Part shown: piece by piece, positions 1 through 64,000 of the stretch | Numbering within the stretch: the first letter of the stretch is position 1 | Layout of the letters: each line of letters opens with the position of its first letter | Assembly (NCBI RefSeq): GCF_002924445.1 | Contig: NZ_PIGG01000064.1 | Location: 62,001-126,000 of the forward strand | Origin: Minwuia thermotolerans | Lineage (GTDB): Bacteria > Pseudomonadota > Alphaproteobacteria > Minwuiales > Minwuiaceae | Reading direction: 5' to 3' | Length of the DNA stretch: 64,000 nucleotides | Program-made: the position numbers and the translations under genes | Notes under the pieces: generated by a model | Database searches by the model: none | The model's input: the letters and a program-made list of their open reading frames with translations, nothing else | Told to the model about the DNA's origin: nothing

Positions 1-87
1 GACCGTGTAGCCGCGGCCGGTCAGGTCGCGCGCGACCCCGCAGCCGTTGATGCCGCCGCCGATGACGAATACGTCGACCTCCCGCAC
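1..87 (-). CDS. glpD: Glycerol-3-phosphate dehydrogenase, N-terminal fragment
   Basis: Only the first 29 codons lie in the window; the gene runs off the left edge. Read leftward from a GTG at 87, the product begins with a typical FAD/NAD-binding Rossmann strand, VDVFVIGGGINGCGVARD, with the GxGxxG-type loop of the aerobic GlpD family. This membrane-associated flavoenzyme oxidises glycerol-3-phosphate to dihydroxyacetone phosphate. It starts 8 bases after the glpR stop, so the two are almost certainly co-transcribed. The divergent glycerol ABC importer supports the assignment. The exact start is inferred, because no upstream ATG exists in frame. Confidence 0.85.
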   Translation of the reverse strand, partial: MREVDVFVIGGGINGCGVARDLTGRGYTV

Positions 88-95
88 GGCGGCGC

Positions 96-896
96 TCAGG
101 CCACGCCGATCGCAGCCAGCGGCGCGATCCGCAGCTGCACGCCGCAGGTGGCGCAGCACTCGACGATGTCCGCGGGCGGCTGGCGGTCGGTGACGAAGAC
201 GTCGATGTCGGACAGATGGCCGATGCGCACCGGCGCGCTGCGCTGGAACTTCATGTGGTCGGCGACGAGTATGGTGCGCCGGGCATGGCCGATGATCGCC
301 TGGGCGACGCGGACCTCGCGGTAGTCGAAATCCAGCAGCGTGCCGTCGGCGTCGATGGCGGAGGCGCCCACGACGGCAAAATCCACCTTGAACTGGCTGA
401 TCAGATCGATGGTGGCCTCGCCCACGATGCCGCCGTCGGAGGCGCGCACCACGCCGCCGGCGATGATGACTTCCGCGGCCGGGGCCTCGCGCAGGATGTT
501 GGCGACGTTGAGGTTGTTGGTGATCGCCATGATGCCGCGGTGCTGGCGCAGGGCGACCGCGACCTGTTCGGTCGTGGTGCCGATGTTCAGCATGATGGAG
601 GAATTGTCGGGAATGAGCGCCGCCGCCGCCGCGCCGATGCGCGTCTTTGCCTCGGCCGCCAGCACCCTGCGTGAATCATAGGCGAAGTTGGTGACGTTGG
701 ATGGATAGACGGCCCCGCCGTGAACGCGCTGCAGCAGGCCGCGCTCGCTGAGCTCGTTGATGTCCTTGCGGATGGTCTGGGGCGTCACCTCGAACAGCGC
801 GGCGAGGTCATCGACGTCGACGCGCCCGCTCTCGCGCGCCCGGGCCAGGATATCGGACTGGCGGGGGGTCATCTTGAGAAGTTCGATTTCTTTCAT
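96..896 (-). CDS. glpR: DeoR-family glycerol-3-phosphate regulon repressor
   Basis: A 266-residue DeoR-type repressor. An N-terminal winged helix-turn-helix (TPRQSDILARARESGRV...VTPQTIRKDINELSERGLLQRVHGGA, about residues 9-65) is followed by the DeoR sugar-phosphate sensor domain (NIGTTTEQVA; GEATIDLISQFKVDFAVVGASAID). It probably releases DNA on binding glycerol-3-phosphate. An open frame extends to 941, but the extra 15 residues do not resemble family N-termini, so I start at the ATG at 896; 872 is an alternative. It sits between glpD and the divergent glpVSTPQU operon, both likely targets. Confidence 0.88.
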   Translation of the reverse strand: MKEIELLKMTPRQSDILARARESGRVDVDDLAALFEVTPQTIRKDINELSERGLLQRVHGGAVYPSNVTNFAYDSRRVLAAEAKTRIGAAAAALIPDNSSIMLNIGTTTEQVAVALRQHRGIMAITNNLNVANILREAPAAEVIIAGGVVRASDGGIVGEATIDLISQFKVDFAVVGASAIDADGTLLDFDYREVRVAQAIIGHARRTILVADHMKFQRSAPVRIGHLSDIDVFVTDRQPPADIVECCATCGVQLRIAPLAAIGVA

Positions 897-984
897 TTTG
901 GTTCGCAATTGCGAGACGCGCCCGCAACATCCGATTGGCAACGCAATTTTCCATCATATCCATGCGAATAGGCAAGCATGGAAT

Positions 985-1022
985 TTCGTTCTGGTTCGTA
1001 TTGACTTTCGATTTGCTTCATT
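985..1022. promoter_or_regulatory. Candidate GlpR operator: four phased TTCG-type repeats
   Basis: The glpR-glpV intergenic region carries TTCGTT (985), TTCGTA (995), TTCGAT (1007) and TTCATT (1017), at steps of 10, 12 and 10 bases, about one helical turn each. DeoR-family repressors often use repeated TTCG-containing sites. That GlpR binds here is inferred from position and repeat phasing. Related TTCGAT and TTCATT words also occur at 882-897 around the glpR start. Confidence 0.5.
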
Positions 1023-1061
1023 TGATGATCGGAACGTTCGCCACTAGGGAGGGTTGAATCA

Positions 1062-2798
1062 ATGAAAAGGAACCTGCTCGCCGCTGTCGCGGCCGGCGCG
1101 CTTCTCGCAACATCCGGGCCGGCTTTCGCCGGTATGGAGGAGGCGAAGAAGTGGATCGACAACGAGTTCCAGCCATCGACGCTGACCAAGGAAGAGCAGC
1201 AGGCGGAGTTGGAATGGTTCATCAAGGCCGCGGAGCCTTTCAAGGGCATGGAGATCAACGTGCTGTCGGAAACCATTCCGACACACGAATATGAATCGAA
1301 AGTGCTCACGAAGGCGTTCGAGGAAATAACCGGTATCAAGGTCAATCACCAGCTTCTGGGCGAGGGCGAGGTCGTGCAGGCCGTGCAGACCCAGATGCAG
1401 ACCAACCGCAACCTCTACGACGCCTACATCAACGATTCGGATCTGATCGGCACGCACTCCAGACTGCAGCTCGCCGTCAACCTCACCGACTGGATGGCCG
1501 GCGACGGCAAGGACGTGACCCTGCCGACGCTGGACATCGACGATTTCATCGGCAAGTCGTTCACCACCGGCCCGGACGGCAAGCTCTACCAGCTTCCCGA
1601 CCAGCAGTTCGCCAACCTCTACTGGTTCCGCAAGGACTGGTTCGACCGTCCGGAACTGCAGAAGCAGTTCAAGGAGATGTACGGCTACGACCTGGGCGTT
1701 CCGGTCAACTGGTCGGCCTATGAGGACATCGCCGAGTTCTTCTCCGAGCACGTCAAGGAGATCGACGGCGTCCGCGTCTATGGCCACATGGACTATGGCA
1801 AGCGCGCGCCGGATCTCGGCTGGCGCATGACCGACGCCTGGCTGTCGATGGCCGGCGCCGGCTCCAAGGGCCTGCCCAACGGCCAGCCCATCGACGAATG
1901 GGGCATCCGCATGGAGGAAGGCTCGTGCAATCCGGAAGGCGCCTCGGTCAGCCGCGGCGGCGGCGCGAACGGCCCTGCGGCCGTCTACGCCATCCGCAAG
2001 TGGGACGAATGGCTGCGGAAGTACGCGCCTCCGGGCGCCGCCGACTACGACTTCTACCAGTCGCTGCCGGCGCTGAGCCAGGGTAACGTGGCCCAGCAGA
2101 TCTTCTGGTACACGGCCTTCACCGCCTCCATGGTCGCGCCGAAGTCGGAGGGCAACAACACCGTCGACGATGAGGGCAAGCCGCTCTGGCGGATGGCGCC
2201 GTCGCCGCACGGACCCTACTGGGAGGAAGGTCAGAAGCTGGGCTATCAGGACGCGGGTTCCTGGACCCTGTTCAAGTCGACCCCGGTCGACCGCCGCAAG
2301 GCCGCCTGGCTCTACGCCCAGTTCACCGTCGCCAAGACGACCTCGCTGAAGAAGAGCCACGTCGGTCTGACGATCATCCGCGACAGCGACATCAACCATC
2401 AGTCCTTCACCGACCGCGCGCCGAAACTGGGCGGCCTGGTGGAGTTCTACCGTTCGCCCGATCGCGTTCTCTGGTCGCCGACCGGCGTCAACGTGCCCGA
2501 CTATCCGAAACTGGCCCAGATCTGGTGGCAGCAGATCGGTGACGTGAACTCCGGCGCCTTCACGCCGCAGGAGGCCATGGACCGGCTGGCTCAGGAGATG
2601 GACACGACCATGGCCCGCATGGAGCGTGCGGACAAGGCGAACAACACCTATGGCGGTTGTGGCCCTCGTCTCAACGAGCCCAAGGATCCTTCCGAGTGGA
2701 TCGGCAAGGGCGGCGCCAAGGCAAAGCTCCCCAACGAGAAGCCGCAGGGCGAGACCATCGCCTATGACGAGCTGATCAAGCGCTGGCAGGCCAACTGA
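1062..2798 (+). CDS. glpV: Periplasmic binding protein of glycerol ABC importer
   Basis: A 578-residue extracellular solute-binding protein with a clear Sec signal peptide (MKRNLLAAVAAGALL...GPAFA, cleavage near residue 23). Length and sequence style fit the large family-1 binding proteins of the rhizobial glycerol importer GlpSTPQUV. The ATG at 1062 has a GGGAGGG ribosome site about 7 bases upstream. It opens the rightward glp operon, divergent from glpR-glpD. In the rhizobial operon the binding-protein gene is usually last, so leading the operon is an alternative layout. It is followed by two stem-loops that probably set a high SBP-to-permease ratio. Confidence 0.85.
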   Translation: MKRNLLAAVAAGALLATSGPAFAGMEEAKKWIDNEFQPSTLTKEEQQAELEWFIKAAEPFKGMEINVLSETIPTHEYESKVLTKAFEEITGIKVNHQLLGEGEVVQAVQTQMQTNRNLYDAYINDSDLIGTHSRLQLAVNLTDWMAGDGKDVTLPTLDIDDFIGKSFTTGPDGKLYQLPDQQFANLYWFRKDWFDRPELQKQFKEMYGYDLGVPVNWSAYEDIAEFFSEHVKEIDGVRVYGHMDYGKRAPDLGWRMTDAWLSMAGAGSKGLPNGQPIDEWGIRMEEGSCNPEGASVSRGGGANGPAAVYAIRKWDEWLRKYAPPGAADYDFYQSLPALSQGNVAQQIFWYTAFTASMVAPKSEGNNTVDDEGKPLWRMAPSPHGPYWEEGQKLGYQDAGSWTLFKSTPVDRRKAAWLYAQFTVAKTTSLKKSHVGLTIIRDSDINHQSFTDRAPKLGGLVEFYRSPDRVLWSPTGVNVPDYPKLAQIWWQQIGDVNSGAFTPQEAMDRLAQEMDTTMARMERADKANNTYGGCGPRLNEPKDPSEWIGKGGAKAKLPNEKPQGETIAYDELIKRWQAN

Positions 2799-2816
2799 GG
2801 TCTGTCGGAAACTGAA

Positions 2817-2875
2817 CCCGGCGCGTCCCCCGGGGCGCGCCGGGCATTTCCGCCCCGCCCCGGGGCGTTTCTTTT
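2817..2875 (+). terminator. Twin stem-loops after glpV, second with U-tract
   Basis: Two hairpins fill the glpV-glpS gap. The first has a perfect 9-bp stem (CCCGGCGCG at 2817-2825 with CGCGCCGGG at 2836-2844). The second has a 7-bp GC stem (2851-2857 with 2861-2867, loop CCC), followed directly by TTTCTTTT at 2868-2875. The second is a good intrinsic terminator. Because glpSTPQU follow on the same strand without another obvious promoter, partial read-through and protection of the glpV message are the likely roles. Confidence 0.75.
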
Positions 2876-2890
2876 GAGTATATTCACGAG

Positions 2891-3973
2891 ATGGCGCTGG
2901 AACTTAAATCTGTGGGCAAGCGCGTCGAGGGCGTGACGCATATCCACCCGACGGACCTGACGCTGGAGCCGGGCAGCTTCAACGTGCTGCTGGGCACGAC
3001 CCTCGCAGGCAAGACCACGCTGATGCAGCTCATGGCCGGTCTGGAGCGGCCGACGGAAGGCGAGATCCATTTCGACGGCCGGGACGTCACCGGCGTGTCG
3101 GTCCAGAAGCGCAACGTCTCTATGGTCTATCAGCAATTCATCAACTATCCGAACTTCTCCGTCTACGACAACATCGCCAGCCCGCTGAAGCTGGCCCGGA
3201 TGGCGAAGGCGGAAATCGACCGCCGGGTTCACGAGATGGCGGAGCTGATGCGGCTGACGCCGTTCCTGAAGCGCCGTCCCTCGGAACTCTCCGGCGGTCA
3301 GCAGCAGCGTACGGCCATGGCCAGGGCATTGGTGAAGGACGCGAATCTCGTCCTGCTCGACGAGCCGCTGGCCAATCTCGACTTCAAGCTGCGCGAGGAA
3401 CTGCGCGACGAACTGCCGAAGCTGTTCGCGGACCGCAACTGCATCGCCGTCTACGCCACCACGGAACCCATGGAGGCGCTGCTGTTCGGGGGCAACACCG
3501 CGACGCTGCACGAAGGCCGGGTGACCCAGTTCGGCCCGACCATGGAAATCTACAAGTGGCCGATAGATCTGGTCAGCGCCCAGGTCTTCTCCGAACCGCC
3601 GATGAACGAGGCGCCGGTGCAGAAGGCGGGCCGCCGCTTCAGCCTGGGCGATCTGGCCTGGGACGCCGATCCGGCCCTGGACGACATGCCCGACGGCGAG
3701 TACCGCCTGGGCATCCGGCCGCACCGCGTCACCATCGAGCCGCGCGGCGACCAGCCCGTGGCGGTGACCGGCGCCGTCAAGATCGCCGAGCTGAGCGGCT
3801 CCGAAAGCACGGTGCATTTCGTGCTGCAGGGCAATGACTGGGTTTCGCTCAGTCACGGCGTGCACGATTTCGAGATCGGCGCGCCGGCGACATTCCACGT
3901 CGACATGTCCCGGGCGATGTACTTCGACGCCGACGGCCACATGGCCGGCGCGGCCGGCGACAGGGCGGGCTGA
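2891..3973 (+). CDS. glpS: Glycerol ABC importer ATPase GlpS
   Basis: A 360-residue ABC ATPase with a C-terminal MalK-like regulatory domain. Visible motifs are Walker A GTTLAGKTT (35-43), Q-loop VYQQF, intact signature LSGGQQQR (from 133) and Walker B LVLLDEP. The switch region reads VYATTEP, so the usual switch histidine is Thr191. GlpT next door shows the complementary pattern, an intact histidine and a degenerate signature, so the two probably form a heterodimer with one canonical and one degenerate ATP site. Its stop and the glpT start are 2 bases apart. Confidence 0.85.
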   Translation: MALELKSVGKRVEGVTHIHPTDLTLEPGSFNVLLGTTLAGKTTLMQLMAGLERPTEGEIHFDGRDVTGVSVQKRNVSMVYQQFINYPNFSVYDNIASPLKLARMAKAEIDRRVHEMAELMRLTPFLKRRPSELSGGQQQRTAMARALVKDANLVLLDEPLANLDFKLREELRDELPKLFADRNCIAVYATTEPMEALLFGGNTATLHEGRVTQFGPTMEIYKWPIDLVSAQVFSEPPMNEAPVQKAGRRFSLGDLAWDADPALDDMPDGEYRLGIRPHRVTIEPRGDQPVAVTGAVKIAELSGSESTVHFVLQGNDWVSLSHGVHDFEIGAPATFHVDMSRAMYFDADGHMAGAAGDRAG

Positions 3974-3975
3974 GC

Positions 3976-5058
3976 ATGGCGCGGATCACGCTCGACGGCC
4001 TCGGCCATGCCTACGCGCCCGACCCGCAGACGCCCGAGGACTGGGCGCTGAAGCAGCTCGATTTCGAGTTCGCCGACGGCGGGGCCTACGCCCTGCTGGG
4101 GCCGTCCGGCTGCGGCAAGACCACGCTGCTCAACATCATCCCCGGCCTGCTGACGCCCAGCCGGGGCCGGGTGCTGTTCGACGGCGAGGACGTGGCGGGC
4201 AGGGGACCGGCGGAGCGCAACATCGCCCAGGTGTTCCAGTTTCCGGTGATCTACGACACCATGACCGTGCGCCAGAATCTGGCCTTCCCGCTGCGCAACC
4301 GCGGCGTGCCGGCCGCCGAGATCGCCGCCAGGGTGGCCGAGATCGCGGACATGACCGACCTGACGGAGATGCTGGACCGCCGTGCATCCGGGCTGACCGC
4401 CGACGGCAAGCAGAAGATCTCGCTGGGGCGCGGGCTGGTCCGCGACGACGTCAATGTCATCATGTTCGACGAGCCGCTGACGGTGATCGATCCGCATCTG
4501 AAATGGCTGCTGCGCTCCAAGCTGAAGGAGCTGCACAGGCGCATCGACCGGACCATGATCTACGTCACCCACGACCAGGTCGAGGCGCTGACCTTCGCCG
4601 ACCAGGTGGTGCTGATGAAGGATGGCGAGGTGGTCCAGATCGGCACGCCGGTCGACCTGTTCGAACGCCCCGCCCACACCTTCGTCGGCCATTTCATCGG
4701 CTCGCCCGGCATGAACCTGCTGCCATGCGCCATGGACGGCGGCCGGGCCGTGGTCTGCGGCGCGCCGGTGGAGGCGGAGAATGTCACGGCGGTCACCGCC
4801 AACTCAGGCCTGGAACTGGGTGTCCGCCCGGAGTTCGTACGTTTTGCGGACAGCGGCCTGCCCGTGCGGGTGACCCGGGTCATGGAAACCGGCCGCTACC
4901 GTGTGGTGGAGACGGCGACGCGTGAGGGGCAGACGGTCAAGCTGCTGGTTTCCAACGAGGAGCCGCTGCCTTCCGAGGAAGCGCATCTGGCGTTCGAGCC
5001 CGCGCGCACCCGTATCTACGAGAACGGCTGGCTTGCCGGCGGGAGGGCGGCGTCATGA
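3976..5058 (+). CDS. glpT: Glycerol ABC importer ATPase GlpT
   Basis: A 360-residue ABC ATPase, partner of GlpS. Walker A is GPSGCGKTT (42-50), Walker B VIMFDEP, and the switch region YVTHDQVEAL has His199. The signature position reads SGLTADGKQKISLGRGL (around 138-154) instead of LSGGQ, so this subunit alone cannot supply a normal signature. The C-terminal part is the beta-rich TOBE-type domain of sugar-importer ATPases (GSPGMNLLPC...LGVRPEFV). It should not be confused with the MFS glycerol-3-phosphate transporter also called GlpT. It overlaps glpP by ATGA. Confidence 0.85.
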   Translation: MARITLDGLGHAYAPDPQTPEDWALKQLDFEFADGGAYALLGPSGCGKTTLLNIIPGLLTPSRGRVLFDGEDVAGRGPAERNIAQVFQFPVIYDTMTVRQNLAFPLRNRGVPAAEIAARVAEIADMTDLTEMLDRRASGLTADGKQKISLGRGLVRDDVNVIMFDEPLTVIDPHLKWLLRSKLKELHRRIDRTMIYVTHDQVEALTFADQVVLMKDGEVVQIGTPVDLFERPAHTFVGHFIGSPGMNLLPCAMDGGRAVVCGAPVEAENVTAVTANSGLELGVRPEFVRFADSGLPVRVTRVMETGRYRVVETATREGQTVKLLVSNEEPLPSEEAHLAFEPARTRIYENGWLAGGRAAS

Positions 5059-5914
5059 GAAAGACGGTCAACCAGCGCGCCTGGTTCTTCGTGCTGCCGG
5101 TCCTCGTACTGGTGGCCTTCAACGCGATCGTGCCGCTGATGACGGTGGTCAACTATTCGGTGCAGGAGACCTTCGGCAACAACGAGTTCTTCTGGGCCGG
5201 CATGATCTGGTTCGAGCAGGTGATCAGTTCGCCGCGCTTCCACGATTCGCTGACGCGGCAGATGATCTTCACCTTCTCCATCCTGGCCATCGAGGTGCCG
5301 CTGGGCGTCGTCATCGCGCTGGCCATGCCGCGGCGCGGCTTCTGGGTCTCGGTCTGCCTGGTGCTGATGGCGCTGCCGCTGCTCATACCTTGGAACGTCG
5401 TCGGCGCGATGTGGAACATCTTCGCCCTGCCCGAGATCGGCCTGATGGGCTGGGGGCTCAACGAGCTCGGCTTCGACTACAACTACACCCGCCAGCCGAC
5501 CGCGGCGTGGTTCACGCTGCTGCTGATGGACGTCTGGCACTGGACCTCGCTGGTGGTGCTGCTGGCCTATGCCGGCCTCGTCTCGATACCCGACGCCTAC
5601 TATCAGGCCGCCCGCATCGACGGCGCCAGCTCCTGGGCCATCTTCCGCTATATCCAGCTGCCCAAGATAAGCGCGTGCTGACCATCGCGGTGCTGCTGCG
5701 GTTCATGGACAGCTTCAACATCTATACCGAGCCGGTGGTGCTGACCGGCGGCGGCCCGGGCAACTCGACGACGCTGCTTTCCATCGACCTGGTGAAGATC
5801 GCGCTGGGGCAGTTCGACCTCGGCCCTGCGGCGGCCATGTCGCTGATCTACTTCGTCATCATCCTGCTGCTGAGCTGGGTCTTCTACACCCTGATGATGC
5901 GGAACGAGGAGTAA
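5055..5914 (+). pseudogene. glpP: Glycerol ABC permease GlpP, single-base frameshift
   Basis: The first frame encodes 208 residues, an N-terminal membrane anchor and several transmembrane helices, and runs into the EAA loop (DAYYQAARIDGASSWAIFRY) before stopping at 5681. The rest of the permease (RVLTIAVLLRFMDSFNIYTEP to FYTLMMRNEE) continues in the -1 frame to the TAA at 5912-5914. One missing base between 5668 and 5669 (CCCAAGAT/AAGCGC) explains the break. Restoring it gives 286 residues, the normal size for the family. The mutation falls in the loop that contacts the ATPases. All neighbours are intact, so this may be a recent mutation or a sequence error. Confidence 0.85.
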
Positions 5915-5918
5915 TGCG

Positions 5919-6716
<798 letters not shown>

Positions 6717-6717
6717 T

Positions 6718-6999
6718 ATGGGCCTGTCGTGGATGGCCTGGACGTGGCCGACCGCCGCCTTCTTCGTCTTCATCGCGCTGGCCATCGCGGCGATGGGCGT
6801 GTGGGAGTATTACTCGCCCGGCGGCGCGCCGCGGCGCGGCGTCTTCGGCCTGGACACCACCCGCGGCGACCGGCTGTTCATGACGCTGCTGGGCAGCGCC
6901 TTCATCTTCATCGGCTGGATGGCGTTTCAGGGCACGCCGCTGTGGGGCGGACTGGCGATCGCCATCGCCTGGGCGCTGTTCGTGTTCTGGAAGGTCTGA
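6718..6999 (+). CDS. glpU: Small membrane protein GlpU (DUF2160-like)
   Basis: A 93-residue protein with a proposed three hydrophobic segments (WPTAAFFVFIALAIAAMGVW; FMTLLGSAFIFIGWMAF; GLAIAIAWALFVFW). It starts 1 base after the glpQ stop and closes the operon. Small DUF2160-type proteins accompany glycerol ABC importers of the GlpSTPQUV class; their role in transport is not established. Context, length and membrane layout support the name; function is not shown by the sequence. Confidence 0.75.
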   Translation: MGLSWMAWTWPTAAFFVFIALAIAAMGVWEYYSPGGAPRRGVFGLDTTRGDRLFMTLLGSAFIFIGWMAFQGTPLWGGLAIAIAWALFVFWKV

Positions 7000-7025
7000 A
7001 CGCGCACCGGAATTCGGCGCCGCAT

Positions 7026-7039
7026 TTGAGATAGGTCAA
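7026..7039 (+). promoter_or_regulatory. FNR/FnrL-type box upstream of hemN
   Basis: TTGAGATAGGTCAA matches the TTGA-N6-TCAA dyad of FNR-family activators exactly in its two half-sites. It lies 66-79 bases before the hemN ATG, a workable distance for activation. Oxygen-independent coproporphyrinogen oxidase genes are classic FnrL targets in alphaproteobacteria, so anaerobic or microaerobic induction of hemN is likely. Confidence 0.8.
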
Positions 7040-7104
7040 AAGGCCCCGCAGCGGGACATGCTGGACTCGCGTCCGAAAGATCAAGGAGCGAGGCCCCAGA
7101 CATC

Positions 7105-8451
7105 ATGTCCGCGAACCGAACGGAGCTCATTCTCGCGCACGCCGACAAGCGAATTCCGCGCTATACGAGCTATCCCACCGCACCTCATTTCGGCCCCGGG
7201 GTCACGCAGGACACATACAGGACCTGGCTCTCCGGGATCCGGCCGGGCACCCCGGTATCGCTCTACGTCCACGTGCCGTTCTGCCGGACGATGTGCTGGT
7301 ACTGCGGCTGCAACACCAGGGCGACGCTGCGCAACGAGCCGCTGGAGCGCTATCTCGACACGCTGGAAATGGAACTCAACCTGCTCGCCCGCGCGCTGCC
7401 GTCGGTGCTGCCGCTGAAGCATCTGCACTGGGGCGGCGGCAGCCCCAGCCTCGTCCGCGCGGCACGGTTCCGGGGGATCATGCAGCGCATTCGCCGCAGC
7501 TTCGCCTTCAAGCGCGACGCGGAGGTCGCTCTCGAGGTCGATCCGCGCCACCTTTGCGATGAACTGGTCGACGCCATGGCCGAGACCGGTGTCAACCGCG
7601 TCAGCCTTGGGGTCCAGACCTTCGACGAGAAGGTCCAGCGGGCGATCAACCGCGTGCAGCCCTTCGAGGTGGTCGCCGACGCATTCGCGCGGCTGCGGGC
7701 GGGCGGCATCGAGGGTGTGAACGCCGATCTGCTCTACGGTCTGCCGCTGCAGACTGTCGACGGCGTGATCGAGACCACGGACCGGCTGCTCGAGCTTGCG
7801 CCGGAGCGCATCTCGGTTTTCGGCTATGCTCATGTGCCGCACATGAAGCCGCATCAGCGGATGATCCGCGAGGAAGACCTGCCGGACGCCGCCGGGCGGC
7901 TGGCACAGGCCGACGCCATTGCGGAACGCCTGGTTTCCGGCGGTTACCGGCAGATCGGACTGGACCATTTCGCCCGCGCCGATGACCCGATGGCCCGGGC
8001 GCTGGAGAGCGGCCGCCTCAGGCGCAACTTCCAGGGCTACACGACGGACGAAGCGCCCGTGCTGCTCGGCGTTGGCGCGTCCGCCATCGGCAGTCTGCCC
8101 GAGGGCTACGTTCAGAACGAGGCCGCGACCGAGAACTGGCGCCGGGAGATCGTCGACGGGCGTTTCGCCATCGCGCGCGGCGTCGCCCTCGATGACGATG
8201 ACCGCATGCGCCGGGAGATCATCGAGCGGATCATGTGCGATCTGACGGTGGATCTGGCCGCGCTCGCCGCGGCTCATGGCCGCCCTGCGCCGGAGGCGGA
8301 CCTCGGCGCTCTCGAGGCCGACGGGATCGTCAGGCGTGACGGCGACCGCATCGTCGTCGCCGAGGCGTTCCGCCCGCTCAGCCGGGTCGTCGCGGCCGCC
8401 TTCGACGCCCGTCTGAACCTGGGCCCGGCCCGGCACGCCGTCGCCGTCTGA
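7105..8451 (+). CDS. hemN: Oxygen-independent coproporphyrinogen III oxidase
   Basis: A 448-residue radical-SAM enzyme that converts coproporphyrinogen III to protoporphyrinogen IX without oxygen. The [4Fe-4S] motif is visible as HVPFCRTMCWYCGCN with Cys60, Cys64 and Cys67 plus the extra Cys69 seen in HemN. The N-terminal RYTSYPTAPHF stretch is also diagnostic of true HemN rather than HemW. Length equals the family norm. It stands alone behind an FNR box, which fits a role in low-oxygen haem synthesis. The later hmu locus supplies haem by uptake instead. Confidence 0.93.
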   Translation: MSANRTELILAHADKRIPRYTSYPTAPHFGPGVTQDTYRTWLSGIRPGTPVSLYVHVPFCRTMCWYCGCNTRATLRNEPLERYLDTLEMELNLLARALPSVLPLKHLHWGGGSPSLVRAARFRGIMQRIRRSFAFKRDAEVALEVDPRHLCDELVDAMAETGVNRVSLGVQTFDEKVQRAINRVQPFEVVADAFARLRAGGIEGVNADLLYGLPLQTVDGVIETTDRLLELAPERISVFGYAHVPHMKPHQRMIREEDLPDAAGRLAQADAIAERLVSGGYRQIGLDHFARADDPMARALESGRLRRNFQGYTTDEAPVLLGVGASAIGSLPEGYVQNEAATENWRREIVDGRFAIARGVALDDDDRMRREIIERIMCDLTVDLAALAAAHGRPAPEADLGALEADGIVRRDGDRIVVAEAFRPLSRVVAAAFDARLNLGPARHAVAV

Positions 8452-8621
8452 ACACCCCGGACGTCGCCGCCCGTCCGGATCGAGGTGGCAATCTCCCCCC
8501 GCCCTGCCTACCTGCCCGGGTACGGCCGGAAAGTCGCGGATGGAGAAGAAGACGGCGTGCGGGCTGCGGACATGGAAGGATCGGATGGAACCGCCGGCGC
8601 GGCGACGGGAGATGTGGTCTC

Positions 8622-9659
8622 GTGATCGATCTTGCCGGTCTCTCCGTGCCGCTGATCCTCACCGCCTTCGCGGCGGCGGGGATCGTGGTGCTGCTGGCCG
8701 GCGCGCGGCTGACGCGGCTGGCCGACCGCTTTGCCGATGTCAGCGGCATCGGGGAGGCGCTGACCGGCGCGGTCTTTCTCGGCCTCATCACCTCGCTCTC
8801 GGGCAGCGTCACGTCGGTCTGGACGGCGGCCACGGGGCACCCGGAGCTGTCGCTCTCCAACGCGCTGGGCGGCATCACCGCGCAGACCGCCTTCCTGGTG
8901 GTCGCCGACCTGTCCTACCGGCGCGCCAATCTGGAACACGCGGCCGCCTCGCTGCCCACAATGGTCAGCGGCGCAGTGCTGATCGTGCTGCTGACCATGC
9001 TGCTGGCGGCCGAGGCACTGCCGCCGGTGTCCATCCTGGGGGTGCATCCGGTGACGCCGCTGCTGCTCATCGTCTACGGCCTTGGAATGCGCATCGCCGC
9101 AGAAGCGGGCGCCCGGCCGATGTGGGGACCGGCGCAGACTGCCCTCACCAATCTGGACGAGCCTGACGAACCCGAGCGCGGCGGGGAATCCGTGCTTCGC
9201 CTTGGCGGCTGGATCCTGCTGCTCGGCGCGCTGGTCGGCGTGGCAGGACTGCTGATCGCGGAGGCCGGCATCGCCATGGTCGAGAAGGCAGGGGTGCGCG
9301 AGGGCGTCGTCGGCGCGCTGATGACCGCTATCGCTACCTCGACGCCCGAACTGGTGACGACGGTGGCGGCCGTTCGCCGGGGCGCGCTGACGCTCGCCGT
9401 CAGCGGTATTCTTGGCGGCAACGCCTTCGACGTCCTGTTCGCGGCGTTTTCCGATGTCGCCTACCGCCCGGGGTCGATCTACCACGCCATGGCGCAGGAT
9501 CAGCGTCTCATCGTCCTGGTCGCGATCCTGATGACCGCGGTTCTGCTGATCGGCATGCTGCGGCGGGAGCGCTATGGCCTGGCCAATGTCGGCTTCGAGA
9601 GCGTCACCATGCTGGGTCTCTATGTCGCCAGCGTGGCGGCCCTGATCTGGCTGTTCTGA
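8622..9659 (+). CDS. CaCA-family membrane antiporter-like protein, degenerate first repeat
   Basis: A 345-residue membrane protein with about ten hydrophobic segments and the twofold layout of cation/Ca2+ exchangers. The second alpha repeat is well formed (AIATSTPELVTTV with Glu243, then SGILGGNAFDVLF). The first repeat reads LITSLSGSVTSV (55-66), where a normal exchanger has TSxPE, so the ion-binding glutamate is absent, and the GSN part is GGI. It starts at GTG 8622, with a GGGAG about 10 bases upstream. Family membership is secure; Ca2+ exchange itself is uncertain. A phospholipase D-like gene follows 11 bases later, probably in one operon. Confidence 0.75.
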   Translation: MIDLAGLSVPLILTAFAAAGIVVLLAGARLTRLADRFADVSGIGEALTGAVFLGLITSLSGSVTSVWTAATGHPELSLSNALGGITAQTAFLVVADLSYRRANLEHAAASLPTMVSGAVLIVLLTMLLAAEALPPVSILGVHPVTPLLLIVYGLGMRIAAEAGARPMWGPAQTALTNLDEPDEPERGGESVLRLGGWILLLGALVGVAGLLIAEAGIAMVEKAGVREGVVGALMTAIATSTPELVTTVAAVRRGALTLAVSGILGGNAFDVLFAAFSDVAYRPGSIYHAMAQDQRLIVLVAILMTAVLLIGMLRRERYGLANVGFESVTMLGLYVASVAALIWLF

Positions 9660-9670
9660 GGAGAGGAGAG

Positions 9671-11329
9671 GTGCACGGACCGGCCTTCCAGGAGGGACAT
9701 CGCGTACAGCCCCTGATCGAGGCGGAGGAGACCTACGCTGCGATCGAGACGGCGATCGACCGCGCTGAGGACGAGGTACTGATGGCCTACTGGACGCTTA
9801 CGCCGGACCTGGACCTGGTGACCGACAGGGCCGAGAACTGGGAGGCTCTGCTCAGCCGCGCCGTGGGTAGGGGCGTCCGTTTCCGCGTCCTGCTGGCCGA
9901 TTTCGATCCCGTCTTCACACCCACGCTTCACCGCAGCGCCTGGCGGACCTACCGGCGTCTGATGGACCTGTCGGGTCCGTCGAACCGCGCGGAGGCGACG
10001 CTCCAGGTAATGTGCTCGCAGAATCCCGTCCGGCCCGGCCTGCCCGAGATTGTTGCCGGCAACGTTGCCGCGCAATTCAGGATCGGAAGACTCATCGAGC
10101 GCCTGGCGGCGAGCGCGGAGGAGGGCGGCGGCGGCGGCGACGCGGCGCGCCGCGCCTTCGCGACCGCGCCCGGACTCTGGCGGCACATCGTCCGCCGCGG
10201 GGACCGTTTCGTGCGCCGCCAGCCGCGGCCGGCGAACCTGTTGCCCGGCACCCATCACGAAAAGCTCTGCATTGTCGACCGGCGGACGGCTTTCGTGGGC
10301 GGACTGGATATCGGAGAGCGCCGCTACGACACGCTCCGCCATGACCGCGAGACGCCCTGGCACGATCTCGCCTGCCGGCTCGAGGGCCCGGCCGTCGCCC
10401 TGCTCACGCATCATTTCGTCGACCGCTGGAACGTCGAGCTGGAGGCCTTCAGGGACTTCATGGACGACTTGCCGGATTTCGAGGAGAAGGCCGACGTCAG
10501 GCCGGCCGAGCTTCGTCCGATGACCGACGGCGCCGAAGCGGCCGGCGGGACCGGCGCCGAGGGCGAGGTGGCCGTGGCGACCTCCCGCTCCGGCGGCGAG
10601 AGCCCCGCCGCGCTGGACGTTGACCGGCGCATCACCTCGATTTCGGCGGCGATCGAAGAGATTGTCGGCGCGGCGCGGCGCTTTCTCTACATCGAGACGC
10701 AGTATCTCCGCGCACGAAGCGTGACGGACCGGCTGATCCGGGCGGCCCGGGAGAACCCCGAACTGGAGATCATTCTTCTGCTGCCGCTGGCGCCGGACCG
10801 GCTGGATCCGGATGCCGGCTGGAGTACGCCCACGCGTCACGGCCACTGGCTGCAGTACCGCAACATCCGCCGTCTGCGCCGGGCGCTGGGCGAACGTGTC
10901 GGCGTCTTCACTCTGGTCAGCCGACAGCCGGCCGGCGATGACGACGCGCCCGAGGATACCGTCCTTGGCGCCAGGGGAATCTACGTTCATGCCAAGACGA
11001 TCGTCGCCGACGACCGTATCGCCATGGTCGGGTCGGCCAACCTCAACGGGCGCAGCCTGGCGCTCGATACGGAGGCCGCGATCCTCTGGCGGCAGCCTGC
11101 GGCGGTGCGTGAGTTCCGGCAACGGCTCTGGCATCACCATCTGGGCTTCGCCATGCCCGACGACTTCGACCCCGCCCGTCATTCTGCGCTGGCGCTGTGG
11201 AACAGGGCGGCTGCGGTAAACATGCGCGCGGGGATTACCGCACGGCCCGGCTTCGCCATCGCCTTGGAGAACGGCCGGGCGCGGCGCAAGGCGCGGCCAT
11301 CGCCGTTCGTACGCAGCCGCTATGTGTGA
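9671..11329 (+). CDS. Phospholipase D-like protein with two HKD motifs
   Basis: A 552-residue protein with two phospholipase D catalytic motifs: HEKLCIVDRRTAFVGGLDIG near residue 200 and HAKTIVADDRIAMVGSANLNGRS near residue 440. Both have the H-x-K-x4-D pattern. Family members hydrolyse or transfer phosphatidyl groups, using both histidines in one active site. No signal peptide or membrane anchor is evident, so it resembles soluble PLDs rather than cardiolipin synthases. An alanine/glycine-rich linker (around 280-315) separates the halves. Translation starts at GTG 9671 behind GAGGAGAGG. Substrate is unknown. Confidence 0.85.
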   Translation: MHGPAFQEGHRVQPLIEAEETYAAIETAIDRAEDEVLMAYWTLTPDLDLVTDRAENWEALLSRAVGRGVRFRVLLADFDPVFTPTLHRSAWRTYRRLMDLSGPSNRAEATLQVMCSQNPVRPGLPEIVAGNVAAQFRIGRLIERLAASAEEGGGGGDAARRAFATAPGLWRHIVRRGDRFVRRQPRPANLLPGTHHEKLCIVDRRTAFVGGLDIGERRYDTLRHDRETPWHDLACRLEGPAVALLTHHFVDRWNVELEAFRDFMDDLPDFEEKADVRPAELRPMTDGAEAAGGTGAEGEVAVATSRSGGESPAALDVDRRITSISAAIEEIVGAARRFLYIETQYLRARSVTDRLIRAARENPELEIILLLPLAPDRLDPDAGWSTPTRHGHWLQYRNIRRLRRALGERVGVFTLVSRQPAGDDDAPEDTVLGARGIYVHAKTIVADDRIAMVGSANLNGRSLALDTEAAILWRQPAAVREFRQRLWHHHLGFAMPDDFDPARHSALALWNRAAAVNMRAGITARPGFAIALENGRARRKARPSPFVRSRYV

Positions 11330-11442
11330 CGCGGGCGCGTCAGAATAACGCTGACATGGGCCGCCGCCACGGCCTTGCGCGCGGTCGGCGGCTCGCCATC
11401 TGCGAGGCTGAAAAGAACGGCAAAGAACCAGGCGAGAGAACC

Positions 11443-11601
11443 ATGGACATCCTGCGAATAATCCTGGCCATCATCCTGCCGCCCCTCGGCGTTTTCCTGC
11501 AGGTCGGCCTCGGCCTTCACTTCTGGCTCAACATCCTGCTGACCCTGCTCGGCTATATCCCGGGGATCATCCACGCCATCTGGATCATCGCCACGAGATA
11601 G
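11443..11601 (+). CDS. Pmp3/YqaE-family (UPF0057) membrane peptide
   Basis: A 52-residue hydrophobic protein beginning MDILRIILAIILPPLGVFLQ and ending in IPGIIHAIWIIATR, the two-helix Pmp3 signature. Members are small stress-responsive membrane proteins linked to membrane potential and salt tolerance; the bacterial role is poorly defined. A longer frame starts at 11197 inside the preceding gene, but only the last 52 codons match the family, so I use the ATG at 11443. The ribosome site is weak (GGCGAGAG). Confidence 0.88.
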   Translation: MDILRIILAIILPPLGVFLQVGLGLHFWLNILLTLLGYIPGIIHAIWIIATR

Positions 11602-11610
11602 CCGCCGCCG

Positions 11611-12195
11611 TCAGGCCGCGTCCGGCGGATCGGGCGAATCGAATGCCTGGAACTCGGCGCAGGGAATGCGCAGCATGTCGTCCCATACCGGCCGGATGAG
11701 ATCCCGGTCGGTCTGGCTGACGCTGTAGAGGCTGATGCCGATCGTGTGGTCGACGATATCGATCGCGGTCGCCAGCGGCAGCACCAGCCGCTCGGCGACC
11801 GGGCGGCCGTCGGCGTCTTGCCGTTCGGGGCCTATGGCGCCGTAGAGAATGCAGGGCGTCTCGATCACGCCCCGCCAGCGGCGGATGGCGGCATCCCTGT
11901 GGGTGGGGCCCACCACGTCGCTCAGCATCCGCCCTTTCAGCCGGCCGCCCCAGGCTTCGTTGACGTTCTCTCCGGCCAGCTTGCAGACGAAGTCGTCCCT
12001 GTCCGGCAGGTACTGGTAGAGCCAGACATGACGCAGCAGTCTGGGCGCCTGGAAGGGATCGAGTTCGCGCCGGAGCGGCACCAGGGCGCCATGACGGGAA
12101 CGGTTCCAGAGTTCGAGGAATTCCACGACGGGCTGGCTGGCGCCGCCAAAGCGCGCGCGTATCGGCTCCGGCAATTGCGGCGTGGCTGGCAGCAT
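11611..12195 (-). CDS. PAS_5-type cytosolic protein
   Basis: A 194-residue soluble protein resembling the PAS_5 (PF07310) family common in alphaproteobacteria: LWNRSRHGALVPLRRELDPFQAPRLL, then YQYLPDRDDFVCKLAGENVNEAWGG and LPLATAIDIVDHTIGISLY. There is no output domain, signal peptide or membrane segment. Family members are of unknown function and may bind a small ligand in the PAS fold. It converges with the Pmp3 gene, 9 bases apart, and is separated from nadE by about 115 bases. Confidence 0.7.
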   Translation of the reverse strand: MLPATPQLPEPIRARFGGASQPVVEFLELWNRSRHGALVPLRRELDPFQAPRLLRHVWLYQYLPDRDDFVCKLAGENVNEAWGGRLKGRMLSDVVGPTHRDAAIRRWRGVIETPCILYGAIGPERQDADGRPVAERLVLPLATAIDIVDHTIGISLYSVSQTDRDLIRPVWDDMLRIPCAEFQAFDSPDPPDAA

Positions 12196-12310
12196 TGTCC
12201 CGCACCACCCCCTTGAATCGTGTCCCGCCGATTATCCGCTGGCGCGCGGTTTCACGCCACCCCTTCCGCATCCGGATCGTACCGGGGGCAATGCCCCTTC
12301 GATTCGGCGG

Positions 12311-14380
12311 CTACGCATCGGGCACCGAGCGGCGCAGTTCCTCCAGCCACACGGTGGCCTTGGCGTCCGAAGGCGCGCGCCAGTCGCCGCGGGGCGAAAG
12401 CGCCCCGCCGGAGGAGATCTTGGGCCCGTTGGGCAGCGCCGAGCGCTTGAACTGGCTGAACTCGAAAAAACGCCACAGAAAGCTTTCCAGCCACTTGCGG
12501 ATGGCCGCCAGGTCGTACTGGTTGCGCGCATCGTCGGGAAAGCCGATGGGCCAGAGTCCCTGTGTCACGTCGCGCCAGGCGTGAAACGCCAGGAAGGCGA
12601 CCTTGGAGGGCGGCTGGCCGTAGCGGATCGTGTGATAGAGGAAGAAGTCGTGCAGCTCGTAGGGACCGATCTTGTCCTGCGTGCTCTGCAGTTCCTCTTC
12701 CTCGCCCGTGGGGACCAGTTCCGGCGAGATCTCCGTATCCAGGATGGCGTCAAGCACCGCATTCGCCGCCTCGTCGAACTGGCTGGTGCGCTCGGTCCAG
12801 CGGATCAGGTACTGGATCAGCGTCTTCGGCACGCCGGCGTTGACGTTGTAGTGGCTCATCTGGTCGCCCACGCCGTAGGTGCACCAGCCCAGCGCCAGTT
12901 CCGAGAGGTCGCCCGTGCCGATGACAAAGCCGCCGCGCTGGTTGGCGAGCCGGAACAGATAGTCCGTCCTGAGTCCGGCCTGGACGTTCTCGAAGGCGAT
13001 GTCATAGACCGGCTCCCCTTGCGAGAAGGGATGGCCCATGTCCTTGAGCATCTGCTCGGCGGCGGGCCGGATGTCGATCTCCTCGGCCGTCACGCCCAGG
13101 GCGTCCATCAGCTTCCAGGCGTTGCTTCTGGTGCGTGTGCTGGTGGCGAAACCGGGCAGGGTGAATCCCAGGATCTTCTTGCGCGGAACCTCCAGCCGGT
13201 CGCAGGCCTTGGCCGCGACGATCAGCGCATGGGTCGAATCGAGCCCGCCCGAGACGCCGATCACCATGCTGCCGCCCCCGGTAGCCTGAAAGCGCCGGCA
13301 CAGACCTTCCACCTGGATGTTGAAGGCCTCGTAGCAGTCCTGATCGAGGTGGCTCTGGCGGTTGGGCACGAAGGGGAAGCGGCGGATCGGGCGGATCAGC
13401 CCGATGTCGCGGTAGCAGGGCCGATGCGTGAAGGCGATGCGGCGGAATTCGCGTTCGGGGCGGTGCTGGTCGTTGGCCGAATCGTTGAAGGTCTGGTGCC
13501 GCATCCGCTCGCCCAGGATGCGGGCGGTGTCGATGTCGGCGATACAGAGCTGCGGTTCGGTGGGAAAGCGCTCGGACTCGGCCATCAGGTCGCCCAGCTC
13601 GTAGATCATGCCCTGGCCGTCCCAGGCCAGATCCGTGGTGCTCTCGCCCGGCCCGGCGGCGGAATAGGCGTAGGCCGCGACCGCGCGCGCCGACTGCGAC
13701 TTGCACAGCATGTGGCGCTCGTCGGACTTGCCGATGGTGATGTTGGAGGCCGACAGGTTGGTCAGGATCGTCGCGCCCGCGAGGGCGGCGGCCGAGGACG
13801 GTGGCACGGCGGCCCAGAAGTCCTCGCAGATCTCGATGTGGAAGAAGAATCCTGCCAGATCCTCGGCCTCGAAGATCAGGTCGCTGCCGAACGGCGCCTC
13901 GACGCCGCCGGCCCGGATGGTCTCGTTCCGGATGTTCCGGCCATGGGCGAACCAGCGCTTCTCGTAATATTCGCGGTAGTTCGGCAGGAAGGACTTGGGC
14001 GCCACGCCGAGCAGCCGGCCGCGCGAGATGGCCAGGCCGCAGTTGTAGAGCCGACCGCGATGGCGCAGCGGCGCACCGATCAGCAGCACGGGCGACAGCT
14101 CCGCGCTCGCCGAGATGATCTCGGCGATGGCGTCCTCGACCGTGTCGAGCAGCGCCGTCTGGAGGTGCAGGTCGTCGAGCGCGTAGGAGGAGACGCAGAG
14201 TTCTGGGTAGATCAGCAGGTCGACGTTCGCCGCGTCGGCCCGCCGGGCTTCAGCCAGTATTGCGTCGCGGTTGAAGCCGACATCGGCGGTCAGCACGCGC
14301 GGCGTGCTGGTCGCCACCCGCACGAAACCGTGGCGGTGCATGGCATGGAAATGATCGGGGCCGGTCCGCTCTCTGCTCAT
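12311..14380 (-). CDS. nadE: Glutamine-dependent NAD+ synthetase
   Basis: A 689-residue two-domain enzyme that amidates nicotinic acid adenine dinucleotide to NAD+ using glutamine and ATP. The N-terminal nitrilase-fold glutaminase shows its Glu ([10 protein letters not shown]), Lys ([17 protein letters not shown] region) and Cys (HIEICEDFW, about residue 185). The C-terminal synthetase has the PP-loop [10 protein letters not shown] near residue 376 and the long-form family features. The start at 14380 is set by an ATGA overlap with pncC; an open frame to 14422 is less likely. Pairing with pncC links de novo and salvage branches of pyridine-nucleotide metabolism. Confidence 0.92.
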
Positions 14381-14883
14381 TTCAGCATCTCGCTCATCAT
14401 CGCAATCGCAATCTCTATACACGCCACGCGCACCTGTCCGCGACCGATCGGTCCGAAGTGCTCCTCGCGATGGCGGGTCTCGCGCCCCTTCCGCGCGCAG
14501 GCGAAATGCACCAGTCCCTCCTCGTCGTCCACCCCCGCCGGGCCGGCGAACCCCGTCACCGCCATGGCGATGTCGGCCGCGGTCCGACGCAGCGCCCCCT
14601 CGGCCATGGCGATGGCGGTCGCCTCGGCCACGGCGCCGTGACGCTCAAGGACCGCCGCCGGCACGGCCAGGATGTCGCGTTTCGCCTTGTCGGTATACAC
14701 CACCAGACCGCACTCGAAGGCATGGGAGGAGCCCTCGATGTCGGTCAGCAGCGATGCAAGGAGACCGCCGGTGCAGCTTTCGGCGGTCGCTACCTGAAGC
14801 CCCTGGTCGCAGGCAGCGTCCAGGAACTCGTGCACCGCCGCCTCGATGCGGTCGGGCAGGTGGATGGCGAGGATACTGCTCAT
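14377..14883 (-). CDS. pncC: Nicotinamide-nucleotide amidohydrolase (CinA C-terminal type)
   Basis: A 168-residue stand-alone CinA C-terminal domain. Signature stretches are VATAESCTGGLLASLLTDIEG, VVYTDKAKRDIL, GAVAEATA and AVTGFAGPAG. Family enzymes deamidate NMN to nicotinate mononucleotide, recycling NMN made by DNA ligase. The N-terminal molybdopterin-binding-like domain of full CinA is absent, as in PncC. It overlaps nadE by 4 bases, so the two products, which act at neighbouring steps of NAD recycling, are translationally coupled. Confidence 0.88.
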   Translation of the reverse strand: MSSILAIHLPDRIEAAVHEFLDAACDQGLQVATAESCTGGLLASLLTDIEGSSHAFECGLVVYTDKAKRDILAVPAAVLERHGAVAEATAIAMAEGALRRTAADIAMAVTGFAGPAGVDDEEGLVHFACARKGRETRHREEHFGPIGRGQVRVACIEIAIAMMSEMLK

Positions 14884-15023
14884 GGGCCTGTTTCCGGCTC
14901 TTCGTTCCCGCCTACTTGGTCACGGCGGGCCCGACCGCACAAGCCCCGAGGTTCGGGCGGCAGAGAGACGCGGAAGTCCGGCGCTTCGGCGTCCTCTGCC
15001 GCCGCCGTTGAGGTGGCCGGGCC

Positions 15024-16571
15024 TCAGGAACGGGGTGCGGCGACCTCGATCTCGTCTCGCACCCACACCGCCCCGCCTTCCCAGGCGTTCTCGATCGCGG
15101 CCTGACGCGCACGCACGGAATTGACGGTTCCACCAAGCGTCGCCCGGCCGTCCTGCACGACGATCTCCACGTTCTCCGCAAGCACGAAGGGACTCCACGA
15201 GAGCTCATCCCGAATGGCCGCGGCGATTTCGGCGTCGCTCTTCATCGTCCGCGGCTCCCGGTAGCCGGACCACCAGTCATAGCTCTCGTAGCGGACGTTG
15301 TCGGCGTAGAGGTCGCTGACGAAGGGCCTGACATTGTCCCGCACATCCATGTGGTTCTCGACCCGCGCGACGCCGCCCACGCGGCTCGCCGCCTTGTAGG
15401 CCTGCGACTGTTCGAAAAAGCTGTCCACGTTGCCGTAGAGACTGACGACGCCGTTGCGGACCTTCACCACGAAATCGCTGGCCTCGACGTCCGGATGCCG
15501 GATGAACGCGTTGACGATGTCCTGTTCGAGTTCCGGGTCGCTCATCGGTTTCGAGCGGTTGACGTGCATGCGGTTCTCGACCCGTTCGACGCCGATGATC
15601 TTGCCCGCGGCATCGCCCGCGGCCTCCTTGGCCGCGAGATTGTCGACCCCGCCCCGCAGCGTCACGACCCCGTCGTCGACGAAGGTCTCGGTGCCGCCCC
15701 GGTCGACGCGGGGATTCGTCATCAGCGCGGACTGGACGGCCTGACGTATCGCCGCATCGTCCCGCGGCCGGCCCGGCTCCGCCTTCGCCGGCGCGCGCCC
15801 GTTCTCGGCGAATGCGACCTTCAGCCCGCTCGCGTCGACCCCGGTCACGCCCCGCACATGGGCCTCCGAGACGGCGCGCGCCCGTTCCGCTGCACTGAAG
15901 ACGTCGCCGCTCAGATGCACGACGCCGTCGGCCACCGCAACGTCGATGTACTCGTCACCGATCAGGGCCGACCAGTCGAGGCGGGCAGCGACATCCTCGC
16001 GGATCTCGCTGTCGGACCGGGTCACTGCCGGTTCGATGGTCAGCGCATTGGTCACCCCGGTGACGCCGGCGACGCTCATGGCGACGCGTTCGGCCAGACG
16101 CGCTTCAGCGCCGGACTGAACCTTGCCGGACAGGGTGACATGGCCTTCACTGTCGGTCTCGACTTCGATTTCCCAGCTCTCCGTGGCCGGATCGGCGGCC
16201 AGCGCTGCGACGACCATGGTCCCGACCCGGTCGGGCTGCAGATCGTCCGGCGGATTCACTGTCAGTTCGTTCTCCACCGCCTTCACGCCCAGGACCGTTC
16301 CCGCGATGGTCTCGGCGCGGCGCTTCGCCAGCAGATCCTGAACGGTCCCCGAGAGAGTCACTACGCCATCCTCCGCGGTCGCCTGGATGGTGCTGCTCTC
16401 GACGCCCTGCTCGTGGGCGATCTCGTCGGCCACGGCATCGGCCAGGTTGGGATCGTCGATTTCCGCGGCGCTCTGCGGCGCAGATGTTGCGCCGCCCGAC
16501 AGCATCGTGGCTGACAGGGCTGTAACGATCAGAGCGGTGCGCGCGCCGCTGAATGTCGGGATCGTTCTCAC
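15024..16571 (-). CDS. Periplasmic protein with six BON domains
   Basis: A 515-residue exported protein: signal peptide (residues 1 to about 30, MRTIPTFSGARTALIVTALSA...), then six BON repeats at roughly 37-108, 112-186, 188-262, 275-347, 350-423 and 446-513. Each shows the DGVVTLSGTV-like strand followed by a GV-x-x-V-x-N core (for example GVKAVENEL, GVTGVTNAL, GVERVENRM). BON domains are linked to envelope stability and osmotic protection, as in OsmY; six in a row is more than OsmY's two. The start is GTG 16571 behind GGGAGG. A GGAAC word at 16653-16657 (minus) hints at ECF-type control but lacks a clear -10. Confidence 0.85.
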   Translation of the reverse strand: MRTIPTFSGARTALIVTALSATMLSGGATSAPQSAAEIDDPNLADAVADEIAHEQGVESSTIQATAEDGVVTLSGTVQDLLAKRRAETIAGTVLGVKAVENELTVNPPDDLQPDRVGTMVVAALAADPATESWEIEVETDSEGHVTLSGKVQSGAEARLAERVAMSVAGVTGVTNALTIEPAVTRSDSEIREDVAARLDWSALIGDEYIDVAVADGVVHLSGDVFSAAERARAVSEAHVRGVTGVDASGLKVAFAENGRAPAKAEPGRPRDDAAIRQAVQSALMTNPRVDRGGTETFVDDGVVTLRGGVDNLAAKEAAGDAAGKIIGVERVENRMHVNRSKPMSDPELEQDIVNAFIRHPDVEASDFVVKVRNGVVSLYGNVDSFFEQSQAYKAASRVGGVARVENHMDVRDNVRPFVSDLYADNVRYESYDWWSGYREPRTMKSDAEIAAAIRDELSWSPFVLAENVEIVVQDGRATLGGTVNSVRARQAAIENAWEGGAVWVRDEIEVAAPRS

Positions 16572-16727
16572 GGGATCCTCCCAGTGTTCTTCTTCGAATG
16601 CGTTCTACCTGGCGCGGCTGTCATCTGCAGGACGCCGCAGGGGCGGCCGATAGTTCCCGCCGCCTGTAACAATCCGCGACATAACTCCACGAAATCGGCA
16701 AACAAGGGCGACACGAGGTCGCCAGAT

Positions 16728-16739
16728 TGATGACAGGCG
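16728..16739 (+). repeat. Shared 12-mer TGATGACAGGCG before the EF-hand gene
   Basis: TGATGACAGGCG lies 50 bases before the EF-hand protein ATG. A copy with one change (TGATGACAAGCG at 17593-17604) lies just before the response-regulator gene downstream. Two near-identical words in consecutive promoter regions suggest a common operator. No known factor is recognised. Confidence 0.35.
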
Positions 16740-16777
16740 GCGCGATCCGCCGGACCCATCAACGGAAAGGACCCGAG

Positions 16778-17518
16778 ATGAAGAAATCGATCATTCTGGC
16801 CGGCGCGGCGGCGATGCTGCTGACCGGCTCGCTGGCCGCCCAGGCCGGCGGCAAGTTCCCTGCAGACGCCGACGGCGACGGCAATCTGACCCGCGAGGAG
16901 ATGACGGCCAGCGTCGAGAAGCACTTCGCACGGCTGGACACCGATGGCGACGGCCTGATCTCCGGCGAGGAGATGAAGGCGGCCTGGAGCCGGCATGCGG
17001 AGAAGCGCGGCGACGGCCATGGCGGCAAGCATGGCAAGATGGACCCGGACGGCGACGGCACGATCTCGCGTGCCGAGTTCGACGCCCGCGCCGACGACAG
17101 GTTCGCCCGCATGGACGACAATGGCGATGGCGTCATCGCTTCTGACGAGATGACGGGCCGCCATGGCAAGCGTGGCGCCAGGATGGACAGCGACGGCGAT
17201 GGCTCGGTCACCCGCGGCGAGTTCGACGCGGCCCGCGCCGAGAAGTTCGCCCGGCTCGATGCCGACGGCGACGGCGCCGTCAGCCGGGAGGAGATCAAGG
17301 CCGCCTGGGCCGAGCATCACGGCGAGCGGAGCGGCAAGGGCGGCCACGGCAAGCGAGGCATGATGGATTCCGACGGCGACGGCCGTGTGTCCAAATCGGA
17401 GTTCGAGGGCCGCGTGCTGGGCTTCTTCGACAGGATGGACGCCGACAATGACGGCGTCGTCACCGAAGCCGAACGCCAGAGCGCGCGCGAGAACTGGAAG
17501 AAGCAGCACCGTCAGTAG
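16778..17518 (+). CDS. Secreted protein with eight EF-hand loops
   Basis: A 246-residue exported protein with a signal peptide (MKKSIILAGAAAMLLTGSLAAQA) and eight canonical Ca2+-binding EF loops: DADGDGNLTREE, DTDGDGLISGEE, DPDGDGTISRAE, DDNGDGVIASDE, DSDGDGSVTRGE, DADGDGAVSREE, DSDGDGRVSKSE and DADNDGVVTEAE. Linkers are rich in Gly, His and Lys (GHGGKHGK, KGGHGKRG). The start is the ATG at 16778 behind GGAAAGG; a longer frame from 16727 adds a non-signal leader. It is followed by an OmpR-type regulator and sensor kinase, so it may buffer or report periplasmic Ca2+ for that system. The function is inferred. Confidence 0.85.
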   Translation: MKKSIILAGAAAMLLTGSLAAQAGGKFPADADGDGNLTREEMTASVEKHFARLDTDGDGLISGEEMKAAWSRHAEKRGDGHGGKHGKMDPDGDGTISRAEFDARADDRFARMDDNGDGVIASDEMTGRHGKRGARMDSDGDGSVTRGEFDAARAEKFARLDADGDGAVSREEIKAAWAEHHGERSGKGGHGKRGMMDSDGDGRVSKSEFEGRVLGFFDRMDADNDGVVTEAERQSARENWKKQHRQ

Positions 17519-17533
17519 GCGCGGCCGGTAAAC

Positions 17534-17559
17534 GGGGGCGGCGGCGCGCCGTCGCCCCC
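17534..17559 (+). terminator. GC hairpin after the EF-hand gene
   Basis: GGGGGCGGCGGCG pairs with CGCCGTCGCCCCC (one G-U pair; the real loop uses the central bases). It starts 16 bases after the stop. There is no U-tract, so it is a weak terminator or an RNA-stabilising structure between the EF-hand gene and the response regulator. Confidence 0.45.
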
Positions 17560-17592
17560 GGACACTGGATTTCCCCCCGGCGGCGACCGATC

Positions 17593-17604
17593 TGATGACA
17601 AGCG
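17593..17604 (+). repeat. Shared 12-mer TGATGACAAGCG before the response regulator
   Basis: This is the second copy of the word found at 16728-16739, 11 of 12 bases identical, 37 bases before the chosen response-regulator start. The pair may be the operator through which the regulator controls itself and the EF-hand gene. Confidence 0.35.
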
Positions 17605-17629
17605 ATAGACCATGCCGTGCCGGGAGCGC

Positions 17630-18352
17630 ATGAACGACGCCAAGCCGCATATCCTGCTGGTCGATGACGAGCGCGCCATCCGCGAACCGCTCGCCGCGTT
17701 CCTGTCGCGCAACGGTTTCCGTGTCACCCAGGCGGCGGATGCGGGCGCGGCGCGGGCGCGGCTTGCCGCTTACGCGGTCGATCTTGTCGTGCTGGACATC
17801 ATGATGCCGGGCGAGGACGGCCTCAGCCTCTGCCGCCACATCCGGGTCAACGGCGAACTGCCCGTGGTCCTGCTGACGGCGCGCAGCGACGAGACGGACC
17901 GTATCGTCGGCCTGGAGATGGGCGCCGACGACTATGTGGTGAAGCCTTTCAATCCCCGCGAGCTGGTGGCGCGCATCCGCGGCATATTGCGCCGCGCCGG
18001 TGGCGGGCCACGGCTGCAGCGGGCGCCGGAGACGGCGAGCTACCGTTTCGGCAGCTGGGTGCTGAAGGCGGGCGAGCGGGCGCTGGTCGACCGCGACGGC
18101 GTCTCCGTGGCGCTGTCGACCGGCGAATTCAATCTGCTGCTCGCGCTGGTCACGCGCCCGCGCCAGGTGCTGTCGCGCGACCACCTCCTCGATATCACCC
18201 AAGGCCGTGAGGCCGGCGCGTTCGACCGCGCCGTCGACAATCAGGTCAGCCGTCTGCGTCGCAAGATCGAGGCGGACCCCCGCAATCCAGAGCTGATCCG
18301 TACCGTCCGCGGGGGCGGTTACTCGCTGGCCGCCGAGGTGGAGCGGCTGTGA
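17630..18352 (+). CDS. OmpR-family response regulator
   Basis: A 240-residue two-domain regulator. The receiver domain (HILLVDDERAIREP; phospho-acceptor in VVLDIMMPGEDG; switch residues LLTARSDE and VVKPFNPRELV) is followed by a C-terminal winged-helix DNA-binding domain (LSTGEFNLLLALVTRPRQVLSRDHLL...RLRRKIEADPRNPELIRTVRGGGYSL). I prefer the ATG at 17630; an in-frame ATG at 17612 would add MPCRER, which has no family support. The stop overlaps the GTG of the kinase gene (GTGA). It is probably the partner of that kinase; target genes are unknown, with the adjacent EF-hand gene a candidate. Confidence 0.9.
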   Translation: MNDAKPHILLVDDERAIREPLAAFLSRNGFRVTQAADAGAARARLAAYAVDLVVLDIMMPGEDGLSLCRHIRVNGELPVVLLTARSDETDRIVGLEMGADDYVVKPFNPRELVARIRGILRRAGGGPRLQRAPETASYRFGSWVLKAGERALVDRDGVSVALSTGEFNLLLALVTRPRQVLSRDHLLDITQGREAGAFDRAVDNQVSRLRRKIEADPRNPELIRTVRGGGYSLAAEVERL

Positions 18353-19692
18353 GACTCGCCCGCCCCAGGACGCTGGCCGCCCAGCTTGCACTGCTGGTCG
18401 CCGCGGCGCTGTTCGTGGCTCAGGCGATCAACTTCGCCCTGCTCTATGGCGAGTGGCGGGAGCGCAGCCTGAACGCGATAAGCGCGCCTGCCATCGCCCG
18501 TATACATGACGCGGCCGAACGTCTGCAGCAGGGCGTCGGGGAGCGGCGGGGACCATTCGGCCGACGCGTCCGGATCAGCGCCGAAAGCGCGGTCGACGCC
18601 GGCGCGCCGCGGGAGCCGGCGCTGGAGGCGCGCATCGCTGACGGGCTGGGCGCGCTTGGCGCGGACATTGCCGAGGTCCACGTGACCCGGGCCGGTGAAT
18701 GGCGGGGCAATCCGCGCCGACAGCCGCCCGGGCCGGATGGTGAGCCGGAACCCCGTCAGCTCTATCTGGTCTCGGCGAAGGCCGGACCGGAACTCTGGAT
18801 CAACGTGCCAACGATCGCGCCGCGCGAGGATGACTGGCTGCTGGGGCGGCTGCTGGTGCAGACGGCGGTCATCTATGCCGTTGTGCTGCTGGCGGTGCTC
18901 TGGCTCGGCCGCCGCGCAGCCCGCTCCCTGGACCGGTTGACCGATGCGGCCGCCGGGTTCGGCGCCAGTGTCGGCGGCGGTCGGGAACTGCATGTGGAAG
19001 GTCCGGCGGATGTCCGCCGGCTGACCGAGGCGTTCAACGGCATGCAGCGCCGGATCGCGGCCATGCTCACCGAGAAGGACCGCATGCTCGGCGCCATCGG
19101 CCACGACCTGCGCACGCCACTCGCCTCGCTCCGCCTGCGCGCGGAGGGCGTCGAGGATCCGGAAGAGCGCGAACGCATGATCGCCACCTGCGAGGAGATG
19201 AGCGCGACGCTGCATGACATCCTTACCCTGGCCCGCGTCCACCAGTCGGCGGAAGCACCGACGACCGTCGATCTCTCGGCGCTGGCGGACGCCGTGGCAG
19301 ACGATTTCGCCGAACTCGGCGCCGATGTCGTCTTCGAGCCGTCGCCACGCGTGATCATCTCGCTCCGACCTGTACTGACGCGCCGTGCGATCCGCAATCT
19401 CGTCGAGAACGCGGTCAAATATGGCGGTGGCGCGCGGCTGCGCGTCGCCGCCGGGGCGGACGCCGCCGTGGTCGAGGTGGATGATGACGGGCCGGGCTTG
19501 CCGGAGTCGCGGCTGGAGGAGATGTTCGGCGATTTCGCGCGTCTCGAAGGTTCGCGCAGCCGCGCCACCGGTGGCGCGGGACTGGGGCTCGCCATCGCCC
19601 GCGAGATTGCGCGGGGGCAGGGCGGCGACATCGTGCTGCAGAATCGGCAGGGCGGCGGCCTGACGGCGACTCTCCGCCTGCCGGCGGCCTGA
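18349..19692 (+). CDS. Membrane sensor histidine kinase, partner of the preceding regulator
   Basis: A 447-residue HisKA-type kinase starting at GTG 18349. There are two transmembrane helices (about 8-32 and 165-185) flanking a periplasmic sensor of about 130 residues, then a HAMP-like linker, H-box IGHDLRTPLASLRL, N-box IRNLVENAVKYG, G1 VDDDGPGLPE and G2 GGAGLGLAIAREIA. The periplasmic part is arginine-rich and has no recognised domain. Linkage to an eight-EF-hand secreted protein suggests, without proof, a cation signal. Confidence 0.9.
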   Translation: MRLARPRTLAAQLALLVAAALFVAQAINFALLYGEWRERSLNAISAPAIARIHDAAERLQQGVGERRGPFGRRVRISAESAVDAGAPREPALEARIADGLGALGADIAEVHVTRAGEWRGNPRRQPPGPDGEPEPRQLYLVSAKAGPELWINVPTIAPREDDWLLGRLLVQTAVIYAVVLLAVLWLGRRAARSLDRLTDAAAGFGASVGGGRELHVEGPADVRRLTEAFNGMQRRIAAMLTEKDRMLGAIGHDLRTPLASLRLRAEGVEDPEERERMIATCEEMSATLHDILTLARVHQSAEAPTTVDLSALADAVADDFAELGADVVFEPSPRVIISLRPVLTRRAIRNLVENAVKYGGGARLRVAAGADAAVVEVDDDGPGLPESRLEEMFGDFARLEGSRSRATGGAGLGLAIAREIARGQGGDIVLQNRQGGGLTATLRLPAA

Positions 19693-19841
19693 GCTCCCTT
19701 GCGCAGGGGAAAGGTCTGGCGCGGCGCGGATTCGACCGGTTCTCGCCGATCGTGAATGTAACCCCTTTGCAAATTATCCTACCCGCGAGTATCTTCCGCT
19801 CCGGCGGTCTGATCTTGGGGAGGAGAGGGGCGCGTATCGCT

Positions 19842-19877
19842 GGGCGCACGTCGGGGCCTCTGGCCCGGCGTGCGCCC
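19842..19877 (+). other. Stem-loop between kinase gene and dctP
   Basis: A perfect 9-bp stem, GGGCGCACG (19842-19850) with CGTGCGCCC (19869-19877), encloses a further GC-rich pairing. No run of T follows. It lies in the 286-base gap before dctP and may end the kinase transcript or sit in the dctP leader. I see no sigma-54 or other clear promoter in this gap. Confidence 0.5.
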
Positions 19878-19978
19878 CCCGACGCACCCGACGAATTTTC
19901 CCGGAACGGATTGCTCCACGGCCCTGCTAGGATATCCACGGGCCGTCGGGATACGGTCAAACAGGGAGGAAAACAAAG

Positions 19979-21124
19979 ATGAAGCACATCCGGAACATGA
20001 TCATGGCGGCGGCGGGCGCAGCCATGCTGGGCGGCGTCGCGACGGCGCAGGCTCAGGATCTGAAGATCGCGGTGGGCTTTCCGCCGGGCAGCGCCGCGTT
20101 CTACGCGCTGGACAACCTGGCGAAGAACATCGAGGCGAACAGCGACATGAAGGCGAAGGTCTTCGCGCTTTCGCTGCTGAACCTGAAGGAGACGCCGCCG
20201 GGCATCCGTGACGGCATCGCCGACATGGGCTTCGTTCTTCCGCCATATTACCCTGCGGAATACGCGGAAACCAATCTGGCGGCCAATCTTTCCATGCTGG
20301 CGACCACCGGCGAGCAGATCGAGAGCCCCGGGACGGCCATGGGCGCAGCCATGACGGAATATGTCTTCCTGCATTGCCCCGAATGCCTCACCGAGCACAA
20401 GCGGATGAACCAGGTCTATCTGGGCACCGGCACCAGCCCGACCTACATCCTCCATTGCACGACGCCGATCCGCACGATGGCGGATCTGAAGAACAAGAAA
20501 TACCGTTCCGGCGCGGCCAATTTCGGCCGCTGGGCCGAGGCGGTCGGCGGCACCAAGGTCTCGGTGCCGGGCAACGATATCTACGAAGCGATGGCCCAGG
20601 GCGTCGTGGACTGCGGCATGTTCTCGGCGACCGAGCTGACCAACCTGCAGCTCTTCGACGTGACCAAGTACATCACCACGAAGATTCCCGGCGGCGTCTT
20701 CGCCGGCGTTGCGACCAACAACATCAACCGTGACACCTGGGCCGATCTGACGCCCGAACAGCGCGAGGTGATCTTCAAGGCCTCGGCGCGCTCGAACGCC
20801 GACGTGACCTGGAAGTACTACGCCGACGCGAAGCGCAACCTCAATGACGCGCCGGACAAGGGCATCGAGATCATCGAGCCGACCGAGGAGATGGTGAAGT
20901 TCTCCAATGACTTCGTGGAGAGCGATCTGAAGGTGATCGCCGAACAGTTCACCAATGACTACGGCGTCGACAACGCCCAGGCGAAGATCGAAAAGGTCGC
21001 GGAACTCGTCGACAAGTACAAGAAGCTGACCAAGGACATGGCCGACGATCCTGAGGCCCTGGCCCAGCTCTACTGGGACGAGATCATGTCGAAGGTCGAC
21101 CTCACGACCTACGGCCTGGACTGA
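19979..21124 (+). CDS. dctP: TRAP transporter substrate-binding protein
   Basis: A 381-residue periplasmic DctP-family protein with a signal peptide (MKHIRNMIMAAAGAAMLGGVATAQA). Family features include the N-terminal LKIAVGFPPGSAAFYALDNLAKNIE and the central TTPIRTMADLKNKKYRSGA...PGNDIYEAMAQGVVDCGMFS, which carries the ligand-carboxylate arginine region. It would capture an organic acid for the DctQ-DctM permease. The ATG follows GGGAGG. It is followed by a long hairpin, then dctQ. The neighbouring CoA-ligase, MaoC and CitE genes suggest the substrate is a dicarboxylate or other acid later activated to a CoA ester. Confidence 0.88.
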   Translation: MKHIRNMIMAAAGAAMLGGVATAQAQDLKIAVGFPPGSAAFYALDNLAKNIEANSDMKAKVFALSLLNLKETPPGIRDGIADMGFVLPPYYPAEYAETNLAANLSMLATTGEQIESPGTAMGAAMTEYVFLHCPECLTEHKRMNQVYLGTGTSPTYILHCTTPIRTMADLKNKKYRSGAANFGRWAEAVGGTKVSVPGNDIYEAMAQGVVDCGMFSATELTNLQLFDVTKYITTKIPGGVFAGVATNNINRDTWADLTPEQREVIFKASARSNADVTWKYYADAKRNLNDAPDKGIEIIEPTEEMVKFSNDFVESDLKVIAEQFTNDYGVDNAQAKIEKVAELVDKYKKLTKDMADDPEALAQLYWDEIMSKVDLTTYGLD

Positions 21125-21131
21125 GGCAGTC

Positions 21132-21167
21132 CGGCAGGGACGGCGGCCGAGGCCGCCGTCCCTGCCG
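21132..21167 (+). other. Long perfect stem-loop between dctP and dctQ
   Basis: Positions 21132-21147 pair perfectly with 21152-21167 around a CGAG loop, giving a 16-bp GC stem 8 bases after the dctP stop. No U-tract follows, so it is more likely a 3' stabiliser of the dctP message than a terminator. It parallels the stem-loops after glpV, the other binding-protein gene that begins a transporter operon here. Confidence 0.7.
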
Positions 21168-21205
21168 CCGACCTGTCAGAACGTCACGAATTCCGGAACC
21201 GCAAC

Positions 21206-21727
21206 ATGTCTTTCATCGATAGGTGGCTCGCCAGGGCCACGAATCTGACGACGGTCATAGGCGCGATCGCCGTGGTCCTGATGATGGTCCACATCACGGT
21301 CGACGTGGTGGGCAAGTTCATCCTGTTCCTGCCCGTGCCGGCGACGATCACGCTTGTCTCCAACTACTACATGGTCGTGGTGGCGTTCCTGCCGCTGGCG
21401 TTGGCCGAACGGCGGAACTCGCACATTTCCGTCGAGGTGCTGACCGAACAGTTCTCGCCGGGCGTGCAGCGCCACATTCACGGCTGGACCTGCCTCTATT
21501 CGGCGGTGATCTTCAGCCTGCTGACCTATCGCAGCTTTCTGGACGCCGTCGACAAGTACGAACTCGGCTCCTTCATCATGGAGCAGAGCACCAAGGTGCC
21601 GATCTGGCCCGGCCACTTCCTGCTGCCGCTGGGCGCGGGGCTGATGGTCCTGATGCTGCTGCTCCGTTTCGCCAACTATCTTTCCGGCCGCCCGCAGCCT
21701 GGCGGATCCGGCACTGTCGCCGAATAG
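21206..21727 (+). CDS. dctQ: TRAP transporter small permease
   Basis: A 173-residue four-helix DctQ-type membrane protein (MSFIDRWLARATNLTTVIGAIAVVLMMVHITVDVVGKF..., FLPLALAERRNSHISVEVLTEQF, ...GHFLLPLGAGLMVLMLLLRFANYL). The RRNSHISVE stretch between helices is typical of the family. It joins DctM to form the sodium- or proton-driven uptake unit. Its TAG stop is part of the AGGAGG ribosome site that serves dctM. Confidence 0.88.
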   Translation: MSFIDRWLARATNLTTVIGAIAVVLMMVHITVDVVGKFILFLPVPATITLVSNYYMVVVAFLPLALAERRNSHISVEVLTEQFSPGVQRHIHGWTCLYSAVIFSLLTYRSFLDAVDKYELGSFIMEQSTKVPIWPGHFLLPLGAGLMVLMLLLRFANYLSGRPQPGGSGTVAE

Positions 21728-21731
21728 GAGG
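21726..21731 (+). promoter_or_regulatory. Ribosome-binding site that points to a CTG start for dctM
   Basis: AGGAGG overlaps the dctQ stop and is 5 bases before a CTG at 21737. There is no ATG, GTG or TTG in the dctM frame between the dctQ stop (21727) and GTG 21800, which would cut off the first transmembrane helix. Confidence 0.7.
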
Positions 21732-21736
21732 CCGCC

Positions 21737-23044
21737 CTGTCTGACGTACAGATCGGATTCGCCGGAATCGGCATCCTGCTTGCTCTCATCGCCCTGCGTG
21801 TGCCCATCGGGGTCTCGCTGATCGGCGTATCTTTCTTCGGTATCTGGGTCCTGGTCGGCGATCGCGCGGCCTGGGGTTCGCTGGGGGTCATTCCCTACAG
21901 TTTCGCCGCGTCCTGGCATCTCAGCTCGGTGCCGATGTTCCTGCTGATGGGCTTTCTCTGCTACCATGCCGGCCTGACCAAGGGCATGTTCGACGCCGCC
22001 CGGATGTGGCTGTCGCGGTTGCCCGGCGGTCTCGCCATCGCCACTGTCTTCGGCGCCGCCGGCTTCGCCGCGGTCACCGGTTCCTCGGTCGCCTGCGCCG
22101 CCGCCATGGGCCGGATCGCGGTGCCGGAGATGATGCGTCACCGCTACGCGCCGTCGCTGGCCACGGGCACGGTGGCCGCCGCCGGCACCATCGGTGCGCT
22201 GATTCCGCCATCGATCCTGATGATCCTCTACGGCATCATCGCCGAAGTGCCGATCAGCCAGCTCTTCCTCGGCGGCGTCGGCGCCGGCCTGCTCACGACC
22301 TTCGGCTATATCGCGGTGATCGTGATCCGCGCCAAGCTGAACCCCGAACTCGCGCCGCCGCTCCACGAGGAAGTCACCTTCCGCGACAAGGTTCTGGCGT
22401 TGCGTGAAACCTGGCCGGTGTTCCTGCTGATGCTCGGCGTTTTCGGGGGCCTGTTCTCCGGCGCCTTCACGCCCAGCGAGGCCGGCGCCGTCGGCGCGGC
22501 GCTGGCGACCATCATCGCCGCGGTGAAGGGCTCGCTCACCTGGGCGAGTTTCCGCGACGCGCTGGTGGAGACGCTGCTGACCTCGGCGTCGCTGTTCATC
22601 ATCGCCATCGGCGCCTCCATGCTGACGCGGTTCCTGGCGTTCTCCGGCGCCGGCGACTATCTGTCGGACAGCGTCTCGGCCATCGGCGCGGATCCGCTGA
22701 TGCTGCTGATCGGCATTTCGCTGATCTATCTCCTGCTGGGGATGTTCCTGGAGCCGATCGGCGCCATGCTGCTGACCCTGCCGATCCTGCTGCCGATCCT
22801 GGACACGGCCGGGTTCAGCCTGATCTGGTTCGGTGTGCTGCTCACCAAGTTCCTGGAGATCGGGATGATCACGCCGCCAATCGGCCTGAACGTCTTCGTC
22901 ATCAAGGGAGTGGTGGGCGACCTGGCGTCCACGGGGCTGATCTTCCGCGGCATCGCGTGGTTCCTGGTGGCGGATCTGTTCGTCGTGGTCGCCCTGATCG
23001 CTTTTCCGCAGATCATTCTCTACCTGCCGAACCTGCTGGGCTGA
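21737..23044 (+). CDS. dctM: TRAP transporter large permease, probable CTG start
   Basis: The large TRAP membrane subunit, 435 residues from CTG 21737, with about twelve hydrophobic segments. Family motifs include LRVPIGVSLIGVSFFGIWV near the N-terminus, the AAAGTIGALIPPSILMILYGIIAEVPISQLFLGG loop and LGMFLEPIGAMLLTLPILLP. Starting at CTG keeps the first helix (QIGFAGIGILLALIALRVPIG), which other DctM proteins have; a GTG 21800 start would delete it. An ideal AGGAGG lies 5 bases upstream. It ends 10 bases before a MaoC-like gene, so transport and metabolism genes probably share a transcript. Confidence 0.85.
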   Translation: MSDVQIGFAGIGILLALIALRVPIGVSLIGVSFFGIWVLVGDRAAWGSLGVIPYSFAASWHLSSVPMFLLMGFLCYHAGLTKGMFDAARMWLSRLPGGLAIATVFGAAGFAAVTGSSVACAAAMGRIAVPEMMRHRYAPSLATGTVAAAGTIGALIPPSILMILYGIIAEVPISQLFLGGVGAGLLTTFGYIAVIVIRAKLNPELAPPLHEEVTFRDKVLALRETWPVFLLMLGVFGGLFSGAFTPSEAGAVGAALATIIAAVKGSLTWASFRDALVETLLTSASLFIIAIGASMLTRFLAFSGAGDYLSDSVSAIGADPLMLLIGISLIYLLLGMFLEPIGAMLLTLPILLPILDTAGFSLIWFGVLLTKFLEIGMITPPIGLNVFVIKGVVGDLASTGLIFRGIAWFLVADLFVVVALIAFPQIILYLPNLLG

Positions 23045-23054
23045 GAAGGGGAGA

Positions 23055-23927
23055 ATGGACATGCGGATATCGAGCGCACGCGTGGGAGAGAAGCTCGGAA
23101 CGATCGAGACCGAGCTGACGCCGAGGCGTCTCCTGGCCTATTCGGCCGGACTGGAACTGGGCGACGATTGCTATCTGGACGACGCCCGGCCCGGCGGGGC
23201 GGAGATGATGCCGGCCATGTGTGCGGCCGTCGAATGGCCGCTGGCCGATGGCGTCCGCATCTCCGAACTGATCGGCGTGACCCTGGCCCAGTATCGAAAG
23301 GTCGGTGTCCATGCCGAGCAGGACAGCCGCTATCACCGTCCGCCCCGAATGGGCGAGACCCTTACGACCACGGGCTGGCTGGAGGTGCTGCGCCAGACTC
23401 GGGCGGGCGTGCTGATGACCTGCCGCTACGACACCGTGGACCGGGAGGGTGCGCCGGTCTTCACCAGCTACAATTCGGGCATGTTGCGCGGCTGGGAACT
23501 GGACCGCCCCCGGGCCGGCGACTCCGACGCCGGCGCGCTGCAGCCGGTCGCTCTCGATGAAGGTCAGGCGGCGAAGACCGATGTGCCCGTCGCCCGCCAT
23601 CTGCCGCACATCTACTCGGAGGGCGGACCGATCTGGAACCCGATCCATACCGAGCGGCTGGTTGCGCTGGCCGCCGACCTGCCTGATATCATCCTGCACG
23701 GGTCGGCCACCTGGGCGCTGGCGATGGACCGGGTGATCCGGGCTCATGCCGGCGGCGATCCCAGGCGGCTGAAGCGCTTCGCCTGCCGGTTCACGGGCAT
23801 GGTGATCCCCGGAGAGACGATCACCGTCCGCCACCGCGCAGCGGGCGACGGAATAGAGTTCGACACGGTCAACGCCGACGGCCGCCCGGTGCTCTCCTGC
23901 GGCGTCGCGGAACTGCATTCCGTCTGA
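23055..23927 (+). CDS. MaoC-like double-hotdog protein, altered hydratase motif
   Basis: A 290-residue protein resembling double-hotdog MaoC/acyl-CoA dehydratase-like proteins. The hydratase-2 motif region reads YSEGGPIWNPIHTERL (from Tyr187), followed by DLPDIILHGSATWALAMDRVI. The histidine (His198) and Asn-Pro pair are kept, but the usual catalytic Asp position appears to be Pro192 or Ile193. It may be an acyl-CoA hydratase of a divergent subgroup or a binding-only homologue. It follows dctM by 10 bases and precedes an acyl-CoA synthetase, suggesting CoA-ester chemistry on the imported acid. Confidence 0.7.
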   Translation: MDMRISSARVGEKLGTIETELTPRRLLAYSAGLELGDDCYLDDARPGGAEMMPAMCAAVEWPLADGVRISELIGVTLAQYRKVGVHAEQDSRYHRPPRMGETLTTTGWLEVLRQTRAGVLMTCRYDTVDREGAPVFTSYNSGMLRGWELDRPRAGDSDAGALQPVALDEGQAAKTDVPVARHLPHIYSEGGPIWNPIHTERLVALAADLPDIILHGSATWALAMDRVIRAHAGGDPRRLKRFACRFTGMVIPGETITVRHRAAGDGIEFDTVNADGRPVLSCGVAELHSV

Positions 23928-23964
23928 GCGCCGCCCGTCCGACAATCACTGGAGCAGATTGACG

Positions 23965-25623
23965 ATGAGCATCGACATCCAGACCGAGCCGGTCGAGGCG
24001 TCGCCGGAGACCGCCGATCCACGCATCCCGCCGCGCGACGATGTCGTCGTGCGCAACCTGATCGAGCGCTGGAACCGCGAATGCCCCGACAAGGCCTTCG
24101 TGGTGTTCGAGGACGGCGCGAACTGGACCTATGCCGAACTCCGCGAGAAGGTGCTGCAGACGGCGCTCGGGCTGCAGCAGATGGGTGTGGGCCAAGGCGA
24201 TCACGTCATCGTCTGGCTGCCCAACTCGCCCGAGAACCTCCGTGTCTTCCTGGCGTTGAACTATCTCGGGGCGGTCTATGTCGGCATCAACACCAGCTAT
24301 CGCGGCAACCTGCTGGCCCATGTCGTCAACATCTCCGACGCCCGGCTGATCGTCGCCCACGCGGACCTGGCGCCGCGGCTGGCGGAAATCGACACGGCGA
24401 AGCTGGAGCGGCTGATCGGCGTCGCAGGGACGGCGGAGATCGAAGGGTTGGACTGCCGCGCCTATGCGGACGTTCTGCTGCCGGAGAAGGGGACGATTGC
24501 GGCGCCCGAGCGCACCATCGAACCCTGGGATCCGCATCAGATCATCTTCACGTCGGGCACCACCGGACCATCGAAGGCAGTGCTGTGCTCCTATCTGCAT
24601 CTCTATTCCAACGCGGGACCGGAGAGCTGGCCCTGCGTCACCGGCGAGGACCGCTATCTGGTGAACCTCCCGATGTTCCACATCGGCGGTTCCGGCATCA
24701 CCTACAACATGCTGGTGCGCGGTGGCTCGATCACGCTGGTGGACCGTTTCGATACCGCCTCCTTCTGGGAAGTGATCCGGAAGACGGAGACGACGGCGAC
24801 CTTCCTGCTTGGCGTCATGGCGCAGTTCATCGAGAAGCTGCCCGAGACTGCGAGCGACGCCGACAACCCGTTGCGCGTGATGTTCATGGTGCCGCTGGCC
24901 GGCGACATCAGGAAGTTCGCCGCGCGCTTCGGCGTCGAGGTCTATACGATCTTCAACATGACCGAGGTCTCCACGCCGATCTTTTCGGAGCCGAACCCCG
25001 AGATCCGCGGCACCTGCGGCAAGGCCCGCGCGGGCGTCGAGGTCCGGCTGGTCGATGACAACGACTGCGAGGTGCCGGTCGGCGAGATCGGCGAGATGAT
25101 GGTCCGCACCGACCGGCCATGGGCCATGAACTCGGGCTACTACAACAACGCGGAGGCGACGGCGAAGGCCTGGCGGAACGGCTGGTTCCACACCGGCGAT
25201 GCCTTCCGCATGGACGGCGAGGGGAACTTCTACTTCGTCGACCGCATGAAGGACGCCATCCGCCGGCGCGGCGAAAACATCTCCTCGTTCGAGGTCGAGG
25301 CCGAGGTCGGCGCCCACCCGGCCGTGCGGGAGGTGGCGGCGATCGCCGTGCCCAACGAGATGAGCGAGGACGAGGTCATGGTGGTCTGCGCGCCCGTCGA
25401 GGGCCGGGAGATCGACCCGGTCGACCTGATCGAGTTCCTGAAACCGCGCATGGCCCACTTCATGGTCCCGCGCTATGTGCGCGTGGTCGCCGAACTGCCC
25501 AAGACGCCGACGGCCAAGGTCCAGAAGGCGGAATTGCGCAAGGAAGGCGTCACCGACGACACCTGGGACCGGGAGGCCGCCGGCATCCGGCTGAAGGGCG
25601 ACCGGTTGGCGCGCGCGTGCTGA
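23965..25623 (+). CDS. AMP-forming acyl-CoA synthetase
   Basis: A 552-residue ANL-superfamily ligase that activates a carboxylic acid to an acyl-CoA via acyl-AMP. Visible motifs are IIFTSGTTGPSKAVL (ATP/phosphate loop), FNMTEVSTP, RTGD-type GWFHTGDAFRMDGEGNFYFVDRMKDAIRRRGENIS, and C-terminal PKTPTAKVQKAEL with the catalytic lysine. I start at ATG 23965 with GGAG 10 bases upstream; TTG 23959 is an alternative. It ends the operon-like run dctPQM-maoC-ligase. The substrate is unknown but may be the TRAP ligand or its product. Confidence 0.88.
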   Translation: MSIDIQTEPVEASPETADPRIPPRDDVVVRNLIERWNRECPDKAFVVFEDGANWTYAELREKVLQTALGLQQMGVGQGDHVIVWLPNSPENLRVFLALNYLGAVYVGINTSYRGNLLAHVVNISDARLIVAHADLAPRLAEIDTAKLERLIGVAGTAEIEGLDCRAYADVLLPEKGTIAAPERTIEPWDPHQIIFTSGTTGPSKAVLCSYLHLYSNAGPESWPCVTGEDRYLVNLPMFHIGGSGITYNMLVRGGSITLVDRFDTASFWEVIRKTETTATFLLGVMAQFIEKLPETASDADNPLRVMFMVPLAGDIRKFAARFGVEVYTIFNMTEVSTPIFSEPNPEIRGTCGKARAGVEVRLVDDNDCEVPVGEIGEMMVRTDRPWAMNSGYYNNAEATAKAWRNGWFHTGDAFRMDGEGNFYFVDRMKDAIRRRGENISSFEVEAEVGAHPAVREVAAIAVPNEMSEDEVMVVCAPVEGREIDPVDLIEFLKPRMAHFMVPRYVRVVAELPKTPTAKVQKAELRKEGVTDDTWDREAAGIRLKGDRLARAC

Positions 25624-25737
25624 TTACCACATGGTGAAACTTCAGCCGCCTTCCTGACGCCCCAGGTCCGTCACGATCCGGTGGCATGAAGGCGCCGGCG
25701 GGCGATCCCGTCCGTCGCGCAACCGATGGAGCGAGCC

Positions 25738-26463
25738 ATGTTGTTATCGACATTGAGAGCGGGCGCCGCCGGCGTCGGGCTGATCGTGCTGACCCTTGCC
25801 CCGGCCGCGATGGCGCAGCCTCAGGAGCGGGAGCCCGGCCAACTGCATATCTCCGTCGAGGGTACGGCCAGCGCCATACCCGACATTGCCCGGGTCTCCG
25901 CCGGCGTGGTGGCGGAGGCCAACAGCGCCAGCGAGGCGATGACGGAGCAGCGCGCGCGGATGAACCGCATCATCGCGACGGTTCGGGATTCGGGCGTCGA
26001 CGAACGCGATATCCAGACCGCCGGCATCAGCCTGTCGCCGATCTACCATCGCAATCCCGAGCGCAGCAGCCCGCGGATCAACGGTTATCGCGCCTCGAAC
26101 AGGGTGAACATCACGGTGCGTGACCTGAAAAAGGTCGGTGCGGCGCTCGACGCCCTGGTGGCCGCGGGCGCCAATGACATCGGCAACATCTCCTTCGCCT
26201 TCAGCGAACAGGAGCAACTGCTGACCGAGGCACGTACGAACGCCGTCGCGGCGCTGGAGGCGCGCCGGGATTTCTACGCCCGCACGGCCGGGCTGAAGAT
26301 CGGCCGGCTGCTCAGCCTCTCCGAATCGGGCGGCATGCGTCCGCCGCGGCCGATGGAGTACGCGATGCGCGCCGAGGCGATGGATTCGGCGCCGACACCT
26401 GTCTCGCCGGGCGAATCCGAAGTCAGCGTCGGTCTGAGCGCGGTCTACGAGATCAAGGAATAG
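25738..26463 (+). CDS. SIMPL-domain (DUF541) exported protein
   Basis: A 241-residue secreted protein: signal peptide MLLSTLRAGAAGVGLIVLTLAPAAMA, then a SIMPL/DUF541 domain (HISVEGTASAIPDIARVSAGVVAEA...ARMNRIIATVRDSGVDERDIQTAGISLSPIY, ...RNAVAALEARRDFYA-type helix, ...EVSVGLSAVYEIKE). Bacterial members are periplasmic and of unclear role, sometimes linked to oxidative stress. The ATG at 25738 has GGAG 6 bases upstream. It is about 115 bases after the ligase and may have its own promoter. It converges on the second ligase. Confidence 0.8.
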   Translation: MLLSTLRAGAAGVGLIVLTLAPAAMAQPQEREPGQLHISVEGTASAIPDIARVSAGVVAEANSASEAMTEQRARMNRIIATVRDSGVDERDIQTAGISLSPIYHRNPERSSPRINGYRASNRVNITVRDLKKVGAALDALVAAGANDIGNISFAFSEQEQLLTEARTNAVAALEARRDFYARTAGLKIGRLLSLSESGGMRPPRPMEYAMRAEAMDSAPTPVSPGESEVSVGLSAVYEIKE

Positions 26464-26470
26464 CGGAGCC

Positions 26471-26509
26471 GTGGGGGCGCGGCCGGCGGCTTCGCGAGCC
26501 GCCCCCCAC
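26471..26509. terminator. Two-part hairpin between convergent genes
   Basis: An inner 7-bp stem (GGCGGCT at 26485-26491 with AGCCGCC at 26497-26503, loop TCGCG) sits within an outer GTGGGG/CCCCAC pairing (26471-26476 with 26504-26509). It lies in the 56-base gap between the convergent SIMPL and ligase genes and could end transcription in both directions, although T-tracts are absent. Confidence 0.5.
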
Positions 26510-26519
26510 AGCGAGCCCG

Positions 26520-28193
26520 TCAACTGAGCTGCTGGCGCAGCTTGTACTTCAGGATCTTGCCGCCGACGGTGGTCGGGAACTCCTTGACCGGGACAATCCG
26601 TTTCGGCGTCTCGAAGCCGGCGAGCCGCTCACGGCAGAACGCGATTACCGCCTTCTCGTCCATGTCCTGGCCGTCGGCCACGATGACGCAGGCCGTGACG
26701 GCCTCGCCCCAGCGGTCGTCGGGCAGGCCGATCACGGCCGCGCGTTCGATCGCCGGATGCTGCTGCAGCACCGATTCGACGCGGATCGAGGAGACGTTCT
26801 CGCCGCCGGACTTCACGATGTCCTTGTAGCGGTCGACCATGATCCGCAGTTCGTCGGTCTCGTCGAATGCGAAGCTGTCGCCGGAGCGGAACCAGCCGAA
26901 CTTCAGCGATTCCCGGGTGGCTTCCTCGTCCTTGTAGTAGCCCGAGAAGATGGCCGGTGAGCGGTAGACCGCTTCGCCCGCCACGCCCGGCTGACCGCGC
27001 AGATCGTTGCCTTCCTCGTCCATGATCGTGGAGGCCAGAACCGGCGACGGCAGGCCCACGTGATTGACGGCTGGCGCGTTGCGCATGAAGACGTCCAGGT
27101 GCCGGTCGATGAAGAAACGGTGGCAGGGCACGCATTCCGTCTGGCCGATGATCTCGAAGAACGAGGCGTTGGGTGCGCACAGCTTGCGGAATGCGGCGAG
27201 AGATCCCGGCGCAAGGGGCGCCCAGCCGTAGTACATCACCGTCAGCGAGGAGAGGTCGTAGGACTTCGGGTTCTCATGGCAGGCCCGGATGAGATCCTCG
27301 ACGAATTGCGGCGAGCCGCCGAACAGGCAGGTAATCCGTTCCCTGGTGATTGCGCTCGCCATGTTGTGGCCCTCAGGCTTGCGGCCCATGACCACGGTGC
27401 CGCCGCAGACCAGCGGCGCGAAGATGCAGATCTGGTCGCCGATGTGATAGGTCATCGGCGTGAAGACGCCCTGGCGCAGGTCGGATTCGTGCGCCAGACC
27501 GCGGGTGATCGGCAGCGCGTAGCTGTAGGCGGCCATGTAGGTGTAGGTGTGGGAAATCATCACCGCCTTGGGCGCCGCCGTGGTCCCGGAGGTGAACAGG
27601 ATCTGCCAGATGTCGTCGCCGTGGATCCGGACGTCCGGCTCCTCGGCGGTCTGCTTCTCGATGAACTGATCGAAGTTCGGGACGTCCCCGTCCTCCGGGC
27701 CGCCGACCAGCATGACCGGCTTCACGCCGGCAGCATCGAAGGCGCCGGAGAGTTTCTCCCAGAGGGTGGCGTCGGCGATGGCGCACGCCGCGCCGACCCG
27801 TCCCAGCGCGTCGGTGATCACGTCGGGCGCCATCATGGCGTTGACCGGTGCGGCGACCATGCCTGCCTTGCCGATCGCCACCTTGGACAACCAGGCCTCA
27901 TTGGAGTTGTCGCAGAGCAGGGCGACGACCGTGCCGCGCTTCAGGTTCAGCGACAGCAGGCCGTTGGAGATCCTGTTCATCAGGTCGTTCGCCTGACGGT
28001 AGCTGAGGCGCGCATGCGCCGGATTGATGGTCGCGTCCAGCGTGGCGATGAGGGCGGTCTTGTCCGGCTCGTTCCAGGTGAAGCGCTCCAGGACGTCACC
28101 TACCGAGACGCGGTTCCAGCGCTGATCGTTGCGGCGGTTGTGGAAGTTCTCGACATCGATTTCCAGGGATTTCAAAGGGTTCATCGGATTCAT
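26520..28193 (-). CDS. Second AMP-forming acyl-CoA synthetase
   Basis: A 557-residue ANL-superfamily ligase, distinct from the one at 23965. Motifs are ILFTSGTTAAPKAVMISH, EIIGQTECVPCH in the acyl-binding region, WFRSGDSFAFDETDELRIMVDRYKDIVKSGGENVSS, and C-terminal PTTVGGKILKYKLRQQ with the catalytic lysine. A GTG at 28223 opens the frame, but a strong AAGGAGG lies 11 bases before the ATG at 28193, which I take as the start. It is the third gene of a leftward run MaoC-CitE-ligase and likely works with them on the same CoA ester. Confidence 0.88.
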   Translation of the reverse strand: MNPMNPLKSLEIDVENFHNRRNDQRWNRVSVGDVLERFTWNEPDKTALIATLDATINPAHARLSYRQANDLMNRISNGLLSLNLKRGTVVALLCDNSNEAWLSKVAIGKAGMVAAPVNAMMAPDVITDALGRVGAACAIADATLWEKLSGAFDAAGVKPVMLVGGPEDGDVPNFDQFIEKQTAEEPDVRIHGDDIWQILFTSGTTAAPKAVMISHTYTYMAAYSYALPITRGLAHESDLRQGVFTPMTYHIGDQICIFAPLVCGGTVVMGRKPEGHNMASAITRERITCLFGGSPQFVEDLIRACHENPKSYDLSSLTVMYYGWAPLAPGSLAAFRKLCAPNASFFEIIGQTECVPCHRFFIDRHLDVFMRNAPAVNHVGLPSPVLASTIMDEEGNDLRGQPGVAGEAVYRSPAIFSGYYKDEEATRESLKFGWFRSGDSFAFDETDELRIMVDRYKDIVKSGGENVSSIRVESVLQQHPAIERAAVIGLPDDRWGEAVTACVIVADGQDMDEKAVIAFCRERLAGFETPKRIVPVKEFPTTVGGKILKYKLRQQLS

Positions 28194-28260
28194 CGGGGCC
28201 AGTGCCTCCTTGGTCTGCGCCACTTGCCGGCATCATCTGAGGCCAGCGTGCGGCGTTGGT

Positions 28261-29154
28261 TCAGCGGTTGCTGTAGGCGTCGTGCAGGGCGAGAACCTGC
28301 TGCGCCTGCTTCAGGTGCGGGATGTCCAGCATCTTGCCGTCGAGACCGACCGTCCCGGCATCCGGTTGCGCCGCGAAGGCGTCCACCACGCGGCGGGCGA
28401 AGTCGACGTCCTCGGTATCGGGCGTGAAGCTCTCGTTGATCGGCGCGACCTGGGCGGGATGGATGGCCATGCGGCCGGTAAAGCCCTCGCGCTGGGCCTC
28501 CCGGGAGGAGCGGCGCAGCGCCTCCTCGTCGCGGAAATCGGTAGCGACCGTCTCCAGCGCCTGCACACCTGCCGCCTTCGCGGCCAGCAGGCAGAGCGAA
28601 CGGATGGTGCGGTAGGTCAGCGCCCAGCGACCGTCCGGCGCCATATTCGTGGTGGCGCCGATGGCCGTCGAGATATCCTCCGCGCCCCAGGTCAGACCCA
28701 GCAGGCGGGTGAGACCCGCGTCGGCGAAGTCGCCCAGCGTGAAGGGTGCCCGCGCCGTCTCGGTGGCCACCGGAATGATCCGGATGGAACCGCGTTCGGT
28801 GCCGTCCCGGGCCTCCAGCGCGTCCAGGTAGTGGCCAAGCTGGCGGACATCCGCCGGGCCGTTGGTCTTGGGCGCGATGATGCCGTCCGGCCTGCCCTTC
28901 ACGATGGCCGCAAGGTCGTCGAGCACGAACTCCGTGTCCAGCGGGTTGATGCGGACCCAGAGTTCCGGGCCTTCCGGCCGGCGCTGGGCCAGCATTTCCA
29001 GCACGGTGTCCCGCGCGCCCGGCTTCTTCGCGGGCGAGACCGAGTCCTCCAGGTCCAGGATCAGCGCGTCGGCGCCGATATCCATCGCCTTGGCGAACTT
29101 CTTCTCGCTGTCGCCGGGGACGAACAGCATGGAGCGGAGCGGCGCCTCCGTCAT
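28261..29154 (-). CDS. HpcH/HpaI-family CoA-ester lyase (CitE type)
   Basis: A 297-residue CitE-like aldol lyase: MLFVPGDSEKKFAKAMDIGADALILDLEDSV at the N-terminus, WVRINPLDTE (CoA/substrate arginine), PVATETARAPFTLGD and LTWGAEDISTAIGA with the metal-binding acidic residues, and TGRMAIHPAQVAPINE near the end. Relatives cleave malyl-, methylmalyl- or citramalyl-CoA to acetyl-CoA plus a keto acid. Its start overlaps the MaoC stop by ATGA. The MaoC-plus-CitE order matches hydratase-then-lyase chemistry, as in the itaconate pathway (itaconyl-CoA hydratase, citramalyl-CoA lyase); which substrate applies is inference. Confidence 0.87.
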   Translation of the reverse strand: MTEAPLRSMLFVPGDSEKKFAKAMDIGADALILDLEDSVSPAKKPGARDTVLEMLAQRRPEGPELWVRINPLDTEFVLDDLAAIVKGRPDGIIAPKTNGPADVRQLGHYLDALEARDGTERGSIRIIPVATETARAPFTLGDFADAGLTRLLGLTWGAEDISTAIGATTNMAPDGRWALTYRTIRSLCLLAAKAAGVQALETVATDFRDEEALRRSSREAQREGFTGRMAIHPAQVAPINESFTPDTEDVDFARRVVDAFAAQPDAGTVGLDGKMLDIPHLKQAQQVLALHDAYSNR

Positions 29155-29606
29155 GACGGCTTCTTCAGCATCATGCCGGCGCGCTTGCAGTGGGCGACCA
29201 GGGTGCCGTCCTGCTTGTAGGCGCGGTGCAGGAAGGTGACGATGCCGCGGTCGTCCTTGGACTTGCTCTCGCGCATGTCCACGATCTCGGTTTCGACACG
29301 GATGGTGTCACCGTGAAACAGCGGTGCGGGAAAGCGCACTTCGTCCCAGCCGAGATTGGCCGCGGTCGTCCCCAGCGTCGTGTCGCCCACCGAGATGCCC
29401 ACCATCAGCGCCAGCGTGAAGCCGGAATTGACGATGCGCTGACCGTATTCCGTGTGCTCCCGGCAATACTCTTCGTCGAGATGCAGCAGCGCCGGATTGT
29501 GCGTGATCGCCGTGAACCAGACATTGTCCGTTTCGGTGATCGTGCGGCGGATCGGGTGCTGGAACACCATCCCGATCTCGAACTCGTCGTACCAGAGTCC
29601 AGCCAT
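29151..29606 (-). CDS. MaoC-family hydratase linked to CitE lyase
   Basis: A 151-residue single-hotdog MaoC-type dehydratase: TITETDNVWFTAITHNPALLHLDEEYCREHTEYGQRIVNSGFTLALMVG shows the N-x4-H-x-D active-site pattern of mesaconyl- or itaconyl-CoA hydratase relatives. It would add water to an unsaturated acyl-CoA before cleavage by the adjacent CitE lyase, with which it overlaps by 4 bases. It begins the leftward operon. The substrate remains open: C4 or C5 branched dicarboxyl-CoA is most consistent with the neighbours. Confidence 0.85.
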   Translation of the reverse strand: MAGLWYDEFEIGMVFQHPIRRTITETDNVWFTAITHNPALLHLDEEYCREHTEYGQRIVNSGFTLALMVGISVGDTTLGTTAANLGWDEVRFPAPLFHGDTIRVETEIVDMRESKSKDDRGIVTFLHRAYKQDGTLVAHCKRAGMMLKKPS

Positions 29607-29694
29607 CGTCTCCTACCTCCCCAGATCAAGACGCGATTTCAGATGGGAAGGAAAACAAGCACAAACTCCGGCGCAACGCCAGCCGATCCGGCGC

Positions 29695-30585
29695 TCATCC
29701 CACCAGATGGGTGTTGAAAAAGGCGATGGTGCGCCGCCACGCCAGCTCGGCGGCCGCCGGATCGTAACGGGGCGTGGTGTCGTTATGGAAGCCGTGGTTC
29801 ACGTCCGGATAGAAGTGGACCGAGAATTCCTTGCCGTGCTCGATCAGCGCTGCCTCGTAGGCGGACCAGCCCGCGTTGATGCGTTCGTCCAGACCGGCGT
29901 AGTGGATCATCAGCGGCGCCTCGATCGCCGGCACGTCCCCGGCGGCCGCCTGGCGGCCATAGAAGGGGACGGAAGCGCCGAGCCCTGGATAGGCCACGGC
30001 CAGCGCGTTGCAGACCCCGCCGCCATAGCAGAAGCCGACGGCGCCCACGCGGCCGGTCGCGTCCGGATGGCCGGCCAGGAATTCGTAGGCGGCGAAGAAG
30101 TCCTCCATCAGTTTCGCCGCGTCCAGTGTGCGCTGCATCTCCCGGCCCTCGTCGTCATTGCCCGGATAGCCGCCGAGCGGCGAGAGCCCGTCCGGGCCGA
30201 GGGCCAGGAAGCCGGCCTTCGCCGTCCGCCGCACCACGTCCTGGATGTAGGGGTTCAGGCCCCGGTTCTCGTGCACCACCAGCACCGCAGGCAGCTTTCC
30301 GGCCGCCTCCGCCGGCCGCGCGGCATAGGCGCGGATCGTGCCGTGGCCTTCCGGCGATGGGTACTCGATCCATTCGGTGACGATGACGGGATCGTCCGCT
30401 GCGACCTGTTGCGCCAGGGCGTAGTCCGGCTTGAGACTTTCCAGCATGGCCACGGCGGCGGCGCCGGTGACGGCGTACTTCGCCGCGGCGTCGATGAAGC
30501 CGCGCCGGCTGAGCTCGCCATGCACGTAGCCGTCATAGAGTTCCAGGATACGCTGGTCGAAATCGCGGGCGCGCTTGCGTTGCAT
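29695..30585 (-). CDS. Tat-type exported dienelactone hydrolase
   Basis: A 296-residue alpha/beta-hydrolase of the dienelactone hydrolase family. The Cys-Asp-His triad is visible in VGFCYGGGVC, GLDERIN and VNHGFHNDTTPRY. The N-terminus carries a twin-arginine-like leader (ELSRRGFIDAAAKYAVTGAAAVAML...YALA), so the enzyme is probably folded before export. Such exported DLH homologues occur widely with uncertain substrates. The ATG at 30585 has GGAGG 6 bases upstream. It stands alone; a palindromic element lies 27 bases before the start. Confidence 0.85.
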   Translation of the reverse strand: MQRKRARDFDQRILELYDGYVHGELSRRGFIDAAAKYAVTGAAAVAMLESLKPDYALAQQVAADDPVIVTEWIEYPSPEGHGTIRAYAARPAEAAGKLPAVLVVHENRGLNPYIQDVVRRTAKAGFLALGPDGLSPLGGYPGNDDEGREMQRTLDAAKLMEDFFAAYEFLAGHPDATGRVGAVGFCYGGGVCNALAVAYPGLGASVPFYGRQAAAGDVPAIEAPLMIHYAGLDERINAGWSAYEAALIEHGKEFSVHFYPDVNHGFHNDTTPRYDPAAAELAWRRTIAFFNTHLVG

Positions 30586-30611
30586 GGCTGGCCTCCGGTC
30601 CTGCGGGTTAT

Positions 30612-30630
30612 GGTTTACCTTAGGTTAACC
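30612..30630. promoter_or_regulatory. Palindromic GGTTTACC/GGTTAACC element
   Basis: GGTTTACC (30612-30619) and GGTTAACC (30623-30630) are near-palindromes 11 bases apart centre to centre. Together they form the dyad TTTACCT-T-AGGTTAA with one mismatch. It is in the promoter region of the dienelactone hydrolase gene, with DUF6152 divergent about 110 bases away. An operator is likely; the regulator is unknown. Confidence 0.4.
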
Positions 30631-30737
30631 ACGAGGGCGTCGGGCTGGCGTTCACATTCGCGCGCGGCGCGTTGCCGGGCGGGCGCTTGCCGCCCACCTT
30701 CAGGCGGAGCGTTCCGTCGGAGCAATGGAGATCGATC

Positions 30738-31106
30738 ATGAAACGGATTCTCGCCGCCGCCGTCCTGGCGCTCGGCCTCTTCTGGCAGACCGGGGCCGCG
30801 ATCGCCCATCATGGCTGGGCCTGGACGACGGGCGGCAACATCGATCTGACCGGCGTGATCACCGAGGCCGAGCTTGGCAACCCGCACGGCGTGCTCACGG
30901 TCGAGGTCGACGGCGAGACCTGGACGCTGGAAGTCGGCCAGCCCTGGCGCAACGAACGCGCCGGCGTGAGGGACGGCGATCTGGCGCCGGGCGTCGAGAT
31001 CCGCGCCATTGGCGAACCGGCGGCCGACAAGTCGGAGAAGTTGATGAAGGTGGAGCGCTTCTGGCTCGGGGACCGGGAGTATGTCCTCTACCAGGGCCGC
31101 GACTGA
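30738..31106 (+). CDS. Exported DUF6152-type protein
   Basis: A 122-residue protein with a signal peptide (MKRILAAAVLALGLFWQTGAAIA) and a mature start HHGWAWTTGGNIDLTGVITEAELGNPHGVLTVEVDGETW, the pattern of DUF6152. The paired histidines right after cleavage could bind metal, but this is not shown. The function is unknown. The ATG at 30738 has GGAG 7 bases upstream; a frame from 30672 is open but lacks family support. The next gene, 6 bases downstream, encodes a membrane protein, so the two probably act together in the envelope. Confidence 0.75.
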   Translation: MKRILAAAVLALGLFWQTGAAIAHHGWAWTTGGNIDLTGVITEAELGNPHGVLTVEVDGETWTLEVGQPWRNERAGVRDGDLAPGVEIRAIGEPAADKSEKLMKVERFWLGDREYVLYQGRD

Positions 31107-31112
31107 CCGCGC

Positions 31113-31583
31113 GTGGAGGCGGCGCTCCAGGCGCTCGAGGGCGCCGGCTTCGCGCAGTACTTCCGGTCGGCGCGCTGGGGCTACGCGGCGCTGAACGCAG
31201 GCCACATCCTCGGCTTCGCACTGCTGGTGGGCGCGATTGTGCCGCTCGACCTGCGCCTGCTCGGATTCTGGCGGTCCGTCGAGCGCGCTTCGCTGGTCCG
31301 CGTGCTGGTTCCCGCCGCCGCGGCAGGACTGGCCCTGGCTGTCGTCGCCGGCTTCCTGCTCCTTTCCGTCCGGGCGGGCGAGTATGCCGGCCTGGCCGTT
31401 TTCCGCGTCAAGCTTGCGCTGATCCTGGCCGGCGTCATCGCGGCGCTGCTCGCCCATCTCCGCCACGGCTTTCTCCTGCAGGATGCGTCCGAGGCGACGC
31501 TCCGCCGTCATGCGCTGCTGTCGTTGGTCTGCTGGCTGGGCGCTCTGATCTGCGGGCGGCTGATCGCCTTCATGGGCGACTGA
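31113..31583 (+). CDS. Four-helix membrane protein downstream of DUF6152
   Basis: A 156-residue protein starting at GTG 31113 with about four hydrophobic segments (AALNAGHILGFALLVGAIVPLDL; VLVPAAAAGLALAVVAGFLLL; VKLALILAGVIAALLAHL; ALLSLVCWLGALICGRLIAF). A single GH within helix 1 and H in helix 3 could ligate haem, but no family is confidently recognised. It is tightly linked to the DUF6152 gene and ends about 75 bases before the carboxymuconolactone decarboxylase-like gene. Confidence 0.65.
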   Translation: MEAALQALEGAGFAQYFRSARWGYAALNAGHILGFALLVGAIVPLDLRLLGFWRSVERASLVRVLVPAAAAGLALAVVAGFLLLSVRAGEYAGLAVFRVKLALILAGVIAALLAHLRHGFLLQDASEATLRRHALLSLVCWLGALICGRLIAFMGD

Positions 31584-31659
31584 ACTCCGACTGGCTGGAC
31601 GCGGGCCCGTGCGCCTGTTCCAATCGGCGGCGCAGATCGCAAGGGGGAGGGCAGACGAC

Positions 31660-32226
31660 ATGCGTCTCGACAGGCCGCGGATCGAACCGCTGAAGGACGA
31701 GGAATTCACCGAGGAGCACAAGGACGCTCTCGGTTATTTCCTGAAACAGGGCTGGGTGCTGAACATCTTCCGTACGCTGGTGCGCGCGCCGCGGGCCTTC
31801 AAGCGCTTCAATGTCTGGGGCGGCTATGTCCTGTCGGAGCGCAACGACCTGCCGCCCAGGGCGCGCGAACTGATCATCCTGCGCACCGGCTGGCTCTGCA
31901 AGGCGGGCTATGAATGGGGCCAGCATGTCGAGATCGGCCGCGACTGCGGTCTGACCGACGCTGAGATCGAACGCATCAAGCAGGGGCCCGACGCGCGGGA
32001 ATGGACGCCGCTGGAGCGGGCGCTGCTGCAGGCCACCGACGAACTGGTCACCGACCACTTCATCACCGACGCGACGTGGCAGGCGCTGTCCGGACTGACC
32101 GAGAAGCAGCGCATGGACGTGGTCTTCACCGTCGGCCAGTACACCCAGGTCTCCATGATCCTCAACAGCTTCGGGATCCAGCTCGACGCGGGCATGGAAC
32201 TGGATCCGGACCTGAGGAAGCGATGA
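31660..32226 (+). CDS. Carboxymuconolactone decarboxylase-like (AhpD fold) protein
   Basis: A 188-residue all-helical protein of the CMD family: FNVWGGYVLSERNDLPPRARELIILRTGWLCKAGYEWGQHVEIGRDCGLTDAEI. There is a single cysteine at the site where AhpD has a CxxC pair, so peroxidase-partner activity is unlikely. Members act as decarboxylases or remain unassigned. The ATG at 31660 has an excellent AAGGGGGAGG 9 bases upstream. It overlaps the SDR gene by ATGA; CMD and SDR genes often occur together in catabolic operons. Confidence 0.83.
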   Translation: MRLDRPRIEPLKDEEFTEEHKDALGYFLKQGWVLNIFRTLVRAPRAFKRFNVWGGYVLSERNDLPPRARELIILRTGWLCKAGYEWGQHVEIGRDCGLTDAEIERIKQGPDAREWTPLERALLQATDELVTDHFITDATWQALSGLTEKQRMDVVFTVGQYTQVSMILNSFGIQLDAGMELDPDLRKR

Positions 32227-33032
32227 GCGTCGCCGGCCGTCTGGAGGGCCGGACGGCAATCGTCGTCGGCGCCGGGCAGACGCCGGGCGAGACCATCGGC
32301 AATGGCCGCGCCATCGCCGTCCTGTTCGCCCGCGCCGGCGCCGAGGTGCTCTGTGCCGACCTCCACCTTGACCGGGCCGAGGAGACCGCGGCGCAGATTC
32401 GCGAAGAAGGCGGCAAGGCAGCGGCGGCCACCGTCGACGTGCGCGACCGCCAGTCCTGCGCGGCGTTGATCGCGGACGCGGCGGCGCGCTGGGAGAGGAT
32501 CGACATTCTGGTCAACAATGTGGGCATCGGCGGCGGTGGCGACGCCCCGGCCCACCGCGCCGATCCGGAGGCGCTTGACCGCATCATCGACGTCAATCTG
32601 AAGGGCGCATGGCGGGCCATTGCCGCGGTCGTGCCGGCGATGCGGGAGAAGGGCGGCGGCGCCATCGTCAATATCTCCTCGCTGGCCGCCCGGGCCGGCG
32701 GGAACATGGTCGCCTACGAGATGTCGAAGGCCGGCCTCGACCGGCTGACCGCCCATGTCGCGCTTTCCAACGCGAAATACGGCATACGCTGCAACGCCGT
32801 GGCGCCCGGCCTGATGGACACGCCCATGGCGATCGTGGGAACGGCGGCGGCGCTGGGCATCCCGGCCGAGGAGGTGCGCCGGGCCCGGAATGCCCGCGTG
32901 CCGCTCGGCGGGCGCATGGGCACGGCCTGGGACACCGCCCATGCGGTGTTGTTCCTGGCTTCCGACCAGGCGCGCTTTGTCACCGGTGCGGTGCTGCCGG
33001 TCGACGGCGGCGGGGGGCTGCGCGCCACCTGA
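32223..33032 (+). CDS. Short-chain dehydrogenase/reductase
   Basis: A 269-residue classical SDR. Cofactor loop TAIVVGAGQTPGETIGNGRAIA, NNVG core (ILVNNVGIGGGG), catalytic Ser in VNISSLAARAG and YxxxK as YEMSKAG, then CNAVAPGLMDTPM and the C-terminal VTGAVLPVDGGGGL. The glycine loop carries an inserted segment (PGETIGN) longer than the usual TGxxxGxG. Acidic CADLH after strand 2 favours NAD+ over NADP+. It is coupled to the CMD-like gene by a 4-base overlap. The substrate is not predictable. Confidence 0.87.
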   Translation: MSVAGRLEGRTAIVVGAGQTPGETIGNGRAIAVLFARAGAEVLCADLHLDRAEETAAQIREEGGKAAAATVDVRDRQSCAALIADAAARWERIDILVNNVGIGGGGDAPAHRADPEALDRIIDVNLKGAWRAIAAVVPAMREKGGGAIVNISSLAARAGGNMVAYEMSKAGLDRLTAHVALSNAKYGIRCNAVAPGLMDTPMAIVGTAAALGIPAEEVRRARNARVPLGGRMGTAWDTAHAVLFLASDQARFVTGAVLPVDGGGGLRAT

Positions 33033-33046
33033 GGCCGGAACGGAAA

Positions 33047-33076
33047 GGGCCCCGCCGGGCGAACCCGGCGAGGCCC
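33047..33076. terminator. Bidirectional-type hairpin between SDR and hsp20
   Basis: GGGCCCCGCCGGG (33047-33059) pairs with CCCGGCGAGGCCC (33064-33076) with one mismatch around a CGAA loop. Read leftward, the stem is followed by TTTCC, so it serves the hsp20 transcript best; it may also stop the convergent SDR transcript. Confidence 0.7.
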
Positions 33077-33102
33077 AGTGTCCTGACCCGATCAGGTGGC
33101 GG

Positions 33103-33561
33103 TTACGCCGCCTGCGGGAGGCTCTTCTGCTTGCCGCCGTTGATCTCGATCTGCCGGGGCTTCTCGGCCTCCGGGATCTCGTTGACCAGATCGATGTGCA
33201 GCAGGCCGTTCTCCATCTTGGCGCCGGTCACCCTGACGGTGTCGGCCAGATGGAAGCGACGGGTGAAGGCACGGCGGGCGATGCCGCGATAGAGGAACGA
33301 GGTCTGCTCGCTCTCCTCCTGGCGTTCCTCCACCTTGCCGCTGACGGTCAGCGTGCGGCCTTCCTGGGTAATGTCGATATCGTCTTCGTCATAGCCGGCC
33401 ACGGCCAGGCTGATGCGGTAGTCGTCGTCGCCGGACTTCACAATGTCATAGGCCGGGAAGGCCGGACCTTCGTTGGAATTGAAGGCGACGTCGAACAGCC
33501 GGTCGAACCGGTCGAAGCCGACGGAATTGCGGAAAAGGGGGGTAAGATCAAAGGTGCGCAT
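33103..33561 (-). CDS. Small heat-shock protein Hsp20 (IbpA class)
   Basis: A 152-residue alpha-crystallin-type chaperone that holds unfolding proteins. It begins MRTFDLTPLFRNSVGFDRF, the usual class-A start in alphaproteobacteria, and carries the alpha-crystallin core (YDIVKSGDDDYRISLAVAGYDEDDI...LTVSGKVEE...LYRGIARRAFTRRFHLADTVRVTGAKMENGLLHIDL) and a C-terminal IEI-type tail. A frame to 33597 exists, but the ATG at 33561 has GGAGG 8 bases upstream and fits the family. It is controlled by an RpoH-like promoter and a ROSE-like thermometer in the leader. Confidence 0.93.
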   Translation of the reverse strand: MRTFDLTPLFRNSVGFDRFDRLFDVAFNSNEGPAFPAYDIVKSGDDDYRISLAVAGYDEDDIDITQEGRTLTVSGKVEERQEESEQTSFLYRGIARRAFTRRFHLADTVRVTGAKMENGLLHIDLVNEIPEAEKPRQIEINGGKQKSLPQAA

Positions 33562-33696
33562 ATCACATCCTCCATTCGAAGCAATGCGTCTCAGCACGAC
33601 ACCCCGGCTCTCGGGGTGACCAGTCTGTCCACCGGCCCGGATGCTCCGGCGCCGGCAGGGTTCGGGAAGGATTCCCGTGGCGGGACATCGCTTCCG
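33562..33696 (-). promoter_or_regulatory. ROSE-like RNA thermometer in the hsp20 leader
   Basis: The last leader stem pairs CATTGCT (33586-33580) with AGGATG (33571-33566) of the Shine-Dalgarno region: C-G, A-U, U-A, U-G, a bulged G, C-G, U-A. This UUGCU-to-AGGA pairing with one bulged G is the diagnostic ROSE arrangement. A stable hairpin (CACCCCG, loop AGAGC, CGGGGTG; 33600-33618) lies just upstream, and the 5' part holds further palindromes such as CGCTTCCGGAAGCG. Leader length (about 135 bases from the predicted start of transcription) is suitable. Heat should open the stem and allow translation. Confidence 0.8.
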
Positions 33697-33702
33697 GAAG
33701 CG

Positions 33703-33731
33703 GATATGTGGTGGCTTCGCCGGGGTTCAAG
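33703..33731 (-). promoter_or_regulatory. RpoH (sigma-32) type promoter for hsp20
   Basis: On the minus strand, CTTGAAC (33731-33725) and CCACATATC (33711-33703) are separated by 13 bases, close to the sigma-32 pattern CTTGAAA-N13-CCCCATNTA. It lies just downstream of the rpmE terminator and upstream of the ROSE-like leader, so it is the natural hsp20 promoter. Confidence 0.7.
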
Positions 33732-33745
33732 AGGTTTGGGCGCAC

Positions 33746-33775
33746 AAAAAAACCCGCCGGTGCGGACCGGCGGGC
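33746..33775 (-). terminator. Intrinsic terminator of rpmE
   Basis: A 9-bp perfect stem (CCCGCCGGT/ACCGGCGGG, loop of four bases) is followed on the minus strand by seven T residues (33752-33746). It lies about 40 bases after the rpmE stop. Confidence 0.93.
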
Positions 33776-33815
33776 TTCTCTCGCAACCCCTTGGCAGGGC
33801 TGAATGATTTGAAGG

Positions 33816-34037
33816 CTACTTGATGCCGAAATTGGCGTAGCGGGCGCGGAACTTGGCGACCTGGCCCTTGTCGAGGACGCGCTGCTGACCGCCGGTCCAG
33901 GCGGCATGGCTGGAGGGATCGATCTCCAGCACCATGGTGTCGCCCTCGCTGCCCCAGGTGGAGCGGGTCTTGTAGGTCTCGCCGTTGGTCAGCTGGACCG
34001 TGATCTCGTGGTAGTCGGGATGGATATCGGGCTTCAT
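33816..34037 (-). CDS. rpmE: 50S ribosomal protein L31
   Basis: A 73-residue protein matching L31: [67 protein letters not shown]. It lacks the CxxC zinc pairs of the zinc-binding form, which is normal for alphaproteobacterial L31. It is a single-gene unit with its own intrinsic terminator and lies divergent from tRNA-Leu. Confidence 0.95.
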
Positions 34038-34161
34038 CGCTGGGCCTCGGTTTCTCTGCCGCCGCAGCGGCGCGGCGCATGCTCGGTTGTTCGGGAGCGG
34101 GGCTTATAGCGAAGCCGCGGCAACGGAGCAAGTGGGCAATGTCCTCGCCGTTCGCTCTCCC

Positions 34162-34189
34162 TTGAAGGGCGCGGTCTGTTCGCTATGAT
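34162..34189 (+). promoter_or_regulatory. Sigma-70-type promoter for tRNA-Leu
   Basis: TTGAAG (34162-34167) and TATGAT (34184-34189) are 16 bases apart and end 11 bases before the tRNA 5' end. Both hexamers are close to consensus for a stable-RNA promoter. Confidence 0.65.
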
Positions 34190-34200
34190 CCGCCGGCCCT

Positions 34201-34287
34201 GCCCCAGTGGCGGAATCGGTAGACGCGACAGACTCAAAATCTGTTTCCGGCAACGGAGTGCCCGTTCGAGTCGGGCCTGGGGCACCA
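34201..34287 (+). tRNA. tRNA-Leu (anticodon CAA)
   Basis: The acceptor stem GCCCCAG (34201-34207) pairs with CTGGGGC (34277-34283), followed by A and an encoded CCA end (34285-34287). The anticodon stem-loop ACAGA-CTCAAAA-TCTGT gives anticodon CAA, decoding UUG. A long variable arm (about TTCCGGCAACGGAGT) and the TTCGAGT T-loop identify a class II leucine tRNA. No integrase or repeat indicates use as an attachment site. Confidence 0.96.
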
Positions 34288-34332
34288 ACATCCTCGCCCG
34301 CGCGGTTGCGGCGGGCGGCGCGGGAGGCAGAC

Positions 34333-35451
34333 ATGATCGTCGGCACGCCGAGGGAGATCAAGAATCACGAATACCGCGTCGGCCTGACGCCCGAGAGCGC
34401 GGCCGAGCTGGTCAGGCACGGCCACCGGGTGCTGATCGAGCGCGGCGCCGGCGAGGGGATCGGCGCCCACGACGCCGAGTACGAGGCCGCGGGCGCCGCG
34501 CTGGTCGCCGACGCGGCGCAGATCTTCGCCGAGGCCGACATGATCGTGAAGGTGAAGGAGCCGCAGCCGGCGGAGCGGGCCATGCTGCGCGGCGGCCAGA
34601 TCCTGTTCACTTATCTCCATCTCGCCCCCGACGCCGATCAGACCCGCGACCTCGTGGCCTCCGGCGCCATCTGCATCGCCTATGAAACCGTCACCGACCG
34701 CCATGGCGGGCTGCCGCTGCTGAAGCCGATGAGCCAGGTCGCGGGCCGCATGTCCGTGCACGCCGGCGCGAACGCGCTGGAAAAGGCCCATGGCGGCCGC
34801 GGCGTCCTGCTGGGCGGCGTGCCGGGCGTCATGCCCGGCAAGGTCGCGATCATCGGCGGCGGTGTGGTGGGCTTCAACGCCGCGCAGATGGCAGCCGGCC
34901 TGGGCGCGGACGTCACCATTCTGGACCGCAGCCCCGAGGTGCTGGAGCGCCTCGGCATCCATTTCGAGAATCGGGCCAAGACCCGCTTCTCCAACGCCCA
35001 CAATCTGCACGAATGCGTCACGGAGGCCGATCTTGTGATCGGCGCGGTACTGATTCCCGGCGCGGCGGCGCCGAAACTGGTGACCCGCGAGATGCTGGGC
35101 GACATGAAGCGCGGCGCGGTGCTGGTGGACGTCGCCATCGACCAGGGTGGCTGCTTCGAGACGTCGCGCCCCACGACCCACGCCGATCCGACCTACGTGA
35201 TCGACGAGGTAGTTCATTACTGCGTGGCCAACATGCCCGGCGCGGTGGCGCGCACGTCCACCTACGCGCTGAACAACGTCACCCTGCCGCACACGCTCAG
35301 GATTGCCGACGACGGCTGGAAGCAGGCGCTGAGCGACGATCCCTGCCTGGCCGAGGGTCTGAACGTCTGGAACAACCAGGTTACCTGCCAGCCGGTCGCC
35401 GAGAACCTCGGCTATCGGCACGTGCCGGTGACGCGCGCCCTCAACGCCTGA
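34333..35451 (+). CDS. ald: Alanine dehydrogenase
   Basis: A 372-residue NAD-dependent enzyme interconverting L-alanine and pyruvate plus ammonia. The N-terminus [20 protein letters not shown], the catalytic-lysine region MIVKVKEPQ, the His-containing [27 protein letters not shown] and the Rossmann loop [29 protein letters not shown] are all typical. Length matches the family. The ATG at 34333 has GGGAGG 6 bases upstream; the longer frame runs into the tRNA and is an artefact. It should not be confused with the related PntA at 42.8 kb. Confidence 0.95.
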
Positions 35452-35492
35452 TTCCGCGGCCTGTCGGGCGAGCTGGCGAGATTGCGTCTTGA

Positions 35493-35513
35493 TATTGCGA
35501 ATTGTTTGCAATA
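35493..35513. promoter_or_regulatory. Fur-type operator upstream of the haem operon
   Basis: A 21-bp near-perfect dyad: the two 9-base arms match with one mismatch around a TTG centre, and the core is TTGCGAATTGTTTGCAA. It closely resembles the TTGCAAAT-n-ATTTGCAA type of site used by Fur/Mur in alphaproteobacteria. It lies 46 bases before the first gene of the haem uptake operon and overlaps a possible -35 (TTGATA at 35489-35494), consistent with iron-dependent repression. Confidence 0.75.
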
Positions 35514-35558
35514 AACACTTGCCAGCAAGTCGTATGAAAGGCGTGAGGGAGAGCAGTC

Positions 35559-35867
35559 ATGTTCATCGCAATGAACCGCTTCAAGATCGTCAAGGGCGAG
35601 GAAGAAGCCTTCGAGCAGGTCTGGCGTGAGCGGGACCGGCACCTTGACCAAGTGCCTGGCTACAAGGAGTTCCAGCTTCTGAAGGGACCGGAGGAGGAAG
35701 ATCACACCCTCTATGCCTCCCACACTGTCTGGACCTCGCGCGAGGCGTTCGAGGCATGGACCAAGTCCGAGGCGTTCCGCAAGGCGCACGCCGGCGCCGG
35801 TGATCGGCGCGGTCTCTATATCGGCCACCCGATGTTCGAGGGCTTCGAGGTGGTGCTGGATGGCTGA
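35559..35867 (+). CDS. hmuQ: IsdG-type haem-degrading monooxygenase
   Basis: A 102-residue ABM-fold protein. The IsdG/HmuQ catalytic triad is in place: Asn6 (MNRFKIVKG), Trp67 (FEAWTKSEAF) and His77 (RKAHAGA). Such enzymes open haem to release iron in the cytoplasm. It is first in the haem operon, directly behind the Fur-type box, and overlaps hemP by 8 bases. The name follows rhizobial HmuQ; the sequence supports the function better than the generic antibiotic-biosynthesis monooxygenase label would suggest. Confidence 0.85.
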   Translation: MFIAMNRFKIVKGEEEAFEQVWRERDRHLDQVPGYKEFQLLKGPEEEDHTLYASHTVWTSREAFEAWTKSEAFRKAHAGAGDRRGLYIGHPMFEGFEVVLDG

Positions 35868-36039
35868 CCCTGTCGCGCCCTGCCAGCGTCCGCCGACAGG
35901 CGGGCCCGGCGCCCAGGGGCGGCCGCGCTTCCGCAGCGAGGAGCTGCTGGGCGACGCCAGCGAGATCGAGATCGACCATGGCGGCGAGGTCTACCGCCTG
36001 CGCCGCACCCACAGCGGGAAGCTGATACTGACAAAATAG
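35860..36039 (+). CDS. hemP: HemP/HmuP haem-uptake accessory protein
   Basis: A 59-residue protein with the HemP core IEIDHGGEVYRLRRTHSGKLILTK at its C-terminus. In rhizobia and Burkholderia the homologue (HmuP/HemP) acts as a positive factor for expression of the haem receptor gene, so a regulatory role on hmuR just downstream is likely. It starts at ATG 35860 inside the last codons of hmuQ, indicating coupled translation. Confidence 0.9.
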   Translation: MADPVAPCQRPPTGGPGAQGRPRFRSEELLGDASEIEIDHGGEVYRLRRTHSGKLILTK

Positions 36040-36126
36040 ACCGCGGGGCGCGCCTGTCCCCGACGCAACCGGATCCACGCCAGCCACCAAGGCCGACCGC
36101 CCAGGCAGCCAGCTTCAGGGATTCCG

Positions 36127-36143
36127 TCTCAAGACACTTGAGA
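36127..36143 (+). promoter_or_regulatory. Perfect hairpin overlapping the hmuR ribosome site
   Basis: TCTCAAG (36127-36133) and CTTGAGA (36137-36143) form a perfect 7-bp inverted repeat with an ACA loop. The 3' arm overlaps the GAGAGG ribosome site (36140-36145) eight bases before the hmuR ATG. It could lower translation of the receptor or be the target of a protein such as HemP. Confidence 0.5.
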
Positions 36144-36153
36144 GGAACCAGAC

Positions 36154-38295
36154 ATGCTGCCGAGACTATCATCCCTTGTTTTGCTTGCCGCGCTGACGCC
36201 CGCCGCCGTCCTGGCCCAGGAAAAGCCGACCGAAGCGCCGGAATCGACCGAGAGCGAGAAGGCCGGGAGCGCGGAAGGACAGAGCGAACTGGTGTTGCCG
36301 CCGATCTCGGTCACCGCGACCCGGACCCCGATCGAGGCGTTCGAGTATCCGGGCATGGTGACCGTCATGCCGCAGGAGGAGATCGACCTGCGCCAGGCCT
36401 CCTCGCCGGACGATCTGCTGAACTTCATACCCAATGTCGAGTTCACCGGCGGGCCGCGGCGGACCGGCGAGACGCCGAGCATCCGCGGCTTCTCGGGCAG
36501 CGACATCGTGGTCCTGATCGACGGCGCGCGCCAGAACCTCAACGCCGGCCATGACGGCCGCTTCTTCATCGACCCGATGATGCTGCGGGAGGTCGAGGTC
36601 CTGCGCGGGCCCGCCTCGGCGCTCTACGGCTCGGGCGGCACGGGCGGCGTCATCGCCTTCCGCACACTGAGGGCCGAGGACGTGCTGGAGCATGGCGAAA
36701 CCGCCGCGCTCCGGCTCACGGCGGGCTACCAGGACGTCGATGATGAGGAACTGTTCGGCGTCGCCGGCTTCACCCGACCGACCGAGAACTGGGATCTGAC
36801 CGCCAGACTGGTGTACCGCGATCCGGGGACCATCCGCCTGGGCGACGGCAGCGAGCTGAGGCGCGCGGACGACGACATTCTGAGCGGCCTGTTCCGGTCG
36901 TCCTACGAGGCGGGCGGCGGCCATGAGCTGGAACTCTCCCTGCTGCATTTCCGCAATGACGCCACCGAGCCCAATGTCGGCCAGGGCGCGGCCGGCACCG
37001 ACGAAGTCGACAAGGACATCACCAACGACACCGCCCGTCTGAGCTGGCGCTACGACGCGCCGGACGATCCGCTGATCGATCTGGACGCGCAGATCTACTA
37101 CACCCGTTTCCGCATCGACGAGACGCGCCTGGACAACGCCGGCGCCGGCGCCCAGGGCGACGAACTGAAGCGCGACGTCGACACGCTCGGCTTCCGAGCC
37201 GACAACCGCTCGGCGCTCGACTGGATCGACGACGGCGCGGTGACCTTCGTCTACGGACTGGAGGGATATCGCGACGTCCAGGACGGCGCGGAGAACGGCG
37301 GCGAGCGCGACGGCGTGCCCGACTCGACGAATCTGTTCGGCGGCGTCTTCGGGCAGGCGGAGTTCCGCTTCTACGAACCCTTCGGGGCGGGCACGGGGGA
37401 TTTCGTCCTGCTGCCCGGCATGCGCTTCGACTATTTCCGCACCACCAGCGCGATCTCCAGCGACGTCACCGATGTCGCGCTGTCGCCGCGCTTCGGCGCG
37501 ACCTGGTTCCCGACACCCTGGGCCATGGTCTTCGGCAACTATTCCCGTGCCTTCCGCGCCCCCAGCTTCGACGAGGCCTTCCTGGACGGCGTGCATTTCG
37601 AGATCCCGGTCGGCGCCGGCGTCGTCAACCGCTTCGTCCCCAATCCCGACCTGCAGTCGCAGCGCACTTCCACGGTGGAGATCGGCTTCGGACTGGAGTT
37701 CACCAGCGTGCTCGCACAGGGCGACCGCGTCGAGTTCAAGGCGACGCGCTTCCGCACCCGGGCCGACGACTTCATCGACCTGCAGGTGAACCAGCCGACG
37801 CCCTTCGTCGACTGCAATCCCTTCATCCCCGGGGCATGCGACGGCACCACCCAGGCGGTCAACATTCCCGAGGCCCTGCTGGAGGGCAACGAGATCGAGG
37901 CGCGCTATGACAGCCGCCGCGCCCGCGTCGCCTTCGGCTTCGGCAATCTCGACGGCGACGACCTGACCAACGGCGGCAAGCTGGGCGTACTGACGCCGGC
38001 GCAGGTGACCCTGGACCTCGGCGTCAAGTTCCCCGAGTTCGGCGCTATCGCCGGCGTGCGCACCCTGGGGGCCTTCGACTTCGACAAGGTCGACGCAGCC
38101 GCCGACGAGCGTGCGGGCTACGTCGTCCACGACCTCTACTTCGCCTGGGCGCGGAATCTGGCGGAGGACACCGAGCTCCGCGTCGATCTCGGGATCGATA
38201 ACGTCACCGACCGCGCCTATTCCCGCGTCTTCAACGACGCCTTCGAACCCGGCCGCAACGTCAAGGGTCGCGTGACCCTGACCCGGCGCTGGTAG
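36154..38295 (+). CDS. hmuR: TonB-dependent haem receptor
   Basis: A 713-residue outer-membrane receptor: signal peptide (MLPRLSSLVLLAALTPAAVLA), TonB-box region (LPPISVTATRTP), plug domain (GGPRRTGETPSIRGFSGSDIVVLIDGARQN...VEVLRGPASALYGSGGTGGVI) and a beta-barrel ending RVTLTRRW with a terminal aromatic residue. The FRAP and NPDL motifs of haem receptors are present (YSRAFRAPSFDEAFL...PNPDLQSQRTST). It brings haem into the periplasm for HmuT. A hairpin overlaps its ribosome site, and hemP lies just upstream. Confidence 0.92.
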   Translation: MLPRLSSLVLLAALTPAAVLAQEKPTEAPESTESEKAGSAEGQSELVLPPISVTATRTPIEAFEYPGMVTVMPQEEIDLRQASSPDDLLNFIPNVEFTGGPRRTGETPSIRGFSGSDIVVLIDGARQNLNAGHDGRFFIDPMMLREVEVLRGPASALYGSGGTGGVIAFRTLRAEDVLEHGETAALRLTAGYQDVDDEELFGVAGFTRPTENWDLTARLVYRDPGTIRLGDGSELRRADDDILSGLFRSSYEAGGGHELELSLLHFRNDATEPNVGQGAAGTDEVDKDITNDTARLSWRYDAPDDPLIDLDAQIYYTRFRIDETRLDNAGAGAQGDELKRDVDTLGFRADNRSALDWIDDGAVTFVYGLEGYRDVQDGAENGGERDGVPDSTNLFGGVFGQAEFRFYEPFGAGTGDFVLLPGMRFDYFRTTSAISSDVTDVALSPRFGATWFPTPWAMVFGNYSRAFRAPSFDEAFLDGVHFEIPVGAGVVNRFVPNPDLQSQRTSTVEIGFGLEFTSVLAQGDRVEFKATRFRTRADDFIDLQVNQPTPFVDCNPFIPGACDGTTQAVNIPEALLEGNEIEARYDSRRARVAFGFGNLDGDDLTNGGKLGVLTPAQVTLDLGVKFPEFGAIAGVRTLGAFDFDKVDAAADERAGYVVHDLYFAWARNLAEDTELRVDLGIDNVTDRAYSRVFNDAFEPGRNVKGRVTLTRRW

Positions 38296-38314
38296 CCCGA
38301 CAAGGAGAACTTGC

Positions 38315-39205
38315 ATGCCACTCCACGCCGCACGCACCGGACGGATCCTTCTTGCCCTCGGATTGCTGTTCGGCAGCGTGGCATCGGCAGTGGCCGAGCC
38401 CCGGCGCATCGTTTCCGCCGGTGGCTCGGTCACCGAAATCGTCCATGCGCTGGGCGCGGGCGACCGGCTGGTGGGCGTGGATTCGACCAGCTTCCATCCG
38501 CCGGAAGTCCGCAACCTGCCCGATGTCGGCTATCTGCGCGCCCTGTCGGCGGAACCGGTGCTCTCACTCTCCCCCGACATGGTGCTGGCAGAGGCCGACG
38601 CCGGTCCGCCCGAGGCGCTGACCCAGCTTCGCGCCGCCGGCGTCGAGGTGGTGACCGCGCCGGACAAGCCCGACATCGAGGGCGTTGCGGCCAAGATCGA
38701 GACCGTCGCCGCTGCGCTGGGCCGGGAGGCGGCGGGCGAAGCGTTGAAGAGCGAAATACTGGCGCGCTGGGCCGAGGTTCGTGAAGCCGTTGCCGCGACC
38801 GGAGAAAGGCCGCGGGTGCTGTTCGTGCTGTCGACCGGGTCCGGCGCCCCGCTGGTCGCGGGGCTGGAGACCTCCGCCGCCGGCATCATCGAAATGGCCG
38901 GCGGCGGGAATGCGATCCGTGATTTCACCAATTTTCGCCCACTCACACCCGAAGCCGGCGTGGCGCTGGCGCCCGACGTGATCCTGGTGACGCGGCGCAC
39001 GGTCGACATGCTGGGCGGGGAGGCCGCCCTGCTGGCGCTGCCCGGCCTCGCGGCGACGCCGGCGGCCGAGGCGGGACGTGTGGTGGCCATGGACGGATTG
39101 CTGCTGCTCGGCTTCGGCCCGCGCACGCCGGAGGCGGCGGCGCGGCTCGCCCGCGCGCTGCATCCGGATATCGAGCTCCCGGCCGGTCCCTGGGACGCGG
39201 AATGA
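38315..39205 (+). CDS. hmuT: Periplasmic haem-binding protein
   Basis: A 296-residue class-III binding protein with a signal peptide (MPLHAARTGRILLALGLLFGSVASAVA). The first strand RRIVSAGGSVTEIVHALGAGDRLVGVDSTS and later VLFVLSTGSGAPLVAGLETSAAGIIEMAGGGNAI match HmuT/BtuF-type proteins. It passes haem to the HmuUV importer. AAGGAG lies 7 bases before the ATG. It overlaps hmuU by ATGA. Confidence 0.9.
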   Translation: MPLHAARTGRILLALGLLFGSVASAVAEPRRIVSAGGSVTEIVHALGAGDRLVGVDSTSFHPPEVRNLPDVGYLRALSAEPVLSLSPDMVLAEADAGPPEALTQLRAAGVEVVTAPDKPDIEGVAAKIETVAAALGREAAGEALKSEILARWAEVREAVAATGERPRVLFVLSTGSGAPLVAGLETSAAGIIEMAGGGNAIRDFTNFRPLTPEAGVALAPDVILVTRRTVDMLGGEAALLALPGLAATPAAEAGRVVAMDGLLLLGFGPRTPEAAARLARALHPDIELPAGPWDAE

Positions 39206-40308
39206 GCGGCGTGGCCGGCGTGGCGCGGGGCGGCTTCGATCTGGCCGAACGGGCGCGCGGCCGCGCCCGCGTCCGCCGCCTCTGGATCGCGGGATTCGCA
39301 GCGGCGCTCGCGGTGGTGGCGCTCGGCGCCGCCGGGACCGGCGCCATCGACGTGCCGGCGGTCCACATCCTGGCCATCCTCGCGGATCGGCTGCTGGGAC
39401 TGGATCTCGGCATCCCGTATGAAGGGCGCGAGGAAGCGGTCCTCATGGCAATCCGTCTGCCGCGACTGGTCCTCGGTCTCTGCGTGGGCGCGGCGCTCGC
39501 CGTATCCGGGGCGGTACTGCAGGGCATGTTCCGCAATCCCCTGGCCGACCCGGCGCTGATCGGCGTCTCCAGCGGCGCCTCCATGGGCGCGGTGATGATG
39601 ATCGTGCTGGGCGGGCCGCTGCTGACCGGCGCGGCGGCGGGCCTGTCAGCCTACGCGATCCCCTTCGCCGCATTCCTCGGCGGACTGCTGATCGTCACCC
39701 TGGTCTACGGCATTGCCCAGCGCGGCGGCGGTACGGATGTCGCCACGCTGCTGCTCGCCGGCATCGCGCTCAACGCGCTCGCTGCCGCCGTGGTCGGGCT
39801 GATGATGTTCCTGAGTGACGACCGGGAACTGCGCGACCTGAACTTCTGGCTGCTGGGGTCCATCGCCTCGGCCACCTGGCAGAAGGTGACGATCCTGCTG
39901 CCCTGCGTGGCCATCGGGCTTGTCGGGCTGCAGCGGCTGACGCGCTTTCTCAACGCCATCGCGCTCGGCGAATCGGAGGCGCGGCATCTCGGCATCGGCG
40001 TCGAGGCGGCCAAGCGTTGGGCAATTGTGCTCGTCGCGCTGGCGACCGGGGCGGCGGTCGCCATGTCCGGCGTCGTCGCCTTCGTCGGCCTGACGGTGCC
40101 GCACCTCGTGCGCCTGATGATCGGGCCCGACCACCGCTACCTGCTGCCGGCCTCGGCGCTGCTGGGCGCGCTGGTCATCACCCTGGCCGATACCGTGGCC
40201 CGTACCGCCGCCTCGCCGGCCGATCTGCCCATCGGCGTGGTCATGAGCCTGATCGGCGGACCCTTCTTCATCTGGCTGCTCTACCGCCGCCGGCAAGCGG
40301 GCTTCTAG
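39202..40308 (+). CDS. hmuU: Haem ABC importer permease
   Basis: A 368-residue FecCD-family permease with about ten helices: IRLPRLVLGLCVGAALAVSGAVLQGMFRNPLADPALIGVSSGASMGAVMMI is the family hallmark, and GVVAFVGLTVPHLVRLMIGPDHRYLLPASALLGA contains the ATPase-coupling loop. An N-terminal arginine-rich cytosolic stretch (about 30 residues) precedes helix 1. It forms the inner-membrane haem channel with HmuV and lies 3 bases before its gene. Confidence 0.92.
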   Translation: MSGVAGVARGGFDLAERARGRARVRRLWIAGFAAALAVVALGAAGTGAIDVPAVHILAILADRLLGLDLGIPYEGREEAVLMAIRLPRLVLGLCVGAALAVSGAVLQGMFRNPLADPALIGVSSGASMGAVMMIVLGGPLLTGAAAGLSAYAIPFAAFLGGLLIVTLVYGIAQRGGGTDVATLLLAGIALNALAAAVVGLMMFLSDDRELRDLNFWLLGSIASATWQKVTILLPCVAIGLVGLQRLTRFLNAIALGESEARHLGIGVEAAKRWAIVLVALATGAAVAMSGVVAFVGLTVPHLVRLMIGPDHRYLLPASALLGALVITLADTVARTAASPADLPIGVVMSLIGGPFFIWLLYRRRQAGF

Positions 40309-40311
40309 GTC

Positions 40312-41115
40312 ATGCTCACGGCCCGAGATATCACCGTCGTTCGTCAGAACCGGAAGCTGCTGGACGGCGTTTCGCTCCGTCTCGACGGCGGCAGCCTGCT
40401 CGCCGTCGTCGGCCCCAACGGCGCCGGCAAGTCGACCCTGATCCGCTGCCTGAGCGGCGACATGAGCCCCGAGGACGGCGTCGCCGAACTGGATGGCCGG
40501 CCGATCGGCAGCTACGCCGCCGCAGACCTCGCCCGCCGCCGCGCCGTCGTCGGGCAGGAGCAGCATCTGGCCTTCGGTTTCAGCGTAATGGAAGTCGTGC
40601 TGCTGGGCCGCATCGCCCATGCCGGGCGCTCGGGCCGCGACGATGATCTGTCGGCCGCTGCAGCGGCGATCGGCGCCATGGGGCTGGAGGCGCTCGCCGA
40701 ACGCGACTTCCGCACCCTCTCGGGCGGCGAGAAGCAGCGCTGCCATCTGGCACGCGCCCTGGCGCAGCTCTGGCCCTTCGCCGGAGCGGCGGCCGAAGGC
40801 AAGGTGCTGGTGCTGGACGAGCCGACGAACAACCTCGACCTGCGGCATCAATACAGCCTGATGGATCAGGTCCGGCGCATGGCCGACAGCGGGCTCGGCG
40901 TCATCGCCGTGCTGCACGACCTCAATCTCGCGCTGCGCTATGCCGACCGGGTCGCGGTGCTCTGCGATGGCCGGCTGGCCGGATGGGGCCCCCCGTCGGA
41001 GGCGATGTCGGGCGCGTTGCTGAGCGAGGTCTTCGGGCTGGAACTCAGGCGTGTCGAGTCGCCGGACGGGCCGCCGCTGATCGTCCCGGCCGCGCAGTTC
41101 GCCGACGCGGTGTGA
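40312..41115 (+). CDS. hmuV: Haem ABC importer ATPase
   Basis: A 267-residue ABC ATPase: Walker A VVGPNGAGKSTLIRCL, Q-loop VGQEQHL, signature LSGGEKQRCHLARALAQ, Walker B VLVLDEPTNNLDL and switch VLHDLNLAL. The sequence follows the BtuD/HmuV pattern, including the insertion around AQLWPFAGAAAEGKV. It is the last gene of the haem operon and converges on panB with a gap of 3 bases. Confidence 0.93.
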   Translation: MLTARDITVVRQNRKLLDGVSLRLDGGSLLAVVGPNGAGKSTLIRCLSGDMSPEDGVAELDGRPIGSYAAADLARRRAVVGQEQHLAFGFSVMEVVLLGRIAHAGRSGRDDDLSAAAAAIGAMGLEALAERDFRTLSGGEKQRCHLARALAQLWPFAGAAAEGKVLVLDEPTNNLDLRHQYSLMDQVRRMADSGLGVIAVLHDLNLALRYADRVAVLCDGRLAGWGPPSEAMSGALLSEVFGLELRRVESPDGPPLIVPAAQFADAV

Positions 41116-41118
41116 CCG

Positions 41119-41931
41119 CTACCCCTTCTTCACGCCGAAGCAGTGTTCGGGGCCGGGGAAGCGCCGCGCGCGCACGTCCTCTCCATAGGCGCTCACCGCC
41201 TCGCGGATCGTCGCCGAGGTCTCGGCGTAGCGCTTGACGAATTTCGGCATGTAGTCGCTGGCCAGGCCCAGCAGGTCGTTGATCACCAGGATCTGGCCGT
41301 CGCAGGCCGGCGAGGCGCCGATGCCGATGGTGGGGATGGCGATCTTTTCCGTGATCTCGCGCGCCAGCGGCTCCACCGTGCCCTCGATCACCGTGGCGAA
41401 TGCGCCGGCGGCGGAAACCGCTTCGGCGTCCCGCATAACCTTGTCGGCCAGTTCCGTGTTGCGGCCCTGGGTCCTGAACCCGCCCATCATTGCGACCTTC
41501 TGCGGCATCAGGCCGACATGGGCGAGCACCGGCACACCGCGCTCGGTCATGAAGCGGATGGTCCGTTCCATTTCGGTCCCGCCTTCCAGCTTGACCGCGC
41601 TGCATCCCGTCTCCCGCATCAGCCACATGGCGTTGCGGATCGCCGCTTCCGGGCTTTCCTCGTAGCTGCCGAAGGGCATGTCGACCACGACGAGGGCGCG
41701 CTTCGCCCCGCGCATCACGGCCTTGCCGTGCATCGCCATCATCTCCAGCGTCACGCCCTGGGTCGTCGGCAGGCCGTGCACCACCATGCCCAGCGAGTCG
41801 CCGACCAGGATGAAATCGACCAGATCGTCGATGGCCTGGGCTGTGGGGTAGTCGTAGGCGGTCAGCGAGACGATGGGTGTTCCGCCCTTGCGGGCGCGGA
41901 TCGCGGGTACGGTGACGGGACCGGCGGACAT
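41119..41931 (-). CDS. panB: 3-methyl-2-oxobutanoate hydroxymethyltransferase
   Basis: A 270-residue ketopantoate hydroxymethyltransferase, the first step of pantothenate and CoA synthesis. Conserved stretches are [77 protein letters not shown] and [23 protein letters not shown]. Length is normal. PanC is not adjacent. The gene is unlinked in function to the convergent haem operon. Confidence 0.95.
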
Positions 41932-42055
41932 CGGATCGGGGCTCCCCTGGTTCTGGTTCAGCAGCCGGCGGCGCTTTCCGCCGGCACGACGTCAAAGGCG
42001 CTCCGTCCTTAGCACGGTGCGGGGACGCAGTGTCACCCCGATCGCCGCATGCGCC

Positions 42056-42229
42056 TCAGCACCGCTCCGTATAGCCGCCGGAATAGCCTTCGCAGGCGGG
42101 GTTGGTGTCGCTGGCCGGCAAGGGCTCGTGCCCGGCGCAGGCCGCCAGGGCAGTCATCAGGACCGCCGCCGCGAGCCGGCGGCATCCACGGACGCCGCCG
42201 CGCCGTATACTCTTGATGATATCCCGCAT
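42056..42229 (-). CDS. Small secreted lipoprotein
   Basis: A 57-residue protein from the ATG at 42229 with GGGAG about 7 bases upstream. The basic start MRDIIKSIRRGGVRGCRRL is followed by a hydrophobic stretch and a lipobox (LMTALAAC), giving a mature lipoprotein of only 27 residues with two further cysteines (PACEGYSGGYTERC). It resembles entericidin-type small lipoproteins in size only. No family is recognised. It is divergent from the PNPOx-like gene. Confidence 0.65.
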   Translation of the reverse strand: MRDIIKSIRRGGVRGCRRLAAAVLMTALAACAGHEPLPASDTNPACEGYSGGYTERC

Positions 42230-42283
42230 CGGTTGCTCCCGTTTCGCGACCGATACGCCACGGAACCCGGAGAGGATTACCCC

Positions 42284-42730
42284 ATGAAGCTGAAAGGCCC
42301 CTGGTCGAGAACGGAGATCGAGGATCATCTGGCGCGGACTGCCCTGCCGCTGCGCCTTTCCGCCGCCGGGGCCACCGGCTGGCCGATGGTCGTCTCGGTC
42401 TGGTACCTGTGGCGGGACGGCGCGCTCTGGTGCGCATCGGCCCGCTCCGCCGCCATCGTGCGGGCGTTGGAATCCAACCCCCGCTGCGGCTTCGAGATCG
42501 CCGGCGACGCGCCGCCCTATTTCGGCGTCCGCGGGCAGGGCCGGGCGGAGATCCTGCCCGATGGCGGGCCGCTGCTGCGGGAACTCTATGGCCGTTACGG
42601 CGGCGACGAGGATCACGCCTTCGGCCGCTGGCTGCTTGGCAGGGACGCCGAGGAGGCGCGAATCCGCATCACGCCGGAGCGGATGATGAGCTGGGATTAC
42701 CGCGTCAGGATGGCCGGCGCCTTCGGCTGA
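42284..42730 (+). CDS. PNPOx-like flavin-binding family protein
   Basis: A 148-residue split-barrel protein similar to pyridoxamine-phosphate oxidase-like proteins: LARTALPLRLSAAGATGWPMVVSVWYLWRDGALWCASARSAAIVRALESNPRCGFEIAGDAPPYFGVRGQGRAEI. This resembles F420/FMN-binding members with unknown substrate. The ATG at 42284 has GGAGAGG 8 bases upstream; a long frame to 41873 is an antisense artefact of panB. It is followed by pntAB after about 115 bases. Confidence 0.75.
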   Translation: MKLKGPWSRTEIEDHLARTALPLRLSAAGATGWPMVVSVWYLWRDGALWCASARSAAIVRALESNPRCGFEIAGDAPPYFGVRGQGRAEILPDGGPLLRELYGRYGGDEDHAFGRWLLGRDAEEARIRITPERMMSWDYRVRMAGAFG

Positions 42731-42847
42731 GCGGCGTAATTTGCTGCACCGCGACGAAATCAAGCACCCGCCGTCGCTTTCGGACCCTTCTAATATGCAC
42801 CCGGCACCGTATATTCGCGCGGTTTGTTTCATGGAGGGGCCGTCCGC

Positions 42848-44416
42848 ATGGCAATGAAGATCGGCGTTCCGAAGGAAGTGCACGACGGTGAGCGGCGTGT
42901 GGCGCTGACGCCGTCCGTCGCGCGGCAGATCGCGAAGCTCGGCTACAGCCTCGCCGTCGAGAGCGGCGCAGGCGAACATGCCGACTTCTCCGACGAGGCC
43001 TATCGCGAAGCCGGGGTCGAGGTGCTGGAGAGCGCCCGCGACGTCTGGGCCAGTTCCGACATCGTCCTGAAGGTGCGCGCGCCCGAGCAGCATCCGTCCG
43101 GCGTCCACGAGACCGAGATGCTGCGCGAGGGCCAGACCCTGATGAGCTTCGTCTGGCCGGCGCAGAATCCGGAACTGATGGAGAAGATGGCGGCCCGCAA
43201 GGCGAGCGTGATCGCCATGGACGCCGTGCCGCGCATCAGCCGGGCGCAGAAGCTGGACGCCCTGAGTTCGATGGCCAACATCGCCGGCTATCGCGCCGTC
43301 GTCGAGGCCGCCAACCATTTCGGCCGCTTCTTCACCGGCCAGATCACCGCCGCGGGCAAGGTGCCGCCGGCCAAGGTCATGGTCATCGGCGCCGGCGTCG
43401 CCGGTCTCGCCGCGATCGGCGCAGCGCGCGGCCTGGGCGCGGTCGTCCGCGCCTTCGACACCCGCCCCGAAGTCAGGGAGCAGATCGAAAGCATGGGCGC
43501 GGAGTTTCTCGAACTCGACTTCGAGGAGGAAGGCTCCGGTCAGGGCGGTTACGCCAAGGAAATGTCGAAGGAGTTCATTGACGCCGAGATGGCGCTGTTC
43601 CGCGAGCAGTGCGCCGACGTCGATATCGTCATCACCACCGCCCTGATCCCGGGCAAGCCGGCGCCGAAGCTGATCCTTGCCGACATGGTGGAAACCCTGA
43701 AGCCGGGCTCGGTCATCGTCGATCTGGCCGCCGAGCAGGGCGGAAACTGCGAACTGACGGAACCGGGTCAGGTGGTGGTCCGTCATGGCGTCACCATCAT
43801 CGGTCTGGTCGATCTGCCCAGCCGTCTGGCGGCGCAGTCGAGCCAGCTCTACGCCTCCAACCTGCGGCACTTCCTGGACGACCTGACGCCGGCGAAGGAC
43901 GGGCAGCCCAACCACAACATGGACGACGTGGTCATCCGCGGCGCGACCGTGATCAAGGACGGCGAGATCACCTGGCCGCCGCCGGCCGTCGAGGTCGCGG
44001 CGAAACCGAAGGCTGCGGCGCCATTGCCGAAACCGGAGGCCAAACCCGAGAAGAAGCGGCCGGGGGCGGGATCGCTTGTCGCCATGGCGGCGGGCGCCCT
44101 CGCGCTGCTCGGACTGGGGACCGTGGCGCCGGCCGACTTCATGGCCCATCTCACGGTCTTCGTGCTGGCCTGTTTCGTCGGCTATCAGGTGATCTGGAAC
44201 GTCACACCGGCGCTGCACACGCCGCTGATGTCGGTCACCAACGCCATCAGCGGCATCATCGTCATCGGCGCCCTGCTCCAGGTTTCCAGCCCGTCATGGA
44301 TCGTGACGGCGCTGGCCTTCGTCGCGGTGCTGATCGCCACCATCAACATCTGCGGCGGGTTCTGGGTAACCCAGCGCATGCTCGGCATGTTCCGCAAGGA
44401 CGAGGCGAAGGAGTAG
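42848..44416 (+). CDS. pntA: NAD(P) transhydrogenase alpha subunit, unsplit
   Basis: A 522-residue protein combining the NAD(H)-binding domain I ([66 protein letters not shown]; the mobile-loop region and [12 protein letters not shown]) with a C-terminal membrane part of four helices ([16 protein letters not shown]..., [16 protein letters not shown]...). With PntB it couples hydride transfer from NADH to NADP+ to proton entry. Many alphaproteobacteria split this gene into pntAA and pntAB; here it is one. GGAGGGG lies 8 bases before the ATG at 42848. Confidence 0.94.
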
Positions 44417-44422
44417 AGACCC

Positions 44423-45808
44423 ATGGCTCAAGGGCTCGTTACCGTCGCCTATATCGCGGCGAGCATCCTGTTCATCCTCGCGCTGGGGGGCCTGTCGAAG
44501 CAGGAAACCGCGCGCCGGGGCAACATCTACGGCATCGTCGGCATGGCGATCGCCATCATCGCAACCATCGCCGCGCCGCAGGTCGCGAACTACGCGGTGA
44601 TCGCGCCGGCAATGATCATCGGCGCGATCATCGGCGTCTACGTCGCCCGCCGCGTCGCCATGACCGGCATGCCGCAGCTGGTCGCCATGCTGCACAGCTT
44701 CGTCGGTCTCGCCGCCGTGCTGGTGGGCATCGGCAGCTATATCGATCCGAACAACGTCTTCATCGGCGTCGAGAAGACCATCCACGAGGTGGAGATCTTC
44801 GTCGGCGTCTTCATCGGCGCGATAACGTTCACCGGATCGATCATCGCCTACGGCAAGCTGGATGGCCGGATATCCGGCAAGCCGCTGATGCTGCCATTCC
44901 GCCACGGGCTGAACCTGATCGCCGTACTGATCTGCATCTGGCTGGGCTACATGTTCCTGGGCGTCGAGGATCATGGCGGGGTCTGGGCGCTGCTGATCAT
45001 GGCCGTAATCGCCTTCATCGTCGGCGCGCACCTGATCATGGGCATCGGCGGGGCCGACATGCCCGTCGTCGTCTCCATGCTGAACAGCTATTCCGGCTGG
45101 GCTGCGGCGGCGACCGGCTTCATGCTGGGCAACGACCTGCTGATCGTCACCGGCGCGCTGGTGGGCTCCTCGGGCGCGATCCTGTCGTACATCATGTGCC
45201 GGGCGATGAACCGTCACTTCGTTTCGGTCATCCTGGGCGGCTTCGGCACCGCGGGCGGCGCGTCCGCCGACGTCGAGGGCGAGACGGTGGCGACCAGCCA
45301 CGACAACGTCGCCGAGATGCTGACAGAAGCCAACGAAGTCATCATCATCCCGGGCTACGGCATGGCCGTGGCGCAGGCGCAGGGCACGGTCTCCGAGATC
45401 ACCCGGCGGCTGCGGGCGAAGAACGTCAACGTGCGCTTCGCCATCCACCCGGTCGCGGGCCGTCTGCCCGGCCACATGAACGTGCTGCTGGCCGAGGCCA
45501 AGGTGCCCTACGACATCGTGCTGGAGATGGACGAGATCAACGAGGACTTCCCGAAGACGGACGTCGTTCTGGTGATCGGCGCCAATGACATCGTCAACCC
45601 GGCCGCCCAGGACGATCCCAACAGCCCCATCGCCGGCATGCCGGTGCTGGAATGCTGGAAGGCGCGGACCACGGTGGTGCTGAAGCGCTCCATGGCCACC
45701 GGCTATGCCGGCGTCGACAACCCGCTGTTCTACAAGGACAACACGCGGATGCTGTTCGGCGACGCCAAGGAGAGCCTCGACATGGTGCTGTCCAGGCTGG
45801 AGAGCTGA
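44423..45808 (+). CDS. pntB: NAD(P) transhydrogenase beta subunit
   Basis: A 461-residue partner of PntA with about nine transmembrane helices and a C-terminal NADP(H)-binding domain III ([104 protein letters not shown]). Length matches the E. coli subunit. It starts 6 bases after pntA. Its stop codon directly abuts the stop of the convergent kinase gene, with no spacer. Confidence 0.95.
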
Positions 45809-47149
45809 TCAGACGCGGCCCATCCGGATCGTGACCCGGAGGCCCCCCAGCGGCGAGGGCGTCAGTTCCAGCGAGCCGCCATAGCTCTGCACGATGTCCT
45901 GGGCCAGGGTCAGACCCAGCCCCGTCAGTCCCGGCGCGCCGTCGAGGCTCTGGCCGCGCGACAGCGCCTGGCGGACCTGTGCGGGCTTGAGGCCCGGCCC
46001 GTCGTCGTCGACCTGGACGACGTCCCCGGTCCCGTTGGCGAAGGCGCTGACGTGGATCGAGCGCTCGGCGTGGCGCGCGGCGTTGTCCAGCAGGTTGCCC
46101 AGAACGTCGTAGAGATCGGCCTCCTCGAGCGGCAGGCGGAAGGCGTCCGGAGCGGAAATTTCCAGCGCGACACCGGCTTCGTCGAGCCGGGGACCCAGTA
46201 CCCGCGCGATCCCGTCGAGCACCGGGCCGACCTCGGTGGCGGCGTTGCGGTGGGCGCCCCCGGCGGACCGGGCCAGGGCGAGGTGCAGGTTGACCTGCCG
46301 CAGCGCCTGGTCGGCCTGGGTCCGGACCAGTTCGGACGGCACCCGGTCGTCGCTCTCGGCGGCCTGGATCATCACGGCCAGCGGGGTCTTCAGCGAATGG
46401 GCCAGTCCCGCCGCCTGGTCGCGCGCGCGTGCGAGAAGCCGGTTCTGCGCCGCCTTGAGGGCGTTGACCTCCTGCGCCGCGGGGGCGATCTCGGCCGGCA
46501 CTTCCTCGCTCAGCTCCTCGCGCTCCCCATTGCGCAGCGCCTTGATTTCGCCGGCGAAGCGCCGCATCGAGCGCAGGCTCATGAAGCCCAGCACCGAGAC
46601 CGCGAGCACCGCAAGCACACCCTCGGCGATCATGGCGCCGGTGGCGAGACGGGTCATCAGCCGGCCGATCCGGTCGTAGTCGGCGGTGTCGGTGGCCACC
46701 TGCACCAGAAAGTCACCCTCGGGCCGGCTCACACGGCCGATCCAGATCCTGAGGCGCTGGTCCAGCGGGCCGGTGGCGAAGCCGAAGCCCGACGCTCCGT
46801 CGGGTACCGCTGCCGCAGGCAGCGCGGTGTCCCACAAGGAACGCGAGCGCAGCGGCTCACCGTCGCCGGCGAGCGGGCGCACCTGCCAGTAGGCGCCAGA
46901 GAAGATCTCGGCGAACTGGGGTGGACCGATACTCTCGCCCGCTCGGATGGCGGCGAGATCCTGCTCGCGCAGATCGTGGACGATGTGATCGGCGAGACGG
47001 CCGAGTTCCCGGTCCCTGAGGCCGTCCAGTTCCCGTTCCAGCAGACGGGCGCCGATCCAGGCCGACACCGCGGTGACCAGCAGCACCCCGGCGACCGAAA
47101 GCAGGATCATGCGCCGGGTGAGGGACGGCCGGCGGGCCGCTGCCGTCAT
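45809..47149 (-). CDS. PhoQ-like sensor histidine kinase
   Basis: A 446-residue membrane kinase. There are two transmembrane helices (about 14-35 and 172-192) around a 135-residue periplasmic sensor, a HAMP-like stretch (AGEIKALRNGEREELSEEVPAEIAPAAQEVNAL), an H-box AGLAHSLKTPLAVMI of the PhoQ type, N-box LLDNAARHA, G1 VDDDGPGLKP and G2 GLTGLGLTLAQDIV. It overlaps the regulator gene by ATGA. It is probably triggered by an envelope or cation signal, as the PepSY genes upstream suggest, but the ligand is unknown. Confidence 0.9.
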   Translation of the reverse strand: MTAAARRPSLTRRMILLSVAGVLLVTAVSAWIGARLLERELDGLRDRELGRLADHIVHDLREQDLAAIRAGESIGPPQFAEIFSGAYWQVRPLAGDGEPLRSRSLWDTALPAAAVPDGASGFGFATGPLDQRLRIWIGRVSRPEGDFLVQVATDTADYDRIGRLMTRLATGAMIAEGVLAVLAVSVLGFMSLRSMRRFAGEIKALRNGEREELSEEVPAEIAPAAQEVNALKAAQNRLLARARDQAAGLAHSLKTPLAVMIQAAESDDRVPSELVRTQADQALRQVNLHLALARSAGGAHRNAATEVGPVLDGIARVLGPRLDEAGVALEISAPDAFRLPLEEADLYDVLGNLLDNAARHAERSIHVSAFANGTGDVVQVDDDGPGLKPAQVRQALSRGQSLDGAPGLTGLGLTLAQDIVQSYGGSLELTPSPLGGLRVTIRMGRV

Positions 47150-47820
47150 TCGGCCGGTCCGGGATCGGGGCGGAAGGAATATCCCAGGCCGCGGATGGTC
47201 TCGATCCAGTGACGGCCGATCTTGCGCCGGATGCGGCTGATCAGGACCTCGGCGCCGTTGGAGGTTGTCTCCGAGTTCTCGTCCTGGACGTGATCGATGA
47301 TCTGCGACTGGGACATGACGCGTCCGGCATTGTGGGCCAGGTAGCTCAGGATCTTGTATTCCTGACCGGTCAGCCGGACGTCCTGGCCACCGATGAAGAC
47401 GCGTTGTGCGGTGGTGTCGATCTCGAGGTCGCCGAAGGTGAGGACGGAAACGCCCTTGCCGGCGGCGCGGCGGATTTGCGCGCGGATCCGCGCCAGCAGT
47501 TCTTCCTGATGGAACGGCTTGGTGACGTAGTCGTCGGCCCCGGCGTCCATGCCGGCTACCTTCTCGCGCCAGCCGTCCCGCGCGGTCAGCAGCAACACCG
47601 GCGTCGTCACCCCCTTCCGCCGCCAGTTCTTCAGCAGGCTGACGCCGTCCAGGCCAGGCAGGTTCACGTCCAGCAGCACCAGGTCATAGGGCGCGACATC
47701 CATGCGGATATCGGCCTCGTCGGCGTCTTCGGCGGTATCGACGGCATAGGCGACGCGCTGCAGGGTCGACTTCAGCCCCTCCCTGAGGGAGGCCTCGTCC
47801 TCGACGACAAGTATCCGCAT
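47146..47820 (-). CDS. PhoP-like OmpR-family response regulator
   Basis: A 224-residue regulator: MRILVVEDEASLREGLKSTLQ, phospho-acceptor in LVLLDVNLPGLDGVSLL, switch residues LLTARDGW and VTKPFHQEELLARI, and a winged helix (VRLTGQEYKILSYLAHNAGRVMSQSQIIDHVQ...NGAEVLISRIRRKIGRHWIETIRGLGYSF) of the PhoP/QseB kind. It lies in an operon with two PepSY-type genes upstream and its kinase downstream. The 11-bp repeat array before the operon is a likely autoregulatory site. Confidence 0.92.
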   Translation of the reverse strand: MRILVVEDEASLREGLKSTLQRVAYAVDTAEDADEADIRMDVAPYDLVLLDVNLPGLDGVSLLKNWRRKGVTTPVLLLTARDGWREKVAGMDAGADDYVTKPFHQEELLARIRAQIRRAAGKGVSVLTFGDLEIDTTAQRVFIGGQDVRLTGQEYKILSYLAHNAGRVMSQSQIIDHVQDENSETTSNGAEVLISRIRRKIGRHWIETIRGLGYSFRPDPGPAE

Positions 47821-47824
47821 GGTC

Positions 47825-48187
47825 CTACCTTCCCTGGCTCACACGTCCGGTCCGGGCGTCGGCGATCAGCCGTTGCAGCCGGCCGTCCGGATAGCGCCAC
47901 ATGATGACATAGCGGCCGTCCGCGTACTGGATCTGCTCGGCCTGCCCGCCCTCGCTCTGCTGGATGCGCCGGAGTATCTGAGACAGCGGCAGTTCGTCCG
48001 CCTTCCGCCGGCCGTTCTCGGCGCGCCGCTCCCAGGGGTTGCCGCCGCCGCGCCGTTCGGGCTCGGCGAAGCGCTCCGCGAACCCCCGTGCGGGCGAATG
48101 GCGGCCGTCGTCAGGCTTCGCGAACCCGGTCCCGCCCGCCGCGAGGGCGGCGAGCAAGGCCAGCGCGAATGTGAGACTGCGGTGCAA
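47825..48187 (-). CDS. Exported single-PepSY-domain protein
   Basis: A 120-residue protein from TTG 48187 (AGAGAGG about 6 bases upstream). It has a signal peptide MHRSLTFALALLAALAAGGTGFA, a basic linker, and a C-terminal PepSY-like module (LPLSQILRRIQQSEGGQAEQIQYADGRYVIMWRYPDGRLQRLIADARTGRV). PepSY proteins in such operons are thought to modulate a kinase or protease in the periplasm. Only 4 bases separate it from the regulator gene. Confidence 0.82.
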   Translation of the reverse strand: MHRSLTFALALLAALAAGGTGFAKPDDGRHSPARGFAERFAEPERRGGGNPWERRAENGRRKADELPLSQILRRIQQSEGGQAEQIQYADGRYVIMWRYPDGRLQRLIADARTGRVSQGR

Positions 48188-48205
48188 TGTACGCCTCTCT
48201 CTTCG

Positions 48206-48919
48206 TCAGGGTCCGACGTCGCGCGGATTCTCGCGGCGGCGTTCGTCGCCTCGCCGCCGGTCGTCGTCATCGTCGCTGTTCCGGACGATAATATCCAGTC
48301 CGCCCCTGCGCCTTTCAAGGTGGTCGGCGTCCCGGTCCCGGTGGCCGAAGCGGGAGCCATGAGGCCCGCGGGCGTAGTCGACATCCTCGATGCGGCCCGT
48401 GAAGCGGTCGACCTTGACCGTGACGGGGCCGTGCGCTCGGCTGAAGCCCCGGACCTCGTAGACGCGGCCGCGCGGCGCGATGGCGTTGACCCGCATGGGC
48501 AGCCGGGCGGTGGCGATGTCGGCGGCGCGCCCGGCCGAGATACCCCGGTGGCGACGTGCCCGGCGGTCGTGGCCGAAGTCGACGTCGATGATCTTGCCTG
48601 TGAAGCGGTGCACCGACACGGAAACGGGACCCCGTCGGGTCATGCCGTGAACGACGAAGGCGCGGCCGGTGCGGTCGACGGAGCGGACCCGCATCGGCAC
48701 GCGGGCGTTGGCGATGCGGACGGCGCGGCGCGGCGTGATCAGGCGGCGGTCGGTGCGGTCGTCGTGGCGCTCCAGACCCGGAATGCCGAGGCGGATTTCG
48801 AAGTCGACTTCCGCGGCCTCGGCCAGGGCCGGTACGGGAGGGGGCTGCGATGGTGCGGCGGACGCGCCGCCGGCGAGGCCGAGACCCAGAAGGATCGCGA
48901 GGGACTTCAGCGGTTTCAT
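48206..48919 (-). CDS. Exported protein with two PepSY-like repeats
   Basis: A 237-residue protein with a signal peptide (MKPLKSLAILLGLGLAGGASA). Two homologous segments of about 57 residues are visible: ITPRRAVRIANARVPMRVRSVDRTGR...VHRFTGKIIDVDFG and ISAGRAADIATARLPMRVNAIAPRGR...VDRFTGRIEDVDYA. Each ends in the strand pattern of PepSY modules. The tail is highly charged (NSDDDDDRRRGDERRREN), which could bind cations. It opens the four-gene leftward operon, with AAGGAG 8 bases before the ATG. Its role in sensing is inferred. Confidence 0.72.
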   Translation of the reverse strand: MKPLKSLAILLGLGLAGGASAAPSQPPPVPALAEAAEVDFEIRLGIPGLERHDDRTDRRLITPRRAVRIANARVPMRVRSVDRTGRAFVVHGMTRRGPVSVSVHRFTGKIIDVDFGHDRRARRHRGISAGRAADIATARLPMRVNAIAPRGRVYEVRGFSRAHGPVTVKVDRFTGRIEDVDYARGPHGSRFGHRDRDADHLERRRGGLDIIVRNSDDDDDRRRGDERRRENPRDVGP

Positions 48920-48991
48920 GGCGAATTCTCCTTCTTCCCGTCTTGTCGGCAGGGAGAATGGCCATCGCGCCTGAACCCCCTTCCAACCGAC

Positions 48992-49020
48992 GGTTCATTC
49001 TCGGTTCAGACGGGGCTCAG
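48992..49020. promoter_or_regulatory. Three 11-bp direct repeats before the PepSY/TCS operon
   Basis: TTCAT (48994), TTCAG (49005) and CTCAG (49016) recur at exact 11-base steps; the first two are embedded in GGTTCA-TTCTC-GGTTCA. This is the 6+5 direct-repeat geometry of PhoP-type boxes. A further GGTTCA is on the opposite strand at 48972-48977. The array is about 75-100 bases before the first PepSY gene and about 130 before the divergent thiolase gene. Confidence 0.6.
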
Positions 49021-49147
49021 AACTCGGCCGACGGCTGGCTGCATGGCCGCCGTGCCCGCCGGCGCAAGGCGGGTTCCCTATTCGCTGCGGCCGATCTAGG
49101 TTTCGCAGCGAAACGTGATCCGAGACGGCAACCGGGAGGATATCGCC

Positions 49148-50353
49148 ATGGCCGAAGCTTTCGTCTGCGAGGCGGCGCGCACGCCGTTCGGCAGGTTCGG
49201 CGGGGCGCTGAAGTCGGTCCGGGCGGACGATCTGGCTGCGCATCCGATCGCGACGCTGGTGCAGCGGAATGCTGGCGTCGACTGGGAGGCGCTGGACGAC
49301 GTGATCTACGGCTGCGCCAATCAGGCCGGCGAGGACAACCGCAACGTGGCCCGCATGGCGCTGCTGCTGGCCGGACTGCCCCAGTCCGTGCCGGGCTCCA
49401 CGGTCAACCGGCTCTGCGGTTCCTCAATGGACGCCGTCGGCACCGCCGCCCGAGCCATCAAGGCCGGCGACGCCGGTTTCATGATCGCCGGCGGCGTCGA
49501 GAGCATGACCCGTGCGCCCTTCGTCATGGGCAAGGCGGAGACGGCCTTTTCGCGCTCGGCGGACATCTACGACACGACGATCGGCTGGCGCTTCGTCAAT
49601 CCGAAGATGAAGAAGCAGTTCGGCATCGATTCCATGCCGGAGACGGCCGAGAACGTCGCCGAGGAATTTCAGGTCAAGCGCAAGGACCAGGACGCCTTCG
49701 CCGCCCGCAGCCAGCAGCGCGCCGCGAAGGCGCAGAAGGATGGGATTTTCGCCGAGGAAATCGCGCCGGTCACGATCCCGCAGCGCAAGGGCGACGCCAT
49801 CGTTGTCGAGCATGACGAGCATATCCGCGGCGAAACCACGGTCGAGAGCCTGGCGAAACTGCCGACGCCGTTCCGCGAAGGCGGCACCGTCACCGCCGGC
49901 AACGCCTCCGGCGTCAATGACGGCGCCTGCGCCATGTTCGTGGCCAGCGAGGCGGCGGCGGCGAAGCACGGGCTGACGCCCCGGGCGCGCATCCTGGGCA
50001 TGGCGACCGCTGGCGTCGCGCCGCGGATCATGGGCATCGGTCCGGCCCCGGCGTCGCAGAAGGTGCTGGAGAAGGTCGGCCTGAGCATTGCCGACATGGA
50101 CGTGATAGAGCTGAACGAGGCCTTCGCCGCGCAGGCGCTGGCGGTGACGCGCCAGCTCGGCCTGCCCGACGACGCCGATCACGTGAATCCCCATGGCGGC
50201 GCCATTGCGCTGGGCCATCCGCTCGGCGCCTCCGGTTCGCGGCTGGTGCTGACCGCGGTGAATCAGCTTCACCGCACCGGCGGGCGTTACGCGCTCTGCA
50301 CCATGTGCATCGGCGTCGGCCAGGGCATCGCCGTGGTGCTGGAACGCGTGTGA
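49148..50353 (+). CDS. pcaF: Beta-ketoadipyl-CoA-type thiolase
   Basis: A 401-residue thiolase, the length typical of PcaF. The nucleophilic Cys is in VNRLCGSSMDAVGTAARAI, the His in NPHGGAIALGHPLGASGSRL, and the second Cys in ALCTMCIGVGQG. PcaF cleaves beta-ketoadipyl-CoA to succinyl-CoA and acetyl-CoA at the end of aromatic ring breakdown; an acetyl-CoA acetyltransferase of fatty-acid metabolism cannot be excluded because no other pca genes are nearby. I start at ATG 49148 behind GGGAGG; the frame from 49115 adds unsupported residues. Confidence 0.8.
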   Translation: MAEAFVCEAARTPFGRFGGALKSVRADDLAAHPIATLVQRNAGVDWEALDDVIYGCANQAGEDNRNVARMALLLAGLPQSVPGSTVNRLCGSSMDAVGTAARAIKAGDAGFMIAGGVESMTRAPFVMGKAETAFSRSADIYDTTIGWRFVNPKMKKQFGIDSMPETAENVAEEFQVKRKDQDAFAARSQQRAAKAQKDGIFAEEIAPVTIPQRKGDAIVVEHDEHIRGETTVESLAKLPTPFREGGTVTAGNASGVNDGACAMFVASEAAAAKHGLTPRARILGMATAGVAPRIMGIGPAPASQKVLEKVGLSIADMDVIELNEAFAAQALAVTRQLGLPDDADHVNPHGGAIALGHPLGASGSRLVLTAVNQLHRTGGRYALCTMCIGVGQGIAVVLERV

Positions 50354-50459
50354 CCTGATTGCCCCTGCGGCGACGCGGGTTGCGCCGGGCGAGTCTTTCG
50401 GCTCAAAATCCTTCCAACGAGACGCGGTCGAACAAAAGAACCGCCTCAGGGAGGTAACG

Positions 50460-50513
50460 ATGATGTCCAGGGCTGGTCCGGCCGCGCGCCGAACCAACGG
50501 GGCGGGTACGTGA
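50460..50513 (+). CDS. 17-residue ORF where a binding-protein gene is expected
   Basis: A strong GGGAGG is followed 6 bases later by ATGATG and a frame of 17 codons (MMSRAGPAARRTNGAGT). Its TGA (50511-50513) overlaps the GTG start (50510) of the permease gene, which has no ribosome site of its own. It is either a leader peptide that couples translation to the permease or the fused ends of a deleted binding-protein gene. No similarity to a signal peptide or known leader is seen. Confidence 0.4.
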   Translation: MMSRAGPAARRTNGAGT

Positions 50514-51463
50514 ACTTCGTCGCGCGCAAGCTGCTGCGCCTTGTCGGCGTGGTGTTCGCCGTCTCCGTCCTGACATTCCTGATGATCAGCCTGCTGCCCG
50601 GCGACGTGGCCTATGCCATCGCCGGCGAGGACGCGACCCTGGAAGAGATCAATCAGATCCGCGAGGAACTGGGCCTCAACGATCCGCTGCCGATCCGCTA
50701 TCTGGAATGGATCGGCAATTGCCTCACCGGCGATTTCGGCGCGAGCATCCGCACCGGCGAGCCGGTGCTGGAAGCAATCTTCGCCCGCCTGCCGGTGACG
50801 CTGGAACTGATGGTCCTGTCGCAGATCATCGCCGTTCTGCTGGCGATACCGCTGGGACTCTACTCGGCGTACCGGGCCAACACCGCACGGGACAAGGCGA
50901 TCACAACGATCGGCTTCGTCTTCGTCTCTGTGCCGAATTTCGTCTTCGGTCTGATCCTGATCTATGTCTTCGCCCTGCAACTCGATCTGCTGCCGGCCAC
51001 CGATTATCAGCGCATCTCCGACGGCCTGTGGGCGAACCTGCGTTCGATGATCCTGCCGGCGCTGGCCATCGCGGCCGCCGAATGGGTGGTGCTGATGCGG
51101 GTGCTGCGCTCCGACATGATCGGCGTGCTGCGCGAGGACTACATCGCCATGGCGCGCTCCAAGGGCCTGCCGCCGGCGAGCGTGCTGTTCCGCCATGCGC
51201 TCCGGCCGGCCTCCTTCACCCTGCTGACGATCCTCGGGCTGCAGGTCGCCAACGTGATGAGCGGCGCGCTGGTCATCGAGACGCTGTTCGCGCTGCCCGG
51301 GCTGGGGCGGCTGCTGGTGGAGAACATCTTCGCGCGCGACTTCATGATGGTGCAGGGCTGCGTGCTGTTCATCGCGGTGTTCTACACGGTGATCAACTTC
51401 ACCGTGGACATGCTCTACGCTGCCATAGATCCGCGCGTCAGGGTCGAGCGCGGTCATGGCTGA
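50510..51463 (+). CDS. Peptide/nickel-type ABC permease, DppB family
   Basis: A 317-residue permease from GTG 50510: N-terminal helix NFVARKLLRLVGVVFAVSVLTFLMISLLPGD, the family's periplasmic segment (EEINQIREELGLNDPLPIRYLEWI...GDFGASIRTGEPV), and the EAA loop YIAMARSKGLPPASVLFRHALRPA. It works with the following DppC, DppD and DppF-like subunits to import peptides or similar solutes. No binding-protein gene is present upstream or downstream, which is unusual for this class. It overlaps the next permease gene by 8 bases. Confidence 0.88.
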   Translation: MNFVARKLLRLVGVVFAVSVLTFLMISLLPGDVAYAIAGEDATLEEINQIREELGLNDPLPIRYLEWIGNCLTGDFGASIRTGEPVLEAIFARLPVTLELMVLSQIIAVLLAIPLGLYSAYRANTARDKAITTIGFVFVSVPNFVFGLILIYVFALQLDLLPATDYQRISDGLWANLRSMILPALAIAAAEWVVLMRVLRSDMIGVLREDYIAMARSKGLPPASVLFRHALRPASFTLLTILGLQVANVMSGALVIETLFALPGLGRLLVENIFARDFMMVQGCVLFIAVFYTVINFTVDMLYAAIDPRVRVERGHG

Positions 51464-52355
51464 GGCCGTCGAGGAAGTCGCCCTGCGGCCGCGGCGACGG
51501 CGCCTTGGCCTCGCCTTCTGGCTTTCGGTGGTCTGGCTGAGCCTGATGTGTCTCGGCGCCCTGACGGCGGATTTCCTTCCCGTGGCGCAGCACGACAGCA
51601 TGGATTTTCTCTCGCCTGCCGCGCCGCCGGGCGCCGTCGGCGAACAGGCGCTTCAGGGCTCGGAGGAATTCGTCGAATACACCTACTGGCTGGGCGCGGA
51701 CAATCTCGGCCGGGACATTCTCTCGCGCCTGCTGAAGGGCAGCCAGACCTCGCTGATGATCGGCCTGCTGGCGCCGCTGATCGGCCTGCTGATCGGCGGC
51801 ACGCTGGGCATGACCGCCGGTTACTACCGGGGCTGGATCGAGGCCGCGGTCGTCGCCGGCATCGACGTCATCCTTGCCTTTCCGGCGCTGGTGCTGCTGA
51901 CCGCCGTGATCTTCTACGCCGGGGCGACGATCCCCAACGTCATCATATCGCTGGGCTTTCTGTCGGTGCCGGCCTTCACCCGCGTCGCCCGCGCAACGAC
52001 GCTCTCCTTCGCCCAGCGCGAGTTCGTGCTGGCCGCCCGGGCCAGCGGGGCCAGCGACCTGCGCATCCTGGTGCGCGAACTGCTGCCCAACGTGCTGGTC
52101 CCGATGCTGGTCTATGGTCTGCTGGTGACGGCGGTGCTGATCGTGGTGGAGGGCGTGCTGAGCTTCCTGGGCCTCAGCGTCCAGGCGCCGGCCGTGTCCT
52201 GGGGCAATCTGATCGAATCGGGGCGCGACTATCTGCAGGAGGCGCCGCACATCACCTTCATCCCCGCCGGCGTGATGTGCCTGACGGTCCTGTCCTTCAA
52301 CCTGATCGGCGATCAGCTCCGCAATCTGGGCGACACCCGGGAGAGCCGGCTTTGA
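51456..52355 (+). CDS. Peptide/nickel-type ABC permease, DppC family
   Basis: A 299-residue permease with six helices: LAFWLSVVWLSLMCLGALTADFLP, YWLGADNLGRDILSRLLKGSQTSLMIGLLAP (the DppC hallmark), EAA loop FVLAARASGASDLRILVRELLPNVLVPM, and SVQAPAVSWGNLIESGRDYL near the end. It forms the channel with the DppB-type subunit. The stop overlaps a TTG start of the ATPase gene (TTGA). Confidence 0.9.
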   Translation: MAEAVEEVALRPRRRRLGLAFWLSVVWLSLMCLGALTADFLPVAQHDSMDFLSPAAPPGAVGEQALQGSEEFVEYTYWLGADNLGRDILSRLLKGSQTSLMIGLLAPLIGLLIGGTLGMTAGYYRGWIEAAVVAGIDVILAFPALVLLTAVIFYAGATIPNVIISLGFLSVPAFTRVARATTLSFAQREFVLAARASGASDLRILVRELLPNVLVPMLVYGLLVTAVLIVVEGVLSFLGLSVQAPAVSWGNLIESGRDYLQEAPHITFIPAGVMCLTVLSFNLIGDQLRNLGDTRESRL

Positions 52356-53347
52356 GCGCGCCGCTGCTGTCGCTGGAGAATGTCAGCGTCCATTTCGAGA
52401 CCCCGATGGGCCGGCTCAGGGCCGTCGACGGCGTCGACCTGGAGCTTGGCCACGGCCGCACCGTCGGCATCGTCGGCGAATCGGGCTGCGGCAAGTCGGT
52501 GCTGTCGCGGACGATCATGGGGCTGTGGCCGTCGAATGCGCGGATTGGCCGTGACAGCCGCATCGTGCTGGACGGCCGCAACCTGCTGGAAATGCGGGAG
52601 CGGGACCTGCGGCGGATCAGGGGGCCGGAGGTCGCGATGATCTTCCAGGATCCGATGTCCTCGCTGAACCCGGTGATGACCGTCGGCCGGCAGATCTCCG
52701 AAGGGCCGATCCGGCATCTCGGCATGTCGAAGTCCGCGGCCCGCAATCTGGCGGTCGACCTTCTTCAGGCGGTGGGCATCCCGCAGCCCGAGGAGCGCGT
52801 CCACGCCTATCCGCACCAGCTCTCGGGGGGCATGCGCCAGCGCGTCGCCATCGCCATGGCGCTGGCCTGCCAGCCCAAGCTGCTGATCGCCGACGAGCCG
52901 ACGACCGCTCTCGATGTCACCGTGCAGGCGGAGATCCTCGACCTGCTGGCGCGGCAGTCCCGCGAGCGGCAGATGGCGATGATCCTGATCACTCACGATC
53001 TGGGCGTGGTCGCCGGACGGACCGACGACGTCGCGGTGATGTATGCCGGCCGGGTGGTGGAGCGGGCCGCGACGTCGGAACTGTTCGCCGACATGCGCAT
53101 GCCCTACACCGAAGCCTTGCTGCGCTCGATTCCCCGGCTGGAGGATCCGCCTCACAAGCGCCTGGAGACCGTCGGCGGCCGGCCGCCTAATCTCATCGCG
53201 CCGCCGCCCGGCTGCCGCTTCGCGCCGCGCTGTCCCTATGCCGATGAGGTCTGCCGCCAGTCGGAACCCCGGCTGGAGCGCGTCTCCAACGATCCGAACC
53301 ACATGTTCGCCTGTTTCAAGCCCCTGAAGCAGGAGGCGCCGGCATGA
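52352..53347 (+). CDS. Peptide-type ABC ATPase, DppD family, TTG start
   Basis: A 331-residue ATPase: Walker [16 protein letters not shown]-loop [15 protein letters not shown], signature [16 protein letters not shown], Walker [15 protein letters not shown], switch ITHDLGVV, and a C-terminal four-Cys region ([19 protein letters not shown]) that in this family can hold an Fe-S cluster. The start is TTG 52352, fixed by overlap with the permease stop; the first residues ([17 protein letters not shown]) match family N-termini. It overlaps the next ATPase gene by ATGA. Confidence 0.9.
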
Positions 53348-54306
53348 CGGAGACCATGCTGGAGGTCGAGGACCTGGTGGTCGAATTCGGTCCGGTTCAG
53401 GCCGTCTCGGGGGTGAGTTTCACGCTGCGCGCGGGCGAAACGCTGGGGCTGGTCGGCGAATCGGGCTGCGGCAAGTCATCGACGGCGCGGGCGGTGATGC
53501 AATTGCCGCGCCCCACCTCGGGTTCGGTCCGGCTGCAGGGCATGGAACTGACCAGGGCCCGCGGGGAGGCGCTGCGCGCGGTCCGCCCGAAGCTGCAGAT
53601 GATCTTCCAGGATCCGGTCTCCTCCCTCAATCCGCGGCGCACGGTGCTGGAAATTGTCGCCGCGCCGCTGGAAGTGGTCGGCTGGGGCGACCGGGGTTCG
53701 CGCCGGGAAAGGGTCGTCCAGGCGCTGGAGGCGGTCGGCCTGGACTCGGAAATCTCCCTGGACCGCCGCCCGCACGAGTTCTCCGGCGGCCAGTGCCAGC
53801 GCATCTCCATCGCCAGGGCGCTGGTGCTGGACCCGGAAGTGCTGATCTGCGACGAGCCGGTTTCGGCGCTGGACGTCTCGGTGCAGGCGCAGATTCTCAA
53901 CCTGCTGCACGACATGAAGGATCGCTACAACCTGACCATGCTGTTCATCAGCCACGACCTGGCGGTGGTGAAGAACATCTGCGACCGGGTGGCGGTGATG
54001 TATCTCGGCAAGGTCGTCGAGGAGGCGGATTCGGAGGCGCTCTACCGCCATCCACGCCACCACTACACCCGCGCGCTGCTTGCGGCGGTGCCGGAACCCG
54101 ACCCCGGCGTCCGGCCCGACCCGGTCAACCTGATGTCGGGCGAACTGCCCTCGCCGATGAATCCGCCCTCGGGCTGCCGCTTCCGCACCCGCTGCCCCAG
54201 GGCAGAGCGGAAATGCGCGGACGTCGAGCCGCCGCTGGCCGAAATCGCGCCCCGCCACCGCGTCGCCTGCCATTTCCCCATTGCCGAGCCGGCCGCCGGC
54301 GCGTAG
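53344..54306 (+). CDS. Peptide-type ABC ATPase, DppF family
   Basis: A 320-residue ATPase: Walker [16 protein letters not shown]-loop [15 protein letters not shown], signature [15 protein letters not shown], Walker [15 protein letters not shown], switch ISHDLAVVK, and the C-terminal [20 protein letters not shown] cysteine region. With the DppD-type subunit it forms the heterodimeric motor. It ends the ABC operon, 29 bases before hisI. Confidence 0.9.
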
Positions 54307-54335
54307 GTCTCCGCCCATCCGGACGGAGGCGCAAC

Positions 54336-54707
54336 ATGACGGAAAAGCCGGGTTTCATCGACGAGATCGCGTTCAACGACGACGGCCTGGTGCCGGCGAT
54401 CGCCCAGCAGCACGACACCGGCGAGGTGCTGATGATGGCATGGATGAATGCCGCGTCCATCGCCGAGACGCTGGCCACCGGCCGGGTCTGCTACTGGTCG
54501 CGTTCGCGGCGCTCGTTCTGGCGCAAGGGCGAGAGTTCGGGCCATGTGCAGCGCCTGGTCGAATTGCGCTACGACTGCGACGGGGACACGCTGCTGTTGC
54601 TGGTCGATCAGACCGGCCCGGCCTGCCACACCGACCGCCGGAGCTGTTTCTACCGCGCCGTGCGCGGCGGGGAGACGGTGGAAATCATGGCGCCGGAGCA
54701 GCCCTGA
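54336..54707 (+). CDS. hisI: Phosphoribosyl-AMP cyclohydrolase
   Basis: A 123-residue stand-alone HisI, third step of histidine synthesis. Characteristic stretches are [70 protein letters not shown], with the metal-binding DCDGD and cysteines. There is no fused HisE domain, as is usual in alphaproteobacteria. GGAGG lies 6 bases before the ATG at 54336. No other his genes are near. Confidence 0.95.
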
Positions 54708-54714
54708 TCCACGC

Positions 54715-56517
54715 CTACTGCGCCGCCGCGTCGACCCGGCGCTCGGCCGGCAGGAACAACGTGACCGTCGAGCCCCGGCCGGGCTCCGAGCGGAACTCGA
54801 TGCGTCCGCCATGCAGTTCGATCAACTGCTTGACCAGATAGAGCCCGAGGCCGGTCCCTTCCTGCTCGTGACGGTTGATCACGGATTCGACCTGCCCGAA
54901 CGGCTGGAGAATCCTTGGGATGTCGGCGGCGGCGACGCCGATGCCGCGATCGGCGACCGCGATGGCCACCTCGCCGCTGTCCGTCAACTGGGTGCTGATG
55001 CGGATGTCGGACGGCGTGCGGCTGAACTTGATGGCGTTGCCGACCAGGTTGATGACCATCTGCTTCACCGTCCGCTGGTCCGCGACGACGGGCGGAACCT
55101 GGGGGTCGAAGTCGGTGACCAGCCGCAGGTGCTTGCGGTCGGCGCGCTCGTGCAGCATCCGCACGACCGAGCGGACCGGCTCGGTCAGGTCGACGATGCT
55201 CTCCTGCAGCTCGAAATAGCCTGCCTGCATCTTCGACAGGTCGAGGATCTCGTTGATGATCTCAAGCAGGTGGGCGCCGCTGGCGTGGATATCGCTGGCG
55301 TGCTTGCGGTAGCGCGGATCGGGCAGGGGACCGAAACCTTCGTCCATGAACAGTTCGGCGAACCCGAGAATGGCGTTCAGCGGCGTGCGGAGTTCATGAC
55401 TCATCAGCGCCAGGAACTCCGACTTGGCGCGGTCGGCCGCTTCCGCTTCCACCTTGGCGCGGACCAGTTCCGTCTCGTTCTGCTTCATCGCAGTCAGGTC
55501 GACCACGGTGGATACCATGCCGCCACGGCTGGTGCGGTTGTGGTACACGCCGACCCAGCGGCCGTCGGCCATCTCCTCCACCTGTGCCGAGCCCGGACCG
55601 CTGCGCGCGGCCATCGTCTCCTCGATCCAGGACGTGCGGCTGACCTCGCCTTCCTCCACCCGCCGGGGCAGGGCGGCGTGGCGCAGCATGTCGACAAAGG
55701 CCGTGCCCGGCTTCATCCGCTCGTGGTCGATACCCAGAAAGTCGGCGAAGCGGTCGTTGGCGACGACCATGCGGTCGTCCTCGTCGAACTGGGCGAATCC
55801 CTCGGAACTGTGCGCGATGGCGTCGAGCAGGCTCATGCGGGCCTCGGACAGTTCCGTCAGCAACTCGTCGTTGGCAACCCTCGCGCGGATCGAATCGACG
55901 AAGGAGATATAGACGCTGCGCGCCATCACCAGCAGGACCGGAATGAACAGCAGGTTCATCGCCGTCAGCATCAGGTAGATGGCGTCGCCGATCAGTGCGA
56001 ACCGGATCGCCACCGGCAGCACGCAGCCCACCGTGAAGCCGATGGCCGCCAGCGGCACCACCGACAGCACCGTGGCCCCGCCCGCGCCCATGCCGGCGAC
56101 GATGAGGCCGATGATGACCTGTTCGGGGACGGGCGCCTCCGGAATCAGGATGGCGGCCCCTCCGCCCCATAGCAGGCCCTGCACCGCCGCGATCCTGGCC
56201 AGGCGGCGCGGCCCGCGGTCGCTGACATAGTCCGGCGTCTGCGAAAGGCGCCGCGTGCGCCATTGCAGGTAGCCGATCCCGGAGAGCACCGTGAGCATGC
56301 CCGCCCAGGCGATGGCGATTTCCCGGTCCTGCGCGTCGGCGCCGATGGCGGCCGTCAGGATGGCGTTGACGGCGACGGCCAGGAACATCAGCGGCGCGCG
56401 GCGGACGATAACCGCCATCTGCTGGACGCGGATCTGCACGGCCTCGGGCGACTCGCCTCGATCGTGCGCCACCCAGAATGTGCTCAATCCGGCCATTCGC
56501 GATCCCGGTCCTCCCAT
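54715..56517 (-). CDS. Orphan PAS-containing sensor histidine kinase
   Basis: A 600-residue kinase: five to six transmembrane helices in residues 38-205, a coiled segment, a PAS domain (SLLDAIAHSSEGFAQFDEDDRMVVANDRFADFLGI...WVGVYHNRTSRGGMVSTVVDLTAMK), H-box LALMSHELRTPLNAILGFAELF, N-box INLVGNAIKFS, G1 VADRGIGV and G2 GTGLGLYLVKQLIELHGG. No response regulator lies beside it, so its partner is elsewhere. The start may be ATG 56517 or ATG 56496. The signal is unknown. Confidence 0.88.
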   Translation of the reverse strand: MGGPGSRMAGLSTFWVAHDRGESPEAVQIRVQQMAVIVRRAPLMFLAVAVNAILTAAIGADAQDREIAIAWAGMLTVLSGIGYLQWRTRRLSQTPDYVSDRGPRRLARIAAVQGLLWGGGAAILIPEAPVPEQVIIGLIVAGMGAGGATVLSVVPLAAIGFTVGCVLPVAIRFALIGDAIYLMLTAMNLLFIPVLLVMARSVYISFVDSIRARVANDELLTELSEARMSLLDAIAHSSEGFAQFDEDDRMVVANDRFADFLGIDHERMKPGTAFVDMLRHAALPRRVEEGEVSRTSWIEETMAARSGPGSAQVEEMADGRWVGVYHNRTSRGGMVSTVVDLTAMKQNETELVRAKVEAEAADRAKSEFLALMSHELRTPLNAILGFAELFMDEGFGPLPDPRYRKHASDIHASGAHLLEIINEILDLSKMQAGYFELQESIVDLTEPVRSVVRMLHERADRKHLRLVTDFDPQVPPVVADQRTVKQMVINLVGNAIKFSRTPSDIRISTQLTDSGEVAIAVADRGIGVAAADIPRILQPFGQVESVINRHEQEGTGLGLYLVKQLIELHGGRIEFRSEPGRGSTVTLFLPAERRVDAAAQ

Positions 56518-56659
56518 GCTGTTTCCGATCCTAACAGCAATTTCGCATGCGCTAGGTCACCGCCTGCAGCCGATATCGTCTTCCTTCGCCGTGGCGGAGG
56601 CCAGTGCGAGTTCCTATGGTGCTGCGCGCAACGGGTGCAGAGTACGGTGGGAAGTTCGC

Positions 56660-57934
56660 ATGGGTGCCAGGGAAGTGGACAGGGCCTGTCTGCTGAGGCT
56701 GTTCGAGGCTGCGGTCGATCGTGCGCGGCCGGCGAACTGCCTTGGCGGTCACCTGCCATCGCCGGGGGACGGACGGACCGTGGTCGTGGGCGCGGGCAAG
56801 GCCGCGGGCGCCATGGCGGAGGCATTCGAGGCCGCATGGCACGGCGACGTGGAGGGACTGGTTGTCACCCGCGACGGCTACGCCCGCCCGACCCGCCATA
56901 TCCGGGTGGTCGAAGCCGCACATCCGGTCCCGGACGAGCGGGGTCTGACGGCGGCGCGCGAGATACTCGATCTGGTCACCGGCCTGGGCCCCGAGGACCA
57001 GGTCATCTGCCTGCTGTCCGGCGGCGGTTCCGCCTTGCTGACCTGCCCGGTGGAAGGCGTCAGCCTGGCGGCCAAGCAGCAGGTCACGCGGGAGCTGCTC
57101 CGCTGCGGCGCCCCGATCGGGGAGATCAACACCGTCCGCCGCCGGCTTTCGGCCATCAAGGGCGGCGGTCTGGCCCGCGCCGCGGCGCCGGCGAAGGTCG
57201 TCACCCTGGCGATCTCGGACGTGGTCGGCGACGATCCGGCGGTGATCGCGTCGGGACCCACCGTACCCGACCCGACCTCCCCGGCCGATGCGCTGGCGGT
57301 GCTGGCGAAATACGGGATAGAGGCGCCAGCCGAGGTGCGCCGTCATCTCGAGGCGTCGTCCGACGCGCCCGATGGCGTCTTCCCACTGACCGACTACCGC
57401 CTGATCGCGCGGCCCCGCGATGCTCTGGATGCCGCGAAGGCGCTGGCCGAAGCCGAAGGGCTGCGGGTGATCGATCTGGGTGACACGCTGGAAGGGGAAG
57501 CCCGCGACGTCGCCCCCGGCCACGCCGACATGGCGCGCAGACTTCAGCACGAACCGGGCGACAGCCTCATCCTCTCGGGCGGCGAGCTGACGGTCACGGT
57601 GCGGAACGCCGAGGGGCTCGGCGGCCCGAACCGTGAATACGCCATGGCGCTGGCCCTGGCGCTGGATGGCGCAGGCGGGATAAGCGCGCTCGCCGCCGAT
57701 ACCGACGGCGTAGACGGGGCCGGCGAAGCCGCCGGAGCGATCGTCGATCCGTCGACCCGGTTCCGGGCGCGGGAAGCCGGAATCGATCTCGGCCGGGCGC
57801 TGGCGGACAACGACACGCACCGGGCCTTCGAACGGCTGGGCGATCTTGTCGCAACCGGCCCGACATTCACCAACGTCAACGACTTCCGTGCGATCATCAT
57901 TCGTTCAAGAGCGGGAAAGTTCCATGCACCGTAA
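56660..57934 (+). CDS. Glycerate 2-kinase (MOFRL/GckA-TtuD family)
   Basis: A 424-residue glycerate kinase: VVVGAGKAAGAMAEAFEAAW, LLSGGGSALLTCPVEGVSLAAKQQVTRELL, GEINTVRRRLSAIKGGGLA, ISDVVGDDPAVIASGPTVPDP, and C-terminal LSGGELTVTVRNAEGLGGPNREYAMALAL...AADTDGVDG (MOFRL part). It phosphorylates D-glycerate to 2-phosphoglycerate, which pyruvate kinase, 11 bases overlapping downstream, uses after enolase. The start at ATG 56660 fits the family; the frame is open to 56291 but overlaps the divergent kinase gene. Confidence 0.9.
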   Translation: MGAREVDRACLLRLFEAAVDRARPANCLGGHLPSPGDGRTVVVGAGKAAGAMAEAFEAAWHGDVEGLVVTRDGYARPTRHIRVVEAAHPVPDERGLTAAREILDLVTGLGPEDQVICLLSGGGSALLTCPVEGVSLAAKQQVTRELLRCGAPIGEINTVRRRLSAIKGGGLARAAAPAKVVTLAISDVVGDDPAVIASGPTVPDPTSPADALAVLAKYGIEAPAEVRRHLEASSDAPDGVFPLTDYRLIARPRDALDAAKALAEAEGLRVIDLGDTLEGEARDVAPGHADMARRLQHEPGDSLILSGGELTVTVRNAEGLGGPNREYAMALALALDGAGGISALAADTDGVDGAGEAAGAIVDPSTRFRAREAGIDLGRALADNDTHRAFERLGDLVATGPTFTNVNDFRAIIIRSRAGKFHAP

Positions 57935-59342
57935 CCGCCAGACCAAGATCCTCGCCACGCTGGGGCCCGGCACCTCGACGGCGGCGCGCATCGCCAGCCT
58001 GTTCGACGCCGGCGTTGATGTCTTCCGCTTCAATTTCAGCCATGGCAGCCATGCCGATCATCGGCGGCGGCACCGCGTCGTGCGCGCGCTGGAGGAGGCG
58101 CGGGGTCATCCCATCGGCATCCTGGCTGACCTGCAGGGGCCCAAGCTCAGGATCGGCGAGTTCCAGCATGATGGCATCGAGCTGAAGCGCGGCCGCAAGC
58201 TGCGTCTCGATCTGGATGAGGCCAAGGGCGACGAAAAGCGGGTGCAGCTTCCCCATCCCGAGATCTTCAAGGTGCTGGAGAAGGGATCGCACCTGCTGCT
58301 GGACGACGGCCGGGTGCGGCTGAAGGTGCTGGACTGCGATGGCAAGTCGGCCGAAACCGAGGTGCTGCAGGGCTCGAAGCTCTCCAACCACAAGGGCGTC
58401 AACGTGCCTGACGTCGTGTTGCCCCTGGCGGCGCTGTCGGACAAGGACCGCAGGGACCTGGAGTTCGCGATCTCACTGGGCGTCGACTGGCTGGCGCTGA
58501 GCTTCGTGCAACGTCCCGAGGATGTGGCCGAGGCGCGCAAGCTGGCCGGCGGGCAGGCCCTGGTCATGGCCAAGATTGAGAAGCCGTCGGCCGTCGAGCA
58601 CTTTCAGGAAATCCTCGACCTCTCCGACGGCGTCATGATCGCGCGCGGCGACCTGGGCGTGGAAACGCCGGTGGAGCGTGTGCCGGTGCTCCAGAAGTCT
58701 CTGGTGCGCCAGGCCCGGGCCGCTGGCAAGACCGTGGTGGTGGCGACCCAGATGCTCGAATCCATGATCAGCAGCCCGTTTCCGACCCGGGCCGAGGTTT
58801 CCGACGTCGCGACCGCCGTCTATGACGGCGCCGATGCGGTGATGCTGTCAGCCGAGACGGCGGTGGGCGAGTTCCCCGTCGAGGCGGTCACCACGATGAA
58901 CGACGTCATCCAGGCGACCGAGAACGACGTCCACTACCGCACCATGATGGAGGCCGACCGCGCAGTGCCGGAGGCGACCGCCGCCGACGCCATCACCGCC
59001 GCCGCCCGCCAGGTCGCGGAGACCGTCAATGCCGCGGCCATCGTCACCTACACCACATCCGGCTCGACCTCGTTCCGCGCTGCCCGGGAACGCCCGGCCA
59101 AGCCGATCCTCTGCCTGACGCCCAGGCTGGAGACCTCCCGGCGGCTGGCGCTGGCCTGGGGCGTCAGGCCGGTCCTGACGGAGGACGCGCGCGATTTCGC
59201 CGACATGGTCGACCGCGCCTGCCGCATCGCGAAGCGGGAGAAACTGGCCGAATCCGGCCAGCGCCTGGTGATCACGGCGGGCGTGCCCTTCGGGACGCCG
59301 GGGGCGACGAATATCCTTCGCATCGCCTGGGTGGAAGGTTAG
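57924..59342 (+). CDS. pyk: Pyruvate kinase
   Basis: A 472-residue enzyme converting phosphoenolpyruvate and ADP to pyruvate and ATP. Hallmarks are RQTKILATLGPGTSTAARIASLFDAGVDVFRFNFSHG, GILADLQGPKLRIGEF, the active-site lysine in LVMAKIEKPSAVEHFQEI, DGVMIARGDLGVETPVERVP and ATQMLESMISSPFPTRAEVSDVATAVYDGADAVMLSAETA. It overlaps the end of the glycerate kinase gene by 11 bases, and the start is supported by GGGAAAG just upstream. The pair channels glycerate to pyruvate. Confidence 0.95.
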   Translation: MHRNRQTKILATLGPGTSTAARIASLFDAGVDVFRFNFSHGSHADHRRRHRVVRALEEARGHPIGILADLQGPKLRIGEFQHDGIELKRGRKLRLDLDEAKGDEKRVQLPHPEIFKVLEKGSHLLLDDGRVRLKVLDCDGKSAETEVLQGSKLSNHKGVNVPDVVLPLAALSDKDRRDLEFAISLGVDWLALSFVQRPEDVAEARKLAGGQALVMAKIEKPSAVEHFQEILDLSDGVMIARGDLGVETPVERVPVLQKSLVRQARAAGKTVVVATQMLESMISSPFPTRAEVSDVATAVYDGADAVMLSAETAVGEFPVEAVTTMNDVIQATENDVHYRTMMEADRAVPEATAADAITAAARQVAETVNAAAIVTYTTSGSTSFRAARERPAKPILCLTPRLETSRRLALAWGVRPVLTEDARDFADMVDRACRIAKREKLAESGQRLVITAGVPFGTPGATNILRIAWVEG

Positions 59343-59374
59343 ACAGGGCGCGTAGCCATTCACCTGGGGAGGAA

Positions 59375-60145
59375 ATGATGGGCTGGAAATTCTGCGAGAT
59401 CGAGAAACGGGGACCGGTCGCGGTCGTCACCATGGACCGGGGCGAGAAGCTCAACGCCTTCAACCCGCCGCTGATCCGGGAAATGACCGAGGTGGCGAAG
59501 AGCTTCCATGACGATCAGGAGACGCAGGCGGTCGTGCTCGCCGGCAACGACAAGTACTTCTCGTCCGGCGCAGACCTGACGGACACGGAGATGTGGCAGA
59601 CCGAGGGGATGACGGACGTGCAGATCCGCGACCGCTTCTTCCTCGGCGGCAAGATGTGCGACGCCTGGGAGACTATGCCGCAGATCACGGTCGCGGCGAT
59701 GGAAGGCCTCGCCGTCGGCGCCGGCCTCGCCCTGCCGCTGGCGATGGATTGGCGGGTGATGGGCAAGTCCTGCTACTTCTACGTGCCCGAGATCAAGATC
59801 GGCCTGAACCTGCAGTGGAACGCGCAGCCGCGGCTGACGCGCCTGGTGGGGCCGGCCCGGGCCAAGCGCATCATCATCCTCTGCGAGCGGATGCAGTCGG
59901 ATCAGGCGCTCGACTGGGGCCTGGTCGACGAGGTCGCCGAGGACGGCAAGGCGAAGGACAAGGCGATCGAACTGGCCGAGCGCGCCGCCTCCATGCCGGC
60001 CGTCGCCGTGCGCATGGTCAAGGAGGCGGTCAACAACACCGCCAATGCGCTGAACAAGACCGCAAGCTATGCCGATGCCGACCAGAGCTGGCTCGCCGGG
60101 GGGCTCTCGGCGGCGCGGGCCGCGCGCGACGACTTCGCGAAGTGA
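59375..60145 (+). CDS. Crotonase-fold protein, one hydratase glutamate missing
   Basis: A 256-residue enoyl-CoA hydratase/isomerase-family protein: VVTMDRGEKLNAFNPPLIREM, oxyanion-hole segments YFSSGADLTD and EGLAVGAGLALPLAMD, then YVPEIKIGLNLQWNAQPRLTRLVGPARAKRIIILCERM. The first catalytic Glu (PEI) is present, but the second, expected in the following helix, aligns with Arg, and the usual GAGGTQ turn is replaced. It may therefore be an isomerase or another crotonase rather than a hydratase. It overlaps the AtuA gene by GTGA. Confidence 0.82.
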   Translation: MMGWKFCEIEKRGPVAVVTMDRGEKLNAFNPPLIREMTEVAKSFHDDQETQAVVLAGNDKYFSSGADLTDTEMWQTEGMTDVQIRDRFFLGGKMCDAWETMPQITVAAMEGLAVGAGLALPLAMDWRVMGKSCYFYVPEIKIGLNLQWNAQPRLTRLVGPARAKRIIILCERMQSDQALDWGLVDEVAEDGKAKDKAIELAERAASMPAVAVRMVKEAVNNTANALNKTASYADADQSWLAGGLSAARAARDDFAK

Positions 60146-61470
60146 CCGGGGGCGCCGTCCGGATCGGCTGCGGCGCGGGGTTCTCCGCCGACCGGCTGGA
60201 CGGCGCCGTCGATCTCGCCCGTGACGGCCGGCTCGATGCGCTGGTCTTCGAATGCGTGGGCGAGCGGACGCTGGCCTTCGGCCATCGCGACCGCAGGCTG
60301 GATCCGGCGAAGGGTTTCAACCCGCAGCTCGAAGCCCGGCTGAAGGCCGTCTGGCCGCTCTGCATCGCTGGCGGCTGCACCATCGTCACCAACATGGGCG
60401 TCGCCAATCCGCGCCGCGCGGCCGAGGTCGCCATGGCGCTTGGCGTCGACGGCGGCCGCACCGCCGCGGTGCTGGGCGATGATGTCACCGCGCTGATCGG
60501 GCCGGAGACGCCGCTGGACGGCGGCCGGCTGAGCGTCGCCGACGTTGACCGGGAACTGTTCGGCGCCAACGCCTATCTCGGTTCCGACGCCCTGCTGCCG
60601 GCGCTGGAAGCCGGCGTCTCGCTGGTGATCGGTGGGCGCATCGCCGATCCGGCGCTGTTCCTCTCGGTGCTGCGCCACAGCTTCGGCTGGGCGGCGGACG
60701 ACTGGCCGCTGTTGGGCGCAGGCACCCTGGTCGGGCACCTGCTGGAATGCGGCGCCCAGGTCACGGGCGGCTATTTCGCCGATCCCGGCCACAAGGAGGT
60801 GCCCGGCCTCGCCCGGGTCGGCTACCCGCTGGCCGAGGTCGCCGCCGACGGCACGTTCGAACTGACCAAGCTGCCGGACGCGGGCGGCATGGTCACGGCG
60901 GCGACCGTCAGGGAACAGCTTCTCTACGAGGTCCATGACCCGGGGCGCTACCTGACGCCGGACGTGACCGCCGACTTCTCGGGCGTGCATCTCGATGACC
61001 GGGGCGGCGACGTTGTGGCGCTCTCCGGCGCGGACGGAACCGCCCGGCCGGAGACGCTGAAGGTCACCGTCGCCTTCGACGGCGGCTTCCTGGCCGAGGG
61101 TGAGGTCTCCTATGCCGGCCGCGGCGCCGCCGGCCGGGCCCGGCTGGCCGGCGAGGTGGCGGAGGAACGGCTCCGCCGCGTGCACGGCTTCACCGAGGAA
61201 CTGCGCCTCGACCTGATCGGGGTGCAGTCACTGCACCGGCATCACGACCATGGCGTCGCGCCCGAGGGGACCGATGTGCGTCTCCGCGTTGCCGGCCGCT
61301 TCCGCGAGCGCGAACGGGCGGAAATGCTGCTCTGGGAGGTTGAATCGCTGCTCTGCTGCGGCCCGGCGGGCGGCGGCGGCTTCCGCGGGCGGGTCACGCC
61401 GTCGGTCGTCACCCACGACGCCTTCCTGCCGCGCTCCGACGTGCCCACGCGCGTGGAGGTGTTCGGGTGA
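60142..61470 (+). CDS. AtuA-family (DUF1446) protein
   Basis: A 442-residue protein starting at GTG 60142 that matches the AtuA/DUF1446 family: VRIGCGAGFSADRLDGAVDLARDGRLDALVFECVGERTLAF, GFNPQLEARLKAVWPLCIAGGCTIVTNMGVANPRRAAE, VIGGRIADPALFLSVLRHSFGW, LECGAQVTGGYFADPGHKEV, KLPDAGGMVTAATVREQLLYEVHDPGRYLTPDV. AtuA belongs to the acyclic terpene utilisation cluster of Pseudomonas, where its reaction is unknown. Here it is coupled to a crotonase and followed by its usual small partner. Confidence 0.85.
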   Translation: MTGGAVRIGCGAGFSADRLDGAVDLARDGRLDALVFECVGERTLAFGHRDRRLDPAKGFNPQLEARLKAVWPLCIAGGCTIVTNMGVANPRRAAEVAMALGVDGGRTAAVLGDDVTALIGPETPLDGGRLSVADVDRELFGANAYLGSDALLPALEAGVSLVIGGRIADPALFLSVLRHSFGWAADDWPLLGAGTLVGHLLECGAQVTGGYFADPGHKEVPGLARVGYPLAEVAADGTFELTKLPDAGGMVTAATVREQLLYEVHDPGRYLTPDVTADFSGVHLDDRGGDVVALSGADGTARPETLKVTVAFDGGFLAEGEVSYAGRGAAGRARLAGEVAEERLRRVHGFTEELRLDLIGVQSLHRHHDHGVAPEGTDVRLRVAGRFRERERAEMLLWEVESLLCCGPAGGGGFRGRVTPSVVTHDAFLPRSDVPTRVEVFG

Positions 61471-61497
61471 GCGTCCCGCAATTCTTTCCCGGCGCCC

Positions 61498-61559
61498 CTG
61501 GACTTGATCCAAGGGTCCAGCGAACACAAAGACTGGGTCCTGGGGTCGAGCCCCAGGAC
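61498..61559. repeat. Pair of intergenic palindromes (REP-like)
   Basis: Within the 121-base gap between the AtuA gene and its small partner are two dyads: CTGGAC/GTCCAG (61498-61503 with 61515-61520), whose 17-base interval includes TTGATCCAAG, and a perfect 9-bp stem GTCCTGGGG/CCCCAGGAC (61537-61545 with 61551-61559, loop TCGAG). The ggacttgatcc and gggtcgagcccc words resemble the dispersed palindromic elements common between alphaproteobacterial genes. Only this one copy is in the window. Confidence 0.6.
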
Positions 61560-61591
61560 GCCGTGTCATTTGCCATCCCGGTGCGGACCCG

Positions 61592-61915
61592 ATGACCCGC
61601 CGGATCGAACTGCGCGAGATCGCTCACGCCCGCGCGGGCGACAAGGGCGACACCTCCAACATCTCGCTCTGGGTGTTCGACCCCGCCGACTGGGGACTGG
61701 TCCGCGGCCAGGTCACCGCCGAGGCGGTGAAGGCCCATTTCGGCGCTCAGGTGAAGGGACGCGTCACGCGTTACGAACTGCCTCACCTGCACGGCCTGAA
61801 CTTCGTTCTCGAAGGCGCGCTGGACGGCGGCGTCAACGGCTCGCTGAACCTTGACGGCCACGGCAAGAGCTGGAGCGCGATCCTGCTCGCGCTCGAGATC
61901 GAGGTGGATCAATAG
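61592..61915 (+). CDS. AtuA-like small partner protein
   Basis: A 107-residue protein matching the small domain that accompanies or is fused to AtuA: ELREIAHARAGDKGDTSNISLWVFDPADWGLVRGQVTAEAVKAHFG...VTRYELPHLHGLNFVLEGALDGGVNGSLNLDGHGKSWSAILLALEIEV. The HARAGDKGDTSNIS and LDGHGKS segments are its hallmarks. The reaction is unknown; co-occurrence implies a complex with AtuA. It is separated from AtuA by a palindromic repeat element rather than directly abutting it. Confidence 0.82.
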   Translation: MTRRIELREIAHARAGDKGDTSNISLWVFDPADWGLVRGQVTAEAVKAHFGAQVKGRVTRYELPHLHGLNFVLEGALDGGVNGSLNLDGHGKSWSAILLALEIEVDQ

Positions 61916-61976
61916 GCTTGCGGCCCGCGCCGGCATCTGCATTCAGTCGGATGACCGCATCAACGGAGCCCCGCCC

Positions 61977-62600
61977 ATGCCCCTCGAACTCTGGATCGCC
62001 TTCGTCCTCGCCAGCGCGGCGTTGCTCGCCGTGCCGGGACCGACGGTCATGCTGGCGGTCTCGCACGCGTTGAACGGCGGCCGGCGGACCGCGCTCGGCA
62101 CCGTGCCGGGCACCATGCTGGGCGATTTCACCGCGATGACGGTCTCGCTGGCCGGGGCGGGCGCGGTGCTGGCGGCCTCGGCGACCCTGTTCACCGTATT
62201 GAAGCTCGCGGGCGCCGCCTATCTGATCTGGCTCGGCGTGAAGCTGTGGCGGTCGAAGCCCGATCCGGCGGTGCTTGAACAGAGCATCGCTCCGGCCAGC
62301 ATGCGGTCGGTCTTCCTGCAGAGCTTCGTCGTCACGGCGCTCAACCCGAAGGGCATCGTCTTCTTCGTTGCCTTCGTGCCGCAGTTCGTCGACCCGGCCG
62401 CGCCGGTGCTCATGCAGTTCGTCGTGCTGGAGGCGACTTTCGTCATCCTCGCCGGGGTCAATGTCGCACTCTGGGCCATGGCGGCGGGGACGCTCCGCTC
62501 CCGCTTCCGACGGCCCGCGACCATGCGCCTGGTCAACCGCATCGGCGGCGGCTTCCTGATCGGCGCGGGGCTGCTGACGGCAGCGGTGCGAAGGGCGTAG
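61977..62600 (+). CDS. LysE/RhtB-family exporter
   Basis: A 207-residue membrane protein with about six helices: LWIAFVLASAALLAVPGPTVMLAVSHALNGGRRTALGTVPGTMLGDF is the family signature (VPGPTVMLxVSHALxGGRR), followed by LKLAGAAYLIWLGVKLWRS and NPKGIVFFVAFVPQFVDP. Members export amino acids such as lysine or homoserine lactone-like compounds; the substrate here is not predictable. The start is ATG 61977 with GGAG about 11 bases upstream. Confidence 0.9.
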   Translation: MPLELWIAFVLASAALLAVPGPTVMLAVSHALNGGRRTALGTVPGTMLGDFTAMTVSLAGAGAVLAASATLFTVLKLAGAAYLIWLGVKLWRSKPDPAVLEQSIAPASMRSVFLQSFVVTALNPKGIVFFVAFVPQFVDPAAPVLMQFVVLEATFVILAGVNVALWAMAAGTLRSRFRRPATMRLVNRIGGGFLIGAGLLTAAVRRA

Positions 62601-62650
62601 GGCGCGGCGGTAAAGTATCGCCGCACTTCCCGCGCGGGCCGAAATCCACT

Positions 62651-64000
62651 ATGTCCCCCGCCATGACCACCATCCAGACCGAGACCGCCCGGCGGCGGAC
62701 CTTCGCCATCATTTCCCACCCGGACGCGGGCAAGACGACGCTGACCGAGAAGCTGCTGCTGTTCGGCGGCGCGATCCAGGCCGCGGGCGCCGTCCGCGCG
62801 CGCGGCGAGCAGCGGCGCACCCGCTCCGACTGGATGAAGATGGAGCGTGAGCGCGGCATCTCGGTCTCCGCCTCGGTGATGACCTTCGACTATGGCGGCC
62901 ACGCCTTCAACCTGCTGGACACGCCGGGCCACGAGGACTTTTCCGAGGACACCTACCGCGTACTGACGGCCGTCGACTCGGCGGTGATGGTGATCGACGC
63001 CGCGCGCGGCATCGAGCCCCAGACGCGCAAGCTGTTCGAGGTCTGCCGCCTGCGCGACGTGCCCATCATCACGTTCATCAACAAGATGGACCGGGAGGCG
63101 CGCGATCCCTTCGAGCTGATGGACGAGATCGAGCAGGATCTTGCCCTCGACGTCACGCCGGCCAACTGGCCGATCGGCATGGGCCGCGATTTCCAGGGCT
63201 GTTACGACCTGATGGGCGACCGGCTGGTGCTTATGGAGCGCACCAAGGACAAGCAGGGCGACCGCATCGCCGAGGTGAAGGGCCTGGAGGACGCGCAGCT
63301 CGACCGGCTGCTGGGCGAGGCTCCGGCGGCGGAACTGCGCGAGACCGCAGAGATGGCGCGCGGTCTCTGCCCGGCCTTCGACCGCCAGGCCTATCGCGAC
63401 GGCACCATGACACCGGTCTTCTTCGGCAGCGCGCTGAACGCCTTCGGCGTGCAGGACCTGCTGGACGCGCTGGGCGCCTTCGCGCCGCCGCCGCGCCCGC
63501 TGCAATCGGACGTCCGCATGGTCCAGCCCGAGGAGGACAAGGTCTCCGGCTTCGTCTTCAAGATTCAGGCGAACATGGACCCCAAGCACCGCGACCGCGT
63601 CGCCTTCGTGCGCATGGTCTCGGGCCATTTCAAACGCGGCCAGCGGCTGAAGCACGTGCGCACGGGCAAGTCGCTCGCCGTCTCCAACCCGGTGATGTTC
63701 CTGGCCGGCGACCGCGCCACCACCGAGGAAGCCTGGCCGGGCGATATCATCGGCATTCCGAACCACGGCCAGCTTTCCATCGGCGACACGCTGACCGAGG
63801 GCGAGGACCTGCGTTTCCGAGGCGTGCCGAGCTTCGCGCCGGAACTGCTGCAGCGGGTCCGGGCCACCGACCCCATGCGCGCCAAGCATCTGGGCGCGGC
63901 GTTGCAGCAGCTGGCGGAGGAGGGCGTGGCGCGCGTCTTCAAGCCGCGCTTCGGCGCCGACTGGGTGGTCGGGGTGCTGGGCGCGCTGCAGTTCGACGTG
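62651..64000 (+). CDS. prfC: Peptide chain release factor 3, C-terminus cut by window end
   Basis: 450 codons of a translational GTPase that recycles RF1/RF2 from the ribosome; family length is about 530, so roughly the last 80 residues are outside. G1 is FAIISHPDAGKTTLTEKLLL, the effector region RTRSDWMKMERERGISVSAS, G3 NLLDTPGHEDFSEDTYRVL, G4 ITFINKMDREARDP and the G5 region GSALNAFGVQDLLDAL. The sequence reaches VVGVLGALQFDV, a typical RF3 motif. The start may be ATG 62651 or the in-frame ATG 62663. Confidence 0.94.
   Translation, partial: MSPAMTTIQTETARRRTFAIISHPDAGKTTLTEKLLLFGGAIQAAGAVRARGEQRRTRSDWMKMERERGISVSASVMTFDYGGHAFNLLDTPGHEDFSEDTYRVLTAVDSAVMVIDAARGIEPQTRKLFEVCRLRDVPIITFINKMDREARDPFELMDEIEQDLALDVTPANWPIGMGRDFQGCYDLMGDRLVLMERTKDKQGDRIAEVKGLEDAQLDRLLGEAPAAELRETAEMARGLCPAFDRQAYRDGTMTPVFFGSALNAFGVQDLLDALGAFAPPPRPLQSDVRMVQPEEDKVSGFVFKIQANMDPKHRDRVAFVRMVSGHFKRGQRLKHVRTGKSLAVSNPVMFLAGDRATTEEAWPGDIIGIPNHGQLSIGDTLTEGEDLRFRGVPSFAPELLQRVRATDPMRAKHLGAALQQLAEEGVARVFKPRFGADWVVGVLGALQFDV

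Follow-up and report, generated by a model that had tools for sequence, protein, structure and literature searches.

What controls the small heat-shock gene hsp20 at this locus, and does its leader act as an RNA thermometer? In the window (the whole stretch of DNA that was analysed, 64,000 nucleotides) hsp20 lies on the minus strand (33103..33561, with its ATG at 33561) and encodes an IbpA-like small heat-shock protein of 152 aa (PF00011, E 4.3e-17). The NCBIfam model nearest to its product is IbpA NF008013 (E 1.7e-38, with a score under the model cut-off). Among the closest relatives of this genome in our collection are contigs that carry the labels Minwuia and 'Kordiimonadales bacterium IMCC3096'. 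The original prediction, made from the letters of the sequence, placed hsp20 under double heat control, by a sigma-32 promoter and by a thermometer of the ROSE design. Our analysis makes it very probable that a ROSE-type RNA thermometer is indeed present in the leader of this IbpA-like hsp20 and that an RpoH (sigma-32) promoter drives transcription of this leader.

The gene preceding hsp20 on the same strand is rpmE (33816-34037, minus strand, PF01197), and its sequence is followed by an intrinsic terminator, CCCGCCGG-TCCGCA-CCGGCGGG and then T7 (33746..33774, minus strand). As this terminator (33774-33746) lies between rpmE and the hsp20 promoter, hsp20 most likely forms its own transcription unit, judging by the arrangement of the elements. 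The promoter consists of a sigma-32-like -35 element CTTGAA (33726..33731, minus strand), which is conserved in hsp20 leaders, and a -10 element CCACATAT (33704..33711, minus strand), which resembles the published consensus. Together they read CTTGAA-N14-CCACATAT, in agreement with a CTTGAA-N(13-18)-CNCCATAT-like promoter, where the sigma-32 consensus is NNCTTGAA-N(13-18)-CNCCATAT (PMC3669281). The original prediction had called this a good sigma-32 promoter and had written it as CTTGAAC-N13-CCACATATC, which is literally correct, and the promoter turned out to be conserved in relatives: sigma-32-like pairs scoring at least 9 of 11 were found in 30 of 37 hsp20 leaders, compared with 3% of shuffles. 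The genome encodes two RpoH proteins, and transcription of hsp20 would be RpoH-dependent. From the position of the promoter, transcription probably starts at 33698-33695.

With this predicted start, the 5′ leader of hsp20 is about 136 nt long (33562..33698, minus strand) and is predicted to fold into at least three hairpins. Hairpin I, CCGGCGCCGGAGCATCCGGGCCGG (33632..33655, minus strand), and hairpin II, CACCCCG-AGAGC-CGGGGTG (33600..33618, minus strand), are both GC-rich, were identified by sequence and fold and align with the first and second hairpins of the Rfam ROSE family RF00435, so that further hairpins stand upstream of the main stem, as expected of a ROSE element. The last, the ROSE hairpin CGCAUU(G)CUUC-GAAU-GGAGGAUGUG (33564..33588, minus strand), is supported by a full-length but sub-threshold RF00435 alignment, by our own covariance model R1 and by covariation. 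Here UUGCU (33584-33580) pairs with the Shine-Dalgarno sequence (SD) GGAGG (33573-33569), leaving G33582 bulged, in line with the accepted ROSE signature, U(U/C)GCU with a bulged G (PMC11342760). The 3′ end of the hairpin is 3 nt ahead of the start of the PF00011 HSP20 gene, so that the element lies within the 5′ UTR of a gene for a small heat-shock protein. All the parts that had been proposed, namely a leader of about 135 bases ending in a UUGCU stem with a bulged G over the ribosome site, preceded by the CACCCCG hairpin (33618-33600) and further palindromes (here a hairpin at 33655-33632), were thus found where the original prediction put them.

Such a stem is rarely encountered by chance. 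We scored bulged-G U[U/C]GCU stems with at least 8 pairs over an SD. Of the 1,835 ATGs on the two strands of the window, the hsp20 start was the only one with such a stem, apart from an ATG that lies within this stem itself. The stem was present in 29 of 37 related hsp20 leaders and in 7 of 11,100 composition-shuffled leaders, and the U[U/C]GCU motif itself occurred in 37 of 38 hsp20 leaders. Since the window leader exceeds the leaders of five relatives by approximately 40 nt, MAFFT misregistered the whole leaders of the genus, and only the core was aligned. Over 32 hsp20 leaders, whose rows had been cut to the surroundings of the motif and of the strand it pairs with, which somewhat favours the stem, the nine-pair stem was paired at 96.2%, while controls in which the alignment was slid reached at most 62.5%. 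In the same 32 leaders 31 cells were changed on both sides of the stem, compared with 10.0 in shuffles, and the covariation score was 0.498 versus 0.269 in shuffled data, with 0 of 500 shuffles scoring as high. The parts of the predicted hsp20 thermometer, their conservation, the covariation of the stem and the conservation of the promoter are all observed.

To the public RNA-family model the element is barely visible. RF00435 aligned with it over its full length (positions 1-94), ending at the ATG, but its score was 20.7 bits, where the gathering score is 45 bits; when the E-value is divided by the count of families, this single family comes to roughly 2e-4 in this stretch. At the gathering threshold Rfam reported no ROSE element in the window or in 19 relatives, and a search of the organism's own genome with RF00435 gave no match, presumably as so weak a score is lost at first look. 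By Rfam's own rule, the 45-bit threshold, the element is outside RF00435. We built R1, a covariance model with a 32-position core, from 32 hsp20 leader rows including that of the window, and it scored 26.2 bits (E 3.7e-5) on the window element, which is thus one of its own training rows. Covariance-model support, which had been suggested as a check along with the original prediction, thus comes from the purpose-built model, while the Rfam model stayed below its threshold. Neither in the window nor in its genome did R1 give any other credible match. A match at window position 11051 (10.6 bits, E 2.2) and a second match in the organism's genome, inside a coding region (L047, 18.4 bits, E 0.69), were both taken as chance. 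R1 had no match at the remaining three hsp20 genes (L078, L079, L080), and within this genome ROSE control seems, from these searches, to be limited to the IbpA-like hsp20 paralogue.

Across the class, R1 matched at E ≤0.5 in 174 of 289 sampled genomes, and hsp20 follows 29 of the best 30 loci, some of which are training members. As positive controls we used named, plasmid-borne rhizobial hsp20 genes, none of them in the training rows of R1. Rfam recognises ROSE in Bradyrhizobium (71.9 bits), Agrobacterium (69.2 bits), Mesorhizobium (52.3 bits) and Rhizobium (45.1 bits), and in all four R1 matched at the same position. As R1 finds the Rfam-recognised rhizobial ROSE elements at the same position, the window element is of the same kind and in the same position, and the threshold of the Rfam family would reflect a narrow seed. 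The claim of a ROSE design over the hsp20 ribosome site is hence upheld by R1, by covariation and by the rhizobial controls.

How would the leader respond to temperature? At normal temperature the UUGCU strand would pair with the SD and block ribosome entry, although a single bulged G and a U-G pair make the stem weaker. Upon heating, the stem would open and permit translation of an mRNA that is itself made more abundantly through RpoH. We infer that melting falls in the physiological range and that hsp20 is controlled at the level of translation. Regarding the double heat control as originally claimed, the promoter and the ROSE-type stem are conserved and their combination is a known arrangement (PMC3669281), and the heat response itself is a prediction. 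Any RNA stem weakens with rising temperature, and the course computed for the isolated ROSE hairpin, from -8.0 kcal/mol (37 C) through -6.7 (42 C) to -4.7 (50 C), is compatible with a thermometer but does not demonstrate one. At 42 C the SD is computed to open only slightly, by nearest-neighbour rules that model the non-canonical ROSE pairs poorly.

This small opening, and the fact that thermometer behaviour is a prediction, would fit a static hairpin that senses no temperature and merely lowers hsp20 translation, leaving heat control to the RpoH promoter alone. We regard such a hairpin as very unlikely, given that the class-wide invariant bulged-G motif and the covarying stem are exactly of the ROSE type and that elements of matching type have been proven thermosensing in the literature (PMC3669281, PMC11342760). 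Another reading emerges when the leader is folded together with codons 1-9. In the minimum-energy fold then predicted, the anti-SD arm (33587-33578) forms 10 pairs with a possible competing arm at the 5′ end of the mRNA, GAAGCGATGT (33685..33694, minus strand), and this pairing replaces the ROSE hairpin. The leader could accordingly be a two-state switch, where the SD and the mRNA 5′ end (33694-33685) compete for the anti-SD arm and control lies in a choice between long-range folds rather than in local melting. None of 500 shuffles attained the 10-bp complementarity, which was, however, noticed after the fact and is confined to the window genome and the near-identical relative G006, being not significant in the other five of six further genus members. 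Moreover, the competing fold is gone if folding stops at the ATG or if the transcript starts at 33688, and in it the SD is still occluded, paired with early codons. We consider the switch improbable, and the competing fold, as modelled, may be viewed as a species-level caveat on the ROSE hairpin. Chance palindromes in a GC-rich leader would agree with the silence of Rfam at its gathering threshold; they are contradicted by the shuffle controls, by the covariation and by the R1 matches, the rhizobial ROSE elements included, and we give them next to no credence. A ROSE-type thermometer remains the preferred explanation.

This explanation has clear precedents. Already in 2005 more than 40 ROSE candidates were predicted upstream of small heat-shock genes of alpha- and gammaproteobacteria (PMC3669281, PMC4166951), and Pseudomonas ibpA was shown to combine a sigma-32 promoter with a ROSE-like thermometer (PMC3669281; PMC4166951). 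The rhizobial hspA-type ROSE (RF00435) resembles the window element in its position directly before hsp20, its three-hairpin layout and its U(U/C)GCU motif with a bulged G over the SD, whereas the window scores below the family threshold and its hairpins I and II differ in sequence. Pseudomonas ibpA shares with the window the sigma-32 promoter and the ROSE-type hairpin on an IbpA gene, but its ROSE-like thermometer is short, with two hairpins where the window leader has at least three, and control of ibpA is proven by experiment whereas that of the window is computed (PMC3669281). ROSE-like thermometers of ABC transporter genes have the same U(U/C)GCU motif with a predicted bulged G and differ in their target genes (PMC11342760). 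As the combination of a sigma-32 promoter and ROSE on a small heat-shock gene is already established, the control proposed for the window is of a known type, here in an alphaproteobacterial lineage missed by the public RNA-family model. ROSE control of IbpA-type hsp20 genes thus reaches well beyond rhizobia, across Alphaproteobacteria. The Rfam model misses such elements, and annotation pipelines consequently under-report thermometers, which the 32-position core model recovers.

In at least two clades of alphaproteobacteria with small genomes, R1, trained on hsp20 leaders only, also matches immediately upstream of RpoH start codons. Among 30 rpoH loci of the class, 11 had a match (best match of each, E 1.5e-5 to 1.7e-3 in 116 kb); these loci were chosen as the nearest to one ROSE-bearing RpoH, and 11 of 30 is accordingly no class frequency. 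The window genome's own two rpoH loci gave no R1 match. Other searches added further cases, and ROSE-type U[U/C]GCU bulged-G stems stand immediately ahead of the rpoH start codon at loci L151-L158, L160-L163 and L118. The stems were 98.1% paired, with a covariation score of 0.434 compared with 0.209 in shuffled data (0 of 500 as high), their arms having been registered by pairing, which somewhat favours the stems. By eye, most of them stand behind another predicted hairpin, and several of the rpoH promoters are sigma-70-like rather than clearly sigma-32-like. Most of these small genomes measure 1.2-2.3 Mb; several of them are incomplete and rich in AT. A quick tree of RpoH placed the bearers chiefly in one supported clade (12 of 14 rows), with a second group of three rows.

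Some of these leaders have a more elaborate layout. Within the second RpoH group the stems precede short ORFs rather than rpoH (L048:467-660, L095:1501-1560): in G282 an ORF of 53 aa that overlaps the rpoH start with its stop, and in G188 one of 8 codons some 190 nt upstream of rpoH. In G058 the rpoH leader (L161:1360-1444) apparently contains two ROSE-like hairpins in tandem, matched by R1 at 1360-1391 and 1414-1444, and a further AGGAGG SD is found just past the second.

In the literature consulted, ROSE is described on small heat-shock genes and ABC transporter genes (PMC3669281, PMC11342760). We found no report of ROSE on rpoH in the open-access literature, which by this scope is weak evidence of novelty. 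It is likely, in our estimate, that the window holds one copy of a ROSE module spread across the class, and that in two or more small-genome lineages this module sits before rpoH itself, where it would control the heat-shock sigma factor and not only one target. If the rpoH copies are confirmed, one thermometer design would have passed from a chaperone gene to the master regulator, and would represent a solution different from the rpoH thermometer of E. coli.

Follow-up and report, generated by a model that had tools for sequence, protein, structure and literature searches.

Two facing TTCA-type tandem pairs as a candidate operator of a PepSY-linked two-component operon in Minwuia thermotolerans

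Results and discussion

We analysed a window of 64,000 nucleotides from the 4.9-Mb draft genome of Minwuia thermotolerans (contig NZ_PIGG01000064.1), in which 228 bp separate the ATG of a leftward operon (48919) from the ATG of the rightward thiolase gene pcaF (49148). The operon encodes two PepSY-like proteins, an OmpR-family response regulator, which is presumed to bind the site described here, and a sensor histidine kinase (Table 1). The two PepSY-like genes lie beside the genes for regulator and kinase, as in DbfQRS-like modules; their assignment remains below the Pfam cut-offs and is backed only by a fold of low confidence. For the first protein, the predicted model (mean pLDDT 54.6, two sequences aligned) comprises two helix-plus-four-strand units, and three Foldseek matches were obtained at E < 0.001, all with low TM-scores: a putative lipoprotein of Clostridium difficile (4exr) and two YpmB entries.

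The original prediction had described three words at exact 11-bp steps in the intergenic region, two of them forming GGTTCA-N5-GGTTCA, with a further GGTTCA on the opposite strand. All of these are real: the words start at 48992, 49003 and 49014 of the plus strand, the first two being exact, and the minus-strand copy is found at 48977-48972. The picture of a three-word array holds for the repeat as such and fails for its third word, which reads CGCTCG in G006, the closest congener. As it is not conserved there, we dropped GGCTCA as a half-site, and it probably lies outside the site. Conversely, a half-site missing from the earlier description, GGTTGG, was found on the minus strand. Read towards the operon, the minus strand carries TGAACC (49008-49003), TGAACC (48997-48992), GGTTGG and GGTTCA in this order; the first two half-sites are 11 bp apart, the last two likewise, which gives two pairs that share one 11-bp register and are oriented towards one another. 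The pair facing the operon reads GGTTGG-N5-GGTTCA, and both perfect plus-strand words, which contain TTCA-N7-TTCA (48994-49008), point away from the operon. The array precedes an operon of PepSY-like modulator gene, OmpR-family regulator and kinase, the arrangement expected of a FeuP-type operator.

As a separate observation, the pcaF start is preceded at 33 bp by an inverted repeat, GTTTCGC-A-GCGAAAC (49100-49114, 7-bp arms), which is partly changed in G006 and is a possible operator of pcaF.

Table 1 Features of the operon, the divergent gene and the intergenic array (window coordinates).
Feature	Position	Strand	Remarks
Sensor histidine kinase gene	45809..47149	-	HATPase_c; H-box LAHSLKTPL
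OmpR-family response regulator gene, presumed binder	47146..47820	-	PF00072 and PF00486; best PDB sequence match BasR
Second, small PepSY-like gene	47825..48187	-	PF13670, 18.1 bits, E 0.0027 (cut-off 24.3 not reached)
First gene of the operon, for a probably secreted tandem PepSY-like protein	48206..48919	-	PF03413, 19.9 bits (cut-off 24 not reached)
Shine-Dalgarno-like AAGGAGA	48933-48927	-	precedes operon ATG
Putative -10-like CATTCT of the operon	48960-48955	-	11 nt after operon-facing GGTTCA
Half-site GGTTCA	48977-48972	-	faces operon; putative -35 position; intact in G006
Degenerate half-site GGTTGG	48988-48983	-	11 bp upstream of operon-facing GGTTCA; unchanged in G006; putative role, from register only
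Consensus tandem pair GGTTCA-N5-GGTTCA (TTCA-N7-TTCA)	48992-49008	+	faces thiolase gene; distal, inverted pair seen from operon
Word GGTTCA	48992-48997	+	exact, first of three at 11-bp steps
Word GGTTCA	49003-49008	+	exact, second of three at 11-bp steps
Word GGCTCA	49014-49019	+	weaker third word at 11-bp step; probably not functional
pcaF, 3-oxoadipyl-CoA thiolase gene, divergent	49148..50353	+	NCBIfam TIGR02430, 720.2 bits (cut-off 597)

Regions upstream of related regulators were gathered from 13 regulator loci of 60 genomes (E up to 1e-60, window's genus excluded) and from 80 kinase loci of named genomes, i.e. 80 of 589 confirmed ones. Of these 93 loci, 92 contained a regulator (L108 did not) and in 90 the match began at residue 1 and no less than 300 bp of upstream sequence was available; the loci are related and some are near-duplicates (e.g. 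within Mesorhizobium, Methylocystis or Phreatobacter), so that all counts below are counts of non-independent events. The coding strand carries TTCA-N7-TTCA, i.e. TTCA at period 11, in 73 of the 90 regions, compared with at most eight regions for TTCA at each other period from 4 to 29 and five for period 11 on the reverse strand. When all 256 tetramers were ranked at period 11, TTCA came first, and the runner-up GTTC (37) overlaps it; a TTAAG pair was present in a single region. Positive loci include Rhizobium, Mesorhizobium, Bosea, Methylobacterium, Caulobacter, Sphingomonas and Hyphomonas, but also non-alphaproteobacteria such as Acidovorax, Hydrogenophaga, Marinobacter and Halomonas. The exact repeat was absent from 17 regions, among them both Stenotrophomonas loci, with a one-mismatch version somewhere in the region in six of the 17, and in a few positives the repeat lies at least 600 bp away from the regulator. 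The proposal of an autoregulatory site, which hinged on the repeat being present in relatives that keep the operon, survived this search and probably holds, the array being a predicted binding site of the operon's own regulator.

Flanks sufficient for alignment were available for 72 of the 73 positives. In these operators, counting from the initial T of the upstream half-site, a TA follows after 27-28 bases (T 71%, A 92%), a fixed distance that fits a second half-site overlapping the -35 element. The window's regulator is 41-54% identical to those of the relatives (48-50% for one Rhizobium and three Mesorhizobium loci) and differs from them in the recognition-helix stretch, SNGAEVLISRIRRKIG in the window versus SNTIEVFVGRLRKKLG in the relatives. 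By eye, the relatives' regulators are preceded by small PepSY-like open reading frames, and PF03413 was matched by all four that were scanned, in three cases with a score short of the cut-off.

When the first ATG was sought from 18 nt onwards, it followed the second TTCA by 23-26 nt in 52 of the 72 aligned promoters, e.g. in L012, L013, L037 and L063, which would place the start codon at the transcription start; the mRNAs of these PepSY genes are possibly leaderless. The window's operon is unlike those promoters in having a leader and a Shine-Dalgarno-like sequence.

The facing arrangement recurs among the relatives as well. Inverted TGAA half-sites (up to one mismatch) in register at -22 or -11 were detected at least once in 35 of the 72 operators and at both positions in 19, while six shifted offset pairs taken as control gave both in none or one of the 72. 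The window layout thus reads as the relatives' composite operator with one half-site degenerate. No description of such a facing-pair layout was found in the literature searched, which comprised partial texts and is no proof of absence.

Within the genus, G006 alone among six congeners yielded matches to the first and second genes of the operon (E up to 0.001 each) and to the regulator (E up to 1e-60), and among nine genomes searched in the order only one other carries the window's version of the operon. G006 has kept all three GGTTCA words and GGTTGG unchanged; this conservation has little power, the two genomes being very close. The five congeners without the operon retain pcaF with 85-86% protein identity, and the 330 bp before it held no TTCA/TGAA pair at period 11 in any of the five, with single GGTTCA-type words in two of them. 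The array therefore does not appear to travel with the thiolase gene.

Only in the window's genome and G006 does pcaF stand beside the two-component operon. In the other five congeners (L115-L119) it adjoins other genes, which by eye look kynureninase-like or tryptophan 2,3-dioxygenase-like in four; the upstream gene in three of the five is presumably a kynureninase.

Repeat, register, recurrence before relatives' regulators and absence where the operon is absent were all computed. From these we propose, at a probability of roughly three in four, that the array serves as operator for the FeuP/BqsR-type response regulator encoded in the operon and mediates positive autoregulation by means of the facing pairs; that the regulator binds, that it does so cooperatively, with which sign it acts and on which promoter are all inferred. 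A phosphorylated dimer of the OmpR-family regulator would read two TTCA half-sites about one turn of DNA (11 bp) apart. The consensus pair on the plus strand would face an operon-side pair of one degenerate and one perfect half-site, the latter occupying the putative -35, with the -10-like CATTCT 11 nt further on. Binding to the strong pair would help to occupy the weak one, and the occupied pairs would recruit RNA polymerase to the PepSY-PepSY-regulator-kinase operon.

Which of the two promoters is served was approached with a matrix built from the 72 aligned operators, a training set chosen for the exact pair. The pcaF-facing reading reached the best full-matrix score of both directions, 22.8 (training 10th percentile 20.8, median 29.6), against 4.2 for the operon-facing one. 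The core of the plus-strand consensus pair scored 21.6 (training median 23.1) and that of the operon-facing pair -2.2 (minimum of the exact-pair training set 16.4), the distal part of the latter being good (10.9). These scores suit an alternative that we regard as unlikely, namely that the site mainly controls pcaF, with the regulator activating or blocking this gene from the strong plus-strand pair and the operon using another promoter. Against it stand a poor -10 at the canonical distance on the pcaF side (-2.3; training 10th percentile 0.8), the pcaF start some 140 bp away, the missing array before pcaF in all five operon-less congeners and the box upstream of related regulators in most relatives. 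On the operon side, CATTCT with its 11-nt spacing scored 1.0, close to the 95th percentile of the intergenic null, and with the 12 nt usual in relatives -5.7; the same shift in spacing is seen at the promoter of an RcnB-domain gene described below (-5.6 at 12 nt, 2.1 at 11 nt). Given the conservation, autoregulation is the most likely and best reading. Several results count against it: the strong pair faces outward, the operon-side pair scores poorly, regulator-less congeners give matches of similar score, the exact pattern is not enriched in the own genome, 17 of the 90 regions have no exact repeat, the regulator and its recognition helix differ from those of the relatives, and just one other genome of those searched in the order has this version.

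Genome-wide scans employed R1, a sequence-only model of the 72 relatives' operators, in which the window's genus is not included. With R1, the array was the best match of the window (48971-49014, 16.2 bits, E 3.9e-4). In its whole genome, for which 150 of 1470 first-look candidates were scored, it took second place (E 0.029) behind the promoter of a gene for a small RcnB-domain (PF11776) protein; in G006, with 150 of about 1400 such candidates scored, these two sites again came out on top. The RcnB promoter site, a second one of the same kind, TTCATCCGCCATTCAG (L023:1501-1516, G000:C4:67277), is conserved in G006, the closest relative, so that both occurrences count as one event; searches of the other five congeners (E up to 1e-10) did not recover the RcnB-domain gene. 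In the control, the five congeners without the regulator gave best matches of 17.0, 16.5, 15.8, 15.5 and 11.8 bits, four of them (15.5-17.0) similar to the array. We therefore rejected the genome-wide score as sole proof: score alone does not discriminate, and the site is identified by position and conservation. Eight of 21 listed control-genome matches were inspected and all eight overlap open reading frames, as the window site also does in a mechanical listing. The motif search that had been suggested, productive among the relatives, showed no enrichment of TTCA-N7-TTCAG in the own genome (10 versus 6 for the backward control); three of the 10 matches are copies of one sequence, and by eye only the window site and the RcnB-domain gene site look like promoters. 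GTTCAT-N5-GTTCA occurred 22 times versus once for the backward control in seven genomes selected from 14 other regulator-bearing ones (G006 included), one of the seven, G007, having none.

In other genomes, motif sites were seen near genes that look secreted or envelope-related by eye (L121, L122, L123, L129, L135, L138, L139, L141), e.g. for an MlaC-like (L122) and a PspA-like protein (L123).

The comparable scores in regulator-less congeners, together with a G006 too close for strong footprinting, would suit a chance repeat or a decayed, unbound relic. To estimate chance, the 228-bp intergenic region was subjected to 5000 dinucleotide shuffles. An exact 6-mer direct repeat of any word at period 11 arose in 313 of them, so that the bare period is only mildly unusual, and GTTCA-N6-GTTCA with one mismatch is matched four times across the window, a count equalled or exceeded in 8 of 100 shuffles; such one-mismatch versions are no rarer than chance allows, and the array is the sole exact one of the four. 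TTCA-N7-TTCA on either strand, by contrast, arose in 10 of the 5000 intergenic shuffles and at least three GGTTCA words on either strand in none, while GGTTCA-N5-GGTTCA occurs once in the draft genome and its backward control not at all. As TTCA at period 11 is moreover the very motif found before the related regulators, we consider chance or decay improbable.

PhoP boxes carry the half-site word GTTTA at 11 bp, and the original proposal of a genuine PhoP box, recognised by a PhoP orthologue, is very improbable: the 11-bp tandem geometry is identical, PhoQ is the kinase's top NCBIfam model and PhoP the regulator's second best, yet the half-site is TTCA, GTTTA at period 11 was found on the coding strand in none of the 90 regions, and the scores are far below the curated cut-offs (regulator 192.5 versus 336 bits for PhoP, kinase 116.1 versus 497 for PhoQ; the PmrA cut-off is likewise not reached).

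The array is accordingly better described as a candidate FeuP/BqsR-type box than as a PhoP box. It is possible, though doubtful, that PepSY-linked regulators of Alphaproteobacteria widely use a composite operator of two face-to-face tandem pairs in one 11-bp register, bound by a four-subunit complex that may fire either way; in the window, such an operator would serve the divergent promoter region, and the two-component system would control its own operon and pcaF from one site.

With these results, a candidate motif published for a single rhizobium is tied to PepSY-regulator-kinase operons in many alphaproteobacterial and some other genomes, a tie by which the family's regulons would become predictable. 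The facing pairs, sharing one register, also offer a testable layout for a regulator controlling divergent genes.

Comparison with known systems

Enterobacterial PmrA and PhoP boxes likewise have a pair of half-sites with 11-bp period at the -35, and their half-site words differ from that of the window. FeuP belongs to the OmpR family, and FeuN is a small protein. The window resembles the FeuP system in motif and gene arrangement, the points on which the two were compared.

Published systems are compared here on the basis of excerpts of the respective papers. UzcR of Caulobacter, considered first, was set aside in view of its published motif CATTAC-N6-TTAA (PMC8963506). DbfQRS of Vibrio cholerae likewise unites genes for a PepSY protein, a regulator and a kinase behind a promoter that responds to its own regulator, and PepSY-regulator-kinase modules are widespread; it has one PepSY gene where the window has two, and no binding motif was found in the main text (PMC12714742). 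BqsR of Pseudomonas aeruginosa belongs to a two-component system with two PepSY genes upstream (PMC12714742), and its operator, TTAAG-N6-TTAAG, resembles the array in the 11-bp period, a downstream half-site overlapping the -35 and the clustering of half-sites (PMC4682146). The window shares this period but not the word, having TTCA instead of TTAA, and the BqsR clusters are repeated pentamers with 6-bp spacers rather than facing pairs; reversing the upstream pentamer lowers expression to background (PMC4682146).

Of six spellings of the motif, one was found in the searched literature, and only in work on Sinorhizobium meliloti, where TTCA-N7-TTCA (Motif 3) lies upstream of 12 genes, including five with known FeuP dependence, and was proposed as the candidate FeuP site (PMC3616915). 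Half-site and 11-bp period are the same as in the window, FeuP is likewise an alphaproteobacterial response regulator, and the modulator gene feuN is predicted to be cotranscribed with regulator and kinase (PMC3616915). In contrast to the FeuP site, the window has two PepSY-like genes and two facing pairs, of which the consensus one is directed away from the operon. A similar candidate site is thus already known from a soil bacterium, and the window is a new example of it with an unusual layout.
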